Positions 1 through 64,000 of a stretch of DNA of 64,000 bases are shown piece after piece (the stretch's first letter is position 1; each line of letters opens with the position of its first letter). The stretch spans positions 2,069,501-2,133,500 of the forward strand of contig NZ_JAUSQV010000001.1 of assembly GCF_030811475.1 (NCBI RefSeq). Reading direction: 5' to 3'. The notes under the pieces were generated by a model. That model made no database searches, was not told the origin of the DNA, and worked only from the letters and a program-made list of their open reading frames with translations. The stretch comes from Nakamurella flavida. Lineage in GTDB: Bacteria; Actinomycetota; Actinomycetes; Mycobacteriales; Nakamurellaceae. The position numbers were made by a program, and so were the translations under genes.

Positions 1-225
1 CCACTGGTAGAGGTGGTGGTGGGTGTTGATCAACCCGGGGGTGACCAGGCAGCCGGTGACGTCGACGACGGTGGTGTCGGCTCCCTGGGTCAGGGCGGTG
101 GGTGCCGCCCCCTCCCCGACGGCCACGATCCGGTTGCCCTGCACCACGACGTGTCCGTGCAGGTGCTCGGTACCGGCCGCGTCGACGGTGGCGATGTACC
201 CGCCGTCCAGGACGAGGGTGCTCAT
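1..225 (-). CDS. Amidohydrolase-family deaminase, N-terminal part (gene runs off left edge)
   Basis: The first 75 codons of a gene whose remainder lies outside the window. The segment starts MSTLVLDGGYIATVD and ends in VTPGLINTHHHLYQ. This is the metal-binding HxH strand of metal-dependent hydrolases, and the HHHLYQ version is typical of 8-oxoguanine deaminase and hydroxyatrazine/guanine deaminase-like members. The N-terminal beta-sandwich is intact. It is divergent from the acetamidase gene with about 250 bp between them. Known for the family: zinc-dependent deamination or dechlorination of purine or triazine rings. The exact substrate cannot be read from 75 residues. Confidence 0.8.
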   Translation of the reverse strand, partial: MSTLVLDGGYIATVDAAGTEHLHGHVVVQGNRIVAVGEGAAPTALTQGADTTVVDVTGCLVTPGLINTHHHLYQW

Positions 226-472
226 CGGCATGCCCCGCGGTGGTGGTGATCGACGGTGTCGCGCAGGCGCATGGTGCCGCTCCAGGGATCTCGTGGGGCC
301 GGGTCGACCCATCGTCGCAGGTGCCGTCCCGTTCCCGGGGACGTCCGGAACGGAACGGGTGCGTGCACCGTGCCCGACCGGGATGACCGACGGCGCAACC
401 CGGTGTGACGGGCGGGTTGCGGGAACTACGGTGGGCCCGTCGGGCCGCCTCCGGCCCGCAGGACGGAGCCCC

Positions 473-1402
473 GTGACGCCCACCCTCGACCCCGCCGGTG
501 ACACCCTGCACGGCTGGTTCTCCCCGGACCGTCCCCCCGTCCGCAATCTCGATCCCGGCGACACCGTCACGGTCGGCACCCTGGACTGCTGGTGGTCGGC
601 CGGGCCGTACCCGGGTGGGGCGAACCGGGACCGCCCCCGGGTGCCCGGGCACCAGCCGGGATCGGGCCATGCGCTGACCGGGCCGGTGGCCGTGCGCGGA
701 GCCCGCGCCGGGGACACCCTGGCCGTCCGGCTGGACGCGATCACTCCGGGCCGCTGGGGCACCACGGTGAGCGGCGGGCCGACCCCGCTGGGCGAGCGGT
801 ACGGCACCGGCGACGACCCGGCCGTGCTGGCCTGGGAGCTCGACCCGGTCGCCCGGACGGGCCGGAACCAGCTGGGCCACACGGTGACCCTCCGGCCGTT
901 CCTCGGGGTGATCGGCATGCCGCCGCCGGAGCCGGGCGAGCACTCGACCATCCCGCCGCGCCGCTGGGGCGGCAACCTGGACTGCCGGGAGCTCGTCGCC
1001 GGCAGCACCCTCTACCTGCCGGTACCGGTGGACGGGGGCCTGCTGTCCTTCGGTGACGGGCATGCCGCCCAGGGCGACGGCGAGGTGGGCGGCACGGCGA
1101 TCGAGTGCCCGATGACCACCACGGCGACCCTGGACCTGGTGGACAGCCCGCTCGGCGGGGAGCTCGACGCACCGGTGGCCCACACCCCGGCGGGTTGGGT
1201 CACCATGGGCCTCGGGCCCGACCTGGACACCGCCCACGCGCAGGCCCTGGACGCGATGGTCACCCTGCTGGTCGCGCGGTACGGCGTCCGACGGTCCGAG
1301 GCCTTCGCCCTGGCCAGCGTGGTGGTGCACATGCGGGTCACCCAGGTCGTCAACGAGACGGTCGGGGTGCACGCCGTGCTGCCGGACGGCGCCCTGCGCT
1401 GA
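473..1402 (+). CDS. Acetamidase/formamidase family protein
   Basis: A 309-residue protein of the FmdA/AmdA family, which hydrolyses short amides to the acid and ammonia. Supporting segments are SFGDGHAAQGDGEVGG followed by AIECPM, the conserved core of the family. The length is close to the usual ~310. I chose the GTG at 473 because a purine-rich Shine-Dalgarno stretch (GGACGGAG, 461-468) precedes it, and the protein then begins directly with TPTLDPAGDTLHGWFSPD. A TACGGT at 427-432 could be the -10 box. It is divergent from the amidohydrolase and convergent, with a 3-bp gap, with the flavoprotein gene. The substrate is unknown; the amidohydrolase neighbour suggests nitrogen scavenging. Confidence 0.85.
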   Translation: MTPTLDPAGDTLHGWFSPDRPPVRNLDPGDTVTVGTLDCWWSAGPYPGGANRDRPRVPGHQPGSGHALTGPVAVRGARAGDTLAVRLDAITPGRWGTTVSGGPTPLGERYGTGDDPAVLAWELDPVARTGRNQLGHTVTLRPFLGVIGMPPPEPGEHSTIPPRRWGGNLDCRELVAGSTLYLPVPVDGGLLSFGDGHAAQGDGEVGGTAIECPMTTTATLDLVDSPLGGELDAPVAHTPAGWVTMGLGPDLDTAHAQALDAMVTLLVARYGVRRSEAFALASVVVHMRVTQVVNETVGVHAVLPDGALR

Positions 1403-1405
1403 GCC

Positions 1406-2386
1406 TCATCCGGTGGGGACGGTCCTGCGGTCGGCCAGCGCGGCCGCGAGGTCGGCCTGGATGAGGTCGCCGTGGATGGCCGCGCCGGCCATCGCGCCAC
1501 CGGCCGCCGAGGCCATCACCTGCGCGGTCAGATCGGTGACGTTGCCCGCCACCCAGACCCCGGGCACCGCCGTCCGGCCCATGCCCTCGTTCGGCACGTA
1601 CTCGCCGATCGCCGCACCCATCGGGTGCGGGACCGGGTCCAGGCCGAGAATGCTCAGCAGACCGCCGCGGGCGACCATCCGGCTCGCGGTCACCATCGTC
1701 CGCCGGGCGACGACGGAGCCGTCGACGAGCCGCACCCCGGCCAGCCGCCCGGTGTCCCGGTCGGTCTCCAGCCGCTCGACGAGGCCGGGGACCACGGGGA
1801 TGTCCAGCGCCGCGAGCTGTTCCCGGTCGGTGTCGGTCAGCGTGGTGGTGTGCTCGAACAGCACGACGTCCTCGCTGAGCCGGCGGAAGAGCAGGGCCTG
1901 GTGGGTGGCCATCGGTCCGGTGGCCAGCACGCCGATGGCGGTGTCCCGCACCTCCCAGCCGTGGCAGAACGGGCAGTGCACGACGTCGGAGCCCCACAGC
2001 TCGCGCAGGCCGGGCACGTCGGCCAGCTCGTCGACCAGGCCGGAGGTGACGAGCAGTCGGCGGGCCGTGGTGGCGCGTCCGTCGGCCAGGGTGACGGTGA
2101 AGTCCCCCGCCGGGTCGTCACGGCGCACCGCGACCACCTCACCGGTGGCGACCTCCGCGCCGTAGGAGACGATCTCGGCCCGCCCGAGCGCGGTCAGCTC
2201 CCGCGGTGGGATCCCATCCCGGCTCAGGAAGGCGTGCACCCCCGCGGCCGGGGCGTTGCGGGGCTCGCCGGCGTCGACCACGAGCACCGCGCGGCGGGAC
2301 CGGGCCAGCATGAGGGCGCCACTCAGGCCGGCGGCGCCGCCGCCGACCACCAGGACGTCGTACCGGGACTGCAGGGTTTCGGTCAT
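1406..2386 (-). CDS. Thioredoxin-reductase-like NAD(P)/FAD oxidoreductase
   Basis: A 326-residue two-dinucleotide-domain flavoprotein. The FAD-binding GGGAAG motif is at residues 15-20, the CPFCHGWE disulfide-type CxxC at C138/C141, and an FAD-contacting WVAGNVTD lies near the C-terminus. Family knowledge: TrxR-like proteins of this small class pass electrons from NAD(P)H to a disulfide or small substrate, but many actinobacterial members with CPFCHGWE do not use thioredoxin. The start MTETLQSRYDVLVVGGG was preferred over an upstream in-frame start because it places the FAD motif at the usual distance. The gene is divergent from the XRE-cupin regulator, sharing a 77-bp intergenic region with a palindromic operator, so that regulator probably controls it. 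Confidence 0.85.
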   Translation of the reverse strand: MTETLQSRYDVLVVGGGAAGLSGALMLARSRRAVLVVDAGEPRNAPAAGVHAFLSRDGIPPRELTALGRAEIVSYGAEVATGEVVAVRRDDPAGDFTVTLADGRATTARRLLVTSGLVDELADVPGLRELWGSDVVHCPFCHGWEVRDTAIGVLATGPMATHQALLFRRLSEDVVLFEHTTTLTDTDREQLAALDIPVVPGLVERLETDRDTGRLAGVRLVDGSVVARRTMVTASRMVARGGLLSILGLDPVPHPMGAAIGEYVPNEGMGRTAVPGVWVAGNVTDLTAQVMASAAGGAMAGAAIHGDLIQADLAAALADRRTVPTG

Positions 2387-2427
2387 ACCTGCACCGTGCA
2401 CCCCGGTCCGCCAGAAGAGCAAGGATA

Positions 2428-2444
2428 CTTGCCGTACTGGCAAG
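2428..2444. promoter_or_regulatory. Palindromic operator between flavoprotein and XRE-cupin genes
   Basis: Perfect inverted repeat CTTGCC-GTACT-GGCAAG (6-bp arms, 5-nt spacer) in the 77-bp divergent region. It covers the -35 element of the regulator gene, so binding would block that gene's transcription. It probably also affects the divergent flavoprotein gene. Confidence 0.6.
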
Positions 2445-2457
2445 ACAGGCGCAGGAT
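2429..2457 (+). promoter_or_regulatory. Promoter of the XRE-cupin gene
   Basis: TTGCCG (2429-2434), a 17-nt spacer, then CAGGAT (2452-2457). The expected transcription start, 7 nt past the -10, is the A of the ATG at 2464, so the transcript would be leaderless. The -35 lies inside the palindromic operator, which suggests autoregulation. Confidence 0.5.
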
Positions 2458-2463
2458 GGGCCC

Positions 2464-3042
2464 ATGGACGATGACCTGGACCAGATCCTGACCGCGGTGG
2501 GCCCCCGGCTGCGCGCGCTGCGTCTGCACCGCGAGCTCACCCTGGCCGATCTGTCGGCGGACACCGGGGTGTCGGTGAGCACCCTGTCCCGCCTGGAATC
2601 CGGTCAGCGCCGGGCCACCCTCGAACTGCTGCTCCCCCTGGCCAAGGCCTACGGGGTACCGCTGGACGAGCTGGTGGGCGCACCGGCCACCGGCGACCCG
2701 CGGATCCACCTGCGGCCGGTGCGCCGGCAGGGCCGCGTCTACGTCCCGCTCACCCGCCGACCCGGCGGCCTGCAGGCGTTCAAGCTGATCATCCCGCCGG
2801 AGGAGCGACCGTCGGACCTGTCCCTGCGCACCCACGAGGGCTACGAGTGGCTGTACGTGCTGAACGGCCGGCTGCGCCTGCTGCTGGGCGAGCAGGACCT
2901 GGTCCTGGAGACCGGCGAGGCCGCCGAGTTCGACACCCGCGAGCCGCACTGGCTGGGCGCGACCACGGCCGGGCCGGTCGAGGTGCTCTGCCTGTTCGGC
3001 CGCCAGGGCGAACGCGCCCACCTGCGCACCGGCGAAGGCTGA
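2464..3042 (+). CDS. XRE-family transcriptional regulator with cupin sensor domain
   Basis: A 192-residue regulator. Residues ~10-65 form a Cro/C1-type helix-turn-helix (LTLADLSADTGVSVSTLSRLE). Residues ~105-185 form a cupin beta-barrel (HEGYEWLYVLNGRLRLLLGEQDLVLETGE), the usual small-molecule sensor of this family. It has no Shine-Dalgarno sequence; the ATG sits 7 nt after a CAGGAT -10 box, suggesting a leaderless transcript. The palindrome over its -35 suggests that it represses itself, and it probably also controls the divergent flavoprotein gene. The effector is unknown. Confidence 0.88.
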   Translation: MDDDLDQILTAVGPRLRALRLHRELTLADLSADTGVSVSTLSRLESGQRRATLELLLPLAKAYGVPLDELVGAPATGDPRIHLRPVRRQGRVYVPLTRRPGGLQAFKLIIPPEERPSDLSLRTHEGYEWLYVLNGRLRLLLGEQDLVLETGEAAEFDTREPHWLGATTAGPVEVLCLFGRQGERAHLRTGEG

Positions 3043-3060
3043 CGGCCACGACGGACCGGG

Positions 3061-3498
3061 TCACCGACCGGGTATGCCCCCGCCGCCGCCGGGCATCCCA
3101 CCGCCGTGCCCGCCGACCGGGACGGTGCCGGCCAGCAGCGACAGGATGATCATGAACACCAGCAGGAAGAGCAGCCAGGCCCCGATCCGGCTGCGGGTCA
3201 GCACGTCCTGCGCGGTCTCCGCCCGCCGCCAGGTGGCGGCCTGCACCTGCTCCCAGCGGTTGACGGTGGCCGCGTCGACGGGCGCGGCCCCCATCGCGGG
3301 CTCGTCCACCGGGAGATCGTCGACGAGCGCGGCCAGCTCGGTGCGGTACTGAGCGGCGTAGACGGCCCCCAGCCGGTCGTCGGCCTCGTCCAACGTCAGC
3401 ATCCCCATGCCGACGGCCCGGTGCACCACCTGGCTGACGTACGCGCGGTCGGCGTCGGAGGCGCGCTGCGGGCGGGGCGGAACGGTCGAATCAGGCAC
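3061..3498 (-). CDS. DUF1707 domain membrane protein
   Basis: A 145-residue protein. Residues ~12-65 carry the actinobacterial DUF1707 signature (RASDADR ... LTLDEADDRL ... RTELAALVDDLP). A membrane segment (WLLFLLVFMIILSLLAG) follows at ~110-130, and the tail is short and Gly-rich. The domain's function is unknown; it usually sits on the cytoplasmic side next to a membrane anchor. I chose the GTG at 3498 because GAGAGG lies about 10 nt upstream; an ATG at 3549 would add 17 unconserved residues. It is convergent with the XRE-cupin gene. Confidence 0.75.
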   Translation of the reverse strand: MPDSTVPPRPQRASDADRAYVSQVVHRAVGMGMLTLDEADDRLGAVYAAQYRTELAALVDDLPVDEPAMGAAPVDAATVNRWEQVQAATWRRAETAQDVLTRSRIGAWLLFLLVFMIILSLLAGTVPVGGHGGGMPGGGGGIPGR

Positions 3499-3667
3499 GG
3501 GCGGTGATCCTCTCGGCGTGAGGGCGTCCCTGCCGTTTGTACCTGTCACACCTGAGTACCCCTTCTGGGCAGCACCGTCCGCGATCTCACGTCACTGTCC
3601 GTCGACACTTCGCCGTCGCGTGTTGCCAGTGTGTAAATGGCCTGGGCACTGGACGTTTTCTGTGGTG

Positions 3668-3686
3668 AGGTCTGCCCGTCAGACCT
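3668..3686. promoter_or_regulatory. Perfect dyad, probable GntR operator of the peptidase-transporter operon
   Basis: AGGTCTG-CCCGT-CAGACCT, 7-bp arms with a 5-nt spacer, 33 bp before the M20 peptidase start. FCD-type GntR regulators bind short GT...AC dyads, and the operon encodes such a regulator as its second gene, so autoregulation is likely. The remaining ~220 bp of this gap hold no gene. Confidence 0.55.
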
Positions 3687-3719
3687 TTTCCCGAGACCAT
3701 CGCCACGGAGGGACCGCCG

Positions 3720-4988
3720 GTGTTCGCGACGCAGATCCGGGACGCCGTGCTCGGCCGATCGGAGTGGGCCTTCGACTACCTGGAGCGCCTGGTCGCCGCA
3801 CCCACCACGGCCGGTCGGGAGCAGGGCGGCCTGGACGTCTTCGCCGCCACCCTGGTCGAGCTGGGGTTCGCCGTGCAGGACATCCCGCTGGGCGACGTCG
3901 CCGGCGATCCGCGCGCGGGGGTCCCGGCCGGCCCCGCGCTGGACCGTTCGGTGTGCGTGGGCCGCCGGGGCATGGGAGCCGACGGCCCGTCGCTGCTGCT
4001 CAACGGGCACATGGACGTCGTCCCGGCGGAGTCCCCCGAGCTGTGGACCAGCCCGCCGTTCTTCCCGCAACGGCGGGACGGCCGGCTGTACGGCCGGGGT
4101 GCCGGCGACATGAAGTGCGGCTTCGCGATGGGCGCCCTGGCCGTGGCCGCGCTCGACGCGGTCGAGCCCGGTGCGATCAGCGGACCACTGAGCTTCCTGG
4201 CCGTGGTCGAGGAGGAGAACACCGGCAACGGGACGCTGGCCGCCGCACGGGCCGGGGTGCTCGCCGACGCCGTGCTGCTGCTCGAACCCACCGGGCTCGG
4301 CGTCATGCTCGCCGGCATCGGTGTGCTGTGGCTGGAGATCACGCTGACCGGCCGGGCGGCCCACGCCCAGGCCGCGCACCAGGCGGTCAACGCCGTCGAT
4401 CTCGCCTACCAGGTCATCGACGCCCTCCGCGGCTGGCAGCAGTGGATCGGGGCGACCACCGACGATCCGGTGTTCGCCGGGGTGGAGAGTCCCTACAACC
4501 TGAACGTCGGCGGGCTGGACGCCGGGGACTGGACCTCCAGCGTGCCGGCCACCGCCCGACTGCGGGTCCGGGTGGGCTTCCCCCGCGCCTGGAGCCCCGA
4601 GGAGGCCGAGCGCCGCGCCGTCGAGGTGATCGAGCGGACCGCTGCCGCCGGAGCCTTTCCCGCACCGCCGACCGTCCGGTCCAGTGGGCTGCGGGCACCG
4701 GGGTATTCGTTGGCGCAGGGCCATCCGCTCGACGAGGCGGTGCGGGCTGCGCACGAACAGGCGCACGGCACGCGCCCGGACACCGTCGTCATGGGGAGCA
4801 CCACCGACGCGCGTACGTACCTCAACCACTTCGGGGTGCCGGCGCTCTGCTACGGGCCGGACGCGGCGGGCATGCACGGGGTGGACGAGTCCGTCGGACT
4901 GCAGAGCATCGTGGACGGCGCGATCACCCTGGCCCACTTCCTGCGCACCTACTACCGGCCGGCCGGAGACGGGGCGGGTGGCTCGTGA
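3720..4988 (+). CDS. M20-family metallopeptidase / deacylase (ArgE-DapE type)
   Basis: A 422-residue zinc hydrolase. Metal ligands and catalytic residues are visible: H97 and D99 in NGHMDVVP, D130 in GRGAGDMKCG, the E164/E165 pair in VVEEENTGNG, and a late His in YGPDAAGMHGVDES. The central dimerisation domain (VLWLEITLTGRAAHAQ) is present. M20 enzymes remove acyl groups from amino acids or cleave dipeptides in the cytoplasm. The GTG start has a GGAGGGA Shine-Dalgarno sequence. It is the first gene of an operon with a GntR regulator, a dipeptide-type ABC transporter and an alpha/beta hydrolase, so it probably processes the imported compound. The exact substrate is not determined. Confidence 0.87.
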   Translation: MFATQIRDAVLGRSEWAFDYLERLVAAPTTAGREQGGLDVFAATLVELGFAVQDIPLGDVAGDPRAGVPAGPALDRSVCVGRRGMGADGPSLLLNGHMDVVPAESPELWTSPPFFPQRRDGRLYGRGAGDMKCGFAMGALAVAALDAVEPGAISGPLSFLAVVEEENTGNGTLAAARAGVLADAVLLLEPTGLGVMLAGIGVLWLEITLTGRAAHAQAAHQAVNAVDLAYQVIDALRGWQQWIGATTDDPVFAGVESPYNLNVGGLDAGDWTSSVPATARLRVRVGFPRAWSPEEAERRAVEVIERTAAAGAFPAPPTVRSSGLRAPGYSLAQGHPLDEAVRAAHEQAHGTRPDTVVMGSTTDARTYLNHFGVPALCYGPDAAGMHGVDESVGLQSIVDGAITLAHFLRTYYRPAGDGAGGS

Positions 4989-5758
4989 CCGACCATCCGG
5001 ATCTGCTGCTGCCCGAGGCACTGCAGGCGCACCCGGACCCGCTGGGTCGACGGATCGCGGTGGCCGGCGCGGCCGATGCCGTGGTCGACCGGCTGGTGAC
5101 CGCCGTCGCGCTGGGCATCTACGTGCCCGGTCAGCGTCTGCCCGCCGAACGCGATCTGGTGGGCATGCTCCAGGTCTCCCGGACCACCGTCCGCGAGGGT
5201 CTGCGCCGGATGGTCGAGGCCGGCTACCTGGAGGTGCGCCGGGGCCGCTCGGGCGGCTGGTTCGTGCTGTCGGGCTGGGGTCCACGCTCCGCGGAGATGG
5301 TGCAGCGGTCCATCTCCCCGGACTGGGAGCACTTCGAGGCGCTCTTCGACGCGCGTCGGCTGATCGAGGGCCTGATCGCCGACACCGCCGCCCGCCGGCG
5401 GCCCGCCGAGGCCCTGCCGGAGATGTTCCGGGCCGCCGCCGACTACCGGGCCGCCCCCGACCGGGAGGCCTCCCGCGCCGCCGACGCCCGGCTGCACCGG
5501 GCCGTCGCGCAGGCCTCCGGCAATGCGGTGCTCGTCGGCCTGAGCACCCAGATGCGGGCGCGGGTGACGTTGAACCTGGGCGCCGAGCCGTACACCGAGC
5601 AGGTGCGGGCCACGGCCGTCACCCAGCACGAGGACCTGGTGCAGGCCGTCGCCGACCAGGACGCGGAGCGGGCCCGCGCCATCGCCGCCGATCACTTCGG
5701 CCTGACCGAGAAGCTCATCCGGGATCTGCTGACCAAGGTCGGGAAGAACAGCACATGA
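4985..5758 (+). CDS. GntR-family transcriptional regulator (FadR/FCD type)
   Basis: A 257-residue regulator. The winged HTH lies at ~35-95 (RLPAERDLVGMLQVSRTTVREGLRRM), and the C-terminal helical FCD ligand-binding domain at ~110-250 (HRAVAQASGNAVLVGLSTQM). Its GTG overlaps the peptidase stop by 4 bp, so it is translationally coupled and its level follows the operon it likely controls. The dyad at 3668-3686 is the obvious binding site. FCD regulators usually bind a carboxylic acid or amino-acid-like inducer, which fits a peptide or acyl-amino-acid operon. Confidence 0.87.
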   Translation: MTDHPDLLLPEALQAHPDPLGRRIAVAGAADAVVDRLVTAVALGIYVPGQRLPAERDLVGMLQVSRTTVREGLRRMVEAGYLEVRRGRSGGWFVLSGWGPRSAEMVQRSISPDWEHFEALFDARRLIEGLIADTAARRRPAEALPEMFRAAADYRAAPDREASRAADARLHRAVAQASGNAVLVGLSTQMRARVTLNLGAEPYTEQVRATAVTQHEDLVQAVADQDAERARAIAADHFGLTEKLIRDLLTKVGKNST

Positions 5759-6714
5759 GTCCCACCCTGAGGTTCGTCGTGCGACGGGTCGTCATCGTCA
5801 TCCCCGTGCTGGTGGTGATGAGCGTGTTCGTCTTCCTCATCATCCGGCTCGTCCCCGGCGATCCGGCCCGCACCATGCTCGGCTTCCGGGCCACCGACGC
5901 CAACGTGGCCACCGTCCGCGCCCAGCTCGGACTGGACAGACCCCTGGTGTCGCAGTACTTCTCGTGGATCGGCGGCATACTGCACGGCGATCTGGGCCAG
6001 GACTTCATCAGCAAGGCCCCGCTGACCGAGCTGCTGGCGCAGCGACTCCCGGTCACCGTCGAGCTGGCCGTGCTGTCGATGGCGGTGGCGCTGCTGGTCG
6101 GTATCCCGCTGGGCATCCGGGCGGCGGTCCGCCGCGGGACGGTCGGCCGGGCCACCGACGGCTTCGTGGTGCTCGGGGTCAGCATCCCGGACTTCTGGCT
6201 CGGCATCATGCTCGTGCTGCTCTTCTCCGGGACGCTGGCCTGGCTGCCGCCGTCCGGGTACGTGCCGTTCACCCAGGATCCGATGGGCAACCTGCGGTAC
6301 ATGGTGCTGCCCGTCCTCACCCTGGCCGTCGGGGAGGCCGCCTACATCCTGCGCACCACCCGGGCCGCGATGGAGACCGTGCTGCACCAACCCTTCGTGG
6401 ACTTCCTGCGGGCCAAGGGGGTGCGGGAGAGCCGGATCGTGTACCGGCACGCCCTGCGCAGTGCGGCCACCCCGATCGTGACGGTGGTCGGTGTCCAGTT
6501 CGGGGTGCTGCTCGGCGGCGCGATCATCATCGAGAACCTCTTCGCCCTCCCGGGTCTGGGCCGGCTCATCGTCACCTCGATCACCCAGCGGAACTACCCG
6601 GTGGTGCAGGCCGGCGTGCTCGTCGTCGCGGTGCTGTTCATCCTCGTCACCCTGGTCACCGATCTGCTCGTCGCCCTGATCGACCCGCGCGTCGCCGAAC
6701 GGAGCAGTTCATGA
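5755..6714 (+). CDS. Peptide-type ABC transporter permease (DppB family)
   Basis: A 319-residue inner-membrane permease with the typical DppB N-terminus (FVVRRVVIVIPVLVVMSVFVF, then RLVPGDPARTMLG), about six membrane helices and the EAA-loop region (DFLRAKGVRESRIVYRHALRSAATPIVT). Its start overlaps the GntR stop (ATGA). It pairs with the DppC-type permease that follows to form the channel of the importer. Confidence 0.9.
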   Translation: MSPTLRFVVRRVVIVIPVLVVMSVFVFLIIRLVPGDPARTMLGFRATDANVATVRAQLGLDRPLVSQYFSWIGGILHGDLGQDFISKAPLTELLAQRLPVTVELAVLSMAVALLVGIPLGIRAAVRRGTVGRATDGFVVLGVSIPDFWLGIMLVLLFSGTLAWLPPSGYVPFTQDPMGNLRYMVLPVLTLAVGEAAYILRTTRAAMETVLHQPFVDFLRAKGVRESRIVYRHALRSAATPIVTVVGVQFGVLLGGAIIIENLFALPGLGRLIVTSITQRNYPVVQAGVLVVAVLFILVTLVTDLLVALIDPRVAERSSS

Positions 6715-7598
6715 GCACCCTCGTCCCGCTGCCCCCGGTCACCGGGACCCCGCCGACACCGGCGTCGGTCCGCCGCCGCCGGCGGCCACGCATCCGCGGC
6801 CGGGCCCGGGTCGGTGCCGTGCTGATCCTGCTGCTGGTGGCGGTCGCGCTGCTGGCGCCGCTGCTGGCCCCGCACGACCCGGAGAGCGTCGACGCCACCC
6901 AGGTTCTCGGCTCCCCGTCGTTCGCCCACCCGTTCGGCTCCGACGCCCTCGGGCGGGACGTGCTCAGCCGCGTGCTCTACGGCTTCCGGGTGAGCCTGGC
7001 CGTGGCCATCGGCTCGGTCGCGGTGGCCACCCTGTTCGCCGTGCCGCTCGGGCTGCTCGCCGGGTACTTCGGCGGTTGGGTGGACACGGTCATCTCCCGC
7101 CCGCTGGACATGGTGCTGGTGCTCCCGGCGCTGCTGCTCGCGGTCACCCTCATCGCCATCATCGGCCCGGGCAGCCTGGTCGCCGCGCTGGCCATCGCGA
7201 TCATCTACCTGCCCATCCTGGCCCGGGTGATGCGGGCCGGGGCGCTGACCACCACCGCGCTGCCGTTCGTCGAGGGGGCGCGCGCCCGCGGCACCGGTCA
7301 CCTGGCCACGATCACCCGGCACGTGCTGCCCAACTCGGTGGGTGCGCTGGTCGTCCAGGCCTCGGTGCTGGCCGGCTTCGCCATGCAGGTGGAGGCCGCG
7401 CTGAGCTACCTGGGCCTGGGCGCGCAACCGCCCACCCCGTCGCTCGGGCTGATGCTCGCCGACGGACGGGACGTCCTCGGCCAGGCGCCCTGGGTCGAGA
7501 TCTACCCGGGCGTCGCCATCGCGCTCACCGTGCTGGCCCTGAACCTGCTGGGCGACGGCCTGCGCTCCGCCCTGGACCCGGACGGGGTGTCGGCATGA
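6711..7598 (+). CDS. Peptide-type ABC transporter permease (DppC family)
   Basis: A 295-residue second permease. An Arg-rich cytoplasmic N-tail (RRRRRPRIRGRARVG) precedes the first helix. PFGSDALGRDVLSRVLYG is the classic DppC periplasmic-loop motif, and the EAA loop is EGARARGTGHLATITRHVLPN. It overlaps the preceding permease by 4 bp (ATGA) and acts as its partner subunit. Confidence 0.9.
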   Translation: MSTLVPLPPVTGTPPTPASVRRRRRPRIRGRARVGAVLILLLVAVALLAPLLAPHDPESVDATQVLGSPSFAHPFGSDALGRDVLSRVLYGFRVSLAVAIGSVAVATLFAVPLGLLAGYFGGWVDTVISRPLDMVLVLPALLLAVTLIAIIGPGSLVAALAIAIIYLPILARVMRAGALTTTALPFVEGARARGTGHLATITRHVLPNSVGALVVQASVLAGFAMQVEAALSYLGLGAQPPTPSLGLMLADGRDVLGQAPWVEIYPGVAIALTVLALNLLGDGLRSALDPDGVSA

Positions 7599-8599
7599 GC
7601 GCCCCCGCCCTGGAACTGACCGGGCTGACCGTCGACCTGCCCACCGGCCGCGGCCTGCTGCGCGCCGTCGACGGCGTGGACCTCGCGCTGGCGCCCGGCG
7701 AGATCGTCGGCCTGGTCGGCGAGAGCGGCTGCGGCAAGTCGACCCTGGCCCGCGCGGCCATGTCGCTGCTGCCGCGCTCGGCCGTGGTCACCGGCCAGGT
7801 GGTGCTCGACGGCACGCCGACGATCGGGCTCGACGCCGAGGCGCACCGTCGGCTGCGGGGTGACGCCATCGCGATGGTCACCCAGGATCCGGCCACCAGC
7901 CTGGACCCCACCGCCGGCATCGGCGAGCAGATCGCCGAGACCGTCCGCGCCCACCGCCCGGTCGGCCGCCGGGGAGCCAAGGAACTGGCCGTGCAGCAGC
8001 TGCACCAGGTCGGCATCACCGACGCCCGTGCCCGCTACGACGACCCCCCGCACCGGTTCTCCGGCGGCATGCGCCAGCGGGTGGTCATCGCCTGTGCGTT
8101 GATCAACGACCCGGCCGTGCTCATCGCCGACGAGCCGACCACCGCACTGGACGTCACCATCCAGGCCCAGGTCCTCGACCTGATCTCCGACCTGTGCGTG
8201 CAGCGGACCACCGCCGTCCTGCTGATCACGCACGACCTGGCCGTGGTCGCGCAGGTCTGCGACCGGGTGGCGGTCATGTACGCCGGGCAGATCATCGAGC
8301 TGGCCCCGGCCGCCGAGCTGTTCGCGCACCCCCGGCACCCCTACACCCGGGCCCTGCTCGCGGCCACCCCCGCGCCCGGGGTGGCGCGCGGCGAGCTGGC
8401 GGTCATCCCCGGCGAGGTCCCCGACCTGACCGCGCCCCCCGCCGGCTGCCGGTTCGCCGACCGCTGCCCGTCCCGGATGCCGGTGTGCGACACCGCACCT
8501 CCGGTGGTCCGGGTCGGATCGGACGAGGTCCGCTGCTGGCTGCACGCGCCGGGCCACCCGGATGCGGCGCCCACGCTGACGAAGGACGGTGTGCGATGA
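7595..8599 (+). CDS. Peptide-type ABC transporter ATP-binding protein (DppD family)
   Basis: A 334-residue ATPase: Walker A GESGCGKST (42-50), signature FSGGMRQR, Walker B VLIADEPTTALD, switch His in LLITHDLAVV. The C-terminal oligopeptide-transporter extension is present with its Cys motif (CRFADRCPSRMPVC), which in this family can bind an iron-sulfur cluster. It overlaps the previous gene by 4 bp and forms a heterodimer with the next ATPase. Confidence 0.92.
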   Translation: MSAPALELTGLTVDLPTGRGLLRAVDGVDLALAPGEIVGLVGESGCGKSTLARAAMSLLPRSAVVTGQVVLDGTPTIGLDAEAHRRLRGDAIAMVTQDPATSLDPTAGIGEQIAETVRAHRPVGRRGAKELAVQQLHQVGITDARARYDDPPHRFSGGMRQRVVIACALINDPAVLIADEPTTALDVTIQAQVLDLISDLCVQRTTAVLLITHDLAVVAQVCDRVAVMYAGQIIELAPAAELFAHPRHPYTRALLAATPAPGVARGELAVIPGEVPDLTAPPAGCRFADRCPSRMPVCDTAPPVVRVGSDEVRCWLHAPGHPDAAPTLTKDGVR

Positions 8600-9444
8600 G
8601 CCCGCTGCTGCAGGTCACCGGGCTGGTCAAGGAGTACCGGGCCCCGCACGGCCTGTTCGGCTCGCGACCGGTGCGGGTGGTCGACGACGTCGACCTGACG
8701 GTCGACCGCGGCGAGACCCTCGGCCTGGTCGGCGAATCGGGCAGCGGGAAGACGACGGTGGCCCGGTGCGTGCTGGGGATGACGGCGCCGACCGCCGGCA
8801 GCATCACCTTCGACGGCACCGATGTGCTCTCGCTGGGCCGCCGGGCCCGCGCGGAGTTCCGGCGGCGGGTGCAGCCGGTGTTCCAGGACCCCTACGCGAG
8901 CCTGGACCCGCGGTGGACCATCGGCCGCAGCATCGCCGAGTCACTCGTCGCCCACCGGATCGGCACCCCGGCCGACCGGGAGCGCCGGGTCCGCGAGCTG
9001 CTCGGGCAGGTCGGTCTGCCCGCCTCGTCCGCGGACCGACGGCCCAGCCAGCTCTCCGGTGGGCAACGCCAGCGGGTCGGCATCGCCGCCGCGCTCGCCT
9101 CGGGCCCGGACCTCATCGTGGCCGACGAACCGGTCAGCGCGCTGGACGTCAGCGTCCAGGCGCAGGTGCTGAACCTGTTCGCCCAGCTGCAGCGCGATCT
9201 GGGCGTGGCCATCCTGTTCGTCTCGCACGACATGGGCGTCGTCGAGCACATCAGCGACCGGGTGACCGTGCTCTTCCACGGCACGGTGGTCGAGACCGCC
9301 CCGGCCGCACAGCTCTTCGCCGACCCGCAGCACGAGTACACCCGGGCCCTGCTCGCCGCCGTGCCCGTCCCCGACCCGGTCGGCGCCCGGATCCGTCGTG
9401 CCCGCCGGGCCGCACGGGCGGACCCCGCCGCCCTCGCACCCTGA
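8596..9444 (+). CDS. Peptide-type ABC transporter ATP-binding protein (DppF family)
   Basis: A 282-residue ATPase with Walker A GESGSGKTT, signature LSGGQRQR, Walker B LIVADEPVSALD and FVSHDMGVV. Unlike DppD it stops shortly after the helical domain and lacks the Cys-rich extension (typical DppF length is ~320). The basic tail ends RRARRAARADPAALAP. Coupled to the previous gene by a 4-bp overlap. Confidence 0.92.
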   Translation: MSPLLQVTGLVKEYRAPHGLFGSRPVRVVDDVDLTVDRGETLGLVGESGSGKTTVARCVLGMTAPTAGSITFDGTDVLSLGRRARAEFRRRVQPVFQDPYASLDPRWTIGRSIAESLVAHRIGTPADRERRVRELLGQVGLPASSADRRPSQLSGGQRQRVGIAAALASGPDLIVADEPVSALDVSVQAQVLNLFAQLQRDLGVAILFVSHDMGVVEHISDRVTVLFHGTVVETAPAAQLFADPQHEYTRALLAAVPVPDPVGARIRRARRAARADPAALAP

Positions 9445-9482
9445 CCGATCTCCCCCCGAACCCCACCGAGCCGAAGGCCGTC

Positions 9483-10310
9483 ATGACCGATACCACTCCC
9501 GCCCCCGCCCGCACCGAGATCACCGTCGACGGCGTCCGGCTGAACTACCGCCTGGAGGGCGAGGGCCCGCAGACCGTCGTGCTGATCAACGGTCTGGCCG
9601 ACGACCTGGACACCTGGGCCTACCAGGTGCCGGATCTGCTGGCCGCCGGCTACCGGGTGCTCTCGTTCGACAACCGGGGCATCGGCGCCTCGGACACCCC
9701 GGCCGGCCCGTACACCACGGCCCGGATGGCCGCCGACGCCAAGGGTCTGGTCGACGCGCTGGGCCTCACCGACTTCCACCTGCTCGGTGTCTCGATGGGC
9801 GGGATGATCGCCCAGGAGTACGCGCTCGCGTACCCGCAGGACCTGGCCTCCCTCACGCTGGCCTGCACCTACGCCGCCCCGGGGCCGTTCTGCTCCCGCA
9901 TGTTCGCCTTCTGGGGGGACCTGGCCCCGAAGCTGGGCGTGCCGTTCGTCATGCGCGACGTCTCCCTCTGGGCGTTCACCGTGCCGTTCTTCGAGGAGCG
10001 GACGGACGAGGCGGCCGAGTTCGAGGCCGGGATGGCGCAGCTGACCATGCCCGTGGAGGCCTACCTGGCCCAGCTCCACGCCATCCAGGTGCACGACACC
10101 ACCGCACGGCTGGCCGAGATCACCGTGCCGACCCTGGTCCTCGCCGGGGAGGAGGACATCCTCATCCCGGTCCGACTCTCCCGCCGGCTGCACGAGGGGA
10201 TCGCCGGATCGCAGTTCGTCACCGTCCCCGGTGGGCACGCCTCGCTCTGGGAGAGCCCGGAGCCGTTCAACGCCGCCGTGCTGGCGTTCCTCCAGTCCCG
10301 GCAGTCCTGA
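9483..10310 (+). CDS. Alpha/beta hydrolase
   Basis: A 275-residue alpha/beta-hydrolase fold enzyme. The oxyanion/HG-region segment is LINGLADDLDTW, the nucleophile elbow GVSMGG (Ser), the acid lies in LAGEEDILIP (Asp), and the catalytic His in PGGHASLWE. It resembles 3-oxoadipate enol-lactonase and carboxylesterase-type members. It sits inside the transporter operon between the second ATPase and the binding protein, 38 bp after the former, so it probably cleaves an ester or lactone form of the imported compound. No signal peptide, so cytoplasmic. Confidence 0.82.
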   Translation: MTDTTPAPARTEITVDGVRLNYRLEGEGPQTVVLINGLADDLDTWAYQVPDLLAAGYRVLSFDNRGIGASDTPAGPYTTARMAADAKGLVDALGLTDFHLLGVSMGGMIAQEYALAYPQDLASLTLACTYAAPGPFCSRMFAFWGDLAPKLGVPFVMRDVSLWAFTVPFFEERTDEAAEFEAGMAQLTMPVEAYLAQLHAIQVHDTTARLAEITVPTLVLAGEEDILIPVRLSRRLHEGIAGSQFVTVPGGHASLWESPEPFNAAVLAFLQSRQS

Positions 10311-10365
10311 GCTCCAGCCCCAGCCCGTCCTCCCCGTTCCAGAGACCCCAGACCCGGAGACCCCG

Positions 10366-11991
10366 ATGAAGCCCCAGCCCGCCCTCCTGCTCCCGCCCGG
10401 CACCTCCCTCTCCCGGCGCTCGCTGCTGCGCGGCGCCGGCCTGCTGGGGCTGGGCGCCCTGGCCGGTCCGGCGCTGGTCGCCTGCGGGTCCGGGGGGACC
10501 ACCGCGTCCACGGGGGCCGCCGCCGGCAGCGGGTCCGGTACCCCCGGCGCCCCGACCGCGGGCGGCACCCTGCGGGCGGCGCTGACCGGGGAGCCGGACA
10601 GCCTCGACCCCGCCGTGTCCGCGGTCTACACCGGGGCCCAGGTGTACGACAACATCTTCAGCAAGCTCGTCGACCTGGACGCCGACGGCAACCTGGTGGG
10701 CGACCTGGCCACCAAGTGGACCGCCACGGACGACACCACCTGGGTGTTCGACCTGGCCACCGGAATCACCTGGCACAACGGTGAGACCTTCGGCCCCGCC
10801 GACGTCAAGTACACCTTCGAGCGCATCGCCGATCCGGCCACGGCCAGCGCCTACGCCCCGCTCTTCGCGGCGATCGAGAGCGTCGAGGTGACCGGGGACG
10901 CCCAGGTCACCTTCACCCTGTCGTCCACCTACGCGCCGTTCCTGACCAACCTGGCCAACAACGGCGAGATCATGAACGAGAAGGCCGTCACCGCAGCGGA
11001 TCCCGCCCGCAACCCGGTGGGCACCGGGCCGTTCCAGTTCGTCGAATGGGTGCAGGGCGACCACCTCACGGTCAAGAAGTTCGACGGCTACTTCGACCAG
11101 GGACACCCGTTCCTGGACGGCGTGGAGTTCCGCTTCCTGCTCGTCGACCAGGGCCGCATCGACGCGCTGTCCGCCGGGGAGATCGACTGGATGGACGCGG
11201 TCCCACTGCAGCAGGTCGCCACCCTCACCCAGGACCCGCGGTTCACCCTGGTCACCAACCCGGTCTCCGGCATCCCGGACTTCCTGGCCATGAACACCAC
11301 CAAGGCCCCCTTCGACAAGAAGGAGGTGCGGCAGGCCGTGGCCTGGGCGATCAACCGGTCCGACATCCGCGATCTGGCCTACTTCGGCACCGGGGAGGTC
11401 GGCGTGCAGGAGGTCCCCACCGGGTCGGTCTGGTACGACGGCCAGGACCCGTTCGCCGGCGCCCCCGACGTCGCGAAGGCCAAGGCGCTGCTGGCCACCG
11501 CCGGGTACCCCGACGGGCTGACCGTCAACTACCTGGGACTGCCGCAGTACCCGGAGCTGCTCAAGACCGGGCAGGTCGTCCGCGACCAGCTCAAGGAGAT
11601 CGGCATCACCATGGAGATCGAGCAGGTGGACGTCTCCATCTGGTTCGACCGGTTCTCCTCCGGCGACTACGAGATCACCAGCGCGTACCAGGAGCGCACC
11701 ATCGACCCGGACAACTTCTACTCCCTGGTCATCCGCTCGGGCGGCTCGGTGAACACCACGGGATACGCGAACCCCGAGGTGGACGCCATGATCGACGCCG
11801 CCGCGGCCGAGATCGACGAGGCGAAGCGCAAGGAGATGTACACCGCGATCCGCGCGGCGGTGGCCGAGGACGCCCCCATCACCTTCGTCCACTACGAGAC
11901 GCTGAACTACCTGATGACCACCGCCGTCGTCGGCTCGACGATCACCCCCAGCCTCGAGCTCAACCTCGGTGACGTGGGGCTCACCGGCTGA
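10366..11991 (+). CDS. ABC transporter substrate-binding lipoprotein (family 5, DppA/OppA type)
   Basis: A 541-residue solute-binding protein. The N-terminus combines a twin-arginine pattern (SRRSLLRG, R17-R18), a hydrophobic stretch and a lipobox LVAC with C40, so it is probably exported folded by Tat and lipid-anchored. A Gly/Ser linker follows, then the family-5 fold (GEPDSLDPAVS, WHNGETFGPADVKYTFERI, NPVGTGPFQFVEW). Placing the binding protein last in the operon, after the ATPases and a hydrolase, is less common than the usual first position. It should define the transporter's substrate. Confidence 0.9.
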   Translation: MKPQPALLLPPGTSLSRRSLLRGAGLLGLGALAGPALVACGSGGTTASTGAAAGSGSGTPGAPTAGGTLRAALTGEPDSLDPAVSAVYTGAQVYDNIFSKLVDLDADGNLVGDLATKWTATDDTTWVFDLATGITWHNGETFGPADVKYTFERIADPATASAYAPLFAAIESVEVTGDAQVTFTLSSTYAPFLTNLANNGEIMNEKAVTAADPARNPVGTGPFQFVEWVQGDHLTVKKFDGYFDQGHPFLDGVEFRFLLVDQGRIDALSAGEIDWMDAVPLQQVATLTQDPRFTLVTNPVSGIPDFLAMNTTKAPFDKKEVRQAVAWAINRSDIRDLAYFGTGEVGVQEVPTGSVWYDGQDPFAGAPDVAKAKALLATAGYPDGLTVNYLGLPQYPELLKTGQVVRDQLKEIGITMEIEQVDVSIWFDRFSSGDYEITSAYQERTIDPDNFYSLVIRSGGSVNTTGYANPEVDAMIDAAAAEIDEAKRKEMYTAIRAAVAEDAPITFVHYETLNYLMTTAVVGSTITPSLELNLGDVGLTG

Positions 11992-12027
11992 CGGCGCCAC
12001 GGACGGCGCGTTCCCGTCCCCCGGCGC

Positions 12028-12033
12028 TACCGT
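12028..12033 (+). promoter_or_regulatory. -10 box TACCGT, leaderless start of the DUF6457 gene
   Basis: TACCGT ends exactly 7 nt before the A of the ATG at 12040, and no Shine-Dalgarno sequence is present. Confidence 0.5.
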
Positions 12034-12039
12034 TGAGCC

Positions 12040-12309
12040 ATGAGCACCCTGGACGACTGGATCGCCGACGCCGAGAAGGCCCTGGACCTCACCCCCGGGT
12101 CGCTGCCGAAGGACCTGCGGGACGACCTGCTGGGCCTCACCCGGGACGTCGCGCACGGGGTGGCCCGGGTCGCGGCGCCGCTCACCTGCTACCTGGCCGG
12201 CCTGGCCGTCGCCCGCGGTGACGACCCGGCACAGGTCACCGCGACCCTGCGCGGGCTGGTCCCGGCGGAGCAGGCCGAGAGCGGGTCGGCGGAAGCGGGG
12301 CAGTCGTGA
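12040..12309 (+). CDS. DUF6457 small protein
   Basis: An 89-residue acidic helical protein (LDDWIADAEKALDL ... LLGLTRDVAHGVARVAAPLTCYLAGLA). This is the DUF6457 pattern found alone or fused to molybdenum-cofactor proteins in actinobacteria; its function is not established. Starts on a predicted leaderless transcript. The next gene overlaps its stop by 4 bp. Confidence 0.7.
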   Translation: MSTLDDWIADAEKALDLTPGSLPKDLRDDLLGLTRDVAHGVARVAAPLTCYLAGLAVARGDDPAQVTATLRGLVPAEQAESGSAEAGQS

Positions 12310-12590
12310 GCGTCATCGGCTGGATCGTCTTCGGCGCGCTGGCCGGGTGGGTGTCGTCGCTGATCGTCCGTGATCCCCGCCCGCGTGGCTGCCTGGCGAA
12401 CATCGCCACCGGCATCATCGGCGCGGTGCTGGCCGGTCTCGTGTACCAGCTGTCCACCGGCCGGTCCTGGCAGTTCCGCTGGGACTGGCCGAGTTTCGGG
12501 GTCGCCGTGCTCGGGGCGCTGGCCCTGTCCCTGGTCGTCAGCCTGGTCGGCCGCAGTGGTCGCAACGGCCGGCGGAACATCCGCCGCTGA
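12306..12590 (+). CDS. GlsB/YeaQ/YmgE family (transglycosylase-associated) membrane protein
   Basis: A 94-residue membrane protein with three hydrophobic segments and the family's small-residue motifs (IGWIVFGALAGWVSSLIV; GCLANIATGIIGAVLAG). Members are stress-linked inner-membrane proteins of unclear function. The GTG overlaps the DUF6457 stop by 4 bp. The tail is Arg-rich (RSGRNGRRNIRR). Confidence 0.85.
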   Translation: MSVIGWIVFGALAGWVSSLIVRDPRPRGCLANIATGIIGAVLAGLVYQLSTGRSWQFRWDWPSFGVAVLGALALSLVVSLVGRSGRNGRRNIRR

Positions 12591-12652
12591 CGTCCTCCCC
12601 CCGCCCATCCCGTCCCGCACATCCGTTCCCACCCCACCGATCTGGAGATCCC

Positions 12653-13183
12653 ATGTCCCTGGAACGCCCCCTCGCCGCCGATCCGTACGAGCGCATGCCG
12701 GCGGTCGGCCGCTTCACCCTGACCAGCCAGGACGTCACCGACGGCGCCCCGATGGACAAGACGTTCGCCGCCGACGGCGGGAACACCTCGCCGCAGTTGA
12801 GCTGGAGCGGATTCCCGGCGGAGACGAAGAGCTTCGTCATCAGCTGCTACGACCCCGACGCCCCCACCCCGAGCGGGTACTGGCACTGGACGCTGGCCGA
12901 TCTGCCCGTCTCGGTCACCGACGTCCCGCGCGGATTCGGCGACGGGTCCGGCGAACACCTGCCCGCGGGCGCGGTACAGCTCGAGTCCGACGGTGGCGCA
13001 CCGGGTTTCGAGGGCGCCGGCCCGCCGCCCGGGGACCGCGCCCACCGCTACTACTTCGTGGTGCACGCCGTGGACACCGAGAAGCTGGGGGTGCAGGCCG
13101 GTGACACCCCGACCAAGGCGGCGTTCCTGCTCGCGTTCCACACCCTGGCCCGCGCGATCATCACGCCGACCTACCAGAACTGA
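12653..13183 (+). CDS. YbhB/YbcL family (PEBP) protein
   Basis: A 176-residue protein of the phosphatidylethanolamine-binding/Raf-kinase-inhibitor-like family. The conserved ligand-pocket segments are visible: NTSPQLSWSGFPAETKSFVI, CYDPDAPTPSGYWHW and HRYYFVVHAVD. The length is typical and there is no signal peptide. Bacterial members have no settled function. It is convergent with cyanophycin synthetase and separated from it by a strong hairpin. Confidence 0.9.
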   Translation: MSLERPLAADPYERMPAVGRFTLTSQDVTDGAPMDKTFAADGGNTSPQLSWSGFPAETKSFVISCYDPDAPTPSGYWHWTLADLPVSVTDVPRGFGDGSGEHLPAGAVQLESDGGAPGFEGAGPPPGDRAHRYYFVVHAVDTEKLGVQAGDTPTKAAFLLAFHTLARAIITPTYQN

Positions 13184-13193
13184 CCCACCCGGC

Positions 13194-13230
13194 ACCCGGG
13201 TCGGGAGGACGCCGCCCTCCCGACCCGGGT
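13194..13230. terminator. Bidirectional hairpin terminator between PEBP gene and cphA
   Basis: Perfect 15-bp stem ACCCGGGTCGGGAGG / CCTCCCGACCCGGGT with a 7-nt loop, in the 64-bp convergent gap. It has no T-tract, as is common in high-GC actinobacteria. Confidence 0.75.
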
Positions 13231-13247
13231 CACCGGACGGACACGGC

Positions 13248-16013
13248 TCAGTTCTGCTCGTCCTTGGCCGCGCCGGCCTGGGCGACGTGCCCGAAAGCCT
13301 GCAACGCGTCCCACACCTCGCGGGCGCGGTCCACGCACAGCACGACCAGATCACCGGGATTGGCCTGGGCCACACCCGCCCGGGTGGCGTCGATCTCGTC
13401 CAGCACCGTCTCGATGTGCCGTACCCGACCGCCGCCGGCCTGCGCCTCCCGGGCGCCGAGTTCGATGAGCGCCGCGGTCTCGCCGGGCTTGCGCCCCCGC
13501 AACCGCTCGTCTTCCCGCACGATGATCGTGTCGAAGTGCCGGCCGGCCTCCCGGCCCAGGTCGATCATGTCCTGGTCGCGGCGGTCGCCGGCCGTCGCCA
13601 CCACCCCGATCCGCTGGGGACGTTCCACCGTGGCCGGCACGTCGTCGAAGAACCGGTCCACGAAGTCACCCAACGCAGCCATCGCCGGGACGTTGTGGCA
13701 GTAGTCGACGATGACCTTGACGCCCTGCACCTCGGTCAGGTTCATGCGGCCGGGGGCCTGGTAGTACGACGGGGTGAAGGAGCGCAGCCCGGCGCGGATG
13801 TCGTGCAGCGGGGCGCCGGCGCAGTACGCCGCGGCGGCCGCGGCCATCGCGTTCTGCACGTTGAACATGGCCTTGCCGTTGAAGGTCGCCGGCAGCAGAT
13901 GCGTGTAGGCCAGCGGCATCCGGCGCCGGCCGTGCACCAGCACGATGAGATCGCCGAGCTCGCCCCGCTCCAGGATGACGGCCTTGCCACCGCGCCGGCA
14001 GTGGTCGGTGATCATCCGGTTGTCCGGCTCGAGGGAGAACCACACCACCTCCCCCGAACAGGCCTTGCGCATCGCGGCGACGAGCTCGTCGTCGGCGTTG
14101 AGCACGGCGGAGCCGTTCTTGGGCACGGCCTCCACGATGACCTGCTTGACCTTGGCCAGCTGCTCGACGGTGTCGATGCCGCGCAGCCCGAGGTGGTCGG
14201 GGGCCACGTTGAGCACCACGGCGACGTCGTTGCGGCCGTAGCCCAGCCCCTCCCGCAGGATCCCACCGCGGGCGACCTCGAACACGGCGAAGTCCACCCG
14301 CGGGTTCTGCAGCACCATCCGCGCGGACTTCGGGCCCGACGCGTCGGACTTGATGATCAACCGGCCGTCGATGACGATGCCGTCGGTCGAGGTCATGCCG
14401 ACCTTCTTGCCGATGGACTTGAAGATGCGGGCGATCATCCGGCTGCAGGTGGTCTTGCCGTTGGTGCCGGTCACCGCCACGATCGGGATGCGGGAACTGG
14501 TGCCCGGCGGGAACAGCAGGTCCACCACCGGCTTGGAGACGAACTGCGGTTCACCGATCGTCGGGTGGGTGTGCATCCGGAAGCCCGGGGCGGCGTTGAC
14601 CTCGCAGATGCCACCGCCCGTCTCGCGGACGGGCTGGGTGATGTCCGGGCAGATGAAGTCGATGCCGGCGATGTCCAGGCCGACGACCCGGGCCGCCTCC
14701 TCGGCGATGTCCACGTTGTCCGGGTGGGCCTCGAAGGTGCGGTCGATGGAGATGCCGCCGGTCGACATGTTCGCCGTCAGTGCGAGTTTCACCGTCTCGC
14801 CCTTCGGCGGGACCTGGTCCATCTCGAAGCCCTGGGCCCGGACGAGGGCGACGGCACCGTCGGTGACCTCGATGCGGGTGAGCACCTTCTCGTGCCCCAC
14901 CCCGCGGCGGGGGTCGGCGTTGGTCAGCTCGACGAGCTCGTCCACGGTGTGCGTGCCGTCGCCGATGACGTGGGCGGGGACGCGTTCGGCGATGGCGACC
15001 ATGTTCCCGCCGACCACCAGCACGCGGTAGTCCCGGCCGGTGATGAACGCCTCGACCAGCACGTAGCCGCGGCGGGACTGGTCGTAGGCCTCCCCGAACG
15101 CCGCCCGGACCTCGTCCCCGTCGCGCAGGTTGATGGCCACACCGCGACCGTGGTTGCCGTCCAACGGCTTGACCACCACGGGGTAGCCGATGCGGCGGGC
15201 CGCGCGCACGGCGTCCTCCACCTCGCGCACCATGGCCGACCCGGGTACCGGGAGACCGGCCGAGGCCAGCAGCCGGTTGGTGAGCTCCTTGTCGGACGCG
15301 ATGTCGACGGCCAGCGAGCTGGTGATCGAGGTCATCGTGGCCCGGATCCGCTGCTGGTTGACGCCCTGCCCGAGCTGCACCAGGGACGCGGAGTTCAGCC
15401 GCTGCCAGGGGATGTCGCGGGACATGGCCTCGTCCAGGATCGCCTGGGTGGACGGCCCGAAGGCCACCCGCTGGCTGGTCCGCAGGAAGGCCTCGTGCTC
15501 GGTGGCGAAGTCGAAGGGCTCCCCCTCGGCGCCCTGGTTCCCGGCCGCCTGACCGGTGGCGGCCTGGCCGACGGTGGCGGGGTCGACGACGAGGTCGTTG
15601 ACCAGCCGCACCGCGAGCTGGCCGGCCAGCGAACCGACGGTCTCGTCGAGATAGCCGTAGATGACGTTGTAGACACCGGTGGCGCCGGTGGACCGGGTCT
15701 TTCCGCGGGTCATCTCGTGACCGGCGGTGCGCTGCAGCTCCAGGGCGACGTGCTCGACGACATGCCCCGCCCAGGTGCCCTCGATGAGCCGCTCGACGAA
15801 CCCACCGTCGTGGCCGCGGGAGCACTGGTGGTCGTGCAGGCCGGGGAGGAGCCGGATCAGTTCGTCGGTGAAGCCGGGCAGGGTGTCGGTGGGGAACTGC
15901 TCGAGCCGGCCGATGTCCACGGTCAGGTGGACGGCCGGGCCGTAGCTGAAGTAGTTGGGCCCCCGGTAGATCCGTGTCTCCTGGATGGTCACGGCGAACA
16001 GCTTCTCGGACAT
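13248..16013 (-). CDS. cphA: Cyanophycin synthetase
   Basis: A 921-residue enzyme that builds the storage polymer multi-L-arginyl-poly-L-aspartate from Asp, Arg and ATP. Three parts are visible: an N-terminal domain (~1-160), an ATP-grasp domain (~220-475; GYPVVVKPLDGNHGRGVAIN, GICEVNAAPGFRMHTHP) that adds Asp, and a Mur-ligase-like domain (~510-900) with P-loop GTNGKTT (516-522) that adds Arg. The length matches CphA1 enzymes (~870-920). I chose the start MSEKLFAVTIQETRIYRGPN; a longer in-frame start adds 21 unconserved residues. It lies 179 bp downstream of cyanophycinase on the same strand, giving a synthesis/degradation pair. Confidence 0.94.
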   Translation of the reverse strand: MSEKLFAVTIQETRIYRGPNYFSYGPAVHLTVDIGRLEQFPTDTLPGFTDELIRLLPGLHDHQCSRGHDGGFVERLIEGTWAGHVVEHVALELQRTAGHEMTRGKTRSTGATGVYNVIYGYLDETVGSLAGQLAVRLVNDLVVDPATVGQAATGQAAGNQGAEGEPFDFATEHEAFLRTSQRVAFGPSTQAILDEAMSRDIPWQRLNSASLVQLGQGVNQQRIRATMTSITSSLAVDIASDKELTNRLLASAGLPVPGSAMVREVEDAVRAARRIGYPVVVKPLDGNHGRGVAINLRDGDEVRAAFGEAYDQSRRGYVLVEAFITGRDYRVLVVGGNMVAIAERVPAHVIGDGTHTVDELVELTNADPRRGVGHEKVLTRIEVTDGAVALVRAQGFEMDQVPPKGETVKLALTANMSTGGISIDRTFEAHPDNVDIAEEAARVVGLDIAGIDFICPDITQPVRETGGGICEVNAAPGFRMHTHPTIGEPQFVSKPVVDLLFPPGTSSRIPIVAVTGTNGKTTCSRMIARIFKSIGKKVGMTSTDGIVIDGRLIIKSDASGPKSARMVLQNPRVDFAVFEVARGGILREGLGYGRNDVAVVLNVAPDHLGLRGIDTVEQLAKVKQVIVEAVPKNGSAVLNADDELVAAMRKACSGEVVWFSLEPDNRMITDHCRRGGKAVILERGELGDLIVLVHGRRRMPLAYTHLLPATFNGKAMFNVQNAMAAAAAAYCAGAPLHDIRAGLRSFTPSYYQAPGRMNLTEVQGVKVIVDYCHNVPAMAALGDFVDRFFDDVPATVERPQRIGVVATAGDRRDQDMIDLGREAGRHFDTIIVREDERLRGRKPGETAALIELGAREAQAGGGRVRHIETVLDEIDATRAGVAQANPGDLVVLCVDRAREVWDALQAFGHVAQAGAAKDEQN

Positions 16014-16192
16014 CGGCTGCCTCTCGGGTCGAATGCTGGGGTCCACCACGGCGGACACGATCGACGGCCCGCCCACCCCGTCGGGGACGCGACACGATCG
16101 TGCGATTCTGCCCCGCCCGGACGGGGAACGCTCCCCCGGGCTCCGGACCGACCCGGCTGCCCCGACCGACTGCCCCGACCCGACGGCTCCGG

Positions 16193-17179
16193 TCAGCCGG
16201 CCGGGGCGGGCCGGCGGCGCAGCTCGGCGATGCCCACGTGGGCGCCCTCGGCGGCGATGCGGCGCGGGGAGGGCCGCATGCCCTCGGGGATGTCGGCCAC
16301 CGTCGCGACCGTGGGCGCCGTGGAGGTGTCCGGCAGACCCGGCGCACTGACCAGGGTGCGGGTGGTCAGGTCGAAGACGGCACCACGGGGCAGGGTGTGC
16401 AGCTTGATCCCGGACAGCATCAGCGGCTGGGTGCCGGCGGCCGTGTAGGCGGTGGTGACCACCTCGCTGCCGTCCACGATCGTCACCACGCCGCGTCCCT
16501 TGACCTCCAGCAGGCCGGGGGCGCGCACGATGGCTGCGGTGTCCTCGTCGACGCCGATGCCCAGCTGGGCGGGGTTGGCGGCGACCAGGGCGAGCAGCCG
16601 GCCGAACCGGTTCCGCTGGGTGAAGTGCTGGTCGACGATGACCTCGCCGAGCAGACCGAGCCCCTGGGAGACCTGGCCGATGCGGAAGCGCGGGGTGGCC
16701 CCGCCGGTGCCGAACGAGACCATGTGCGAGGAGCAGATGCTGGCGCCGGCCGACGTCCCGGCGACCAGGGCCCCGCGCTCGTGCGCCGCCACGATGGCGT
16801 CGCCCAGTGGGGTGCCGACGACGACCGTGGCCAGCTTGGTCTGGTTGCCGCCCGTCATGAACACCGCGGTGGCGTCGTCCAAGGTGGCGACCAGCTCCGG
16901 CGAGGCGGCCTGCGCCCGGCTCTCCGGCCGGATGCCGACCACGTTCTCCACCCCGAGCGAGGAGAACAGCTGCAGGTAGGCGTGGGTGATCTCGTCGCCC
17001 AGCGAGGACGCGGTGGACAGCACGACGACGCGGGCACGGGGGCCACCGGCGAGTCGGACCACCTCGCGCAGGATGGTCATCTTGCCGACCTTGTCCTCGG
17101 CGCCGCCGATCGGCATGACGATCCCGGCGGCGGTCGACGCCGCGCTCTCGGGGGCCGGCTCGTGCGCAGCGTCGGTCAT
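16193..17179 (-). CDS. cphB: Cyanophycinase
   Basis: A 328-residue S51-family serine exopeptidase that cuts cyanophycin into beta-Asp-Arg dipeptides. The nucleophile motif GTSAGAS places Ser at 143. FMTGGNQ (107-113) and VDQHFTQRNRFGRLL (~182-196) are the conserved substrate-pocket segments, and GIGVDEDTA is also present. The length is a little above the usual ~270-300 because of an Ala-rich N-tail and a ~25-residue Pro/Arg C-tail. A TACGGT -10 ends 8 nt before the ATG, suggesting a leaderless transcript. No dedicated isoaspartyl dipeptidase is visible nearby to finish the degradation. Confidence 0.92.
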   Translation of the reverse strand: MTDAAHEPAPESAASTAAGIVMPIGGAEDKVGKMTILREVVRLAGGPRARVVVLSTASSLGDEITHAYLQLFSSLGVENVVGIRPESRAQAASPELVATLDDATAVFMTGGNQTKLATVVVGTPLGDAIVAAHERGALVAGTSAGASICSSHMVSFGTGGATPRFRIGQVSQGLGLLGEVIVDQHFTQRNRFGRLLALVAANPAQLGIGVDEDTAAIVRAPGLLEVKGRGVVTIVDGSEVVTTAYTAAGTQPLMLSGIKLHTLPRGAVFDLTTRTLVSAPGLPDTSTAPTVATVADIPEGMRPSPRRIAAEGAHVGIAELRRRPAPAG

Positions 17180-17186
17180 GCCACCC

Positions 17187-17192
17187 ACCGTA
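17187..17192 (-). promoter_or_regulatory. -10 box TACGGT, leaderless start of cphB
   Basis: On the minus strand TACGGT ends 8 nt before the ATG at 17179. Confidence 0.45.
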
Positions 17193-17329
17193 ACCGGGCC
17201 GGAACCGCCGTCCGGCCGCCGTCGGCCCCCTGGTCCGTGTCCTGCACCACCGGTGCGAGGCCGGTCCGGGTCACCGTGATCCCGGCCACTGCCCGGTAAG
17301 GCCGGCCTGCGGGCCACGTTGTCCCGGGC

Positions 17330-18394
17330 ATGAGCAGACTCTTCACCCCGCTGACCCTGCGCGGGACGACCTTCCGCAACCGCGTGTGGGTGGCCCCGAT
17401 GTGTCAGTACTCCTCGCGCGACGGCCACCCCACCGACTGGCACCTGGTGCACCTGGGCGGCCTGGCCCGCGGCGGCGCCGGTCTGGTCATCGCCGAGGCC
17501 ACGGCAGTGTCGCCGGAGGGTCGGATCTCGCCGGCCGACGCGGGGATCTGGACCGACGAGCAGGCCCAGGACTACCGCCGGATCACCGCGTTCATCGCCG
17601 ACCAGGGCGCGGTGCCGGGCATCCAGCTCGGCCACGCCGGCCGCAAGGCGTCCACCCGCATCCCGTGGGAGGGCAGCGGATCGGTCGACCCGGCCGACGG
17701 CGGCTGGGCGACGGTCGCGCCGTCCGCGCTGGCCTGGGGCGACTACGCCACCCCCCGCGAGCTGACCGCCGCGGAGATCGCCGGCGTGGTGGCCGACTTC
17801 GCGGCCGCGGCCCGCCGCGCGGTCGGCGCCGGGTTCCGGGTCGTCGAGGTGCACGCCGCCCACGGCTACCTGCTGCACCAGTTCCTCTCCCCGGTGTCCA
17901 ACGTGCGCACCGATGCCTACGGCGGCGACCTGGCCGGGCGCAGCCGCGTCCTCGTCGAGGTGGTCGAGGCGGTCCGCGCGGCCGTGCCGGACGACGTGCC
18001 GCTGTTCGTCCGCTTCAGCGCCAGCGACTGGGTGGACGGAGGCCTGACCGTCGAGGAGGTCACCGCGGTGGCCGCCGATCTGGTGGGTCGGGGGGTGGAC
18101 CTGTTCGACGTGTCCAGCGGCGGGAACCATCCCAACCAGCAGATCCCGGTGGGACCCGGCTACCAGGTGCCGCTGGCCCGGGCCCTGCGCGAAGGGACCG
18201 GTGCGCCGGTCGCCGCCGTCGGCCTGATCACCGAGCCCGCCCAGGCCGAGCAGGTGCTGGTGGACGGAGCCGCGGACGCCGTGCTGCTGGCCCGGGTGCT
18301 GCTGCGGGAGCCGTCCTGGCCGCAGCGCGCCGCGGCCGCCCTCCGCTCCGAGACGTACTGGGCGCCCCAGTACGAGCGGGGCCGGACCCGCTGA
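17330..18394 (+). CDS. Old Yellow Enzyme family NADH:flavin oxidoreductase (YqjM class)
   Basis: A 354-residue FMN enzyme. The YqjM-class redox-tuning Cys is C25 in APMCQYS, and the substrate-binding His pair lies in VHAAHGYLLHQFLSP. FMN-phosphate-binding segments follow (AVGLITEPAQAEQVL, ADAVLLARVLLREPSWP). The family reduces activated C=C bonds such as those of enones; physiological substrates are usually unknown. It is divergent from cphB with 150 bp between them. Confidence 0.9.
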   Translation: MSRLFTPLTLRGTTFRNRVWVAPMCQYSSRDGHPTDWHLVHLGGLARGGAGLVIAEATAVSPEGRISPADAGIWTDEQAQDYRRITAFIADQGAVPGIQLGHAGRKASTRIPWEGSGSVDPADGGWATVAPSALAWGDYATPRELTAAEIAGVVADFAAAARRAVGAGFRVVEVHAAHGYLLHQFLSPVSNVRTDAYGGDLAGRSRVLVEVVEAVRAAVPDDVPLFVRFSASDWVDGGLTVEEVTAVAADLVGRGVDLFDVSSGGNHPNQQIPVGPGYQVPLARALREGTGAPVAAVGLITEPAQAEQVLVDGAADAVLLARVLLREPSWPQRAAAALRSETYWAPQYERGRTR

Positions 18395-18463
18395 GCGTCG
18401 CCGGGCCGACCATTCGTGCCCGGTGACCGGCCGGACCTCCGCCGACCGCCCGGCGTCCTCCGA

Positions 18464-18469
18464 TACCGT
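18464..18469 (+). promoter_or_regulatory. -10 box TACCGT for the psd-pssA operon
   Basis: TACCGT about 56 nt before the chosen psd start. It lies downstream of the alternative GTG at 18423, which argues against that longer start. Confidence 0.35.
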
Positions 18470-18524
18470 GACGGCGACCGCCACGGACGGCCCGGGCGGT
18501 CACGGCGAGAGGATCCCCCCAGCA

Positions 18525-19289
18525 GTGGCTGACATCGACCGCACGAAGACCCCCGCACCGGGATCCGGCGGTGGACACCTGCTCGGGTTGATCCGGCAGA
18601 CCGTCCCACCGATCCACCCGGGCGGACGACCCATCGTGCTCGGCGCGCTGGGCGCCACCGTCACCGCCCGGCAGCTGTTGCGTGCGGTCGGCCTGAAGAA
18701 GGCCGGCGGTGTGGTCGGCCGGGTCGGCGCGGTGGCCACGGTCGCCTGCGCCGCGTTCTTCCGGGCCCCGGCCCGGGTCGCCCCCCGCGGTCAGGGCCTC
18801 GTCGTCGCCCCCGCGGACGGCCTGGTCTCGTTGATCGAGGAAGCCGTCCCCCCGGTTGAGCTGGGCCTGGATCCCACGCCCCGCCTCCGGGTGTCGGTGT
18901 TCCTGTCGATCTTCGACGTCCACGTGCAGCGCATCCCCGTCGACGGGGTCGTCACGAAGATCGCCTACCGACCGGGCAAGTTCCTGTCCGCCGACCTGGA
19001 CAAGGCCTCCACCGACAACGAGCGGAACTCCGTCGTCATCGCGCCGACCTGGGGCGGGGAGCTGGTCGTCACCCAGATCGCCGGGCTGATCGCCCGCCGG
19101 ATCGTGTGCCAGGCCGTCACCGGCGCGCCGGTGCTCACCGGCTCCACCTACGGGCTCATCCGCTTCGGGTCGCGGGTCGACACCTATCTCCCCGCGGGCA
19201 GCGAGCTGCGTGTCGAACTGGGCCAGCGCACGATCGGCGGCGAGACGGTGCTGGCCTCGTTGCCGGCGGCACCGTCCGGCGGGGTCTGA
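18525..19289 (+). CDS. psd: Phosphatidylserine decarboxylase
   Basis: A 254-residue pyruvoyl enzyme that converts phosphatidylserine to phosphatidylethanolamine at the membrane. It has the Asp of VAPADGLVSL, the His of FDVHVQRIPV, and the self-cleavage Ser in RFGSRVDTYLP near the C-terminus, where the chain splits to form the pyruvoyl group. The C-terminal alpha chain after this Ser is short, as in other bacterial PSDs. The GTG at 18525 has GAGAGGA upstream and was preferred over a GTG at 18423, which adds a 34-residue low-complexity tail. The pssA ATG overlaps its stop, so the two pathway steps are coupled. Confidence 0.9.
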   Translation: MADIDRTKTPAPGSGGGHLLGLIRQTVPPIHPGGRPIVLGALGATVTARQLLRAVGLKKAGGVVGRVGAVATVACAAFFRAPARVAPRGQGLVVAPADGLVSLIEEAVPPVELGLDPTPRLRVSVFLSIFDVHVQRIPVDGVVTKIAYRPGKFLSADLDKASTDNERNSVVIAPTWGGELVVTQIAGLIARRIVCQAVTGAPVLTGSTYGLIRFGSRVDTYLPAGSELRVELGQRTIGGETVLASLPAAPSGGV

Positions 19290-20197
19290 TGACCGGCGTT
19301 CCGGGGGTCCGCTTCCTGCCGAACGCCATCACCGTGCTGGCGCTGTCCTCCGGGCTCACCTCGGTGGCGTTCGCGCTCCGGGGCCAGTGGTTCTTCGCCG
19401 TGACCGCGGTGGTCGCCGCGGCCATCTTCGACTCCCTCGACGGCCCGGCGGCCCGGCTGCTCAACTCCACCAGCCGGATCGGTGCCGAGCTGGACTCGCT
19501 GTCGGACTGCGTGTCCTTCGGCATGGCCCCCGCGCTGATCACCTACATCTGGCTGCTGGAGGACACCCCGGTCGGCTGGACGGCCTGCCTGGTCTTCGCC
19601 GTGTGCGCGGCGCTCCGGCTCGCCCGCTTCAACTCGCTGTTGGACGACGACAGCCCGAAACCCTGGGCGAAGGGCTTCTTCACCGGGGTGCCCACCCCGG
19701 CCGGCGGCCTGCTGGCCCTCATGCCGGTGCTGCTCTCCAACCGCCTCACCGGGCAGGGGCCGTGGAACAACCCGTGGGTGGTGTCCTTCTGGTTGGTGCT
19801 GGTCGGCGTGCTCATGGTGTCCCGGGTGCCGTCCATCGCGCTCAAGTCGGTGCGGGTGACCACCGAGTGGATCGTGCCGATGCTGGTGCTGCTGGTGGTG
19901 GCGGTGGCCGCGCTGGTCTACCAGCCGGAGATCGTCTTCTCCCTGGGCCTGCTCATCTACCTGCTGCACCTGCCGTACGCGGTGTGGAAGTTCCAGTACC
20001 TGAAGAACCACCCGGAACTGTGGGAGGGCCAGCGCTTCCGCAACCGCCGGACCCGCCGGCGAGTCCGGCTGTCCGTGCGCGCCCCGCGCCATCAGCGCGT
20101 CGCCGGCCGGTCGCCGGACGGCTCCCCGTTGCCGCCACAGCGGCGCCGCGGGGCGGCGGGTTCGCGCAATCCGGGCGCGCGGCGCCGATTGCGCTAG
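19289..20197 (+). CDS. pssA: CDP-diacylglycerol--serine O-phosphatidyltransferase
   Basis: A 302-residue integral membrane enzyme making phosphatidylserine from CDP-diacylglycerol and serine. The CDP-alcohol phosphotransferase motif D-x2-DG-x2-AR-x8-G-x3-D-x3-D is complete (DSLDGPAAR ... GAELDSLSD, about residues 50-73). Several hydrophobic helices follow, then a basic, Arg-rich tail. It supplies the substrate of Psd, encoded immediately upstream with a 1-bp overlap. It is convergent with the DUF3263 gene. Confidence 0.92.
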   Translation: MTGVPGVRFLPNAITVLALSSGLTSVAFALRGQWFFAVTAVVAAAIFDSLDGPAARLLNSTSRIGAELDSLSDCVSFGMAPALITYIWLLEDTPVGWTACLVFAVCAALRLARFNSLLDDDSPKPWAKGFFTGVPTPAGGLLALMPVLLSNRLTGQGPWNNPWVVSFWLVLVGVLMVSRVPSIALKSVRVTTEWIVPMLVLLVVAVAALVYQPEIVFSLGLLIYLLHLPYAVWKFQYLKNHPELWEGQRFRNRRTRRRVRLSVRAPRHQRVAGRSPDGSPLPPQRRRGAAGSRNPGARRRLR

Positions 20198-20221
20198 TGG
20201 ACTGGGCCGACCGTCCCGGGC

Positions 20222-20512
20222 CTAGCTGTCGAAGCCGAGGAGTCGGGCCGAGCGGGTCTTGCGGCGGCTGGCCCGCACCCGGAGCAACCGGCGGACGAGC
20301 AGCGGATCGACGGCCAAGGCCGCCGGATTGTCGATGATCGCGTTGAGCACCTGGTAGTAACGCGTCGGGGAGAGGTCGAACCGCTCCTTGATGGCCTGCT
20401 CCTTCGGGCCGGCGAACTGCCACCACTGGCGTTCGAAGGCCAGGATGTCGCGGTCCCGCCGGTCCAGTCCGTCGCCGGATTCCTCCTGCGCTGCCGCGGC
20501 TGCGGTGTCCAT
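20222..20512 (-). CDS. DUF3263 protein
   Basis: A 96-residue actinobacterial protein with the DUF3263 core LDRRDRDILAFERQWWQFAGPKEQAIKERFDLSPTRYYQVLN. This reads as a helix-turn-helix-like fold with conserved Trp and Tyr, and it may act as a DNA-binding protein, although its function is unproven. The ATG at 20512 has GGAGGG 9-14 nt upstream; earlier in-frame ATGs lack this. A nested dyad lies 50-75 bp upstream. Confidence 0.82.
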   Translation of the reverse strand: MDTAAAAAQEESGDGLDRRDRDILAFERQWWQFAGPKEQAIKERFDLSPTRYYQVLNAIIDNPAALAVDPLLVRRLLRVRASRRKTRSARLLGFDS

Positions 20513-20561
20513 CCCGGTGTTCCCCTCCCGCGGGGCAGCGCCCCCTGACATGCCCGACCCA

Positions 20562-20587
20562 CCCGAATCACACACGTGTCATTCGGG
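20562..20587. promoter_or_regulatory. Nested dyad upstream of the DUF3263 gene
   Basis: Outer arms CCCGAAT (20562-20568) and ATTCGGG (20581-20587) enclose a second palindrome, ACACGTGT (20572-20579). It is placed like an operator 50-75 bp before the DUF3263 start. Confidence 0.4.
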
Positions 20588-20681
20588 CTGCGCCCATGAC
20601 ATCACGGACACCGATGGCCTGACCAGCGGCGCGCCCGGCCACCGGGACACTGCGAGACGTCCGTCGTATCAGGGTTCCCAT

Positions 20682-20708
20682 CGGTCACAGCGGTCACAGC
20701 GGTCACAG
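20682..20708. repeat. Three tandem copies of CGGTCACAG
   Basis: Perfect 9-bp direct repeats at 20682-20690, 20691-20699 and 20700-20708, in the 474-bp gap between the divergent DUF3263 and DinB-like genes. I see no gene in this gap. The repeats resemble iterated protein-binding sites. Confidence 0.6.
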
Positions 20709-20986
20709 ATCGACCCCAGCACACAGACCGGAAGTCGATGGGCTCGGACGGGCCAGGTTCGGTGCCGTCGGCCAGAGATCCCATCGCAGCCGTAATCCGC
20801 CCGCGATCGGTGCAACCGCGGCGGGAGCGGGGCCGAGGGGTTCGGCCGGGCTGGCCCTGGCCGGCTGGAGCAGGTCCCCCCGACGAGGACATGCGTCATG
20901 AGTCCTGATCGACATGGGGTTCCCTGTCGGCGACGCCCGGCCCCGCACCCTTGCCCGTCCTGCCGCGGACGAGCACAGTCGTCCGG

Positions 20987-21547
20987 ATGACCGACGTTCC
21001 CGAGCGTTGGACGGCGGCCACCGTCTACCCCGACATGTGGCTGGACCCTGCGGTGGACCCGCGCAACACGGACGGGGTCAGCCCGGACGGTGAGCTGCCG
21101 ACCCTGCAGGACTACCTCAGCGATCACCGATCGACGCTGGCGATGAAGTGCGCGGGGCTCGATCCCCACCAGCTGGCTCGACGGTCCGTCCCGCCCTCGA
21201 CGATGTCCCTGCTCGGCCTGGTCCGGCATCTCGCCGAGGTCGAACGGGACTGGCGGACGTGGGTGCGCCCGGATGTCGCCGAGCCACGGCTGTACGGCGG
21301 GGGCAACGGGGACTTCGACGGCGCCGTTCCAGAGCAGGCGGTGGTGGACGGGGCGTTCGCCGACCTGGCCCGCGAGCAGGCGGCCACCGACGCCCTGCTC
21401 GCCGCACACCCCGACCTGCACGAACGGGTCGGCCCGTCCGGTATCGCAGTCCGGGAGCTGTGGGTGCACCGGGTCGAGGAGTACGCCCGGCACAACGGGC
21501 ACGCGGATCTGCTGCGGGAGTGCATCGACGGGCGGGTGGGTCAGTAG
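20987..21547 (+). CDS. DinB-like (DUF664) family protein
   Basis: A 186-residue four-helix-bundle protein. Putative metal-ligand histidines sit in LGLVRHLAEVERDW and ELWVHRVEEYARHNGHADLLRE, the standard DinB/DUF664 pattern. Related proteins include thiol-dependent (mycothiol or bacillithiol) transferases, so a mycothiol-dependent role is possible but unproven. CACAGT ends 8 nt before the ATG and no Shine-Dalgarno sequence is seen, so a leaderless start is plausible. Confidence 0.8.
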   Translation: MTDVPERWTAATVYPDMWLDPAVDPRNTDGVSPDGELPTLQDYLSDHRSTLAMKCAGLDPHQLARRSVPPSTMSLLGLVRHLAEVERDWRTWVRPDVAEPRLYGGGNGDFDGAVPEQAVVDGAFADLAREQAATDALLAAHPDLHERVGPSGIAVRELWVHRVEEYARHNGHADLLRECIDGRVGQ

Positions 21548-21564
21548 ACGGCGCCTCGCGGGAC

Positions 21565-21990
21565 TCAGACCACCGAGCTCAGCAGCAGACTGCTCTCGCT
21601 GTTCACCACGCCGGGGATGCCACGGATGCGGCCGAGCAACCGGTCGAACCCGCCGAGCGAGTCGGTGCTGATCTCGGCGACGAGGTCCCAGGCGCCGTTG
21701 GTGCTGTGCAGGGCCCGGATTTCCGGGATGCCCCGGAGCGCGGCGATGACCTGGTCGGCGTTGCGGCCCTCCACGGCGAGGAGGGTGACGGCGCGGATCG
21801 TGTCCGGGTCGTCCTGGGCCCGGACCCGCACCGAGAAGCCGAGCACGATCCCCGAGCTGACCAGTCTGTCCAGCCGACTGGTCACCGTCGCCCGGGTGAC
21901 CTGCAGCCGGCGGGCCAGGGAAGCGACCGACTCGCGGCCGTCCGCGCGCAGGGCGGACAGCAGGCGGCGGTCGAGATCGTCCAGGCTCAT
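21565..21990 (-). CDS. Lrp/AsnC-family transcriptional regulator
   Basis: A 141-residue regulator. The N-terminal HTH is LDDLDRRLLSALRADGRESVASLARRLQVTRATVTSRLDRL, followed by an AsnC/RAM amino-acid-sensing domain (HSTNGAWDLVAEI). It is divergent from the ornithine cyclodeaminase gene with 141 bp between them, so it most likely senses an amino acid such as ornithine or arginine and controls that gene. CACAGT ends 8 nt before its ATG on the minus strand. Confidence 0.9.
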   Translation of the reverse strand: MSLDDLDRRLLSALRADGRESVASLARRLQVTRATVTSRLDRLVSSGIVLGFSVRVRAQDDPDTIRAVTLLAVEGRNADQVIAALRGIPEIRALHSTNGAWDLVAEISTDSLGGFDRLLGRIRGIPGVVNSESSLLLSSVV

Positions 21991-22131
21991 GCACCGGACT
22001 GTGCGTTCGTGATGCGCGACCTGTCAAACCCGGTACTCAGAATGACGTGATCTGTCCATTGTGGGAGCAACCTGCGCGTTCCTAGGCTGGAGCATTCAGC
22101 AGGGGTGACCCTGCCGTTCTCGGGAGGCCCC

Positions 22132-23166
22132 ATGGTGCAACTGGTCGACGTCACGGACATGACCCGCTGGTGTGCGCGGACCGGGGTGGAGCCGGTCGTG
22201 CGCGGCATGGTCGAGACCCTGCGGGAGGACTTCCTCCGCTGGCCGCGGTTCGATCTGGCCCCGCGGGTGGCCGCCCATTCCGCGGTCGGGGTCATCGAAC
22301 TGATGCCCACCAGCGACGGGGAGACCTACGCGGTCAAGTACGTCAACGGTCATCCCGCCAACCCGGCGCAGGGCCTGCAGACCGTGACCGCGTTCGGCGT
22401 GCTCGTCGACGTGGCGACGGGGTATCCGGTGTTCCTGTCCGAGATGACCATCCTCACCGCGCTGCGCACGGCGGCCACGTCCGCGATGGTCGCCCAGGTG
22501 CTGGCCCGACCGGACTCCCGGGTGATGGCGATGATCGGCACCGGCACCCAGGCGGCATTCCAGGCGCTGGCCTTCCGGGCCGTGCTCGGCATCTCCGATC
22601 TGCGCGTGTTCGACGTCGACCCCGCCGCGGTGGACGCGTTCTGCGCGAACGTCGAGCCGCTCGGCTTCCGGGTCGTCCGGGCTGTGGACGCCGCCGAGGC
22701 GGTCCGCGGCGCCGACATCGTCACCACCTGCACCGCCGACAAGGCCCGCGCGGTCGTGCTCACCGACGAGATGGTCCGGCCCGGGATGCACGTCAACGCC
22801 ATCGGCGGCGACTGCCCCGGCAAGACGGAATTGGCCGCCGCGATCCTGCACCGCGCGTCGGTGTTCGTGGAGTACGAGGAGCAGACCCGGATCGAGGGCG
22901 AGATCCAGCAGGTCGCGCCGGACTTCCCGGTGACCGAGCTGTGGCGGGTGCTGACCGGTGACGCCCCCGGCCGCACCGACGACACGCAGATCACCGTGTT
23001 CGACTCGGTGGGCTTCGCCATCGAGGACTTCTCCGCCCTGCGGTACCTGCGGGATGCGGTCCGCGGCACCGAGTTCGTCCAGGACGTCGATCTGGTCGCC
23101 CGTCCGGTCGACCCGAAGAACCTGTACGCGCTCATCGCCCAGGCCCAGCAGGTCGCCGCCGTCTGA
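22132..23166 (+). CDS. ocd: Ornithine cyclodeaminase family protein
   Basis: A 344-residue NAD-dependent enzyme of the OCD/mu-crystallin family; ornithine cyclodeaminase converts L-ornithine to L-proline and ammonia. Key segments: active-site Lys in YAVKYVNGHP, MTILTALRTAATSAM, Rossmann motif MIGTGTQAAFQ, and HVNAIGGDCPGKTEL, where the DxxGKTEL-type Asp is conserved. The ATG at 22132 has GGAGG 4 nt upstream; a GTG at 22105 is the alternative. A TAGGCT -10 lies at 22082-22087. Regulation by the divergent Lrp gene is likely. Confidence 0.88.
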   Translation: MVQLVDVTDMTRWCARTGVEPVVRGMVETLREDFLRWPRFDLAPRVAAHSAVGVIELMPTSDGETYAVKYVNGHPANPAQGLQTVTAFGVLVDVATGYPVFLSEMTILTALRTAATSAMVAQVLARPDSRVMAMIGTGTQAAFQALAFRAVLGISDLRVFDVDPAAVDAFCANVEPLGFRVVRAVDAAEAVRGADIVTTCTADKARAVVLTDEMVRPGMHVNAIGGDCPGKTELAAAILHRASVFVEYEEQTRIEGEIQQVAPDFPVTELWRVLTGDAPGRTDDTQITVFDSVGFAIEDFSALRYLRDAVRGTEFVQDVDLVARPVDPKNLYALIAQAQQVAAV

Positions 23167-23188
23167 GCCGGTCTGGGAGCATCTGGCC

Positions 23189-23839
23189 ATGACGATGCTG
23201 CTCCCCGAAGAACGCGCCGCTGTCGCCGACACCTGTCGCACCCTGCAGGCGCGCGGACTGGTGGTCGGCACGGCCGGCAACGTGTCCGTCCGGGTGGGGG
23301 ACCTGGTGGTGATCTCGCCGAGCGGGGTCTCCTACGACGCGATGCGGGCGCAGGACGTGGGCGTGCACCGGCTGGACGGGTCGGCCGAACAGGCCACCCT
23401 GGCGCCGTCCAGCGAGCTGCCGCTGCACCTGGCCGTGTACCGGTCCTCGGACATCGCGGCCGTCATCCACACCCACGCCCCGGCGTCGACGGCCCTGTCG
23501 ACCGTGGTGACCACTGTGCCCAACACGCACTACTACTCCGCGCTGTTCGGGGGACCGATCCGGGTGGCGCCGTACGCACGGTTCGGCACCGACCAGCTCG
23601 CGGCGAACGTCGACGAGGCGATGCGCGGGCGGACGGCGGCCCTGCTGGCCAACCACGGCGCGGTGATCGGGGCCGGCAGCCTGCCCGCCGCCCTCACCCA
23701 GGTCGGCTACCTGGAGTACGTGTGCGACGTGGCACTCCGGGCGCTGGCCACCGGGCGGCCGATCACCGAGCTGGACGACGACGAGATCCTCGGTGTGGTG
23801 GGCGATCTCCACGGATACGGGCAACAGCCGACCCGCTGA
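23189..23839 (+). CDS. Class II aldolase/adducin family protein
   Basis: A 216-residue zinc enzyme of the fuculose-phosphate aldolase/ribulose-5-phosphate epimerase type. The zinc ligands are the HTHAPAS pair plus the late His in LLANHGAVIG, the acid lies in PSSELPLHLAVYR, and GNVSVRVGDLVVISPSGVSY is the substrate-phosphate region. It starts 22 bp after ocd, so the two are probably co-transcribed. Which sugar phosphate or short hydroxyacid it cleaves is not determined. Confidence 0.85.
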   Translation: MTMLLPEERAAVADTCRTLQARGLVVGTAGNVSVRVGDLVVISPSGVSYDAMRAQDVGVHRLDGSAEQATLAPSSELPLHLAVYRSSDIAAVIHTHAPASTALSTVVTTVPNTHYYSALFGGPIRVAPYARFGTDQLAANVDEAMRGRTAALLANHGAVIGAGSLPAALTQVGYLEYVCDVALRALATGRPITELDDDEILGVVGDLHGYGQQPTR

Positions 23840-23844
23840 CGGGG

Positions 23845-25212
23845 TCAGCCCGCCGGGGCGTGGGCCGGCTCAACGAGGGTCTCCAGCACGGCCGGGCGCG
23901 GGTTGGGTGCGCCACGGACACCGACGAGGTCGAGACCGGCGCGGAGCACCAGCCGCGGGTCGAGCATGGCCAGCGGTGAACCCATCAGGTGGTAGGTGGT
24001 GGTCAGGGCGCGGGTGGCGCGCCGGTCGCCGTGCACGCCGAGCCGACCGACCTCCCGGGCCCAGGCGCCGGTCAGCTGCTGGACGAGGCCCTGGGAACCC
24101 GGGGTGGTCGGGAAGCGCAGGTCCTCACCGACGGCCATCGCCCACGGCAGTGCCGTCGTGGACGTGAGGCGCGACAACAGTTTTCGCGTCGCCGCCGGAT
24201 CCATCCGGGCGGGCCATTCCCGGCGCAGGGTGGTGGCCTGCAACGCGGCCACGGTGATTCCCTGCCCGTAGACGGGGTTGAAGGCGCACATCGCGTCGCC
24301 CACCGGCAGCAGCCCGGCGGGCCAGTGCGGCACCTGGTCGTAGGCGCGTCGACGGTTCGCCGTCTGCCGGTGGACGGCGACCGGGCCGCCGCCGGTGCAG
24401 GACGCGGCCAGGTCGGCGAGAGCGGGGTCGCGCAGGCCGGTGAGGTAGGCGTCGAACTCGGCCTCGTCCCGGGGCGGGCGGCAGTCCCCGGTGCCGGTGG
24501 CCGCGATGATCCAGCCGCCGTTCTCCACGGGAAGGCCGATGCCGCCCTTGGGCAGGGTGGGGTCACTGAGCACGACGACCCCGGCCAGCTCCCGGGGGTC
24601 CGGTCCGCCGGCGTACAGCCGGCAGGAGTAGCCCAGGCGGGCGTCGACGACGGTCTCGTCCGCGGGCCCGACGCCCATTCCGGCCAGCCACTGCGGGAGG
24701 CGGGAGGACCGACCGGAGGCGTCGACGACGACGTCGGCGGTGAGGGTGGAACCGTCGTCCAGCCGTATCTGCCAGCTCCGGCCCACCCGCCGGAGATCGG
24801 TGACCGCGGCGCCCCGGCGGATGGTCACGCCGGGGAGGGCGCCGACCTGCTCGGCGACGACCGCCTCGAGCAGCGGGCGGGTGAGGGAGAGGATCTCGTG
24901 GGCGGGCTCGCCGTGCAGCGCCCAGCCGGTGACGTCGCGCCAGGCGAGATCGCCGGTGTCCAGCGGGACGGCGCCGCGGGCCAGCAACGCCGGGCGCAGA
25001 TCGGGCAGCAGCTCCTGGAGAGCGAGCAGTCCGCGGCGGAGCAGCACGTGGGGTTGGCGGCCCTGCGGGACCCCGGGCCGGGCGGTGCCGTCGACGGGCG
25101 TGGGGTCGCGGTCCAGCACCGTCACCGGCCGGTTCGCTCCACCGGCGTCGGAGATACCCGCCGCGGCGAGCAGGCCGGCCAGGCTGGCCCCGATCACGAT
25201 CACCCGTTGCAT
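23845..25212 (-). CDS. FAD-dependent monooxygenase/oxidoreductase
   Basis: A 455-residue flavoprotein: N-terminal dinucleotide fold (VIVIGASLAGLLAAAGISDAG) and the PHBH-family second FAD motif GDAMCAFNPVYGQGITVAA near residue 305. Between them lies VDASGRSSRLPQWL, typical of halogenase- and geranylgeranyl-reductase-like members. The family hydroxylates, epoxidises or reduces lipophilic substrates. The hydrolase gene just upstream on the same strand (89-bp gap) is epoxide-hydrolase-like, which suggests a two-step oxidation and opening route. Convergent with the aldolase gene, 5 bp apart. Confidence 0.82.
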   Translation of the reverse strand: MQRVIVIGASLAGLLAAAGISDAGGANRPVTVLDRDPTPVDGTARPGVPQGRQPHVLLRRGLLALQELLPDLRPALLARGAVPLDTGDLAWRDVTGWALHGEPAHEILSLTRPLLEAVVAEQVGALPGVTIRRGAAVTDLRRVGRSWQIRLDDGSTLTADVVVDASGRSSRLPQWLAGMGVGPADETVVDARLGYSCRLYAGGPDPRELAGVVVLSDPTLPKGGIGLPVENGGWIIAATGTGDCRPPRDEAEFDAYLTGLRDPALADLAASCTGGGPVAVHRQTANRRRAYDQVPHWPAGLLPVGDAMCAFNPVYGQGITVAALQATTLRREWPARMDPAATRKLLSRLTSTTALPWAMAVGEDLRFPTTPGSQGLVQQLTGAWAREVGRLGVHGDRRATRALTTTYHLMGSPLAMLDPRLVLRAGLDLVGVRGAPNPRPAVLETLVEPAHAPAG

Positions 25213-25301
25213 GAGCCGCTCCCCCCGTACCCGCGCGCCCCCGACAGCGGCGCTCCCCCGATCAGTGTGCGCCGGTGGCGGGGGGCGCGTCAGGGGTTTC
25301 G

Positions 25302-26117
25302 TCAGGCGGCGGAGACCTGGTCGAGGACGGCCTGGGCGACTCGTTCGGGTTCGCGTTCGGGCAGCCAGTGCCCGGCGTCCAGCTCGACGAACCGGTAGGG
25401 ACCGGTGACGTGGCGCGCGGTGAGCCGGGCGGCCGTCCCGCCGAGGGCGAAGTCCTTGCGGCCCCAGACGTAGGTGGTGGGTACCGAGATCGCGGGGGTG
25501 GGACTGCTGACCGACAGCGGCAGACCCCGATACCAGTTGATCGCCCCGCTGAGCGCGCCGGGCTGGGCCATCGCCGCGACGTACCGGTCGACATCGGCCT
25601 GCGGGAGCCCGGACGAGCGCAGCGTCCTGGCCAGGGTGCGACCGGCGGCGATCTCGGGCAGCACCGGGAGCTGGAAGACACCCATGTACCAGGACTTCAG
25701 CAACTGGTCGCTGGTCACGAAGGAGCGGTAGAGGGCGGCCGGGTGCGGCGTGGAGAGCACGGTGAGGGTCGCGACCCGCTCGGGGTGCGCGCCGGCCACC
25801 GCCCAGGCCAGCGCCCCGCCCCAGTCGTGCCCGACCAGATGCACCTGCGGCGCGTCGGCGGTGTCGATCAGGGCGAGGACATCGGCGACGAGCTCGCCCA
25901 TCCGATAGGCCGCGCGCCCCTTCGGTCGCGCCGTCGGCGCGTATCCGCGCAACGTCGGCACCAGGGTGCGCAGGCCGGCGTCGCGCAGGGCGGGCGTCAC
26001 CGCGTCGAACGCATGCGCATCCTGCGGAAAGCCGTGCAGCGCAACGACGATTGGCCCGACAGCCGGACCACCGTCCAGGACGGGGAACGTCAGGCCGGCG
26101 CGGGCGAAGGAGTCCAT
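25302..26117 (-). CDS. Alpha/beta hydrolase, epoxide-hydrolase-like
   Basis: A 271-residue alpha/beta hydrolase. HGFP oxyanion segment (LHGFPQDAHAF), nucleophile elbow GHDWGG with an Asp nucleophile (the signature of epoxide hydrolases and haloalkane dehalogenases rather than esterases), acid in VWGRKDFAL, and catalytic His in LDAGHWLPER. Its ATG lies 7 nt after TACAGT on the minus strand, predicting a leaderless transcript. Upstream of the FAD monooxygenase and probably co-transcribed with it. Confidence 0.86.
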   Translation of the reverse strand: MDSFARAGLTFPVLDGGPAVGPIVVALHGFPQDAHAFDAVTPALRDAGLRTLVPTLRGYAPTARPKGRAAYRMGELVADVLALIDTADAPQVHLVGHDWGGALAWAVAGAHPERVATLTVLSTPHPAALYRSFVTSDQLLKSWYMGVFQLPVLPEIAAGRTLARTLRSSGLPQADVDRYVAAMAQPGALSGAINWYRGLPLSVSSPTPAISVPTTYVWGRKDFALGGTAARLTARHVTGPYRFVELDAGHWLPEREPERVAQAVLDQVSAA

Positions 26118-26123
26118 GGGAGG

Positions 26124-26129
26124 ACTGTA
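26124..26129 (-). promoter_or_regulatory. -10 box TACAGT, leaderless start of the epoxide-hydrolase-like gene
   Basis: On the minus strand TACAGT ends exactly 7 nt before the ATG at 26117. Confidence 0.5.
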
Positions 26130-26367
26130 GGACCGGGTGGTCACCGGGGAAAGGTCGCGGGGGACGCCGACGGCTCGGGCCGTCCGACCGCCGGGCCACC
26201 GCGGCGCCGGGCCAGCGGGCCGCCGGGCGAGCCGGGTCACTGGCCGTCGTGCGAGCCGCCGGTGCACAGCTCGGGCCACCGCCGGGTCCCATTCGAATTT
26301 CGAACCCACGCAGGGCCGCATCGAAGCACCGCGACGTCGAACCGGTTGCCACCAGCTGGTGCCGAAC

Positions 26368-26405
26368 AGCACTGCCCCGCCGGATCTCCGGCTGGGCAGT
26401 GCTGC
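26368..26405. other. Isolated long hairpin between divergent genes
   Basis: An 11-bp stem CAGCACTGCCC / GGGCAGTGCTG, one C-T mismatch, then a 5-bp stem GCCGG / CCGGC around an ATCT loop. It lies in the 462-bp gap between the divergent hydrolase and LacI genes, where no terminator is needed. I see no credible gene in the gap. It may end a small RNA or bind a regulator. Confidence 0.5.
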
Positions 26406-26579
26406 CGCCCGCCGGATGGTCAGCCTCCACCCCTCGGGCATGCCGGCGTACTGCCCGCCTCGCCGTTCCTGCACCGTCGCCCGGGTGGTGAGGACAGTGC
26501 ACGCCCCGGATGGGGGTGCTGTGCACCTACGATCGACCCCCGGTCGTCGTCCGTGCGTGACCGTCCGATGGGAGGCACC

Positions 26580-27689
26580 GTGGCCCAACGGGTCAGGCTG
26601 GTCGATGTGGCGCAGCGCGCCGGGGTCTCCCCGACGACGGTGTCCCTGGTGCTGGCGGGGCGGGGCGCGGAGCTCCGCATCTCGGCGGACGCCCAGCGGC
26701 GGGTGATGGCGGCGGCCGAGGAACTCGCGTACCGCTCGAGCCGGGTGTCGGCGAGTCTGCGGACCGGGCGCACGCACACGCTCGGCTTCGTGTCCGACAC
26801 GGTGGCCACCTCCCGACTGGCCGGCGACATGATCCAGGGAGCCGTGGAGGCGGCGCGCGAGCGCGGGATGATGCTGCTGATCGGGGAGACCGAGGGGCGG
26901 GCGGATCTCGAGTCCGGTCTGCTGGAGACGATGCTGGACCGGGGAGTCGACGGCATCATCTTCGCCTCCATGTTCACGCGGGCGGTGGGGGTGCCGGACA
27001 TCCTGGCGAGATCGCCTGCGGTGCTGCTGAATTGCGTCGCGGACGGTCCGGCGGGTCTGACCAGCGTCGTGCCGGACGAGTTCGCAGCGGGCCGGGATGC
27101 CGCGCAGGTCCTGCTCGACGCCGGTCACCGGGAGGGGATCCACCTGATCGGAGTCGGTTCCGGACCGGGCGACGCCCCGCCCGGATCGATCGCCGCCGCC
27201 GAGCGGACCGCCGGGATCGACACGGCGCTGTCCGAGGCGGGTGTGGAAGTGTTGAGCCGCCGTGGATGCCTGGACTGGCTGCCCGAGCACGGCTATCGGG
27301 CGGCCGTGGAGCTGCTCGCGGGTCACCGCCCGCAGGCGGTCATCTGCTTCAACGACCGCCTCGCGCTGGGGGTCCTGCAGGCACTGAACGACGTGCGCCT
27401 GGTCGTCCCCGAGGATGTCTCGCTCGTGTCGTTCGACGATCAACCCATCGCCCAGTGGTTGCGCCCCAAGCTGACCACGGTGGCCCTGCCTCATCAGGCG
27501 ATGGGTCGGGTGGCCGTCGAGACGCTCGCGGCCGAGATCGATGCCCAGCAGGGCGATCTGCCGTCCGGTGTTCGGACGATCCGCATCCCCATGCCGCTGC
27601 GGGTGCGGGAGTCGGTGGCTCCTCCGTCGTCGCGCCGTCCGGACCACCGGATCTCACCGACCCACCCACTCCGGCCTGTCACCCCTTGA
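26580..27689 (+). CDS. LacI-family transcriptional regulator
   Basis: A 369-residue repressor. The N-terminal HTH with hinge is VRLVDVAQRAGVSPTTVSLVLAGR, and the periplasmic-binding-like sensor domain runs ~60-340 (GFVSDTVATSRLAGDMIQGA, AVICFNDRLALGVLQAL, VSLVSFDDQPIAQWLRPKLTTV). The GTG at 26580 has GGAGG 4 nt upstream; an ATG at 26568 lies before that site and is less likely. The ~25-residue C-tail is Pro/Arg-rich and unconserved. It precedes the ceramidase-family gene in the same direction, so that gene is a likely target. Confidence 0.88.
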   Translation: MAQRVRLVDVAQRAGVSPTTVSLVLAGRGAELRISADAQRRVMAAAEELAYRSSRVSASLRTGRTHTLGFVSDTVATSRLAGDMIQGAVEAARERGMMLLIGETEGRADLESGLLETMLDRGVDGIIFASMFTRAVGVPDILARSPAVLLNCVADGPAGLTSVVPDEFAAGRDAAQVLLDAGHREGIHLIGVGSGPGDAPPGSIAAAERTAGIDTALSEAGVEVLSRRGCLDWLPEHGYRAAVELLAGHRPQAVICFNDRLALGVLQALNDVRLVVPEDVSLVSFDDQPIAQWLRPKLTTVALPHQAMGRVAVETLAAEIDAQQGDLPSGVRTIRIPMPLRVRESVAPPSSRRPDHRISPTHPLRPVTP

Positions 27690-27885
27690 CACCGTTGCCG
27701 AGACTAATAATCCTGTACTAGTTCGCTTTAGCAGATTTCAGCAGGCAGGACCTGGATCGGGCCGAGCAGTGGTCCCGTTCCTCGTCGCCAGGCATCCCGG
27801 CATGCCCATGGAGGACGCCCGGGCAGGCCACGCCGCGTCCTGCCCGCTGGGCCTTGCTCACTTCAACGCAGAAGGAGCCACACGC

Positions 27886-29370
27886 ATGCAGGCACTCTCC
27901 CGACGGTCGGGGAAGATCCCCTTGGCACTGATGGTCTCGGCCGTCATCGGGCTCGGCGGCGTGACAGCGTGCACGTCGAGCACTGACTCGGTGTCCGCCG
28001 CAGGCGCTCCTGCCGAACAGTCCGCCTCGCCGTCCGCCGCCCCCAGCACCGCATCCACCTCGGCCACGACGGCCGCCTCGGACCCTGCCTCACCCACCCC
28101 CGCCGGCGACCTGCAGGTCGGCGCCGCAAAGGTCGACGTCACCCCGACGGGGGCGCAGCTCCCCGAGCGGTACACCGAGGCACTCGACCCCCTGTTCGCG
28201 CGTTCGATCGCCGTGCGCAGCGGGGACCAGACGGCGTTGATGATCACCGTCGACGCCGGCGGCGTGTCCGCCGAGGTGTGGACGCAGGTCACCGACCGTC
28301 TGCAGACCGATCTGGGGGTCGCGCCGGAGAACGTCATGCTGGGGGCCACCCACAGTCATTCGGCGGGGCGGGCCAACCAGGACGGGTACGTCGACGGGAT
28401 CGTGCGGTCTGCGTCGGACGCGGTGGCCGCGGTCCAGCCGGCTCGGATGGGTTTCGGGACCGGGACCTCGTACATGAACGTGAACCGCAACATCATCGAC
28501 GAGAAGACCGGAACCTGGTGGGAGGGTCCGAACAAGGACGGCCTGTCCGACAAGACGGTCTCCGTCGTGTCCTTCGAGACCCTCGACGGGCAGCCCATCG
28601 CCGTCCACTACAACTACGCGATGCACGCCGTGACCAACGGGGTCCAGGACCGCATCAGCGCCGACTACCCGGGAGCGGCGTCGACCTACATCGAGGACTC
28701 GCTCGGCGGGAACACCGTGGCGCTCTTCTCCAGCGGTGCGGCCGGTGACCAGAATCCGTTGTTCTTCAACCAGACGTACGAACTGCGGGAGATCCGCACC
28801 CAGGACTACGCGGAACGGGGCGAGGACATCAGCAACGCCCTTCCGCCGGGTGGCGAGGGCCTCGACCGGAACGACCCCCGAACCGCTCTGCTGCTGGACC
28901 AGCAGGTACAGCTGAGCCGGAGCATGGGCCAGCTGCTCGGCGAGGAGGTGCTGGCAGTGGACCGCGACATCGAGATCTGGGACGTGGACGGCCAGATCAC
29001 CGGACAGCAGACCACGGTCACCTGCCCTGGCCGAACGCGCACCGACGAGGGCCGCGCGGGACAGCCGGGCACCTACGAGGACGGCGAGGACGTCACCATC
29101 CGGTTGAGCCTGCTGCGGGTCGGCGATCTGTATCTGCCGGGGGTCGACGGCGAGGTGTTCAACGAGATCGGACAACGCCTGATCCAGGAATCCCCCCAGA
29201 AGCACACGGTGCTGACGACACTCACCAACGGCCGCGCCAACTCCGGCTACATCTACAACGACGAGGCAGCAGGCTTCACCACCTTCGAGGTTCTCTCGTC
29301 CCGTCTCAAGCCCGGCTGCGCCGAGAACTCCATCGTCGACGGGCTTCTCGGTCTGATCGAGACAGCCTGA
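27886..29370 (+). CDS. Neutral/alkaline ceramidase-family surface lipoprotein
   Basis: A 494-residue protein. It has a signal peptide with lipobox VTAC (C29), a ~50-residue Ser/Ala/Thr/Pro linker, then the neutral ceramidase N-terminal domain from ~78 (VGAAKVDVTPTGAQLPERY, VMLGATHSHSAGRANQ, VHYNYAMHAVTN, LFSSGAAGDQNP). The His residues are expected zinc ligands. Neutral ceramidases cleave ceramide into sphingosine and fatty acid; this one lacks the usual C-terminal Ig-like domain. GAAGGAG precedes the ATG. Upstream lies a lower-GC segment (27690-27740) with TTGACA overlapping the LacI stop; the ceramide substrate itself is inferred. Confidence 0.82.
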   Translation: MQALSRRSGKIPLALMVSAVIGLGGVTACTSSTDSVSAAGAPAEQSASPSAAPSTASTSATTAASDPASPTPAGDLQVGAAKVDVTPTGAQLPERYTEALDPLFARSIAVRSGDQTALMITVDAGGVSAEVWTQVTDRLQTDLGVAPENVMLGATHSHSAGRANQDGYVDGIVRSASDAVAAVQPARMGFGTGTSYMNVNRNIIDEKTGTWWEGPNKDGLSDKTVSVVSFETLDGQPIAVHYNYAMHAVTNGVQDRISADYPGAASTYIEDSLGGNTVALFSSGAAGDQNPLFFNQTYELREIRTQDYAERGEDISNALPPGGEGLDRNDPRTALLLDQQVQLSRSMGQLLGEEVLAVDRDIEIWDVDGQITGQQTTVTCPGRTRTDEGRAGQPGTYEDGEDVTIRLSLLRVGDLYLPGVDGEVFNEIGQRLIQESPQKHTVLTTLTNGRANSGYIYNDEAAGFTTFEVLSSRLKPGCAENSIVDGLLGLIETA

Positions 29371-29391
29371 CCTGCGCCGAGTGAACGACGA

Positions 29392-29423
29392 GGAGGGGTG
29401 CCCGTTCAGACGGGCACCCCTCC
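29392..29423. terminator. Hairpin terminator after the ceramidase-family gene
   Basis: Perfect 13-bp stem GGAGGGGTGCCCG / CGGGCACCCCTCC (14 bp counting the inner T-A pair) with a 4-6 nt loop, 22 bp past the stop and between convergent genes. Confidence 0.75.
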
Positions 29424-29527
29424 CCCCGTCTCGCCGACTGGGGATGACAGGACGAGCGCCGACCCCGCCGGGCGCGCGGGCCCCCTGCCGCAGCTCGGCC
29501 TCGGGCATGGCCGCGAGTGGCACACGC

Positions 29528-31690
29528 TCAGAACGGTGGTGGCTCATCGCGGCCCTCTCCCGGCTGCCGCGCTGCGGCGCCCTCATCTGGCGCGTCACTG
29601 CGGTCGGAGCGAGTGCGGAAGTGGTGGAGCAGGAGGAGGGAGACGAGATCGTCCTCGACGAGACCCGTACTCGGACCGTGTTCCGTGCTGACCACCGTCT
29701 CGTTCTCGGTGTGGGTGTCGGTGTCGTTCTCGGTGTCTCCTCCTGAGGTCGCGATCTCGTCGATGTCGCCGACCTGGCGTCTGCGAACACCCGCGGGATC
29801 TTCGTCGGTACCGCTGCCGATCCTGGTTTCTCGGGTCCCGGCACCGTCCGATTCGGCGATCCGCAGTCCTCGGGCAGTGGTGGGTCCGGTGTCCCACCGG
29901 CGGTGCAGGCGCTCCAGAACCTCGGGGATCGGTTCAGGATTGGTACGGGGAGCGGCGTCGTCCCGGTCGGGAGAACCGACCATGGGTTCGGGGTCGTAGA
30001 TGTCGATATTCATCCCGGGGAACAACGCCGCGGTGCCATCCGGACCGCCGGCAGCGCGCTTCCTCCACCGGAGGGGGACGGTGACCTGTCGGGGTGGGTC
30101 GGGGTAGGTGTGTCCGGTGGGGCTGGTCCAGGTGATGCCGAGGCCGGCGGGGTCGGTGGGTGAGGGCTGGTTTCGGCGCAGGGTCCAGTCGGTGTGGTGT
30201 TTGAACAGGTGGTGTCGGCGGCAGAGCGGGTCGAGGTTGGTCGTGGTGGTGGGTCCGCCGGCGGTGGGTCGGTGGTGGTCGTAGGGGTTGCGGTGGTCGA
30301 TGTCGCAGCGCCAGGCGGGTTGGCGGCAGGAGGGGAAGCGGCAGGAGTCGGCCAGGGCGGTGAGGTGATCACGCAGGTCTTGGCGTGGCCTGTACTGGTG
30401 GGTGCCGGCGTGGGTGACGGCGCCGGTGGTGGGGTCGGCGAGCAGGGTGCACAGGGATCCGGCGGAGGCGGCGATGGTGCGGGCCATGCCGGCGGTGATG
30501 GCGCCGTAGCCGGCGAGGTCGGCGGGCAGGTCGTCCAGGCCGGCGAGGGTGTGCAGGCCGAGGGTGACTTGAAGGTGGGGTCGGCGGCCCTGCCGGGACA
30601 GCCGGCGGGTGGCGCGCTGATCAGCGCGACCGGGGGTGACAGCCGGTCCGTTCACCGGCGGAAGCGTTGGTGTGGAGGTGATCTCGGTGCTTGCAAGCAT
30701 GCCGCCGACCCGGTGATCACCCGCGCCAGCGCCAGCCGCGCCGGTCGCGTCTGCCGTGAGATTGGTGTCGACCGTGACTGGGGTGTCGGCCGTGACTGTG
30801 GTGTCGGCCGCGACTGTGGTGTCGGGGGTGAGGTAGTCGGCCAGGTCGACCTGTCCGTGGGTGAGGATCTGCCCGGCCAGGTCGGTGAGCGCGTCAACCC
30901 GACGGGCCCCGATGGACCGGTCGTCGTCAGCGAACCCCACGGTGTGCGTGGCCAGGAGGTCGGCCAACTGGAAGATGCTGACCGCGCCGTCCGCGGCCAG
31001 ATAGGCCTTCAGGGTGGACATGCCGTCGGTGCCGGGCTGCACCAACAGCCCCCGCTCCCTGCGCGCCTGCTCGTGCCGTTCCTGGGCTCCGCGGGGGTCG
31101 ACCGTGATGACCGCGGCCGCGGTGGCCTTGCGGGTCGCCGCGGTGGACTGCGCAGAGGCGATCGGCAACACCCGGCCTTCCACCACACCGGCGAGGTGAG
31201 CGGGCAGCGGAGCGGTGTACTCCGCGATGACCCTGGCCTTGCCCCGGTCGATCACCCCGGCCGACAACGCCGCCAAGGTAGCGGGCAACTCGGTGCACAT
31301 CCGGATCGCGTCCCGGACCTTGACCCCGGCGGTGACCGGGGAGATCCGGAACGCCGCGGCGACCTCACCGGCGGCCATCGACTGCGCTGCGTCCAGCACG
31401 AAAGACCCCAGCACATCGGGATCGGAGTCGGCTGGACCGGTCACTTCCCGGCCGGCCAACCGACCCGCCAGCGCGTACGGATCTCCGGCCACGCCCGGGA
31501 CGGCGAACGCCGCCAAAGCTCGCATCTGCCACGCCGCCACCGCGGACATCAGCCGCTCGGACTCTGCGATCGCATCCACCAGGTCAGCACCGGACATCGC
31601 ACCCGGGTCGGCACGCAACAGGTCAGGCACGGCAAGGGGCGGGACGACGTCGGCCGCCGCCCCGCCCTGCTCGTTCCCGTCGTCGTACAT
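29528..31690 (-). CDS. DUF222 / HNH endonuclease-signature protein (13E12 family)
   Basis: A 720-residue protein with an N-terminal helical DUF222 region (LVDAIAESERLMSAVAAWQMRALAAF onward), a variable Thr/Val/Asp-rich middle (~280-330) and an HNH nuclease-like zinc finger near 465-520 (CRFPSCRQPAWRCDIDHRNP ... CRRHHLFKHH). An unusually long acidic, Thr-rich C-tail follows. In mycobacteria this is the REP13E12 family, found in multiple copies and used as a phage integration site; its activity is poorly known. TAGAAT ends 8 nt before the ATG, so probably leaderless. A 95-bp tandem array lies just upstream. Confidence 0.88.
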   Translation of the reverse strand: MYDDGNEQGGAAADVVPPLAVPDLLRADPGAMSGADLVDAIAESERLMSAVAAWQMRALAAFAVPGVAGDPYALAGRLAGREVTGPADSDPDVLGSFVLDAAQSMAAGEVAAAFRISPVTAGVKVRDAIRMCTELPATLAALSAGVIDRGKARVIAEYTAPLPAHLAGVVEGRVLPIASAQSTAATRKATAAAVITVDPRGAQERHEQARRERGLLVQPGTDGMSTLKAYLAADGAVSIFQLADLLATHTVGFADDDRSIGARRVDALTDLAGQILTHGQVDLADYLTPDTTVAADTTVTADTPVTVDTNLTADATGAAGAGAGDHRVGGMLASTEITSTPTLPPVNGPAVTPGRADQRATRRLSRQGRRPHLQVTLGLHTLAGLDDLPADLAGYGAITAGMARTIAASAGSLCTLLADPTTGAVTHAGTHQYRPRQDLRDHLTALADSCRFPSCRQPAWRCDIDHRNPYDHHRPTAGGPTTTTNLDPLCRRHHLFKHHTDWTLRRNQPSPTDPAGLGITWTSPTGHTYPDPPRQVTVPLRWRKRAAGGPDGTAALFPGMNIDIYDPEPMVGSPDRDDAAPRTNPEPIPEVLERLHRRWDTGPTTARGLRIAESDGAGTRETRIGSGTDEDPAGVRRRQVGDIDEIATSGGDTENDTDTHTENETVVSTEHGPSTGLVEDDLVSLLLLHHFRTRSDRSDAPDEGAAARQPGEGRDEPPPF

Positions 31691-31697
31691 GTGTTCG

Positions 31698-31703
31698 ATT
31701 CTA
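31698..31703 (-). promoter_or_regulatory. -10 box TAGAAT, leaderless start of the DUF222/HNH gene
   Basis: On the minus strand TAGAAT ends 8 nt before the ATG at 31690. It is the best TATAAT match among the start-proximal -10 boxes in the window. Confidence 0.5.
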
Positions 31704-31850
31704 ATGCTTGAACAGCAGGTCTACGAGACCCCATCGGAGTGACGGCAGCCGATCTGATCACCGCACCGGTAGCCGAATCGAAGACGCGCCATGTGCCTCC
31801 ACCGCCCATGCAGCCGCCCAGGACGACCGAGCCGAGCGTCGGTCGGCCAG

Positions 31851-32321
31851 GCGCGAACGCAGAGCAGCGCCCCACAGGGCTGAACCACCGTCCCCCTGAC
31901 CCACCCAGACCGCCCGCGGCGGACCCTCCCCACACGCGTGCGCAGGCGCGAACGCAGAGCAGCGCCCCACCGGGCTGAACCACCGCTCCCCTGACCCACC
32001 CAGACCGCCCGCGGCGGACCCTCCCCACACGCGTGCGCAGGCGCGAACGCAGAGCAGCGCCCCACCGGGCTGGACCACCGCTCCCCTGACCCACCCAGAC
32101 CGCCCGCGGCGGACCCTCCCCACACGCGTGCGCAGGCGCGAACGCAGAGCAGCGCCCCACCGGGCTGAACCACCGCTCCCCTGACCCACCCAGACCGCCC
32201 GCGGCGGACCCTCCCCACACGCGTGTCGCAGGCACGAACGCAGGGCAGCGCCCCACCGGGCTCACAGACCAGCGGTCTTCCTGACCCACCCGGGCCGTCC
32301 GTGGCGGACCCTGCGCCCGTG
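31851..32321. repeat. 95-bp tandem repeat array, about five units
   Basis: Units begin at 31851, 31946, 32041, 32136 and 32232, each opening with GCGCGAACGCAGAGCAGCGC or a variant. The central units are almost identical. The first differs at about three positions, the fourth carries a one-base insertion near its end, and the fifth is strongly diverged. As 95 is not a multiple of three, every unit is read in a different frame, so it does not encode a repeat protein. Units 1-4 carry on the minus strand a G3-N6-G3-N1-G3-N3-G4 quadruplex motif (offset 43-65). It lies upstream of the DUF222/HNH gene. Confidence 0.93.
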
Positions 32322-32459
32322 CGTGCCCGGGGACGACAGGGCGGGGCACTCCGCCCCGGAAGACGCCGGCGAGTACTTCCTGCCGTGGGCTGACGCGAGA
32401 AGGGTGGGGGCGACCGTCCCGGCCACCACGAGACTCGTGAGCCACCCGCGGATCGACAT
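32262..32459 (-). other. Possible truncated secreted-protein frame running into the repeat array
   Basis: A 65-codon frame beginning MSIRGWLTSLVVAGTVAPTL, which looks like a signal peptide, and ending inside the diverged fifth repeat unit. There is no clear Shine-Dalgarno sequence. It could be a gene remnant cut by the array or chance. I see no other gene between 32322 and 32681. Confidence 0.2.
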
Positions 32460-32681
32460 CACAGGAGCGCCGTCGTCCCCCGCCCCGACCGGGGCCATGC
32501 GAGGTCCGTCCGCCTTCGACCGATCCAGCACTCGCTCAGCAGGTGCGAATGCCCCGGTCATGGGATGGATCGGGCGCCCGGCTTCGTTGCACCCCCCGGC
32601 ACCGCAACGGTGCCGCGGTCGAACACCGGCGCCCCTCATCGGTGGCGTCGCACGTGCTCGACGAGGACGACGGAGGTCAGC

Positions 32682-33512
32682 ATGGCGCAGAAGACGTGGT
32701 TCATCACCGGTACGTCCCGAGGGTTCGGGCGGGAGTGGGCGATCGCCGCCCTGGATCGCGGCGACCGGGTGGCCGCCACGGCGCGGGACGCGAGCAGCCT
32801 GGACGAGCTGGTGCAGCAGTACGGCGACGCGATCCTGCCGCTGTCGTTGGACGTCACCGACCGGTCCGCGGTGTTCGCCGCCGTGGACCAGGCCCACCAG
32901 CGGTTCGGTCGACTCGACGTCGTCGTCAACAACGCCGGGTTCGGCCAGTTCGGCATGGTCGAGGAGGTGTCCGAGGCCGAGATCCGCGGCCAGTTCGAGA
33001 CCAACGTCTACGGGGCCCTGTGGGTGACCCAGGCGGCCCTGCCGTTCCTGCGTGAGCAGGGCAGCGGGCACGTCATCCAGGTGTCGTCCATCGGTGGGAT
33101 CTCCGCGTTCCCGAACATCGGCATCTACAACGGGTCCAAGTGGGCGCTGGAGGGCATCAGCCAGGCCCTGGCCGCCGAGGTGGCTCCGTTCGGCATCCAC
33201 GTCACCATCGTCGAGCCGGCCGGCTACTCCACCGACTGGAGCGGCTCGTCCGCCCAGCACGCCACGGCGATCGAGGCGTACGAACCTGCGCGTGAGCACG
33301 CCGCCGAGCTGCGCAAGACCCGCCAGGGCACCCCGGGCGACCCGGTCGCCACCCGTGCGGCGATCCTGCAGGTCGTCGACGCCGAGACGCCGCCGCTGCG
33401 CATCTTCTTCGGCGACGGGCCGCTCGCCCTGGCCACCCGGGACTACGAGTCCCGGCTCGCCGAGTGGCGAGAGTGGGAGCCGGTGTCCGTCGCGGCCCAC
33501 GGCAAGGTCTGA
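32682..33512 (+). CDS. SDR-family oxidoreductase
   Basis: A 276-residue short-chain dehydrogenase. Coenzyme motif GTSRGFG (9-15), NNAG at ~82, active-site Ser in QVSSIGG and the YxxxK pair in IYNGSKWALEG. The region after the active site (EPAGYSTDWSGSS) matches the classical group of ketoacyl-reductase-like SDRs. GGAGG lies 5 nt before the ATG. Substrate unknown. Convergent with the epimerase gene, with a hairpin between them. Confidence 0.9.
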   Translation: MAQKTWFITGTSRGFGREWAIAALDRGDRVAATARDASSLDELVQQYGDAILPLSLDVTDRSAVFAAVDQAHQRFGRLDVVVNNAGFGQFGMVEEVSEAEIRGQFETNVYGALWVTQAALPFLREQGSGHVIQVSSIGGISAFPNIGIYNGSKWALEGISQALAAEVAPFGIHVTIVEPAGYSTDWSGSSAQHATAIEAYEPAREHAAELRKTRQGTPGDPVATRAAILQVVDAETPPLRIFFGDGPLALATRDYESRLAEWREWEPVSVAAHGKV

Positions 33513-33519
33513 TACGGAA

Positions 33520-33552
33520 CCGCGGGTGGCTCCCTCCTGGGGTCACCCGCGG
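33520..33552. terminator. Hairpin terminator between convergent SDR and epimerase genes
   Basis: 9-bp stem CCGCGGGTG / CACCCGCGG with a 15-nt loop, 7 bp past the SDR stop. Confidence 0.6.
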
Positions 33553-33563
33553 ACCCGTCCCGC

Positions 33564-34553
33564 TCAGCCCTGGCCGTACCGTGCGGCCAGATCGGCCTCC
33601 CGCTCGAGGCTGATGCCGATCCGGGGCCCGGAGCCGTCGCGTGCCGCCGACCAGGCGTGGGTGTCGCGGATCGTCTCGACGAGCGGGCGGGTGCGGAGCC
33701 CGGCGGCCAGCGCACGGCCCGGGTCGAGGGCGAAGAAGCCGGCACGGCCCGGCGTCCCGGCCGGCAGCCACAGCGGTAGATCCACCCAGGGCTGCACCTG
33801 CTCCTCCTCGAGCTCCGCCTGCGTCAGAGTGAAGGTGCGCACCCCGCCGACCACCTCGTCGATGCCGTCGAGCACCTCCTGGAACGTGGTCGGCCGCGCG
33901 GCCGCGGTGAACGGCCCGGTGATGCCCTGGGCGGCCACCCGCACCATGAAGTCGGCCAGGTCGCGGGCGTCGATGTACTGGAACGGGGTGGTGGTGTCCG
34001 GCGGCACCAGGTGGGCGCCCGGGGCGGCCAGACGGTCCACCCACGACGTCAGCCGCTCGGTGGTGTCGAACGGCCCGTCCACCACCGTCGGCCGGATCAT
34101 CGTGCTCACCGGGAACCGGTCCGCCACGACCTGCTCGCAGAGTGCCTTCAGCTCGCCGTAGTACTGCTTGTCGTACTCGGCCGGCACCGGACCGTCGATC
34201 ACCGCCAGCGACGCGTCCTCGGTCCCCCCGGGTCGGGACACATCGGCGTACGCCGACACGCTGGAAACGAGAACGTAGTGGCCGCAACCGTCCTGGATCA
34301 CATCGGCGACCCGGGTGACGTCGGCCGGGTGGTACGCGGACACGTCGAACACCACGTCCCACCGGCCGGCCGCCAGCGCCGTCACGTCGGACTGCCGGTC
34401 ACCGACCAGCCGCGCCACCCCGGGGAACAGGTCGGGGTTGGTACGGCCGCGGGAGAACAGCGTCACCGCCCACCCGGCGTCGAGCAGGGACTGGACGAGA
34501 TGGCGTCCGACGAACTGTGTTCCGCCCAGAACCAGGGCCGTGGAGGGGGTCAT
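33564..34553 (-). CDS. NAD-dependent epimerase/dehydratase family protein (atypical/extended SDR)
   Basis: A 329-residue Rossmann enzyme: N-terminal ALVLGGTQFVGRHLV (GGxxFxG version), VFDVSAYHPADV, VSSVSAYAD and YGELKALCE as the YxxxK pair. This resembles the isoflavone-reductase/CSP41-like reductase group rather than sugar epimerases. TAGCGT ends 7 nt before the ATG on the minus strand, suggesting a leaderless transcript. The amidase gene lies upstream on the same strand. Confidence 0.85.
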   Translation of the reverse strand: MTPSTALVLGGTQFVGRHLVQSLLDAGWAVTLFSRGRTNPDLFPGVARLVGDRQSDVTALAAGRWDVVFDVSAYHPADVTRVADVIQDGCGHYVLVSSVSAYADVSRPGGTEDASLAVIDGPVPAEYDKQYYGELKALCEQVVADRFPVSTMIRPTVVDGPFDTTERLTSWVDRLAAPGAHLVPPDTTTPFQYIDARDLADFMVRVAAQGITGPFTAAARPTTFQEVLDGIDEVVGGVRTFTLTQAELEEEQVQPWVDLPLWLPAGTPGRAGFFALDPGRALAAGLRTRPLVETIRDTHAWSAARDGSGPRIGISLEREADLAARYGQG

Positions 34554-34559
34554 GCCCCC

Positions 34560-34565
34560 ACGCTA
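34560..34565 (-). promoter_or_regulatory. -10 box TAGCGT, leaderless start of the epimerase-like gene
   Basis: On the minus strand TAGCGT ends exactly 7 nt before the ATG at 34553. It lies in the 26-bp gap after the amidase stop, so this gene can be transcribed apart from the amidase. Confidence 0.45.
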
Positions 34566-34579
34566 GCGACCCGGGCGGA

Positions 34580-36016
34580 TCACTCGACCCCGGGCAGGAC
34601 CGGACGCATCCCGGCATAACCGGTGATGGCCTCGAACGCCTTGCCCACGGCGAGCAGGTCGGCCTCGCCGCGGTGGCGGCCGACGATCTGGATGCCGACC
34701 GGGGTGCCGGCGGCGGTGAATCCGGCCGGCATGGCCAGCACCGGGTGCCCGGTGACGCTCAGCGCGTAGACGAGCTGCATCCACCCCAGGTAGTCGCCCT
34801 GGTGTTCCCCGCGGACCGTGTCCGGGTACTCGATGCCGGCATCGAACGCGCGCAGCGGCGCGGTGGGCAGGACGAGCACGTCCCACCCGCCGCCGTCGGG
34901 CTCCAGGAACTCCCGCAGCCGGTGGTAGAGCGTGGTTCGCAGCACGGCGGCCCGGCCCACCTGCGGACCGGTGAGAACCCTGCCCGCCAGCATGTTCTCG
35001 TACAGGCTGGGCTTGACCAGCTCCCGGTGTTCGTCGAGGACGGCCCCCAGACCGGCCTCGAACTGCCACGCACGCAGGACGCGGAAGCACTCGTCGGCCT
35101 CGGTCAGATCCGGGCAGGCCTCGTCGACGACCGCGCCGGCCTCGGCGAACCGATGCGCGGCCGACCGGACGATCTGGACGATCTCGTCCTCGACGGGCAC
35201 CAGGCCACCCAGGTCCGGGGAGAACGCCACCCGGACGCGCGAGAGGTCGGCCGCATGCACGGTGGCGAACCCCGCACCCGGGGTCTCCAGGCTGCTCGGC
35301 GAGCGGCGATCCGGCCCGGCCAGCACCGAGAGCAGCAGTGCGGTGTCGTCCACGGAGCGGGCCATCGGCCCCTGCACGGACAGCCCGACGAACCCGTCCG
35401 CGGCCGGCCACTGGGGCACCCGCCCCGGCGTCGGCCGCAGGGCGACCACGTTGCAGTACCCGGCGGGCAGTCGCAGGGAGCCACCGAAGTCGTTGCCGTC
35501 GGCCAGCGGGTGCATGCCCGCGGCCAGCGCGGCCGCTGCGCCGCCCGAGGAACCACCCGCGGTGACGGAGAGGTCGTACGGGTTGCGGGTCACCCCGAAG
35601 ACCTCGTTGTAGGTGTGGCCCCCCGCGACGAACTCGGGCACGTTCGTCTTGCCCAGGGTGATGACCCCGGCAGCCTTCATCCGCTCGATGACCAGATCGT
35701 CGACATGGGGCACGAAGTCGGCGCGGGACCGGGATCCGAAGGTGGTGCGGACACCGGCGGTGAGGTGGTTGTCCTTGTGCGCCACCGGGAGTCCGTGCAA
35801 CGGCCCGGCGAACTCGCCGCGGGCGGCGAGCTCGTCCTGCGCCGCCGCCCGGGCCAGGGCGGACTCGGCGGTCAACGTCACGATGGCGTTGACCTGCGGG
35901 TTGGTCGCGGCGATCCGATCGAGGTGGGCCTGCACGACCTCACGCGCGGAGACTTCACGGGTGCGGATCATGCGGGCCAGCGTCGTCGCCGACCGGTGGT
36001 GCAGCTCGTCCCCCAC
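34580..36016 (-). CDS. Amidase-signature family protein
   Basis: A 478-residue Ser-cisSer-Lys hydrolase. K81 lies in GLPVAHKDNH, the cis-Ser region is TAGGSSGGAAAALAAG (S157), and nucleophile S180 is in NDFGGSLRLPA. The length is typical. Substrates may be aryl or alkyl amides; GatA is unlikely because no gatB/gatC neighbours are seen. The GTG at 36016 has GGAG upstream. The long insertion found in urea-hydrolysing members is absent. Confidence 0.9.
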   Translation of the reverse strand: MGDELHHRSATTLARMIRTREVSAREVVQAHLDRIAATNPQVNAIVTLTAESALARAAAQDELAARGEFAGPLHGLPVAHKDNHLTAGVRTTFGSRSRADFVPHVDDLVIERMKAAGVITLGKTNVPEFVAGGHTYNEVFGVTRNPYDLSVTAGGSSGGAAAALAAGMHPLADGNDFGGSLRLPAGYCNVVALRPTPGRVPQWPAADGFVGLSVQGPMARSVDDTALLLSVLAGPDRRSPSSLETPGAGFATVHAADLSRVRVAFSPDLGGLVPVEDEIVQIVRSAAHRFAEAGAVVDEACPDLTEADECFRVLRAWQFEAGLGAVLDEHRELVKPSLYENMLAGRVLTGPQVGRAAVLRTTLYHRLREFLEPDGGGWDVLVLPTAPLRAFDAGIEYPDTVRGEHQGDYLGWMQLVYALSVTGHPVLAMPAGFTAAGTPVGIQIVGRHRGEADLLAVGKAFEAITGYAGMRPVLPGVE

Positions 36017-36091
36017 GCGTGACTCCTCGCTCCGACCGTGGCCGGGCCGGGCGACCCGTCACAGGGCGATTCTTCCCCGTGACGGGACAGC

Positions 36092-36628
36092 TCAGACGAT
36101 CCGGGCGCCGATCGTGGACGGAACCGTCGCGGTGAAGCGCTTCTCGTCGAAGATGCCGGTCCCGCTGTAGTTGTACGATCGGACGTCGGTCTTGAGCACG
36201 GTGGCGATGCGCTGGCAGGTCACCGACTGCCCCGGCTTGAGCCGGACCGTGCCGGCAGCGCTGGCCGAGTCACTGGCGGTGGCGGAGACCTCCGTCGAGG
36301 CGGAGACCCCGGCGGTGGCCTCGGCGGCGAACGGGATCTTGCCCTTGACCTCGGCGGACACCGTCGCGCTGACGGTGAGGGAGCGGCTGACCGTGCCGGA
36401 GAACGAGCAGCTCATGGTGGCGGCGTACGGCGAGTCGTTGATCAGCGGAACCTGATCCAGCACGTCGATCTTGGAGATCACGTTGGTGGTCTCGACGCAC
36501 GTGCCCGAGCTGTTGGTGCCGTCGCACTTGACCGCGGCCGAGGCGGTGGCCGGGACGGCGAGCGCGGCGCCCGCGGACAGCGCGAGCGCGCCGATGCCGG
36601 CGGCGAAACGGTTCTTGAGTGTCGTCAT
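36092..36628 (-). CDS. Secreted protein of unknown function
   Basis: A 178-residue protein with a Sec signal peptide (MTTLKNRFAAGIGALALSAGAALAVPATASA, predicted cleavage after ATASA). The mature part is rich in Ser, Thr, Val and Ala and has conserved-looking Cys pairs (KCDGTNSSGTC; MSCSFSG; VTCQR), which suggests disulfides and a beta-sandwich. AGGAGG sits 5 nt before the ATG. I do not recognise the family. No partner gene is evident; it follows, on the same strand, a small gene ending at 36896. Confidence 0.75.
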   Translation of the reverse strand: MTTLKNRFAAGIGALALSAGAALAVPATASAAVKCDGTNSSGTCVETTNVISKIDVLDQVPLINDSPYAATMSCSFSGTVSRSLTVSATVSAEVKGKIPFAAEATAGVSASTEVSATASDSASAAGTVRLKPGQSVTCQRIATVLKTDVRSYNYSGTGIFDEKRFTATVPSTIGARIV

Positions 36629-36895
36629 GTGGTCCTCCTGGTGAGAGTCGGTGCCGTGACGCGTGTTCAGCTGTCGGCCGTGACCGGGGGAGAGCCCCCG
36701 TGACCGTTCCGTTACCCAAGCAGACCGGCCCCGGGGCTTGGCAACCCCCCGAGACACTCGGAAAGGACGGTGACGAGCGAGAGCGACGGCGGGCTGGCAG
36801 GCGTGCCGCGGCGACGGGCCGCCGGCGCAGATCGGCAGGGAGCACCACAGGAACTGAGCTGTCCTCCGACTGCCGGAGGACGACGCGACGCGGTC

Positions 36896-37081
36896 CTACC
36901 GTTCGTCCGGGGTCCGGCCGAACGCGTCCTTCTCGGCGATGCGTTCCGGGTCGACCTCGGCCAGGGCGGCGTCCTCCTGGGCGGGCATCAGACCGGACGC
37001 GTCGTGGGTGGGCTGCTCACCGGCCCGCGGATCGTCGGTGTCCTCGTCCTGGCGGCCGACGGCGTCACTGCTGCTGGTCAT
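36896..37081 (-). CDS. Small acidic hypothetical protein
   Basis: A 61-residue Asp/Glu-rich protein (MTSSSDAVGRQDEDTDDPRA ... ALAEVDPERIAEKDAFGRTP) that looks disordered. GAGAGG lies 6 nt before the ATG, supporting a real gene. No family recognised. Between the MFS gene terminator and the secreted-protein gene. Confidence 0.5.
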   Translation of the reverse strand: MTSSSDAVGRQDEDTDDPRAGEQPTHDASGLMPAQEDAALAEVDPERIAEKDAFGRTPDER

Positions 37082-37173
37082 GGCGGTCCTCTCCGAACGT
37101 GCTGCTCGTCCTGTCGATGATGCGCCGCCGGCGGCCGCGCGGCGCGGTGGACCGCGGTCGTCGCCCCGAGACG

Positions 37174-37210
37174 CCGAACGGCCGGCGATCACCGATCGCC
37201 GGCCGTTCGG
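37174..37210. terminator. Strong hairpin terminator after the MFS transporter gene
   Basis: Perfect 17-bp stem CCGAACGGCCGGCGATC / GATCGCCGGCCGTTCGG with a 3-nt loop, starting 17 bp after the MFS stop (minus strand). Confidence 0.8.
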
Positions 37211-37226
37211 TGGAGATGTCCCCGGG

Positions 37227-38771
37227 TCAGTGCGCGACGACCTTCGGGGCGTCGGGATCGACGGCGACGGCGCCGTGGCGGAGCAGCGCCCCGCAGACGA
37301 CCGCGCCGAGGGTGAAGATGCCCGCGGCCCACCAGAACGCGGTGGTGTAGCTGTCCATCGCCGCCTGCGCGGCCGCGGCCGGGGAGGTGCCGTTCTCGGT
37401 GAGGTAGGCGGTGGCCGCGGCGGCGGAGACCGCACTGAGCACCGCGGTGCCCACGGAACCACCGATCTGCTGGACCGTGTTGACCACGGCGCTGGCGACA
37501 CCGGCGTCGACCGGGTCGACGCCGAGGGTGGCGGCGCCGAAGGCCGTACCCATGACGGCGCCGATGCCCAGACCCATGACGATCAGCCCGGGGAGGATGT
37601 GCGCCACGTAGGTGCTGTCCAGGTCGAGCCGGGTCAGGTAGAGCATGCCGGCGGCAGCGACCAGCATGCCGACGGTGACCGGGACCTTGGCGCCGATGCG
37701 GCTCACGAACGCCGGGGTCAGCTGGACCGACACCATGATCCCGCCGATCATCGGCAGGAAGGCGAAGCCGGTCTGCAACGGCGTGAACTGCAGCGTGGCC
37801 GACATGTAGTAGGTCAGGAACAGGAACACCGCGAACATGCCCGCACCGACCACGGCCACCGCGGCGTAGGCGCCACCGCGGGTCCGGTCACGCAGGATGC
37901 GGATCGGCAGCAGCGGGTGCGCCACCTTCGTCTCGATGACGCCGAACACGCCGATGAGGGCGATGCCGGCGAGGGTGAAGCCGAGGGTGACCGCGCTGGA
38001 CCAGCCCTTCGTCTCCGCCTGGGCCAGCCCGTAGACCAGGGACACCAGACCCAGCACGATGACGATGCTGCCGGGCACGTCGAAGCCGGGCTTGACCGCG
38101 GCCTTGACCTGCCTGGGCAGGAACACCGCGGCGCCGATCACGGCCAGGGCCGCGAGCGGGACGTTGACGAACATGCACCAGCGCCACGACGCGTACTCGG
38201 TCAGTGCGCCACCCAGGATCAGACCGAGGGCGCCACCGCTGCCGGCCACGGCACCGAAGACGGCGAACGCCCGGGCCCGCTCCCTGGAGTCGGTGAAGGT
38301 GACGGTGAGCAGGGACAGCGCGGCCGGGGCGATCAGGGCGCCGAACACACCCTGCAGACCGCGCGCGGTGAGCAGCACCTCGAAGCTGGCGGCGGCCCCA
38401 CCGAGCGCGGACGCGGCGGCGAAGCCGATCAGCCCGATGGTGAACATGAGGCGCCGACCGAAGAGATCGCTGAGCCGCCCACCGATCAGCAGCAGGGCAC
38501 CGAAGGCCAGGGCGTACCCGGTGATCAGCCACTGCCGGCTGTCGTTGGAGAAGCCGAGGGCGCCCTGCGCCGTGGGCAGCGCGATGTTCACGATGGTGGC
38601 GTCGAGGACGACGATCAACTGGGCGAGCGCGGCGATGCCGAGCACCCACCAGCGGCGGCCGTGGGCGCGGGACGCCCGGTCGTCGGGGTGTCGGTCGTCG
38701 GCATGACGGGCGACGGTCGCCGTCGAGGTCGCTGTCCCTTCCGGGTCGAGCTGAGCGGTGTTCGTGGACAT
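37227..38771 (-). CDS. DHA2-family (EmrB/QacA-type, 14-helix) MFS drug exporter
   Basis: A 514-residue proton-driven exporter. About 14 hydrophobic helices; the N-terminal motif LIVVLDATIVNIALPTAQ (motif D1 of DHA2 proteins), motif A GGRLSDLFGRR, and the motif-C-like GSGGALGLILGGALTEYASWRW. The first ~40 residues are polar and His/Asp-rich (RHADDRHPDDRASRAHGRR). GGAGG precedes the ATG by 5 nt. Divergent from a TetR gene, with three operators and a -10 box TACCGT (minus strand, 38823-38818) between them, a standard repressor/efflux pair. Confidence 0.9.
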   Translation of the reverse strand: MSTNTAQLDPEGTATSTATVARHADDRHPDDRASRAHGRRWWVLGIAALAQLIVVLDATIVNIALPTAQGALGFSNDSRQWLITGYALAFGALLLIGGRLSDLFGRRLMFTIGLIGFAAASALGGAAASFEVLLTARGLQGVFGALIAPAALSLLTVTFTDSRERARAFAVFGAVAGSGGALGLILGGALTEYASWRWCMFVNVPLAALAVIGAAVFLPRQVKAAVKPGFDVPGSIVIVLGLVSLVYGLAQAETKGWSSAVTLGFTLAGIALIGVFGVIETKVAHPLLPIRILRDRTRGGAYAAVAVVGAGMFAVFLFLTYYMSATLQFTPLQTGFAFLPMIGGIMVSVQLTPAFVSRIGAKVPVTVGMLVAAAGMLYLTRLDLDSTYVAHILPGLIVMGLGIGAVMGTAFGAATLGVDPVDAGVASAVVNTVQQIGGSVGTAVLSAVSAAAATAYLTENGTSPAAAAQAAMDSYTTAFWWAAGIFTLGAVVCGALLRHGAVAVDPDAPKVVAH

Positions 38772-38793
38772 CAGGCCTCCAACGGCAGAGATA

Positions 38794-38809
38794 CGGAAGG
38801 GTGCTTCCG
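38794..38809. promoter_or_regulatory. TetR operator 1
   Basis: CGGAAGGGTGCTTCCG, a CGGAA-N6-TTCCG palindrome near the expected MFS transcription start. Confidence 0.65.
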
Positions 38810-38833
38810 CTTCGAGGACGGTAACCGACGAAA

Positions 38834-38849
38834 CGGAAACTCTGTTCCG
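38834..38849. promoter_or_regulatory. TetR operator 2
   Basis: CGGAAACTCTGTTCCG, the same CGGAA-N6-TTCCG palindrome, 40 bp from operator 1 and just upstream of the MFS -10 box. Confidence 0.65.
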
Positions 38850-38874
38850 GATGGTGACGCACGCCTCATCGAAA

Positions 38875-38890
38875 CGGAAAGATGATTCCG
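38875..38890. promoter_or_regulatory. TetR operator 3
   Basis: CGGAAAGATGATTCCG, 41 bp from operator 2, occupying the space between the -35 and -10 (TAGGCT) of the TetR gene. Binding here would give autorepression. Confidence 0.65.
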
Positions 38891-38896
38891 CTCCCT

Positions 38897-38902
38897 TAGG
38901 CT
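38897..38902 (+). promoter_or_regulatory. -10 box TAGGCT, leaderless start of the TetR gene
   Basis: TAGGCT ends 8 nt before the ATG at 38910, with operator 3 directly upstream. Confidence 0.5.
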
Positions 38903-38909
38903 GACGGTC

Positions 38910-39554
38910 ATGACCGCCGACGCCAGCACCGATGCCGGCCCGCGCCCGTTGCGCGCCGACGCCGAGCGCAACCGCAGGCTGATCCTTCAGGTGGCCGCCC
39001 AGGTCTTCGCCGAGAAGGGCCTGGACGCCGGCTTCGACGAGATCGCCCGCCGCGCCGGTGTGGGCGCCGGGACGGTCTACCGGCGGTTCCCGCATCGCGA
39101 CCAGCTGATCGAGGCCCTGCTCGCCGATCGGTTGGACGAACTCGCCGGACTGGCCGAACGCGCTGTGGAGAATCCGGACGCCTGGGTCGGTCTCGTCGAG
39201 TTCCTGGATCGCAGCATCGGCCTGCAGATCGAGGACCGGGGTCTGCGCGAGTCGATGGAGGTCTCCGGCCGGTGGTCGGAGTGCTCGGTGGATCTCAAGG
39301 GCCGACTGGTCCGGGCCCTGCGGCTGGTGCTCGCCCGGGCGCAGGAACAGGGACGGGTCCGCCCCGACGTGGGGATCACCGACCTCGGCGTGATCGCCAC
39401 CATGGTCAGCTCGGTCCACGATCCCGAGCAGCCCGAGCTCTGGCGCCGCTACCTCGCCGTCTTCCTCGACGGGCTGTGCACCCGGCGCGACGACCCCACG
39501 CCACTGCCCCTGGCCGCTCCGTCCGAGCACTTCTACACCCGCTTCCGCGACTGA
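38910..39554 (+). CDS. TetR-family transcriptional regulator
   Basis: A 214-residue repressor with N-terminal TetR HTH (ILQVAAQVFAEKGLDAGFDEIARRAGVGAGTVYRRFPHRDQLIEAL, ~30-75) and an all-helical ligand domain. It belongs to the common actinobacterial subgroup with the GAGTVYRRFP motif. Divergent from the MFS exporter with 138 bp between them. The three CGGAA-N6-TTCCG sites almost certainly are its operators. The inducer is unknown but is probably a substrate of the exporter. Confidence 0.9.
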   Translation: MTADASTDAGPRPLRADAERNRRLILQVAAQVFAEKGLDAGFDEIARRAGVGAGTVYRRFPHRDQLIEALLADRLDELAGLAERAVENPDAWVGLVEFLDRSIGLQIEDRGLRESMEVSGRWSECSVDLKGRLVRALRLVLARAQEQGRVRPDVGITDLGVIATMVSSVHDPEQPELWRRYLAVFLDGLCTRRDDPTPLPLAAPSEHFYTRFRD

Positions 39555-39646
39555 GGCCACGCCCGGCGGAGATCAGCACCGGTGCGCAGCGGACCGGCGT
39601 GAGAACCTGATCCGGCGATCCGGACATCTCACCGAGGGCAGGACCC

Positions 39647-40294
39647 ATGCGAGCTGGCAACGAACTCGTCACCGCCTGCGTGATCGACGACCACCCGTTC
39701 TTCCGGGACGGGGTCGCGCGGGGTCTGGCGAACAGCGGCCGCATCCGGGTGATCGGTGAGGCCGAGGACGGTGTGGCCGGGCTGGAGCTGATCCGGGCCG
39801 AGCTGCCCGATGTCGCCGTGGTCGACCAGCAGATGCCGCGGATGGACGGGGTGGAGCTCACCCGGGTCGTCACCCGCGACAAGCTGCGCACCCGGGTGCT
39901 GCTGCTCTCCGCCGTGACCGACAGCGCCGTGGTCTTCCGCGCCCTCGAGGAGGGCGCGGCCGGTTACCTGTCCAAGGACGCTCGCCGCAGCGAGATCGTC
40001 GCCGCGGTGGTCGATGTCGCGGCCGGTCGGACGGTCGTGCCGCCCGAGCTGGCCGCCGGGCTCGTCGACCAGATCCGTCGGCAGGGCTCCCGGCCGGCCC
40101 TGGTGCTCAGCGAACGCGAGCGGCAGGTGCTCGTCGGGTTCGCCGCCGGTCGGAGCATCCCCGCGCTGGCCAAGGAACTCTTCCTCGAACCGAGCACGGT
40201 CAAGACCCACACCCAGCGCCTGTACGAGAAGCTCGGCGTCTCCGACCGGGCGGCGGCGGTCGCCGAGGCGATGCGTCAGGGTCTGCTGGAGTGA
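39647..40294 (+). CDS. NarL/LuxR-type response regulator
   Basis: A 215-residue two-component regulator. The receiver domain has acidic pocket D14-D15 and phospho-acceptor D60 (DVAVVDQQMPRMDG). The C-terminal LuxR HTH (~145-210) includes LVLSERERQVLVGFAAG and PSTVKTHTQRLYEKLGV. The kinase gene overlaps its stop by 4 bp, so the pair is co-translated, with the regulator first. Confidence 0.92.
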   Translation: MRAGNELVTACVIDDHPFFRDGVARGLANSGRIRVIGEAEDGVAGLELIRAELPDVAVVDQQMPRMDGVELTRVVTRDKLRTRVLLLSAVTDSAVVFRALEEGAAGYLSKDARRSEIVAAVVDVAAGRTVVPPELAAGLVDQIRRQGSRPALVLSERERQVLVGFAAGRSIPALAKELFLEPSTVKTHTQRLYEKLGVSDRAAAVAEAMRQGLLE

Positions 40295-41559
40295 CCGGCG
40301 GGGCAACGGACACCGGGCCCGTGCTGACCGACGCGGGGCTGGCCCACCTGCGCCGCAGCAACCCGGCGGCCGGGATGGTCCTCCAACGGTACGCGGCCCG
40401 CGGCATCGTCCTGCAGGTGGTGCTGCGGATCCTGCTCGTGGTGTTCTGCGTGGCCACCCTGGTGATGCTGCCGCCCGCGGTGGACGCCCCGTGGTCGTTC
40501 ACCCTGGCCGGCCTGTACGCGGTGCTGACCGCGGTGAGCTCGGTCTGGCTGCTCCGGGGCCGGGTGTCCGCGCTGCGCCGCGGCTGGCTCGTCCTCTATC
40601 TCGATCTCGTCGCGCTCACCGCCATCACGCTGTCCACCGTGCCGTCGGCGGTGGACACCTGGACGTCCGACGTGCTGGTCCGCGGACTGTTCGTGCTGCC
40701 CGTGCTGGCCGCCACCCAGCTGCGTCCCGGTCTCTGCGCGGGGGTCGGCGTGCCGACCGTCCTGGTCCACCTGGGCATCACCCTGGCGATCCGGCCCATC
40801 GACGACGAGCCGTGGCAGTCGATCGCGCTGCGAACGGTCGCGGTCAGCGCCGTCGTCGTCGCCGCGGTCGGGCTCTCCCGCATCCAGCGGTTCCGCTTCC
40901 AGGGGCTCGCCGCTCTGGTCGCCGAACGGGTCGCGCTGCTGACCGAGATCACCACCCTGGAGCAACGGGAACGGCGCCTGCTGGCCGAGAACCTGCACGA
41001 CGGCGCCCTGCAGTACATCCTCGCCGCCCGGGGCGACCTGGAGGACCTGGTGGACGGCGACGCGTCCGCCGCGACCCGGGTGGACGAAGCCCTGCGGACC
41101 TCGGCCACCCTGTTGCGCGACACCGTCAGCGGCCTGCACCCGGCCGTACTGGAACAGGCGGGCCTGGCCGCGGCCCTGCCCGCCCTGGTCGACGCGGCCG
41201 GCGCACGCGGGGACCTGGACGCCCGCCTGGACACCACCGGTTGGCCCACCCACGAACGGACCGACCTGGACGGTCTGCTCTACGGCTGCGCCCGGGAGCT
41301 CATCACCAACGTGGTCAAGCACTCCGGCGCCCACCACCTGACGGTGACCCTGGCTCGCGTCGGGAACCTCGCCCGGCTGACGGTGACCGACGACGGCACC
41401 GGCCTGGACCCGGCGGTGGCCGAACGCCGGGTCGCGCAGGGCCACATCGGGCTCGCCTCGCGCCGGGCCCACCTCGAGGCGGCCGGGGGTTCGCTGACCA
41501 TCCGGCCGGCCGTGCCCACCGGCACCGTCGTCGACGTCACGGCGCCGTTCGCGGCGTGA
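40291..41559 (+). CDS. Two-component sensor histidine kinase (HisKA_3/NarX-like)
   Basis: A 422-residue membrane kinase. Five to six hydrophobic helices lie in residues ~38-195 with little extracellular sequence, so it may sense a membrane or intramembrane signal. The dimerisation/phosphorylation helix LLAENLHDGALQYILAARGDL has phospho-His H236, and the HATPase domain has VTDDGTGLDPAV and GHIGLASRRAHLEAAGG. The GTG overlaps the regulator stop. Its last 23 bp overlap the end of the convergent WYL regulator gene. Confidence 0.9.
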   Translation: MTGGATDTGPVLTDAGLAHLRRSNPAAGMVLQRYAARGIVLQVVLRILLVVFCVATLVMLPPAVDAPWSFTLAGLYAVLTAVSSVWLLRGRVSALRRGWLVLYLDLVALTAITLSTVPSAVDTWTSDVLVRGLFVLPVLAATQLRPGLCAGVGVPTVLVHLGITLAIRPIDDEPWQSIALRTVAVSAVVVAAVGLSRIQRFRFQGLAALVAERVALLTEITTLEQRERRLLAENLHDGALQYILAARGDLEDLVDGDASAATRVDEALRTSATLLRDTVSGLHPAVLEQAGLAAALPALVDAAGARGDLDARLDTTGWPTHERTDLDGLLYGCARELITNVVKHSGAHHLTVTLARVGNLARLTVTDDGTGLDPAVAERRVAQGHIGLASRRAHLEAAGGSLTIRPAVPTGTVVDVTAPFAA

Positions 41560-42517
41560 GCCCGGTGACCGCCCGGGCGAACCGACCCGACCACTGGTCC
41601 AGGAACGCGGCGAACGCGGGCGGGCCCAGCACGGAGAACTCCGCCCCGACGGAACCCAGGGCCATCGCCGGCCAGTCCAGCACGTCCGCGGTCATCGTCA
41701 CCAGGCAGCTGCCGTCGGACCGCGCCTCCACCTGCGACCACGATCCGATCCGCGCGCGCACCTCCTCGGCCGGAGCCTGCACGACCGCGGTGACCGTCAT
41801 CTGCTCCCCCGCCTGCCGGCTCACCCCGGCGCGGACGAACGCCGCCGCGTCCTGCGCCGGCAGGTCACGCGGCCGGAACCGCGCGCCCGTCCGGTGCGGC
41901 GCGTCGAGCCGGTCGAGCCGGAAACTGCGCCAGTCGTGCCGGTCGAGGTCGTAGGCGACGAGATACCAGCGCCGCCCCAGGGAAACCAGCCGGAACGGCT
42001 CCACCGCCCGCTCGGCACGCTCCCGGCCCGCCGCGGTGTATCCGAAGGTGACCCGCTCGGCGTCCCGGCAGGCCTGGGCCAGGGTGGTGAGGACCCGGGA
42101 GTCGATCGGGTCGCGGACGGCCCCCCAGCTCGCCGGTTCGGTCATGGCCCGCAGCGCCTCCACCCGCTCGCGCAGGGCCGCCGGCATCACCTGCACCACC
42201 TTGGCCAGGGCCTGCACGGCGGCCTCGGCCATCCCGGCGACCGACCCCTGGGTGGCCGCCTGCAGACCTACGGCCAACGCCACCGCCTCCTCGTCGTCCA
42301 GCACCAGCGGCGGCAGTGCGCCCCCCGCCGCCAGCTCGTACCCGCCGTCGACGCCGGGCCGGGCCGTCACCGGATAGCCCAACTCCCGCAGCTGGTCCAC
42401 GTCGCGACGCAGCGTCCGCAGGGAGACCTCGAGCCGCGCGGCGAGATCGGCGCCCGTCCAGAACCGATGGGCCTGCAGCAGGGACAGCAGATGCAGGGCG
42501 CGGGCGGTGGTGGACAT
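41537..42517 (-). CDS. WYL-domain transcriptional regulator (YafY type)
   Basis: A 326-residue regulator with N-terminal HTH (RALHLLSLLQAHRFWTGADLAARLEVSLRTLRRDVDQLRELG), a central WYL domain (FRLVSLGRRWYLVAYDLDRHDWRSFRLDRL) and the C-terminal WCX domain. WYL domains bind nucleic acids or nucleotides and often respond to DNA damage or stress. It is divergent from a DinB-family gene, its likely target. AAAGAT ends 7 nt before the ATG on the minus strand, so the start may be leaderless; an in-frame ATG 13 codons upstream is less likely. Confidence 0.88.
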   Translation of the reverse strand: MSTTARALHLLSLLQAHRFWTGADLAARLEVSLRTLRRDVDQLRELGYPVTARPGVDGGYELAAGGALPPLVLDDEEAVALAVGLQAATQGSVAGMAEAAVQALAKVVQVMPAALRERVEALRAMTEPASWGAVRDPIDSRVLTTLAQACRDAERVTFGYTAAGRERAERAVEPFRLVSLGRRWYLVAYDLDRHDWRSFRLDRLDAPHRTGARFRPRDLPAQDAAAFVRAGVSRQAGEQMTVTAVVQAPAEEVRARIGSWSQVEARSDGSCLVTMTADVLDWPAMALGSVGAEFSVLGPPAFAAFLDQWSGRFARAVTGLTPRTAP

Positions 42518-42601
42518 GCCGCCATCTTTCCCGGCATTGCGGCCAGAAGCTGGCACTGATGCTTCCTAGGCTGGTGACACACCCCGACGAGAGGAACCGT
42601 C

Positions 42602-43171
42602 ATGACGAGCTCCCCGACCACGACCGACACGGCCGCTGCCACCGCCCGCGATCAGTCCGGCGAGAAGGCCGACCTGCTGCAGGCGTTGGGCCAGCACCGC
42701 TTCTTCCTCACCAACACCCTGCGCGAGATGACCGACGAACAGGCCGGTGCCCGGACGACCGTCAGCGAGTTGTGCCTGGGCGGGCTGGTCAAGCACGTCG
42801 CCGCGACCGAGGCCCAGTGGGTGCGGTTCATCCTCGAGGGGCCGGCCGCGATGGCCCTCAGCGGGGACGGGGACTACGAGGGTGACGAGAACGGCCAGGA
42901 ATGGGCCGCCGCCTTCTCCATGAACGGGACGGACACGGTCGAGTCGGTCCTCGCGCAGTCCCAGGCGGTCGCCGAACGCACCGCGGAGGTCCTCGCCGCC
43001 CTCCCCGATCTCGACGCCTCGCAGCCGCTGCCCGAGGCACCCTGGTTCCCGCCGGGCGCCCGGTGGACGGCCCGCCGCGTGTTCATCCACCTCATCGCCG
43101 AGACCGCCCAGCACGCCGGGCACGCGGACATCATCCGCGAGGCCATCGACGGCGCGAAGAGCATGGGCTGA
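42602..43171 (+). CDS. DinB-family protein
   Basis: A 189-residue four-helix-bundle protein: ALGQHRFFLTNTLREMTDEQ, GGLVKHVAATEAQWVRF and IHLIAETAQHAGHADIIREAIDG place the three putative metal-binding His residues. Members may be thiol-dependent S-transferases. It has its own promoter region: TAGGCT at 42568-42573 and a GAGAGGA Shine-Dalgarno sequence. Divergent from the WYL regulator, a pairing common in actinobacteria. Confidence 0.88.
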   Translation: MTSSPTTTDTAAATARDQSGEKADLLQALGQHRFFLTNTLREMTDEQAGARTTVSELCLGGLVKHVAATEAQWVRFILEGPAAMALSGDGDYEGDENGQEWAAAFSMNGTDTVESVLAQSQAVAERTAEVLAALPDLDASQPLPEAPWFPPGARWTARRVFIHLIAETAQHAGHADIIREAIDGAKSMG

Positions 43172-43252
43172 GGGCACGGGCCACCACAGGTGGGTCGCCC
43201 ACCCTCGGCCGCGCCGCGCGTCCCGCCCCGGCTCCGGGAGGGCCGCCGACCG

Positions 43253-43258
43253 TAGGGT
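43253..43258 (+). promoter_or_regulatory. -10 box TAGGGT, leaderless start of the gene at 43265
   Basis: TAGGGT ends exactly 7 nt before the A of the ATG at 43265. Confidence 0.45.
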
Positions 43259-43264
43259 CGGAGG

Positions 43265-44263
43265 ATGGAACGCCGCCGGGCAGGAGCAGGGGCCATCGCA
43301 GTGGCCGCCCTGCTCACCGTGCTGGTTCCCGCCCTGGGGGGACGCGCGATCCCCGGACAGCCCCAGGCGATCGACATCGCCGCCCCGCCGCAGATCGGCG
43401 ACTGCGTCCTCACCCCGCCCCGTCCGCCGTCCGGATTGTCCGGGCGGCTGACGACCGACGACGCCGGCCGGGTCCAGGTGGGCCCGTGCACCGGCCCGCG
43501 GTACGGCGAGGTGGTCGGCCTGCTCAGCGGACAGGTCCTCTCCAGCAGCCTGGACAGCGGCCGGAGCGCCGTGCCGGACGAGGACCTCGCCGGCGCGGCG
43601 TGCGATCGGATGGTCGAGGAGTACCAGGAGGTACCGCCCGAGCTCCGCGACGGAGCTCTGTACGCCGGCACCTGGGCCGCCCCGCTCTTCACCCCCACCC
43701 TGCCGATGCGGGCGGACGCCCTCCAGCGTGCGGCCGGCCGGGACTGGACGGCCTGCGTCGCTGTGCACTTCGCCGGCGGAACGGAGCTGGGCACCTTCCC
43801 CAGCACCCTCCGGGACAGCTACGGCACCGGGTCGCCGCCGCCGGGCTCCGGCGAGTGCGGTGATGCCATCGGCACCGGCACGGCTGCGAACGGGGCCGGT
43901 GCCGTGCTCAGCCCCGTTCCTTGCGATCGGCCACACCAGGTCCAGGTGTTCGGGTACGACCTCGCCGCCTCACTGGACGCCTTGTCGACCGACCCGGCGA
44001 CCGGCACGACCGCTCGGAGTGACGCCGACCTGCAGGCCAGTTGCGCCGGGCTCGTCGCCCTGCTCACCCGGATGCCCGACCCGACGGCGGGCGGCTCGCT
44101 CGCCGTCTCGGCCGGGTCGGCATCGGCGGCCGATCAGGGCGGCACAGGGCACTGGGTCGATCCGTCCCAGCCGGTCCGGCAGTGCCAGGTGATCGCGCCG
44201 GCCGGACGCCTGCTGTCGGGCACGCTGCTGGGCCTGGACCGGCGGCCCGTGCCCTGGGCCTGA
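43265..44263 (+). CDS. Secreted or membrane-anchored protein, septum-formation-like repeats
   Basis: A 332-residue protein with an N-terminal hydrophobic segment (AGAIAVAALLTVLVPALGG) that could be a signal peptide or anchor. The outside part has two similar Cys-containing blocks: GDCVLTPP ... VQVGPCTGPRYGEVVGL and GECGDAIG ... SPVPCDRPHQVQVFGY. This resembles the Septum_form pattern (GDC...V.C..PH..EV.G) of actinobacterial secreted proteins. Function unproven. Predicted leaderless. Convergent with the amylopullulanase gene. Confidence 0.6.
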   Translation: MERRRAGAGAIAVAALLTVLVPALGGRAIPGQPQAIDIAAPPQIGDCVLTPPRPPSGLSGRLTTDDAGRVQVGPCTGPRYGEVVGLLSGQVLSSSLDSGRSAVPDEDLAGAACDRMVEEYQEVPPELRDGALYAGTWAAPLFTPTLPMRADALQRAAGRDWTACVAVHFAGGTELGTFPSTLRDSYGTGSPPPGSGECGDAIGTGTAANGAGAVLSPVPCDRPHQVQVFGYDLAASLDALSTDPATGTTARSDADLQASCAGLVALLTRMPDPTAGGSLAVSAGSASAADQGGTGHWVDPSQPVRQCQVIAPAGRLLSGTLLGLDRRPVPWA

Positions 44264-44289
44264 CTCCGGCCCGTCCGCCGCAGACGCCA

Positions 44290-44321
44290 CCGGGCCGGCC
44301 CCCGTGGGGGAACCGGCCCGG
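44290..44321. terminator. Hairpin terminator between convergent genes
   Basis: 9-bp stem CCGGGCCGG / CCGGCCCGG with an inner CCCC/GGGG stem and a two-base AA bulge, in the 86-bp convergent gap. Confidence 0.7.
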
Positions 44322-44349
44322 CGCGATGCTGTCCTGCTCGATCGGCGGA

Positions 44350-47300
44350 TCAGCCCTCGAAGACCGCCACGGTCCGCGCGGGCACGGTCACTCCCCCGGC
44401 CCCGACGGTGGACTGCTTGACCACGGCGTCGGACCCGGCGGCCTGCACGGCACTGAGCGCCATCCCGGTGGTGTCGGCCACCGGCACGGTCTGCTCCGCG
44501 GCGGAAGCGTTGAACACGACCACGATGCGGTCACGGTCCGGATCGACGTCGGGCCCGACGGTGTCGTCGATGACCATCACGATCACCCCGGCCGTCTGGT
44601 CCGGCCCACCGAACGGGAACGACACCTTCTGCTCGATCAGTTCGGCGGACCCGAGTCGGAACAACGGCGAGGAGAACCGCAGCTTGAGCAGGTCCTGCGC
44701 ACCGGCGGTGGCCGCGGCCATGTCCGCCGCCTGCGGGCGCAGGGCGGTGTTCGCCAACAGCGGGGCCATGAACGGCCACTTGGCCTCGTTGTCGGTGGCC
44801 GGCGGCAGACCGGAACCGAAGGTGTTCTCCTGCCCGGTCCAGTCGATCCGGTTGAACCAATCGCCGCTGTTGAACGAGTTGCGGTCCAACGACTTCGACC
44901 GCAGCAGGTCGACCCCGGCGTGCCAGAGCATCGGCCCCTGGCTCAGCGCCGTGGTGGACAGCGACACCGTGTTCATCCGCACCCGGTCGGCCATCGTGGT
45001 GGCCACCGGCAGCTTCAGCGTCAACGAGTCGAACAGCGTCTCGTTGTCGTGCGCGTCCACGTAGGTGATCACCTCGGACGGGTCCGCGGTGTACCCGACC
45101 GGCGCCGAACCCTCGGCCCCGTAGGGGATCTCGCCGCCGGTGACGGTGGCCCCGGTGCGGTCGACGAGCGGGTAGTCCCGCAGGTTGCCCGTCAACCCGA
45201 CCTTGATCCAGTCCTGGTACTGCAGCAGGGTCTGCTTCGCCGCATCCCCGTCGTTGGCGGCCAGCGCGTTCGGGTCGGTGAACAGCCCGGAGCCGAAGCC
45301 CTGCACCCGCGGATCCTCGTCGAACGGTCCGCCGCCGCGCACCCCGTCCCGCAGTCGGTCGTTGAACGTGCCGATGCCGGTACCGGCCATGTTGGCCTGG
45401 GTGGCCTGCTCGAACCGGGCGTTGTCGGCGACCTCGCCGAAGTTCCAGCCCTCGCCGTAGACGTAGACCTTCTTCCCGTCCACGCCGTCCCTGGCCACGG
45501 TGAGCGCGTCCAGCGCGGCCCGCACCTTGAGCAGGGTGGCCTTGCTGTGGTGACCCATCAGGTCGAAGCGGAACCCGTCGACCTTGTACTGCACGGCCCA
45601 GGTGACGATCGAGTCGACGAGCAGCTTCTCCATCATCGCGTGCTCGGAGGCGGTGTTGGCGCAACAGGTGGAGGTCTCCAGGGCGCCGGTGGCCGAGAGC
45701 CGCTGGTAGTACCCGGGAACCACCTTGTCCAGGACCGAGGTCGGGTCCTGACCGGAGGAGGCGGTGTGGTTGTAGACCACGTCCATCACCACCCGCAGAC
45801 CGGCACGGTTCAGCCCGGCCACCATCTGGCGGAACTCCCGGGTCCGGCCGGCACCGTCCGGGTTCGTCGCGTACGAACCCTCCGGGGTCGTGTAGTGGAA
45901 CGGGTCGTACCCCCAGTTGAATCCGTCGGTGCCGGCCACGGCGTCGACGCACTCCTGCTGCGCGGTACCGGCCGGGTCGGCCGCGGACAACGCGGCCAGG
46001 TCGCAGGCCGGGGTCTGCTGCGCCGCGCGGCGCTCCTCGATGGTGGCGATGTCGAACGCGGGCAACAGGTGCACCGTGTTCAGGCCGGCGTCGGCCAGCT
46101 GGGTCAGGTGCGTCATGCCCGCCGACTCCGGGTGGGTGAAGGCCAGGTAGGTCCCGCGCTCGGCCTCCGGGACGGTCTCGTCGGAGATGGAGAAGTCCCG
46201 GATCTGCAGCTCGTAGATGCTGGAGTCCTCCGGCTGGGCCAGATCCGGCTTGGGCAGGGAGTTCCAGCCGGCCGGCTTCAATGCGGACGAGGACAGATCC
46301 GCCACCACCGAGCGCTCGGAATTGGTGGTCAAGGCGATGCTGTACGGGTCGGTGACCGTGGTCGTCCGGACCTCACCCGCGGACGGCACGTACACCGTGA
46401 CGTCGTAGGCGTAGGTCGCCCCGATCCACCAGGGCAGGCCGACGCCGGTCCACACGCCGTTGCGGTCCCGGTACATCGGGATCAACCGCTCGGGCGAGGC
46501 GCCCGGCGGGTCGATGCGCAGGGACACCGCGGATGCGGTCGGCGCCCAGAGCTTCATCACGGGCAGCGGGATCCGCAGGAAGCCGAGCCGGATGGTGCGG
46601 AAGCTCAACCCCAGCGTCTCGTTCCTGGCGCCCGGGTAGAGATCGTCGAGCACGCCCGGGATCTGCACGCCGGTCGCGTCCACCAGGGCGCCGGTGTCGT
46701 CGAACGCGGCCACGGCGAGCTGCCCGGAGGTCAGCGCCCGCAGCAGGTTCGCGTCGGCCGCGTCGGAGTCCCGCAGCCGCAGCGTGTCGTACGCCGCGAG
46801 CTGCGGCCAGGTGCCGGCCAGGTCGGCGGGCAGCCCCGCCGGATCGCGGGTGAGCGGGATGCTGTCGCCGCCGGTGATCGCCTCGGCGTCCAGACCGAGA
46901 CCGCCGGTCGGGGCGGAGTACAGCCGGAACGTCCAGCCCGCCGCCTCCGCCGGGAGGTCCCAGGCGAGCAGGCCGCGTCGGATCCACTGGCCCTTCGCCG
47001 CGGACAGATCGGCGGCCGTGTTCGCGGCACTGGTCACCGTGAGCACCTTCGTCGCGCTGTCGAAGCTGAAGCGCACCACCGCGCCGTCGGTCACCGTGAA
47101 CGGGATGTTCGCGCCGCCCGGAGCGCCGCCGGCGCCGTAGTTCTCGTCGAAGCTCAGACCCACCGTCGCCTTGGTCTCGTACGACCCGGCCGGCAGGGAG
47201 GCGGTGGCGAAGGTGAAGATCCCGTCGCCGTCCGGGTCCTGCAGCCAGCTGCGCAGGCAGTCCGGCGACCAGTCGGCCGGGCAGCCGAGTTCGGACTGGA

Positions 47301-50229
47301 ACGACCCGGCGGCCGTGACGATCGGCGTCTGCAGATCGGTGGTCACCCAGTGCGTGCCGTGGTCGTAGTAGAAGGTGACCTCGGCCCCGCCCGCGGGGAT
47401 GACCAGCGGGATGTTGGCGCCGTTGAAGGCTCCGCCGGCGCCGTAGTTCTCGGTCCAGGCGTTGTCGATGGCGACCTTGTGCACGTAGCTGCCGGCCGGG
47501 ATCGTGAACGTGCCCGACCAGACGTCGTCGTCGCGCTTGGTCAGCTGGGCGTGGGGGCAGTCCGTCGACCAGTCGGCGGCGCAGCCGATCTCGCTGTTGA
47601 AGTCACCCGGCACGGAGACCGCGTCGGGCTGCTCCACGGGGCCGCCGGGCTGGCCGGGGTCGACCGGCGCGGGGGCCGGGTCGCCGACCACCGCGGAGGT
47701 GGCGGCGACGGACAGGTTGCCCGAGTTGTCCTTCAGCACCGCCCGATACTCCACCACGGTGCCCTTGGCCAGGCCCTGCACGTCGTGGAACACCCGGTAG
47801 GGGGCGTTGTCGTCGGTACCCAGCGGGGTCCAGTCGGTGGTGCCGGCGGGCCGCCAGGCCAGCGACACCTCGTTGAAGCCGCCGGCCGGGACGGATACGC
47901 CGACCTCGGCGCGACCACCGACGGTGCTGCCGGCGGCTTGGGTGAACACCATCGCCGGGGCGGCGGCGGAGGCGGGGATCGGTGCGGCCGCCTTCCACAC
48001 CGCGACCGACAGCGGCGGCACGGTCACGGTGACCCGGCCCTCGTCGTCGGCGGTGAGACCGGCGGACCCGGACGGGTACAGCCCGCCGAAGGAGCCTCCG
48101 GGAGTGAACGTGTCGAACGTGGCGGTGGCGCTCTGCTCGGAGTTGTTGGCCGCGACCACGTACTCGACCTGGTCGGTGGCGTCGATGCGGCTGAAGGCGT
48201 AGATGCCTGCGGAGTTCGAGGAGTAGCGGTGGATCTGCGCGCCGTCGGCCAGCGCCGGGTTGGCGGTGCGCAGGGCGGACACCTCGGCGATGTGGGTGAA
48301 CACGGGGTTGTCGGTGCCGAAGTTGTCCTGTGCGGTGGTGGCGTCGGTGCCGATCAGGTCGTCGTCGTTGTAGCTCGCGACCTGACTGGGGAACATGTCC
48401 TGCCGGGCGTTCTGATCACCGCCCGGGTCACCGACGAAGCCCTGCTCGTCGCCGTAGTAGACGACCGGCTGGCCGCGCGTCAGGTACATGAGCGAATGGG
48501 CCAGCTCGTCCCGGTCCAACAGTTCGGCCGGATCCACCGGACCGTCCGCGGCGATCGAGTCCGTCAGGAACCGTCCGATGCGGCCCATGTCGTGGTTGCC
48601 CAGGAAGGTGGGCGTGGAATACACGTTGGAATTGGCGTCGGTGTAGTAGTCGTCGCCCGCGAACAGGTCGCGCAGGCCGCTGGTCGGCTTGCCCTGGGCG
48701 AAGCCCGTCGCCGAGCTCTGGAATCCGAAGTCCAGGGTGGCCTGCAGGTCTCCCTCGGTGGTGAACCGGGACATGTTGGCCGGGTTCGCGTCGTAGACCT
48801 CGCCGAACATGAAGAACTTGTCCTTGCCGACCGTGGCCGCAGCAGCCCGCATCGCCGGCGAGAACTTCTGCCAGAACTCGATGTTCACGTGCTTGACGGT
48901 GTCGATGCGGAACCCGTCGATGCCGTACTCGGCCCAGTAGGAGTAGACGTCGATGAGCTTGTCGATGACGTCAGGGTTCTCGGTGAACAGGTCGTCCAGA
49001 CCGACGAAGTCACCGTAGATGTCGCTCTCGCCGCCGTCGAAGGCTGCGTTGCCGCGGTTGTGGTAGTAGGTCGGGTCGTTCAGCCAGGACGGCACCTTGA
49101 CCGTGCGGTCGGCCTCGGTCGGGAACGTCGGCGGGTACGGGAACGACACGGCCGGATCGAGCGTCGGGAAGGTGTCGCCGCCGGCGTAGTCGCGGTCGTC
49201 GAACGGCGCCCCCGAGGCGTCCCGGTAGGGCTGGTCGGCCTTGGTGATGTAGGTGCCGGGCGTGCTGATCACGTCGGCCGTGTGGTTGGCGATGATGTCG
49301 AAGAAGACTTTCATGCCCTTGGCGTGGGCGGCGTCGATGAGCGCGGTCAGATCCTCGTTGGTGCCCAGGTGGGGGTCGATCTGGGTGAAGTCGGTGATCC
49401 AGTAGCCGTGGTAGCCGGCGCTGATGCCGTCACCCTCGCCCTGGACGGGCTTGTTCTTGAACGACGGGGTCAGCCACACCGAGGTGATCCCGAGATCCTG
49501 CAGGTAGTCCAGCTTCTCGGTGATCCCGTTGATGTCGCCACCGTGGTAGAAGCCCTTGGCGGTGGGGTCGAACCCGGTGGTCAGCCGCTCGTCGCCGGCC
49601 GGGGTGCCCTCCGGCACGACGTAGCCGCCGGTGTCGTTGGTCGGATCGGAGTTGGCGAACCGGTCGGCCATGACGAAGTAGAACTGCTCGCGGGTCAGGT
49701 CGTCGCGCAGGCTGCTGCCGGCCAGGGCGGCGTCGGAGTCCTGCAGGCCGGGCTGCGCCTCCGTCGGCGTCATCGAGATCTGGTGGCCGACCTGGTCGAA
49801 GGTGAAGGTGATCGAGGTCGGGCCGTCGAGCACCACGGGGATGTTGGCACCGTTCTCGGCGCCGCCCAGCCCGTAGTTCTCGTCCCAGCTGCCGTTCAGC
49901 GCGATCTTGAACTCGTAGCTGCCCGCGGGGAGCGCGAACGAGGCACTGGAGGTGCCGTCACCGTCGTCGGTCAGCACGGTCTCCAGGCACGCCGGATCCC
50001 AGTCGGCCGGGCAGCCCAACTCGCTCTGCAGGCTGCCGGCGAGGGAGGCGACGACCGGTGCGGCGGCGGCGCGGACGGCCGGGGCCTGCGGTGCGAGGGG
50101 TGCGGCAGCTGCGGGCACGGCGCCGAGCAGGGAGGCGCCGAGGGTCAGCGCGGTGAGCGCGGCCAGCGCGCGGCGCGGCCCCCGTCGGTGTCGTGTGTGA
50201 GATCCGAGTGGGGTACCGACGACCGACAT
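44350..50229 (-). CDS. Secreted bifunctional amylopullulanase (two GH13 catalytic domains)
   Basis: A 1959-residue exported enzyme. Order: signal peptide (1-~43), X25-type module (~58-155), alpha-amylase GH13 domain (~175-750) with region I DIIANH, nucleophile D443 (GFRID), acid E477 (FMFGEV), D547 (GNHD); a Fn3/CBM-like segment (~760-850); two more X25-type modules (~875-965 and ~968-1065); a pullulanase N-domain and CBM48-like region (~1075-1330); then type-I pullulanase GH13 (~1335-1900) with FNWGYDP, DVVYNH, nucleophile D1556 (GFRFD), acid E1593 (YGEGWN), D1728 (HDNE). It should cut alpha-1,4 and alpha-1,6 bonds of starch, glycogen or pullulan outside the cell. All catalytic residues are intact. 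GGGAG lies 7 nt before the ATG. Confidence 0.93.
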
Positions 50230-50269
50230 GCACAGGCTCCCGACGCTGGGTAGTTGTGAATCAGGTGTG

Positions 50270-50298
50270 ACGCTAACCACCGGATCGGGTGACGGCAA
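50270..50298 (-). promoter_or_regulatory. Promoter of the amylopullulanase gene
   Basis: Minus strand: TTGCCG (50298-50293), 17-nt spacer, TAGCGT (50275-50270), giving a ~34-nt leader before the ATG at 50229. The -35 is the same hexamer as in the XRE-cupin promoter. Confidence 0.5.
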
Positions 50299-50357
50299 TT
50301 CCCGGCAGGTCACGAAACAGCTGTGCCGGGCGTCGTCGCGGGGGGAAGGATCACGGG

Positions 50358-51074
50358 ATGACGCGACCGGTGATCGGCATCAGCACCTACCGGGTGCCCG
50401 CGACCTGGGGCATCTGGCAGGGCGTGGACGCCGCCGTGCTCCCGGCCGCGTACGCCGACGCGGTGAGCCGGGGCGGGGCCACCCCCGTGCTGATCCCCCC
50501 GCTGGGTGTCGCCGACGAGGTGGACGCGGTGGTGGCCCGGCTCGACGGCCTGGTCATCGCCGGCGGCTCCGACGTCAACCCCTCCCGCTACGGACAGGAC
50601 CCGCACCCGGCCACCGCCGGCTGGCGCGACGACCGGGACGTCAGCGAGCTCGCCCTGCTGAACTCCGCCGAGGACCGCGGGGTCCCGGTGCTGGGCATCT
50701 GTCGGGGCATGCAGCTGTTGGCCGTGCAGGCGGGCGGCACGCTGCACCAGCATCTGCCCGACCTCGTCGGCCACGACGGGCACCGCCCGGGTGACCGCGC
50801 CTACGGTGCGGTCGAGGTGGCGGTGACAGCCGGCTCGCGCGTGGCCGACATCCTCGGGGCGGACGCCACCGTCCCCTGTCACCACCATCAGGCCGTGGCC
50901 ACCCACCCCGGGTTCGTATCCGCGGCGTGGGCCGCGGACGGGACGCTGGAGGCGATGGAACGGCCGGGGGCGCGATTCTGCGTCGGGGTGCAGTGGCACC
51001 CGGAGACCGACACCGACCGGCGACTGTTCCGGGCGCTGGCCGACGCGGCGGAGCGGTACGCGGCCGAGAAGTGA
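50358..51074 (+). CDS. Gamma-glutamyl-gamma-aminobutyrate hydrolase family protein (class I GATase-like)
   Basis: A 238-residue peptidase-C26 enzyme: nucleophile C115 in GVPVLGICRGMQL, catalytic His and Glu in GVQWHPETD, and GLVIAGGSDVNPSRYG. The family cleaves gamma-glutamyl amides such as gamma-Glu-GABA in putrescine breakdown, but many actinobacterial members have other gamma-glutamyl substrates. A succinate-semialdehyde dehydrogenase that could act further down such a route is encoded 8 kb away. The ATG follows a purine-rich GGGGGAAGGA stretch. Confidence 0.87.
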   Translation: MTRPVIGISTYRVPATWGIWQGVDAAVLPAAYADAVSRGGATPVLIPPLGVADEVDAVVARLDGLVIAGGSDVNPSRYGQDPHPATAGWRDDRDVSELALLNSAEDRGVPVLGICRGMQLLAVQAGGTLHQHLPDLVGHDGHRPGDRAYGAVEVAVTAGSRVADILGADATVPCHHHQAVATHPGFVSAAWAADGTLEAMERPGARFCVGVQWHPETDTDRRLFRALADAAERYAAEK

Positions 51075-51201
51075 GTGCCGGCCGCCCCTCCCCGGACCGG
51101 TGGCGGGATCGGGGCCCACCGAAGGGCCCGCCCGGTCTAGGGTCGGCCCGACGGTTCCCCGGGACCGACCGACCCCCGCCCCCACACCTGACGAGGCCCC
51201 C

Positions 51202-52575
51202 ATGGACGAAGTCGCCCCCAGCGGCAGCGAGACCCAACTGATCGTCGCGGCCCTCGTCGGCATCGCGGCGATCATCACGTTGATCACCTGGCTGAAGGTG
51301 CACCCGTTCCTCGCCCTGCTCGTCGGCGCCATCGGGATCGGCATCGGTGCGGGGCTGTCCCCCGCCGACTCCATCGCCCAGTTCGCGGCCGGCTTCGGCT
51401 CGACCATGGGCGGCGTCGGCATCCTCATCGGCCTGGGCGCGATGTACGGGAAGCTGCTCGCCGACTCCGGCGGCGCCGATCGCATCGTGGACACCCTGGT
51501 CGGGGCGTCCAGTCAGAAGGCGCTGCCGTGGGTGATGGGCCTCGTCGGCGCGCTGATCGGGCTGCCCATGTTCTTCGAGGTCGGCCTGGTGCTGCTGATG
51601 CCGGTGATCATCCTGGTCGCCCGCCGCTCCGGTCTGCCGCTGATGAAGATCGCGATCCCGACGCTGGCCGGGCTGTCGGCCATGCACGGTCTGGTCCCGC
51701 CGCACCCCGGCCCGCTCGTCGCCATCACCACGCTGAACGCCAACCTGGGCCTGACCCTGGCGTTCGGCGTCATCGTGGCCATCCCGGCCGTGATCATCGC
51801 CGGCCCGCTGTTCAGCACGTTCGCCGCGCGCTGGGCGCCGGTCTCCGTCCCCGCCCTGTTCACCACCGGTGAGGACGCCGACGGCGCCGCCGCGAAGGAG
51901 CGCCCGCGCCCGTCGTTCGGCGCGGCGTTGTTCTCCATCCTGCTGCCCGTCGTCCTCATGCTGGCCAAGGCCATCGCCGACATCTGGGCCGAGGGATCGG
52001 ACGCGGCGTGGAAGTCGTTCCTGGACTTCGTCGGCACGCCGACCATCGCGCTGACCCTGGCCGTGATCGTCGGCATCGTCGTCCTCGGGCGCGGCGGTCG
52101 GATGGGCAAGGCGGGCATCTCCAGCACGCTGGAGCGCTCCCTGCCGCCGATCGCCGGCATCCTGCTCATCGTCGGCGCCGGCGGCGGACTCAAGCAGGTG
52201 CTCATCTACACCGGCATCGGCCAGGTCATCGCGGACGCGATCGAGGGCAGCAGTGTCTCCGTGCTGATCCTGGCGTGGCTCGTCGCGGTGTTCATCCGCA
52301 TAGCCACCGGGTCGGCCACCGTCGCCACCGTCACCGCGGCCGGCATCCTCACCCCCGTCGCCGCGGACCTCTCCACCCCGATGGTCTCGCTCATGGTGCT
52401 GGCCATCGGCGCCGGCTCGGTGTTCCTGTCCCACGTCAACGACGCCGGCTTCTGGCTGGTCAAGGAATACCTGGGCACGACGATCGGGCAGACGCTGAAG
52501 ACCTGGACCGTGCTGGAGTGCCTCATCTCGGTGTGCGGACTCGGCGGCGTGCTGGTCATCAGCATTTTCGTGTAG
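51202..52575 (+). CDS. Gluconate:H+ symporter family permease (GntP)
   Basis: A 457-residue membrane transporter with about 12-14 helices and GntP hallmarks (LIGLPMFFEVGLVLLMPVI, HGLVPPHPGPLVAI, ATGSATVATVTAAGIL, SHVNDAGFWLVKEYLG). It imports gluconate or related sugar acids with protons. No gluconate kinase gene is adjacent, so the actual substrate could be another hydroxy-acid. A TAGGGT at 51138-51143 may be its -10 box. I chose the ATG at 51202; in-frame sequence further upstream is Pro-rich and unconserved. Confidence 0.9.
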   Translation: MDEVAPSGSETQLIVAALVGIAAIITLITWLKVHPFLALLVGAIGIGIGAGLSPADSIAQFAAGFGSTMGGVGILIGLGAMYGKLLADSGGADRIVDTLVGASSQKALPWVMGLVGALIGLPMFFEVGLVLLMPVIILVARRSGLPLMKIAIPTLAGLSAMHGLVPPHPGPLVAITTLNANLGLTLAFGVIVAIPAVIIAGPLFSTFAARWAPVSVPALFTTGEDADGAAAKERPRPSFGAALFSILLPVVLMLAKAIADIWAEGSDAAWKSFLDFVGTPTIALTLAVIVGIVVLGRGGRMGKAGISSTLERSLPPIAGILLIVGAGGGLKQVLIYTGIGQVIADAIEGSSVSVLILAWLVAVFIRIATGSATVATVTAAGILTPVAADLSTPMVSLMVLAIGAGSVFLSHVNDAGFWLVKEYLGTTIGQTLKTWTVLECLISVCGLGGVLVISIFV

Positions 52576-52579
52576 CCGG

Positions 52580-53524
52580 GTGCGGCACTCCCTGCGCCGG
52601 GCGGCGGTGACGGCGGCGGTGCTCGCGCTGCTGCTGGCCGGCTGCACCGGGACCGGGTCGGTTCCGGCGCCGACCCCCGGGGGTGCGGCACCCTCGACCG
52701 GCGCCGCGGCACTGGTCGCCCCCTCCGGCCCGGCGGCGGAGGCGCTGGCCGGGTTGGCCGTCGCCGACCGGGCGCCCTCGACGGGGTACTCCCGGGACGC
52801 CTTCGGGCAACGCTGGGCCGACGTCGACCGCAACGGCTGCGACACCCGCAACGACGTGCTGGCCCGGGATCTCACCGACGTGGTGTTCCGGGCCGGATCG
52901 GCGTGCGTCGTCGCGTCGGGCGTCCTGGCCGACCCGTACACCGGGGCCGCGATGCCGTTCCTCCGGGGTGACGGCACCAGCGACGACATCCAGATCGACC
53001 ACGTCGTCGCGCTCGCCGCGGCCTGGCGCACCGGCGCCCAGAGCTGGGACGAGCCCACCCGCACGGCGTTCGCGAACGACCCGCTCAACCTGCTCGCCGT
53101 CGACGGTGACGCCAACCAGGCCAAGGGCGACAGCGACGCGGCCTCCTGGCTGCCGCCGGCCGCGACGGAACGCTGCCCGTACGTCGCGCGGCAGATCGCG
53201 GTGAAGCAGCGGTACGGGGCCTGGGTCACGCCGACCGAGCGCGACGCGATGACGGCGGTGCTGATCGGGTGCCCGGGCGAGGCGCTGCCCGGATCACCGG
53301 GCCTGACACCTACCCCGAGTACCTCGAGCACGGCCGTCCCGACCACGGCCCCGGTGGCCGGCTGCCTGATCAAGGGGAACATCAACGGCGACGGCGAACG
53401 GATCTACCACCTGCCCGGGAGCCGCTCCTACGACGAGACCCGCATCGACACCGACCGGGGCGAGCGGTGGCTCTGCACGGAGCAGGACGCCGTGGACGCG
53501 GGCTGGCGTGCCCCCCGCACATAG
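52580..53524 (+). CDS. HNH-nuclease-like (DUF1524) lipoprotein with C-terminal sunset domain
   Basis: A 314-residue exported protein. Lipobox LLAGC gives C22. The central nuclease-like domain has DDIQIDHVVALAAAWRTGA (HNH His after Asp), then FANDPLNLLAVDGDANQAKGD, the conserved Asn/Lys segment of secreted DUF1524 nucleases. The last ~55 residues (GCLIKGNINGDGERIYHLPG ... GERWLCTEQDAVDAGWR) match the small sunset domain attached to other secreted nucleases. It likely cuts extracellular DNA for nutrients or defence. The GTG start lies 4 bp after the GntP stop, so the two may be co-transcribed although unrelated in function. Confidence 0.85.
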   Translation: MRHSLRRAAVTAAVLALLLAGCTGTGSVPAPTPGGAAPSTGAAALVAPSGPAAEALAGLAVADRAPSTGYSRDAFGQRWADVDRNGCDTRNDVLARDLTDVVFRAGSACVVASGVLADPYTGAAMPFLRGDGTSDDIQIDHVVALAAAWRTGAQSWDEPTRTAFANDPLNLLAVDGDANQAKGDSDAASWLPPAATERCPYVARQIAVKQRYGAWVTPTERDAMTAVLIGCPGEALPGSPGLTPTPSTSSTAVPTTAPVAGCLIKGNINGDGERIYHLPGSRSYDETRIDTDRGERWLCTEQDAVDAGWRAPRT

Positions 53525-53646
53525 GGGCCGTTGCCACGCGGGCGCCGGCCTCGCTGAGCGGGGAATGCGGCTGCATGTCCGGTGCAGCCCGTCTCAGGCA
53601 CCGGGCCGGCGAGGACCACTCGTCGCTGTCCCAGGTGCTCCTCGGA

Positions 53647-53665
53647 TCGACCGACGGTCGGTCGA
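53647..53665. terminator. Short hairpin between convergent lipoprotein genes
   Basis: TCGACCGA / TCGGTCGA, 8-bp stem with a CGG loop, immediately after the stop of the Ser-rich lipoprotein gene. The rest of 53525-53666 shows no gene. Confidence 0.5.
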
Positions 53666-53666
53666 A

Positions 53667-54341
53667 TCAGCTGGTTCCGAGGGTCGTGGTGAGCTGGTCG
53701 GCGAAATCGACCAGGGCGACCAGGGGTGTGGTGCTGCCGTCCGCGGAGATGTTGATGACGCCATCGGCGGTCTTGAGGTAACAGGTCAGGTTGGTCTCCA
53801 CCGAGGTGGATCCGCAGACGCCGGCACCCACGACCGTCCGACTGTTGGTCACGTTGGTGGCGATGCCGTCGTAGTCCGAGCCGGCCAGGAAGCTCAGGGA
53901 GACCGAGCTGTCGCCGCTGGTGTAGACGGGGTACTGGCCTCCCGCGTCCGCCGTGACCCAGGTACCGACCTGGGCCGGAAGGTTCGTGCCCGCACCGGCT
54001 TTGATCACGCCTCCACTGCCCGAGATTGTCGCCTCCGAGCCCGGCGCCGAGCCGGCCGGGGTGGTGCTGTCCACGGACTGGCTCGACGCGCTGGTGGCCG
54101 AGGTCGGGCTGCTCGCCACCGACGAAGACGAAGACGAAGACGAAGTAGAGGATGACGACGACGACTGCGCAGATGTGCTCGACGGCGCCGAGGACGTGGA
54201 CATCTGCGTCATGGTCGCCGAGGCCGAGCCGGCGGCACTGGATGTGCCGGTGGCTGAAGGCTGCGAACCGCACGCCGCCAGCAGAGCGGCAGCAAGGGCA
54301 GTTGTGGCGATGAAGAGGGACCTGGGGGCGCGGGTGCTCAT
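53667..54341 (-). CDS. Ser-rich lipoprotein of unknown function
   Basis: A 224-residue protein with lipobox LAAC (C24), a ~65-residue linker of nearly pure Ser/Thr/Ala that should span the cell wall, and a compact C-terminal domain (~105-224: PAQVGTWVTADAGGQYPVY, VVGAGVCGSTSVETNLTCYLK) with two Cys likely in a disulfide. The linker is coded by a 6-bp microsatellite (54121-54144). No family recognised. TAACAT ends 7 nt before the ATG, predicting a leaderless transcript. Confidence 0.75.
   Translation of the reverse strand: MSTRAPRSLFIATTALAAALLAACGSQPSATGTSSAAGSASATMTQMSTSSAPSSTSAQSSSSSSTSSSSSSSSVASSPTSATSASSQSVDSTTPAGSAPGSEATISGSGGVIKAGAGTNLPAQVGTWVTADAGGQYPVYTSGDSSVSLSFLAGSDYDGIATNVTNSRTVVGAGVCGSTSVETNLTCYLKTADGVINISADGSTTPLVALVDFADQLTTTLGTS
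54121..54144. repeat. Hexanucleotide microsatellite GACGAA x4
   Basis: Four perfect GACGAA units on the plus strand, read as Ser codons in the linker of the lipoprotein on the minus strand. A length change by whole units would keep the frame. Confidence 0.7.
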
Positions 54342-54347
54342 CCGGGA

Positions 54348-54353
54348 ATGTTA
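54348..54353 (-). promoter_or_regulatory. -10 box TAACAT, leaderless start of the Ser-rich lipoprotein gene
   Basis: On the minus strand TAACAT ends exactly 7 nt before the ATG at 54341. Confidence 0.45.
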
Positions 54354-54599
54354 GCGAGTCGAACGACTGTGCTGGGAGGGATTCCCCCGAAAGATGTGTG
54401 CGCCCATGGGGTCGAGGCTCGCAGGGACCACGTCTTCGTCGGCCGCCGGCGCTGTGAACGGAGTCCGGTCGATCGCGGCGACCGCGCGCCGATGGTTGCG
54501 GACCACGTGCGCGGCCCTGGCGTCCAGCGCGACCACGTCCGGCGCGGTCGTGTCGCGGGCGGGTCGATCCGGCGGCGGCCGGTCATCGGGAATGTGCAC
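54351..54599 (-). CDS. Small hypothetical protein downstream of the VOC-fold gene
   Basis: An 82-residue frame (GTG start, HIPDDRPPPDRPARDTTAPD ... AAHVVRNHRRAVAAIDRTPF ... MGAHIFRGNPSQHS). The GTG begins 7 bp after the VOC gene stop with GAGG 5 nt before it. The composition (Asp, Val, His, few long Arg runs) looks more protein-like than its shadow frames. No family recognised; translational coupling to the VOC gene is inferred. Confidence 0.4.
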   Translation of the reverse strand: MHIPDDRPPPDRPARDTTAPDVVALDARAAHVVRNHRRAVAAIDRTPFTAPAADEDVVPASLDPMGAHIFRGNPSQHSRSTR

Positions 54600-54606
54600 G
54601 GTCGCC

Positions 54607-55260
54607 TCACCCCCGCCCGAGCGAGGTGCACACGCACACCCGGTTGCCGTCCGCGTCGGCCAGCACGGTGAACGCCGGAGCGCCCGCGTCGTCCACGACG
54701 GTGCCGCCCGCCGCCACGGCCGCGGCGATCCTGCCCGCCGCGGCCTCCGGCGCCAGCCAGAGGTCGAAGTGCCAGCGCTGCGGCACCGGACCGGGCAGAT
54801 CGGTGCGTTGGAACCAGGCGCTGGGGATGCGGTCGGTGGGGTCGAAGACGCTGTCGTACACCCGGTTGTCGGTCGACCCGGTGAGCAGGGCGGCCCAGAA
54901 CGGTGCCACGGCCTCCTCGCGCACGGTGTCCAGCGCGAGTTCGAGCTGGGTGACCTCCGCCGGCGCGGGACGCGCACCCCGGGCCGCGGCGACCGCGCTG
55001 ATCGCCCGGGCCAGCTCGACGTCCCGGTCGGTCACCCAGCGCCCGTCGACCCGGGTGCACAGCGCGATGTCCACCACCCCCCGGGCCAGCCGGACGTCGG
55101 CGTGGGCGACCACGTCCTCGGCGACGGCGTGGATCTCGGACACGAACGCCGGCGCGGCCCCGGGACCGTCCAGCACGAAGCGGGCCGCGAGGCCCTGGGC
55201 GAGCTTGCGCCAGTCGGTCAGCCGGGCGTCGGCGATCCGTTGGTTCCCGAGTCGGTCCAT
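54607..55260 (-). CDS. Pterin-dehydratase-like / VOC (glyoxalase-fold) fusion protein
   Basis: A 217-residue protein in two parts. Residues ~1-95 follow the pterin-4a-carbinolamine dehydratase pattern (FVSEIHAVAEDVVAHADVRL ... VDIALCTRVDGRWVTDRDVELARAI), but the active-site HHP is HAD, so the second His is missing. Residues ~105-217 form a VOC/glyoxalase-like domain (LELALDTVREEAVAPFWAALL, WHFDLWLAPEAAAGRIAAAV, ADADGNRVCVCTSLGRG). Fusions of this type occur in actinobacteria; their activity is unknown. The ATG at 55260 lies 71 bp after the intended end of the broken SDR gene. Confidence 0.75.
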   Translation of the reverse strand: MDRLGNQRIADARLTDWRKLAQGLAARFVLDGPGAAPAFVSEIHAVAEDVVAHADVRLARGVVDIALCTRVDGRWVTDRDVELARAISAVAAARGARPAPAEVTQLELALDTVREEAVAPFWAALLTGSTDNRVYDSVFDPTDRIPSAWFQRTDLPGPVPQRWHFDLWLAPEAAAGRIAAAVAAGGTVVDDAGAPAFTVLADADGNRVCVCTSLGRG

Positions 55261-55331
55261 GGCCGACTGTTCTACGCCCCCGGGCCCGAACCGGGGAAGG
55301 CCGTCGCGGCGGGACGGGACACCCGCCCCGG

Positions 55332-56055
55332 TCACCAGGGGAGGGTGTCCCCGTTCCGGTCCAGGAAGTGCAGTCCGGTGCGCCCGCGCCAGGCGTCCAC
55401 GGTGTCGACGAGCGGCGGGATGCTGTCCTGGACGGTCAACGGCGCACCCGCCCCGCCCAGTCCGGTGTTTCACCCACCCCGGCGCCATGAGCAGCAGGGT
55501 GCGCGCCTCCCCGGCGCGGCGGGCGGCGTAGCTGCGCATCAGCTGGTTCAGCGCGGCCTTGGTCGCCCGGTAGATCTCGAACCCGCCGGTGGTGTTGTTC
55601 GTGATGCTGCCCTGACCGGAGGACATCACGGCGATCGTCCCCGCCGGGTCGACCAGCTCGCCGAGTTCCTCCACGGCGCGGATGGCCCCGAGCACGTTGG
55701 TGATCATCATCGCGGTGAAGTCGGCGTCGCTCGACGACGCCGCGGACGCGTCGGCCGCCGCCAGCTGGATGCCGGCCACCACGAAGAGCAGGTCGAACCG
55801 CCGCCCGCCCAGCCGCCGGGCGAGATCGGAGATCTCCCCCGGCCGGGAGATGTCGACGTGCTCGATCTCGACCGCACCACCGGCCCGATCGGCCACCTCC
55901 TGCACCGGGGTCGGGGCGTCGCCGCGCACGGTGGCCACCACCTGGGCCCCCCGGCCGGCGTACTCCTCGACGACCGCTGCCCCCAGGCCGCGGGACGCGC
56001 CGACGACCAGCACAGCGGGGTGGGTCGTCGCGGGCGGTCGCTGCGCACCGGTCAT
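55332..56055 (-). pseudogene. SDR-family gene broken by a +1 frameshift
   Basis: The first ~195 codons read as a good SDR (VLVVGASRGLGAAVVEEYAG, VVAGIQLAA, MSSGQGSITNN, IYRATKAALNQL, LLLMAPGWVK). One extra base near 55466-55471 (in GTGAAACACC on the minus strand) then shifts the frame. Dropping it restores GLGGAGAPLTVQDSIPPL ... TGLHFLDRNGDTLPW and a stop at 55332, the normal SDR tail. Total length is 724 bp, one more than a multiple of three. Read as written, translation runs on into the VOC gene. It may be a true mutation or a sequencing error. GGAGGAG precedes the ATG. Confidence 0.8.
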
Positions 56056-56114
56056 GGTTCTCCTCCCGGCCGACGGCTCCACGCCGGATCGTCCAGCGCG
56101 CGGCGCACGGCACC

Positions 56115-56120
56115 TACGCT
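56115..56120 (+). promoter_or_regulatory. -10 box TACGCT, leaderless start of the TOBE-regulator gene
   Basis: TACGCT ends exactly 7 nt before the A of the ATG at 56127, with only C residues between them, so no Shine-Dalgarno sequence is possible. Confidence 0.5.
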
Positions 56121-56126
56121 CCCCCC

Positions 56127-56531
56127 ATGACCCAGTACCGGATCCGGGAGTCCGCCGAACTGCTCGGCGTCAGCGACGACACGGTACGACGCTGGGTCGA
56201 CGCCGGCACGCTCCCCGCCGGGAAGGACGCCTCCGGCCGCAAGGTCATCGACGGGGTGGACCTCGCCGAGTTCGCCCGGAACCACGCGACCCCGGCGGCC
56301 GACCCGTCCGGGGTACGGCGCTCGGCCCGCAACCGCTTCGTCGGGCTGGTCACCCGGGTGATCGCGGACGGGGTGATGGCGCAGGTCGAGATGCAGTGCG
56401 GCCCGCACACCGTCGTCTCGCTGATGAGCAGCGAGGCCGCCCGGGAGCTCGGTCTGGAACCGGGGCGGATGGCCGTCGCCGTCGTCAAGGCGACCACCGT
56501 CATCGTGGAGACCCCGGGCGGGTCGTCCTGA
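56127..56531 (+). CDS. MerR/excisionase-type HTH plus TOBE domain protein (molybdate-responsive type)
   Basis: A 134-residue protein: N-terminal MerR/AlpA-like HTH (YRIRESAELLGVSDDTVRRWVDAGTLPAGKDASGRKVIDG) and a C-terminal TOBE/Mop domain (RNRFVGLVTRVIADGVMAQVEMQCGPHTVVSLMS), which in ModE and mopterin-binding proteins holds molybdate. It may sense molybdate or tungstate, but no modABC genes are nearby. Predicted leaderless start. Confidence 0.82.
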   Translation: MTQYRIRESAELLGVSDDTVRRWVDAGTLPAGKDASGRKVIDGVDLAEFARNHATPAADPSGVRRSARNRFVGLVTRVIADGVMAQVEMQCGPHTVVSLMSSEAARELGLEPGRMAVAVVKATTVIVETPGGSS

Positions 56532-56589
56532 CCGGAGCGGCCCGGGGAACAGACCGGCCCGGGGAACCGGGGTGTGCCAGGCTGGCCGG

Positions 56590-57882
56590 GTGCGTATGCA
56601 ATTCGCGACCGGGCCGGACCCGACGGACCTGCTGACCCTGCCCTGGTCGACCCCCCTGCTGGAGTGGCCCAAGGACCGTCTCGTCGTCCTGCCGCGGGGC
56701 ATCTCCCGGCACGTGGTGCGCTTCGTGCGGATCAGCGGCACCGTGTACGCCGTCAAGGAGATCAGCGAGGGGCTGGCCCAGCACGAGTACGAACTGCTCC
56801 GCGAACTGTCCAAGCTCGGCATCCCGACCGTGCAGGCCGTCGGTGTCGTCGCCAACCGGATGACCCCCGAGGGCGAACCGCTGGACGCCGCCCTGGTCAC
56901 CAAGCACCTGCGCTTCTCGCTGCCCTACCGGGCGCTGTTCTCCCGCCGGATGGACGCCGACCTCGAACCCAAGCTGCTCGACGCGCTGGCCGAACTGCTC
57001 GTCCGCCTGCACCTGGCCGGGTTCGCCTGGAAGGACTGCTCCCTGTCCAACACCCTGTTCCGCCGCGACGCCGGCGCCCTGTCGGCGTACCTGGTCGACG
57101 CGGAGACCGGTGAACTGCGACCGAGCCTCTCGGCCGGGCAACGCCTGCAGGACCTGGACATCGCCGAGACGAACCTGGCCGGCGAGCTGCTCGACCTGCA
57201 GATGTCGGAGATGCTGCCCGAGTCGGTGGATCCGCTCGAGACCGCGATGTCGGTGATCTCCCGGTACGAACGCCTCTGGGCCGAGCTCACCGAGCCGCAG
57301 ACCATGGGCGAGGACGAGTGGTGGCGCATCGAGCGCAGGCTGCGCCGGCTCAACGAGCTCGGCTACGACCTCGCCCAGATCCAGATCAACGAGAAGGAGG
57401 GCGAGCCGCACGTCCTGGTGCAGACCCAGGTCGTCGACGCCGGCCACCACCGGCGGCGGCTGTTCTCCCTCACCGGCATGGACGTCCAGGAGAACCAGGC
57501 CAGGCGCATCCTCAACGACCTGGACACCTACCGCGGCCAGGCCGTCATGCCCGACACCGAGGCCGACGAGGACACCGTCGCCCGGCACTGGATGACCGAC
57601 GTCTTCCAGCCCGTCATCGAGGCCGTCCCCGGGCACCTGTCGTCCAAGCTGGAACCGGCCGAGGTGTTCCACGAGGTGCTCGAGCACCGCTGGTTCCTCT
57701 CCGAGGCGCAGGGGTCCGAGGTCGGCATGGACGCCGCCACGAAGTCCTACGTGGAGAACGTGCTGCGCTTCCGCCCCGACGAGAAGTCGTTCCTGGAGCC
57801 CAGCCTGATGGGGCTCGGCCCGATGGACGAGGACGAGCCGGAGGATCACGCCGTGGACAGCGACCCGGACACCCGGTCCTGA
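56590..57882 (+). CDS. DUF4032 protein (LPS-kinase-like fold)
   Basis: A 430-residue cytoplasmic protein. The N-terminal half resembles a lipopolysaccharide/RIO-like kinase (VYAVKEISEGLAQHEYELLREL with a Lys-Glu pair; HLAGFAWKDCSLSNTLFRRD resembling the HxD...N catalytic loop; YLVDAETGEL as the DFG-like site). The C-terminal half is the DUF4032 region (RHWMTDVFQPVIEAVPGHL, EVFHEVLEHRWFLSE). The substrate is unknown. The GTG at 56590 lies 7 nt after CAGGCT, supporting this start and a leaderless transcript; an ATG two codons later is the alternative. Confidence 0.82.
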   Translation: MRMQFATGPDPTDLLTLPWSTPLLEWPKDRLVVLPRGISRHVVRFVRISGTVYAVKEISEGLAQHEYELLRELSKLGIPTVQAVGVVANRMTPEGEPLDAALVTKHLRFSLPYRALFSRRMDADLEPKLLDALAELLVRLHLAGFAWKDCSLSNTLFRRDAGALSAYLVDAETGELRPSLSAGQRLQDLDIAETNLAGELLDLQMSEMLPESVDPLETAMSVISRYERLWAELTEPQTMGEDEWWRIERRLRRLNELGYDLAQIQINEKEGEPHVLVQTQVVDAGHHRRRLFSLTGMDVQENQARRILNDLDTYRGQAVMPDTEADEDTVARHWMTDVFQPVIEAVPGHLSSKLEPAEVFHEVLEHRWFLSEAQGSEVGMDAATKSYVENVLRFRPDEKSFLEPSLMGLGPMDEDEPEDHAVDSDPDTRS

Positions 57883-58112
57883 CCGTCGGGGACGGCGTGC
57901 TCGGGCGCAACCCGCATGGGCACCCGGTGGGCCGCCTTCGGATCACCGGGGCGCATCCGGACCTCCGCGGGACGGCGCTGCGCCGGGGGCATCATCCGTG
58001 CCGGGGCCAGGCCTGATCCGGTCACCCAGCGGCTGATCGTCGTCATGACCACCGGAGCGAGGAACACCCACCCGGATACATCCGCCAACCAGGATGACTA
58101 TGTGTCTAGTTA

Positions 58113-58126
58113 ACACTACGCAGTGT
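58113..58126. promoter_or_regulatory. Dyad upstream of the HdeD gene
   Basis: ACACT-ACGC-AGTGT in the lower-GC part of the 285-bp gap 57883-58167, 41 bp before the HdeD start and next to a GTTAAC palindrome (58109-58114). Possible operator. I see no convincing gene elsewhere in this gap. Confidence 0.35.
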
Positions 58127-58167
58127 CATGATGGGCGCGTCCCGTTTCGCGAGCAGGAGGAACCGTC

Positions 58168-58758
58168 ATGACCAGCACCCTCGATCTCGGCCCGGGGCTC
58201 GGCGCCTTCGCCCGGCAGTACTGGTGGCTGCTCCTCGCCCGCGGCGTCGGGGCGGTGGTCTTCGGCGTCCTGGCGATCGGCTGGCCGGGCATCACCGTGC
58301 TCGCCATCGTCTTCGTCTTCGCGATCTACGCGTTCCTGGACGGGATCGCGTCCATCGTCATGGCGCTGTCGGAGAAGAAGGCCGGGCACAAGTGGGGTTG
58401 GTCGGTGTTCACCGGGGTGGTGTCGATCCTGGCCGGCGTCGTCGCGATCGCCTGGCCGGTGATCACCGCGGTCGCCCTGCTCTACGTCATCGCCTTCTGG
58501 GCCCTGCTCGCCGGGTTCACCTCGATCGCCGGGGCGCTGGCCCTGCGGAAGGCCGGCTTCAAGCAGTGGGTCTGGACGATGGTCTTCGGCGTCTGCGCGG
58601 TGATCTTCGGGATCTCGCTGCTGGTGAACCCAGGCCGCGGCATCCTGTCGGTGCTCTGGGTCGTCGGCGTCTTCGCCGTCGTCGGCGGCATCTCGCTGGC
58701 CGTCGCCTCGTTCACGGTGCGCAGGTTCGGCCGGGCCAGCACGCCTGCGGCGGCCTGA
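58168..58758 (+). CDS. HdeD-family membrane protein
   Basis: A 196-residue protein with six hydrophobic helices in three DUF308 repeats (ARGVGAVVFGVLAIGWPGIT, FTGVVSILAGVVAIAWPVIT, VFGVCAVIFGISLLVNPGRG). Related to the acid-resistance protein HdeD; its function in actinobacteria is unknown and probably membrane or stress related. A strong GGAGGAA lies 6 nt before the ATG. Confidence 0.88.
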   Translation: MTSTLDLGPGLGAFARQYWWLLLARGVGAVVFGVLAIGWPGITVLAIVFVFAIYAFLDGIASIVMALSEKKAGHKWGWSVFTGVVSILAGVVAIAWPVITAVALLYVIAFWALLAGFTSIAGALALRKAGFKQWVWTMVFGVCAVIFGISLLVNPGRGILSVLWVVGVFAVVGGISLAVASFTVRRFGRASTPAAA

Positions 58759-58761
58759 CCT

Positions 58762-58800
58762 GCGCACCCGGGGCCCGTCACCGGCGGGCCCCGGGTGCGC
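58762..58800. terminator. Strong bidirectional hairpin terminator
   Basis: Perfect 16-bp stem GCGCACCCGGGGCCCG / CGGGCCCCGGGTGCGC with a 7-nt loop in the 47-bp gap between the convergent HdeD and dehydrogenase genes. Confidence 0.8.
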
Positions 58801-58805
58801 GGGAA

Positions 58806-60269
58806 CTACAGGGCGATCCCCACGTACTTGGTCTCCAGGTACTCCTCGATGCCCTCGAAGCCGCCCTCGCGGCCGAGGCCGGAGGCCTTGACGCCGCCGA
58901 ACGGAGCGGCCGGGTTCGACACCACCCCCTGGTTGATGCCGACCATCCCGCTCTCCAGTCGCTCGGCGACGGTCAGCGCACGGGTCAGGTCCTGGGTGAA
59001 GGCGTAGGCGACCAGCCCGTACTCGGTGTCGTTGGCCAGCGCGATCCCCTCGTCGTCGGTGGTGAACGTGACCACCGGGGCGACCGGGCCGAAGATCTCC
59101 TCGCGGAACATCCGCACCGTCGGCGGCACGTCGGCGAGCACTGTGGGCCGGTAGAAGTGGCCCGGGCCGTCGATGGCCGAACCGCCGGTCACCACGGTGG
59201 CGCCGGCATCGAGGGCGTCGGCGACCAGCGCGCTCACCTTCTCCACCGCCGCCGCGTCGATCAGCGGACCGACCTTCGTGTCGTCGTCCACCCCCGCCCC
59301 GACGGGCATGGCGGCCAGCCGCTCGCCCAGCCGCGCGGCGAACTCCTTCGCCACCGACTCGTGGACGATGAACCGGTTCGCCGCCGTGCACGCCTCGCCG
59401 ATGTTGCGCATCTTGGCCAGCACCGCGCCCTCGACGGCGCGGTCCAGATCCGCGTCGCCGAACACCAGGAACGGGGCGTTGCCGCCGAGCTCCATCGACA
59501 CCTTGAGCACCTGTTCCGCGGACTGCGCGATGAGCTTCTTCCCCACCCCGGTCGAGCCGGTGAAGGTGAGCTTGCGCAGCCGGGGGTCGGCGATGATCGG
59601 CGCCGACACCGCCCCGGAGGACGTCGTCGGGATGACGTTGACGACCCCGGGCGGCAGTCCGGCCTCGGTGAGGATCGACGCCAGGGTGAGCGTGGTGAGC
59701 GGGGTCTGCGCCGCCGGCTTGATCACCACCGTGCAGCCCGCGGCCAGCGCCGGGCCGATCTTGCGGGTGCCCATGGCCAGCGGGAAGTTCCACGGGGTGA
59801 TCGCGAAGACCGGGCCGACCGGCTGCTTCATGGTGAGCAGCCGTGTCCCGCCCGACGGGGCGACGGCGTAGCGGCCGGAGATGCGGACGGCCTCCTCGGA
59901 GAACCAGCGGAGGAACTCCGCGCCGTAGGTCACCTCGCCGCGCGCCTCAGCCAGCGGCTTGCCCATCTCCAGCGTCATGACCAGGGCGATGTCCTCGGCG
60001 CGCGCGGTCAGCAGGTCGAACGCCCGGCGGAGGATCTCCGCCCGGGCCCGCGGATCGGTCGCCGCCCACTCCGCACCGGCCGCCACGGCGGCGTCCAGCG
60101 CGGCCGCACCGTCGGCCACTCCGGCATCGGCGACGGTGGTCAGCACCTCGCCGGTCGCCGGGTTCTCCACCTCGAACGTGGACTCCCCGGCCCGCCACTC
60201 CCCACCGATGAACAGCCCGGTGGGAACCTCGCGGACGACCTGCGCACTGCGTTCCGCCGACACACCCAT
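58806..60269 (-). CDS. gabD: NAD(P)-dependent succinate-semialdehyde dehydrogenase family protein
   Basis: A 487-residue aldehyde dehydrogenase. ITPWNFPLAMGTRKIGPALAAG, the NAD-site GSTGVGKKL, general base Glu in SMELGGNAPFLVF, nucleophile Cys in IGEACTAANRF and EIFGPVAPVV are all present. The N-terminal third (SEEAVRISGRYAVAPSGGTRLLTMKQPVG) matches actinobacterial succinate-semialdehyde dehydrogenases, which send GABA-derived carbon into the TCA cycle. GGAG precedes the ATG. Other semialdehydes are possible substrates. Confidence 0.88.
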   Translation of the reverse strand: MGVSAERSAQVVREVPTGLFIGGEWRAGESTFEVENPATGEVLTTVADAGVADGAAALDAAVAAGAEWAATDPRARAEILRRAFDLLTARAEDIALVMTLEMGKPLAEARGEVTYGAEFLRWFSEEAVRISGRYAVAPSGGTRLLTMKQPVGPVFAITPWNFPLAMGTRKIGPALAAGCTVVIKPAAQTPLTTLTLASILTEAGLPPGVVNVIPTTSSGAVSAPIIADPRLRKLTFTGSTGVGKKLIAQSAEQVLKVSMELGGNAPFLVFGDADLDRAVEGAVLAKMRNIGEACTAANRFIVHESVAKEFAARLGERLAAMPVGAGVDDDTKVGPLIDAAAVEKVSALVADALDAGATVVTGGSAIDGPGHFYRPTVLADVPPTVRMFREEIFGPVAPVVTFTTDDEGIALANDTEYGLVAYAFTQDLTRALTVAERLESGMVGINQGVVSNPAAPFGGVKASGLGREGGFEGIEEYLETKYVGIAL

Positions 60270-60565
60270 GACGCTCCACCTCTCAGCCGGTACGCCGACC
60301 GTCGACCCGGCCGGGCCGATCCTGCCACCCGGGTCGGCCGGGGCGGGGCGGGCCCAGGCCCGGGGATCAGGCACGGATGCTGTCCGGGGATGCCCGGATT
60401 CCTCGCAGTGATCCACCCGACAGGCGTCGGACGACTCCAGCGGGCCGGCCGGGAACCCGGCGCCCGTCCTGTTCGTGGACAGGACGAGACGCACAGCCCG
60501 GAGAACGCCCCCGGGAGGTGCGTCGTTCCCGTCCTCAGATCGCCGCCGAAGGGTCCCCCTCCGAC

Positions 60566-61753
60566 ATGACCGTGTCCCCCGTCATCTGGATCGCCACCAT
60601 CGTGGCGATCGCAGCTCTCCTGCTGTTCGATTTCATCTTCCACGTGCGCAAGGCGCACACCCCGACGCTCAAGGAAGCGGCCATCTGGTCGAGCATCTAC
60701 GTCGGTCTGGCCATCGTGTTCGGCATCGGCGTCTGGGTCTTCGGTGGCAGCACCATGGGCTCGGAGTACTTCGCCGGGTATGTCACCGAGAAGGCCCTCT
60801 CGGTGGACAACCTGTTCGTCTTCCTGATCATCATGACCAGCTTCAAGGTGCCCCGCGAGGACCAGCAGAAGGTGCTGCTGTTCGGCATCGTCTTCTCGCT
60901 GATCGCCCGGACCGGGTTCATCTTCCTGGGCGCCGCGCTCATCAACAGCTTCGCCTGGGTGTTCTACCTGTTCGGCCTGGTCCTGCTGCTCACCGCCGGG
61001 AACCTGCTCAAGCCCAGCGGCCACGAGGACGACTCCGCTGACAACTTCCTGATCCGGCTCACCCGCAAGATCTTCCACACCACCGACTACTACGACGGCG
61101 ACAAGCTGTTCACCCTGCAGAACGGCAAGCGGGCGCTAACCCCGATGCTGCTGGTCATGGTGGCCATCGGCGCGACCGACATCCTGTTCGCGCTCGACTC
61201 CATCCCGGCCATCTTCGGGCTCACCCAGAACACCTTCATCGTGTTCACCGCGACCGCGTTCTCGCTGATGGGCCTGCGCCAGCTGTTCTTCCTGATCGAC
61301 GGCCTGCTCGACCGGCTCATCTACCTGTCCTACGGGCTGGCGGCGATCCTCGGCTTCATCGGCGTCAAGCTGATCCTGCACGCGCTGCACGAGAACAACC
61401 TGCCGTTCATCAACGGTGGGGAGCCGGTCGGCGTCATCGAGATCAGCACCGGCCTGTCCCTCTCGGTCATCCTGGGCGTCCTGATCATCACCGTCCTGGC
61501 GTCGCTGCTCAGCCCCAAGGGCAAGGCCCTGAACGCGATCACCGAGGCCAAGGTGCACGCCCAGAACTACCTGAACCCGGAGTACACCGACGACCCGGCC
61601 GAGCGCGCCCGCGTCTGGGACTCCTTCGTCAAGGAGGAGGCGGCGATCAAGGCGCTTCCCGAGGAGAAGCGCAAGTTCATCCGCGAGGAACACGACTTCA
61701 TGGAGCTGCTCAGCAAGGCGCACGACGAGCACGACCGGCAGACCGCCCGCTGA
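60566..61753 (+). CDS. TerC/Alx-family membrane protein
   Basis: A 395-residue integral membrane protein with about nine helices and the TerC acidic motifs in the membrane (EYFAGYVTEKALSVDNLFVFLIIMTSF; GATDILFALDSIPAIFGLT). The hydrophilic C-tail is charged (KEEAAIKALPEEKRKFIREEHDFMEL). Bacterial members export Mn(II) or help metalate secreted proteins; tellurite resistance is a historic label. The ~295-bp upstream gap (60270-60565) holds no clear gene, and I could not build a yybP-ykoY manganese riboswitch in it. Confidence 0.9.
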   Translation: MTVSPVIWIATIVAIAALLLFDFIFHVRKAHTPTLKEAAIWSSIYVGLAIVFGIGVWVFGGSTMGSEYFAGYVTEKALSVDNLFVFLIIMTSFKVPREDQQKVLLFGIVFSLIARTGFIFLGAALINSFAWVFYLFGLVLLLTAGNLLKPSGHEDDSADNFLIRLTRKIFHTTDYYDGDKLFTLQNGKRALTPMLLVMVAIGATDILFALDSIPAIFGLTQNTFIVFTATAFSLMGLRQLFFLIDGLLDRLIYLSYGLAAILGFIGVKLILHALHENNLPFINGGEPVGVIEISTGLSLSVILGVLIITVLASLLSPKGKALNAITEAKVHAQNYLNPEYTDDPAERARVWDSFVKEEAAIKALPEEKRKFIREEHDFMELLSKAHDEHDRQTAR

Positions 61754-61776
61754 CCCGGGGTCCTGCCCGCTCCGTC

Positions 61777-61815
61777 ACGAAGCCCCCGTCCGCATCATGC
61801 GGACGGGGGCTTCGT
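61777..61815. terminator. Strong bidirectional hairpin terminator after the TerC gene
   Basis: Perfect 18-bp stem ACGAAGCCCCCGTCCGCA / TGCGGACGGGGGCTTCGT with a 3-nt loop, between convergent genes. Confidence 0.85.
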
Positions 61816-61878
61816 CGTTCGGTGGTGATGGTCGCTCGGGGCGCAGGGGCGAGCGCCGGGCCCGGGCGCCGGGGCGGG

Positions 61879-62070
61879 TCAGGACGCCGGGGAACTCATC
61901 CGGCGCAGCGGCGTGGTGCTCTGCCGGCGGTTGCGGCTGGCCGCGCTCTCGTGGGGGACGAGCACCCAGCCGCGGACACCGGAGTCCCACAGGATCAGAT
62001 CCCCGGAGGCGTAGGCGGTGGTGCAGCAGTCGCATCGACCGGAGCGGGTGGCGGGAACGGGAGCGGTCAT
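61879..62070 (-). CDS. Small CxxC protein
   Basis: A 63-residue protein (MTAPVPATRSGRCDCCTTAY, then ASGDLILWDSGVRGWVLVPH) with a CDCC motif that could form half of a zinc ribbon, and a basic tail (RNRRQSTTPLRRM). GAAGGA lies 7 nt before the ATG. The in-frame extension upstream is Pro/Arg-rich noise. Function unknown; resembles other short zinc-ribbon-like actinobacterial proteins. Confidence 0.6.
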   Translation of the reverse strand: MTAPVPATRSGRCDCCTTAYASGDLILWDSGVRGWVLVPHESAASRNRRQSTTPLRRMSSPAS

Positions 62071-62161
62071 CGGAGATCCTTCAGGCAGGGGGCGGGGGGG
62101 GCGGCGGTACGGGGACGACGCCGCAGGAGGAGGAACGCCGGCGCCGACCGGCACGGGGGGC

Positions 62162-62189
62162 GCGGTTCGGTGCGGTTCGGTGCGGTTCA
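62162..62189. repeat. Tandem GCGGTTCGGT repeats in a G-rich gap
   Basis: Two perfect and one partial copy of a 10-bp unit inside the ~410-bp gap 62071-62482. The gap is very G-rich on the plus strand and I see no credible gene in it. Confidence 0.5.
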
Positions 62190-62482
62190 GGGGGGCCGCG
62201 GATCGCGGCGGTGTCCATCGGAGAGCGGGGCCGCGAGCAGGAGCGTCAACGGGGCGGGCACGGGAACGGGCACCGGCACGACGAGGGGGCGGCATCCGCC
62301 TCGGCGTCACGAGAGGGACGACGAGCGGGGAGGAGGTCGGGCGCCCGGCGGGATCGACCGGCGGGGCAGTTCCTCGGTGGTGACCCGAGACTACCCGGCG
62401 AGCGGCCGATCGGCGCCGGTCGTGGGATGCGTCTCCATCCCGACATCGGCCCGGGAGCGGGTCGGAGGGGGTTGCGACAGGG

Positions 62483-62555
62483 AGCCGCCGAGGGGACTTG
62501 AACCCCTAACCGCCCGATTACAAGTCGGGTGCGCTACCAATTGCGCCACGGCGGC
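62483..62555 (-). tRNA. tRNA-Thr (anticodon UGU)
   Basis: A 73-nt cloverleaf on the minus strand: acceptor GCCGCCG/CGGCGGC, D-arm GCGCAATTGGTAGCGC, anticodon stem CCCGA/TCGGG around CTTGTAA (anticodon TGT), T-arm AGGGG-TTCAAGT-CCCCT, discriminator U. The CCA end is not encoded. Confidence 0.95.
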
Positions 62556-62598
62556 CGGCCGGACGCAGGACGTCCGGATACGGCTGATCGAGCCTATC

Positions 62599-62634
62599 GG
62601 GGCGTGGGCCACCACCGGTACGTGCCCACGCCCC
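62599..62634. terminator. Hairpin after the VanW-family gene
   Basis: Perfect 11-bp stem GGGGCGTGGGC / GCCCACGCCCC with a 14-nt loop, between the VanW stop at 62673 and the tRNA gene on the same strand. It would separate the two transcripts. Confidence 0.6.
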
Positions 62635-62672
62635 CGACCGCCCACCCGGGGCGATCGGCTCGCCGGCGACGG

Positions 62673-64000
62673 TCAGCCGCCCGCCGCGGCCGGCGGGACC
62701 TCGGCGGCGGTGGTCGGCGCCGCCGTCGTGGAGGGCGTGGCGCGCGCCGGCGCCGGGGCGCAGACGATGTTCTGCTGGCCGTTGTAGACGGTGGTGAAGT
62801 TCTCGCGGCGGATCTCCGCGCCGTTGAGGTCCCGGATGATCCGGGTGTCCACGATCGAGAAGCCGTTCGTCCCGCCCGAGGCGCTGCACGATTCGCCGTA
62901 GGGGATCACGACGCGTTCCGGCGGGGTCGTGTCGAACCGGTCGCCGGTGACGGACTCGACCTCGACGTGCTTGGTCCCCCACAGCCGGACGGTGATGTCG
63001 TCCGGGGTCCAGATGGTCTGGATGAGGACGCCGGTCGGGTAGTCGTTGGAGAAGGCCATGTCGATCTCGCCGTCGTAGACGGTCGCCTCCCGGCCCGGGG
63101 GGTACCGGGAGATGTAGAACGAGTGCGGCGTGTGCGTCACGTCGCCCATGCCGGCGAAGTACCCGGCGTTGTAGAGCGTGGTGGAGAACTGGCTGATGCC
63201 GCCGCCGACCGCGCTGGAGATGCGGCCCTCCTGGATGACCGCGGCCGGCACGTAGCCCTCGGCGCTGGTCCGCTGGCCGGTGAAGTCGTTCAGGGAGAAC
63301 GTGGCGCCCGGCTGCACGATGGCGCCGTTCACCTTCTCGGCCACCACCCGGATGTTCTCGCCGGAGTTCGACGCGAAGCCGCCGGTGGTGAACTCGCCGA
63401 TCACCTCGTTGATCCCCAGCGCCTGGACCTGTGCGGTGCTCAGCGCCGGCGCCGCGGACACGTAGACCACCGGGACGGCGCGCGCCGCGGGGTCGGCCGC
63501 CAGGACGGCACCGGACATCGCCGCCTGGGTGGCGTTCCAGTCGACGGTGCGGCCGTCCGTGCTGGGGGTGATGACGGGGGCGTCGGCGACGATGGCCACC
63601 GACGCATCGGCCGGGGCGGTCTGCGTGGCCTCGACCTGGGGGGTGACCGGGGCGCGGAGGGTGGCGGTGTCGACCGCGACGGTGAACCCGTCCGCGGCGT
63701 CCGGGGTGACGGTGGTGACCGCGGCGATGTCCGCGGCGGTCCGCTCCACCGTCGTGCCACCGGCGTCCAGCACCAGCGGTGCGGAGACCGCGGCACGCAG
63801 CTGATCGGCCGCCGCCTGCGTGGCCTGCGCCCCGGCCCGGACGGGCGACTGGACCAGGGGCAGGGTGGCCGCCTGGAACGCCTGCGGGCCGGCCCGCCAG
63901 GCCTGCTCGAGTGCTGCGGCGGCCGCCGGCACGTCGATGGCCGACCCGACGACCGGATCGACCTGCACGACGGTGGTGCCGTCCAGCCGGACGTCCCCCT
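62673..64000 (-). CDS. VanW-family protein, C-terminal part (gene runs off right edge)
   Basis: At least 442 residues; the frame stays open to the window end (GDVRLDGTTVVQVDP), so the N-terminus is missing. The upstream part contains PG_binding_4-like repeats (AADIAAVTTVTPDAADGFTV). The VanW domain covers the middle: NGAIVQPGATFSLNDFTGQR, AVGGGISQFSTTLYNAGYFAG, THTPHSFYISRYPPGREATV, FSNDYPTGVLIQTIW. A Thr/Ala/Pro tail follows. VanW proteins are cell-wall-associated; the family is named from vancomycin B-type clusters but this does not prove resistance. Probably a peptidoglycan-binding or YkuD-related envelope protein. Confidence 0.88.
   Translation of the reverse strand, partial: GDVRLDGTTVVQVDPVVGSAIDVPAAAAALEQAWRAGPQAFQAATLPLVQSPVRAGAQATQAAADQLRAAVSAPLVLDAGGTTVERTAADIAAVTTVTPDAADGFTVAVDTATLRAPVTPQVEATQTAPADASVAIVADAPVITPSTDGRTVDWNATQAAMSGAVLAADPAARAVPVVYVSAAPALSTAQVQALGINEVIGEFTTGGFASNSGENIRVVAEKVNGAIVQPGATFSLNDFTGQRTSAEGYVPAAVIQEGRISSAVGGGISQFSTTLYNAGYFAGMGDVTHTPHSFYISRYPPGREATVYDGEIDMAFSNDYPTGVLIQTIWTPDDITVRLWGTKHVEVESVTGDRFDTTPPERVVIPYGESCSASGGTNGFSIVDTRIIRDLNGAEIRRENFTTVYNGQQNIVCAPAPARATPSTTAAPTTAAEVPPAAAGG

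Follow-up and report, generated by a model that had tools for sequence, protein, structure and literature searches.

The ETR and QUB loci of mycobacteria are bacterial VNTR or minisatellites, with tens of base pairs per unit. The MIRU of mycobacteria are dispersed intergenic repeats with a unit of 40-100 bp. As to the DUF222/HNH (13E12) genes, we know of no function. 'REP13E12/HNH endonuclease/DUF222' is listed among repetitive elements in PMC10589994, and the match in PMC9674854 is to DUF2225 instead of DUF222. The literature searched, seen in part, yielded no description of tandem repeats in Nakamurella.

Here, we have analyzed a 95-bp tandem array in a stretch of 64,000 nucleotides (the window) belonging to the 4.32-Mb single-contig chromosome of Nakamurella flavida. 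The array is probably an ordinary non-coding minisatellite, and the DUF222/HNH gene family next to it is the more interesting part of the locus.

The 95-bp array and its spacer

The array consists of 4.8 head-to-tail copies with a period of 95 and 94% match (31848-32312, score 787), the highest score among the 13 TRF rows of the window. This bears out a preliminary description of the same DNA, in which about five head-to-tail units of 95 bp were claimed; the unit starts given there are 3 bp out of phase with those of TRF, which is immaterial. The features of the array and of its far flank are the following.

31848..31942, + strand, 95-bp unit 1 (TRF; 3-5 differences from units 2-4)
31943..32037, + strand, 95-bp unit 2 (TRF)
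32038..32132, + strand, 95-bp unit 3 (TRF)
32133..32227, + strand, 95-bp unit 4 (TRF; final two bases altered at the junction with unit 5)
32228..32325, + strand, diverged unit 5 (about 81% identity, small indels; the TRF array ends at 32312)
32228-32245 and 32309-32326, imperfect 18-nt inverted repeat of unit 5
31892..31915, - strand, G-quadruplex-like pattern of unit 1 (with G5)
31988..32010, - strand, G-quadruplex-like pattern of unit 2
32083..32105, - strand, G-quadruplex-like pattern of unit 3
32178..32200, - strand, G-quadruplex-like pattern of unit 4
32682..33512, + strand, divergent short-chain dehydrogenase (SDR) gene on the far side of the spacer

Any two of units 1-4 differ at 1-5 of their 95 positions, and strong divergence is found at the unit 5 end only. 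The earlier picture of inner units that are alike and outer units that have diverged thus applies mainly to unit 5, and the pattern of the array is consistent with unequal exchange, as had been suggested.

The array is located in a spacer of 991 bp between a DUF222 gene on the minus strand, the start of which is 158 bp away, and the SDR gene, which starts at a distance of 370 bp. A simple custom codon-based gene caller predicted no gene over the array, and the minus-strand ORFs that are open across it read each unit in a different frame; a repeat protein was rejected on both grounds. The preliminary description had come to the same view from the period, which is not a multiple of three, as expected of a non-coding minisatellite or VNTR, and head-to-tail, near-identical units of tens of base pairs are likewise characteristic of this class.

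The score of the array stands out in its genome. A sample of 864 kb of host DNA, made up of the window and 40 stretches of 20 kb, 2.5 kb being counted twice, contains ten intergenic arrays with a TRF score of at least 100, the 95-bp array included, and the runner-up reaches 262 vs 787. Outside this sample, an array of score 278 is found at L063, beside another DUF222 gene. On the chromosome contig the 95-bp array occupies approximately 2101348-2101826 (G000:C1), or about 48.6% of its length. If the contig begins at the origin, this place may be close to the replication terminus.

The search for further genomic copies of the unit that had been proposed was carried out, and only the five places of the array itself matched in the 4.32-Mb chromosome (40 of 72 first-look candidates scored). 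With unit 5 alone as the query, nothing else in the genome had an E-value below 0.004 (40 of 65 candidates scored). When the whole array was compared with 60 relatives, at most ten candidates being scored per genome, three weak matches of 38-60 bp were obtained, in G013, G040 and G042. Plasmids and phages gave no match at E 1e-5, and no exact 22-mer of the array was found in genome_contigs or viral_contigs, collections from which records close to the host genome may be absent. Since the unit was found at a single locus only in the genome, relatives, plasmids, phages and contig collections searched, a dispersed repeat family was rejected.

No array of this kind lies beside the other four DUF222 genes of the host genome, and none matches beside the best SDR relatives in five same-genus genomes; in these five relatives, matches were limited to the SDR gene itself and a pair of short scraps. 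The best SDR relative, in G011, is followed directly at its 3' end by an unrelated array, about seven copies of a 44-bp unit (L064 8299-8679). Between 31600 and 32800 neither a promoter-like (sigma-70-like) nor a terminator-like site was detected. These observations bear on a possible role of the array in cis regulation of, or protein binding for, the DUF222 or the SDR gene, in which a period of 95 bp, about nine helical turns, would place the sites on one face of the DNA. The position of the array between two divergent genes, close to the starts of both, and the near-identity of its units speak for such a role, which we nevertheless consider quite unlikely given the single genomic locus, the missing promoter-like site and the lack of a match to the array beside the relatives of both genes. 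The suggestion that the array is a control site of the DUF222/HNH element is not supported either, the unit having been found at this locus only and beside none of the other four DUF222 genes.

The minus-strand G-quadruplex motif reported earlier for units 1-4, and reported as lost from unit 5, was recovered by pattern search: G3-N6-G3-N1-G3-N3-G4, with four G runs of at least three and short loops, occurs in each of units 1-4, and the search gave no match in unit 5. When unit 3 was shuffled 5000 times with its dinucleotides preserved, such a pattern also arose on the minus strand in 14.5% of cases, and it is thus no commoner than composition predicts; it occurs on either strand in 41 of 557 intergenic 95-bp blocks of the host genome. 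The four motifs represent one motif copied four times and not four independent events, the copies carrying it because it was inherited by duplication. The motif is weak evidence for a function, as it is not rare for such C-rich DNA. That the array acts via minus-strand G-quadruplexes would fit the pattern in four successive units, yet the shuffles and intergenic blocks just mentioned, its absence from unit 5 and its occurrence in only 3 of the 24 arrays compared in the genus and in none of five further arrays make it very improbable.

A structured RNA was likewise rejected. When units 1 and 3 were folded as RNA, both strands included, the z-scores ranged from -1.35 (unit 3, minus strand) to 1.11, and those of the whole array, 1.16 and 0.23, are as unremarkable; unit 5 folds slightly better than its shuffles (z -1.7/-1.9). 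No Rfam family reached its gathering score in 31600-32800, the array included. Elsewhere in the window, ARAGORN reports a tRNA-Ala (CGC) at 52589-52683 (+) that is absent from the Rfam search and perhaps spurious.

The minisatellite reading is based on units 1-4 being nearly identical next to an end unit that has diverged, and on the fact that no other copy was found. A 95-bp piece of the long spacer would have been duplicated in tandem, and the units would then have been partly homogenized by replication slippage or unequal recombination. We infer both this mechanism and the absence of a function; in principle, selection instead of recent duplication could also account for the likeness of units 1-4.

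The DUF222 proteins and their C-terminal tip

A gene of the 13E12-type DUF222/HNH family, described in the earlier account as repeated and mobile in mycobacteria, had been placed next to the array. The following features belong to it.

29528..31690, - strand, DUF222 gene with HNH-like motif, 720 aa (Pfam PF02720, 71.2 bits)
30194..30343, - strand, HNH-like motif region, residues 450-499 (from a five-copy alignment, coordinates by arithmetic)
30763..30825, - strand, 18-bp repeats (a multiple of three) in the variable linker of the gene (TRF)
29528..29548, - strand, C-terminal tip DEPPPF plus stop, SSB-Ct-like, of the window DUF222 protein

The DUF222 assignment and the position of the array upstream of the gene are sound. 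The HNH part is less secure, the Pfam HNH match of the window protein being 13.2 bits against a cut-off of 21.4, with no listing for one of the five copies that the host genome contains, the window copy included. The HNH-like residues C450, C455, D465-H466, N485, C490, H493 and H494 are invariant across these five copies, all of which exhibit the same layout: an N-terminal DUF222 region, the HNH-like motif, a stretch of low conservation that spans about 170 residues of the window protein, and an invariant D-x-x-P-P-F end. The linkers carry short tandem repeats that vary from copy to copy, of 18 bp in the window gene and of 36 bp in another (L061 3153-3270). Many actinobacteria contain DUF222/HNH genes in several copies, and a match above the Pfam cut-off was obtained in 66 of the 81 genomes sampled from the order.

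The family is repeated, as had been stated, and no mobile unit with shared flanks was found. In two copies, DNA homology to the window copy continues past the start codon for 13 bp on the upstream side; in the remaining two it stops inside the gene. The flanks of the five copies share only scraps of 17-62 bp. A decayed DUF222 remnant in the spacer was rejected, as tblastn with the five DUF222 proteins gave E-values of 0.21-0.57 only. A mobile DUF222 element might recognize the array, as proposed in the preliminary description, or insert at it, which would agree with the presence of five DUF222 genes in the genome. Against this reading stand the absence of the unit from the other four genes and the scraps to which the flanks are reduced, and we hold this to be the most improbable of the readings considered. 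From the single locus and the lack of shared flanks it follows that the array is neither part nor a recurring target of a DUF222 element.

The conserved end of the DUF222 proteins resembles that of single-strand DNA-binding protein (SSB), a short tag with which bacteria recruit their DNA-repair machinery. In E. coli the SSB-Ct is DDDIPF, according to PMC10164576 and PMC11981726, and the former describes a hydrophobic pocket occupied by the terminal Phe, with weakened RecG binding upon loss of this Phe or a change of Pro. An acidic-PPF end is present on all five host DUF222 proteins (the window protein and those at G000:C1 1206774, 2815959, 3038423 and 3260648), and the pattern [DE][DE]xPPF-stop occurs exactly five times in the whole chromosome, and every occurrence terminates a DUF222 gene. 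The best host SSB (domain 2721158-2721457) has an in-frame DEPPF-stop at 2721653-2721670, the frame being derived by arithmetic, and falls short of the six-residue [DE][DE]xPPF pattern. Near the other two SSB-domain matches (4314500 and 111543) none of three tip patterns was found, so that a single one of the three host SSBs shows the likeness.

In the genus, the tip pattern occurs 35 times in 17 genomes (present in 11 of them) vs 6 times for the reversed control. At least 31 of the 35 adjoin a DUF222 match, among the matches listed, and the remaining four, for which no DUF222 match is listed, are at G004:C9:383, G016:C1:150592, G002:C1:2630595 and G008:C98:18640. Among 1677 complete predicted proteins, a sample mostly centred on DUF222 genes, PPF ends are found on 45 of 64 DUF222 proteins (fragments included) vs 0 of 1613 others, and PF ends on 51 of 64 vs 7 of 1613; the strict SSB-like tip is confined to DUF222 proteins within this sample.

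Outside the genus the picture is mixed. The tip is absent from 20 DUF222 proteins of two other families. Two plasmid-borne relatives, on plasmids 8 and 25 of Tsukamurella tyrosinosolvens (L296 and L298), end in DDPPPF and DEPPPF, two more from Tsukamurella plasmids in LAPPPF and DGPPPY, and a plasmid-borne Georgenia relative in DPPDQ, so that the tip is neither restricted to Nakamurella nor universal. The Pfam matches of the window DUF222 protein include no SSB (OB-fold) family. By analogy with the SSB-Ct, the DUF222/HNH proteins may bind SSB partners. No report of an SSB-like tip on DUF222 proteins was found in the literature searched, a scope in which subscription journals are largely not represented.

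Arrays near DUF222 genes in Nakamurella

Arrays of other units are present within 1.5 kb of three more DUF222 genes of the host genome (a 16-bp, a 49-bp and a complex 40-89-bp array), and no array of score 100 was found near the remaining one (L060). With the window included, four of the five genes have within 1.5 kb an array with a period not divisible by three (hereafter non-triplet). The host genome, the source of the idea of an association, is not part of the counts in the genus, for which we used 60 DUF222-centred stretches from 16 other Nakamurella genomes. Of these, 56 stretches from 15 genomes yielded a DUF222 gene and were counted; L253 (the sole stretch of G006), L255, L260 and L271 did not and were left out. 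Genes were taken from the simple custom gene caller, and intergenic arrays with a TRF score of at least 100 were counted. The non-triplet class had been named before the genus data and both classes were computed, and the p-values below are optimistic, because weight is placed on the class that shows more.

DUF222-adjacent spacers are longer than others (median 316 bp vs 156 bp for spacers of at least 50 bp in the 15 genomes). Within 1 kb of DUF222 genes there are 13 intergenic arrays in 110.5 kb, vs 14 in the 422.5 kb that lie more than 5 kb away (p 0.0014). When density is taken per intergenic base, arrays of all periods exhibit no excess (3.04 vs 2.63 per 10 kb, p 0.70), and non-triplet arrays number 11 near vs 4 far (p 0.035). 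Counted by spacer, non-triplet arrays are found in 11 of 97 DUF222-adjacent vs 10 of 427 other spacers (Fisher 3.6e-4, and at most 0.002 with any one genome dropped). The excess persists in a logistic fit adjusted for spacer length (p 1.2e-4), in which length itself has no clear effect (z 0.4 and -1.0), and spacer length alone may therefore not explain the neighbourhood.

For non-triplet arrays with a period of at least 30 the counts are 6 of 97 vs 6 of 427 spacers (Fisher 0.012), and with a score of at least 200 they are 4 of 97 vs 5 of 427 (Fisher 0.066, logistic 0.013). In spacers of at least 300 bp there are 10 of 50 vs 4 of 94 (0.0055), or 7 of 47 vs 3 of 89 when the length of the array is subtracted (0.032). 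Arrays of any period occupy 12 of 97 DUF222-adjacent vs 24 of 427 other spacers (Fisher 0.025), and no clear excess is seen for any period with a score of at least 200 (5 of 97 vs 11 of 427, p 0.19-0.21, Fisher 0.19). Compared with length-matched genes, DUF222 genes have non-triplet arrays in 10 of 57 cases vs 4.9 expected (P 0.021). At the level of loci, 11 of 56 DUF222 loci have such an array, vs a mean of 2.8 when a random gene is drawn per locus, and none of 20000 draws was as high.

The arrays themselves are mostly unrelated. Thirty were compared by blastn (E 1e-3), namely 24 from the genus, that of the window, four more from the host genome and the one beside the SDR gene of G011, and the only matches between loci were those between two DUF222 loci of G004; the units at all other loci compared are unrelated. 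The two G004 arrays (L247 8524-8945 and L248 11018-11219) are 83% alike and have the same orientation relative to the gene, and possibly represent a duplicated DUF222 gene with its tail.

One explanation for this neighbourhood starts from the proteins. A putative DUF222/HNH nuclease would be brought by its SSB-like tip to single-stranded DNA or replication forks, would cut or nick near its own gene, and template-switch repair would leave tandem duplications, one minisatellite per locus. The non-triplet excess in spacers after length adjustment, the random-gene draws, the four of five genes in the host genome and the restriction of the strict tip to DUF222 proteins, with five DUF222 ends in the host genome, point in this direction. 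The absence of an all-period excess per intergenic base, the lack of a clear excess of any-period arrays with a score of at least 200 and the modest result of the length-matched comparison point away from it. A DUF222 protein ending in PF is found at 10 of the 11 array loci, the exception being L272, which carries an array and whose DUF222 protein has no tip. At 20 DUF222 loci of two other families no array was found, a result that is uninformative with 0.21 expected. On balance, we regard this explanation as unlikely.

In the minisatellite reading, the array would adjoin the DUF222 gene largely since the DUF222 genes of the genus occupy longer spacers, in which mostly unrelated arrays arise, and for the residual excess beyond spacer length the DUF222 gene or its product may promote local rearrangement too. 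We read the neighbourhood effect in Nakamurella as real but modest, aided by long spacers and perhaps going beyond them. Should the link between DUF222 genes and minisatellites hold in a larger spacer-matched sample, it would connect local instability of the genome with a nuclease-like family.

The neighbourhood link and the SSB-like tip, taken together, allow a bolder reading centred on single-stranded DNA and forks. Actinobacterial DUF222/HNH proteins would be nucleases with a mimic of the SSB tip that dock on SSB partners such as RecG, RecO or PriA at ssDNA gaps or forks and cut the DNA at these places. Recombination would spread or convert their copies, and locus-specific minisatellites such as the 95-bp array would be the scars. 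This proposal seems to us improbable as it stands. The tip itself, nearly confined to DUF222 proteins in the genus, leads to a direct hypothesis on where these proteins act, and the 95-bp array, taken by itself, offers hardly more than a candidate marker for strain typing.

Comparison with described systems

With the MIRU of mycobacteria the array shares a unit of 40-100 bp, an intergenic position and a high GC content; MIRU units are dispersed over many loci, whereas the 95-bp unit is found at one locus only. The likeness to the REP13E12/DUF222 family lies in the neighbouring gene, with its DUF222 region, HNH-like motif and five genome copies. It differs in that no mobile unit with shared flanks was found, and the array is not part of one. 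The DUF222 proteins share with SSB a layout in which a poorly conserved linker leads to a conserved acidic-(P)PF end (DEPPPF in the window protein, DEPPF in one host SSB), a likeness seen at the level of sequence, with the difference that the tip is carried by proteins without an SSB domain. The mycobacterial VNTR or minisatellite loci (ETR, QUB) are, like the array, intergenic, with head-to-tail, near-identical units at one locus.
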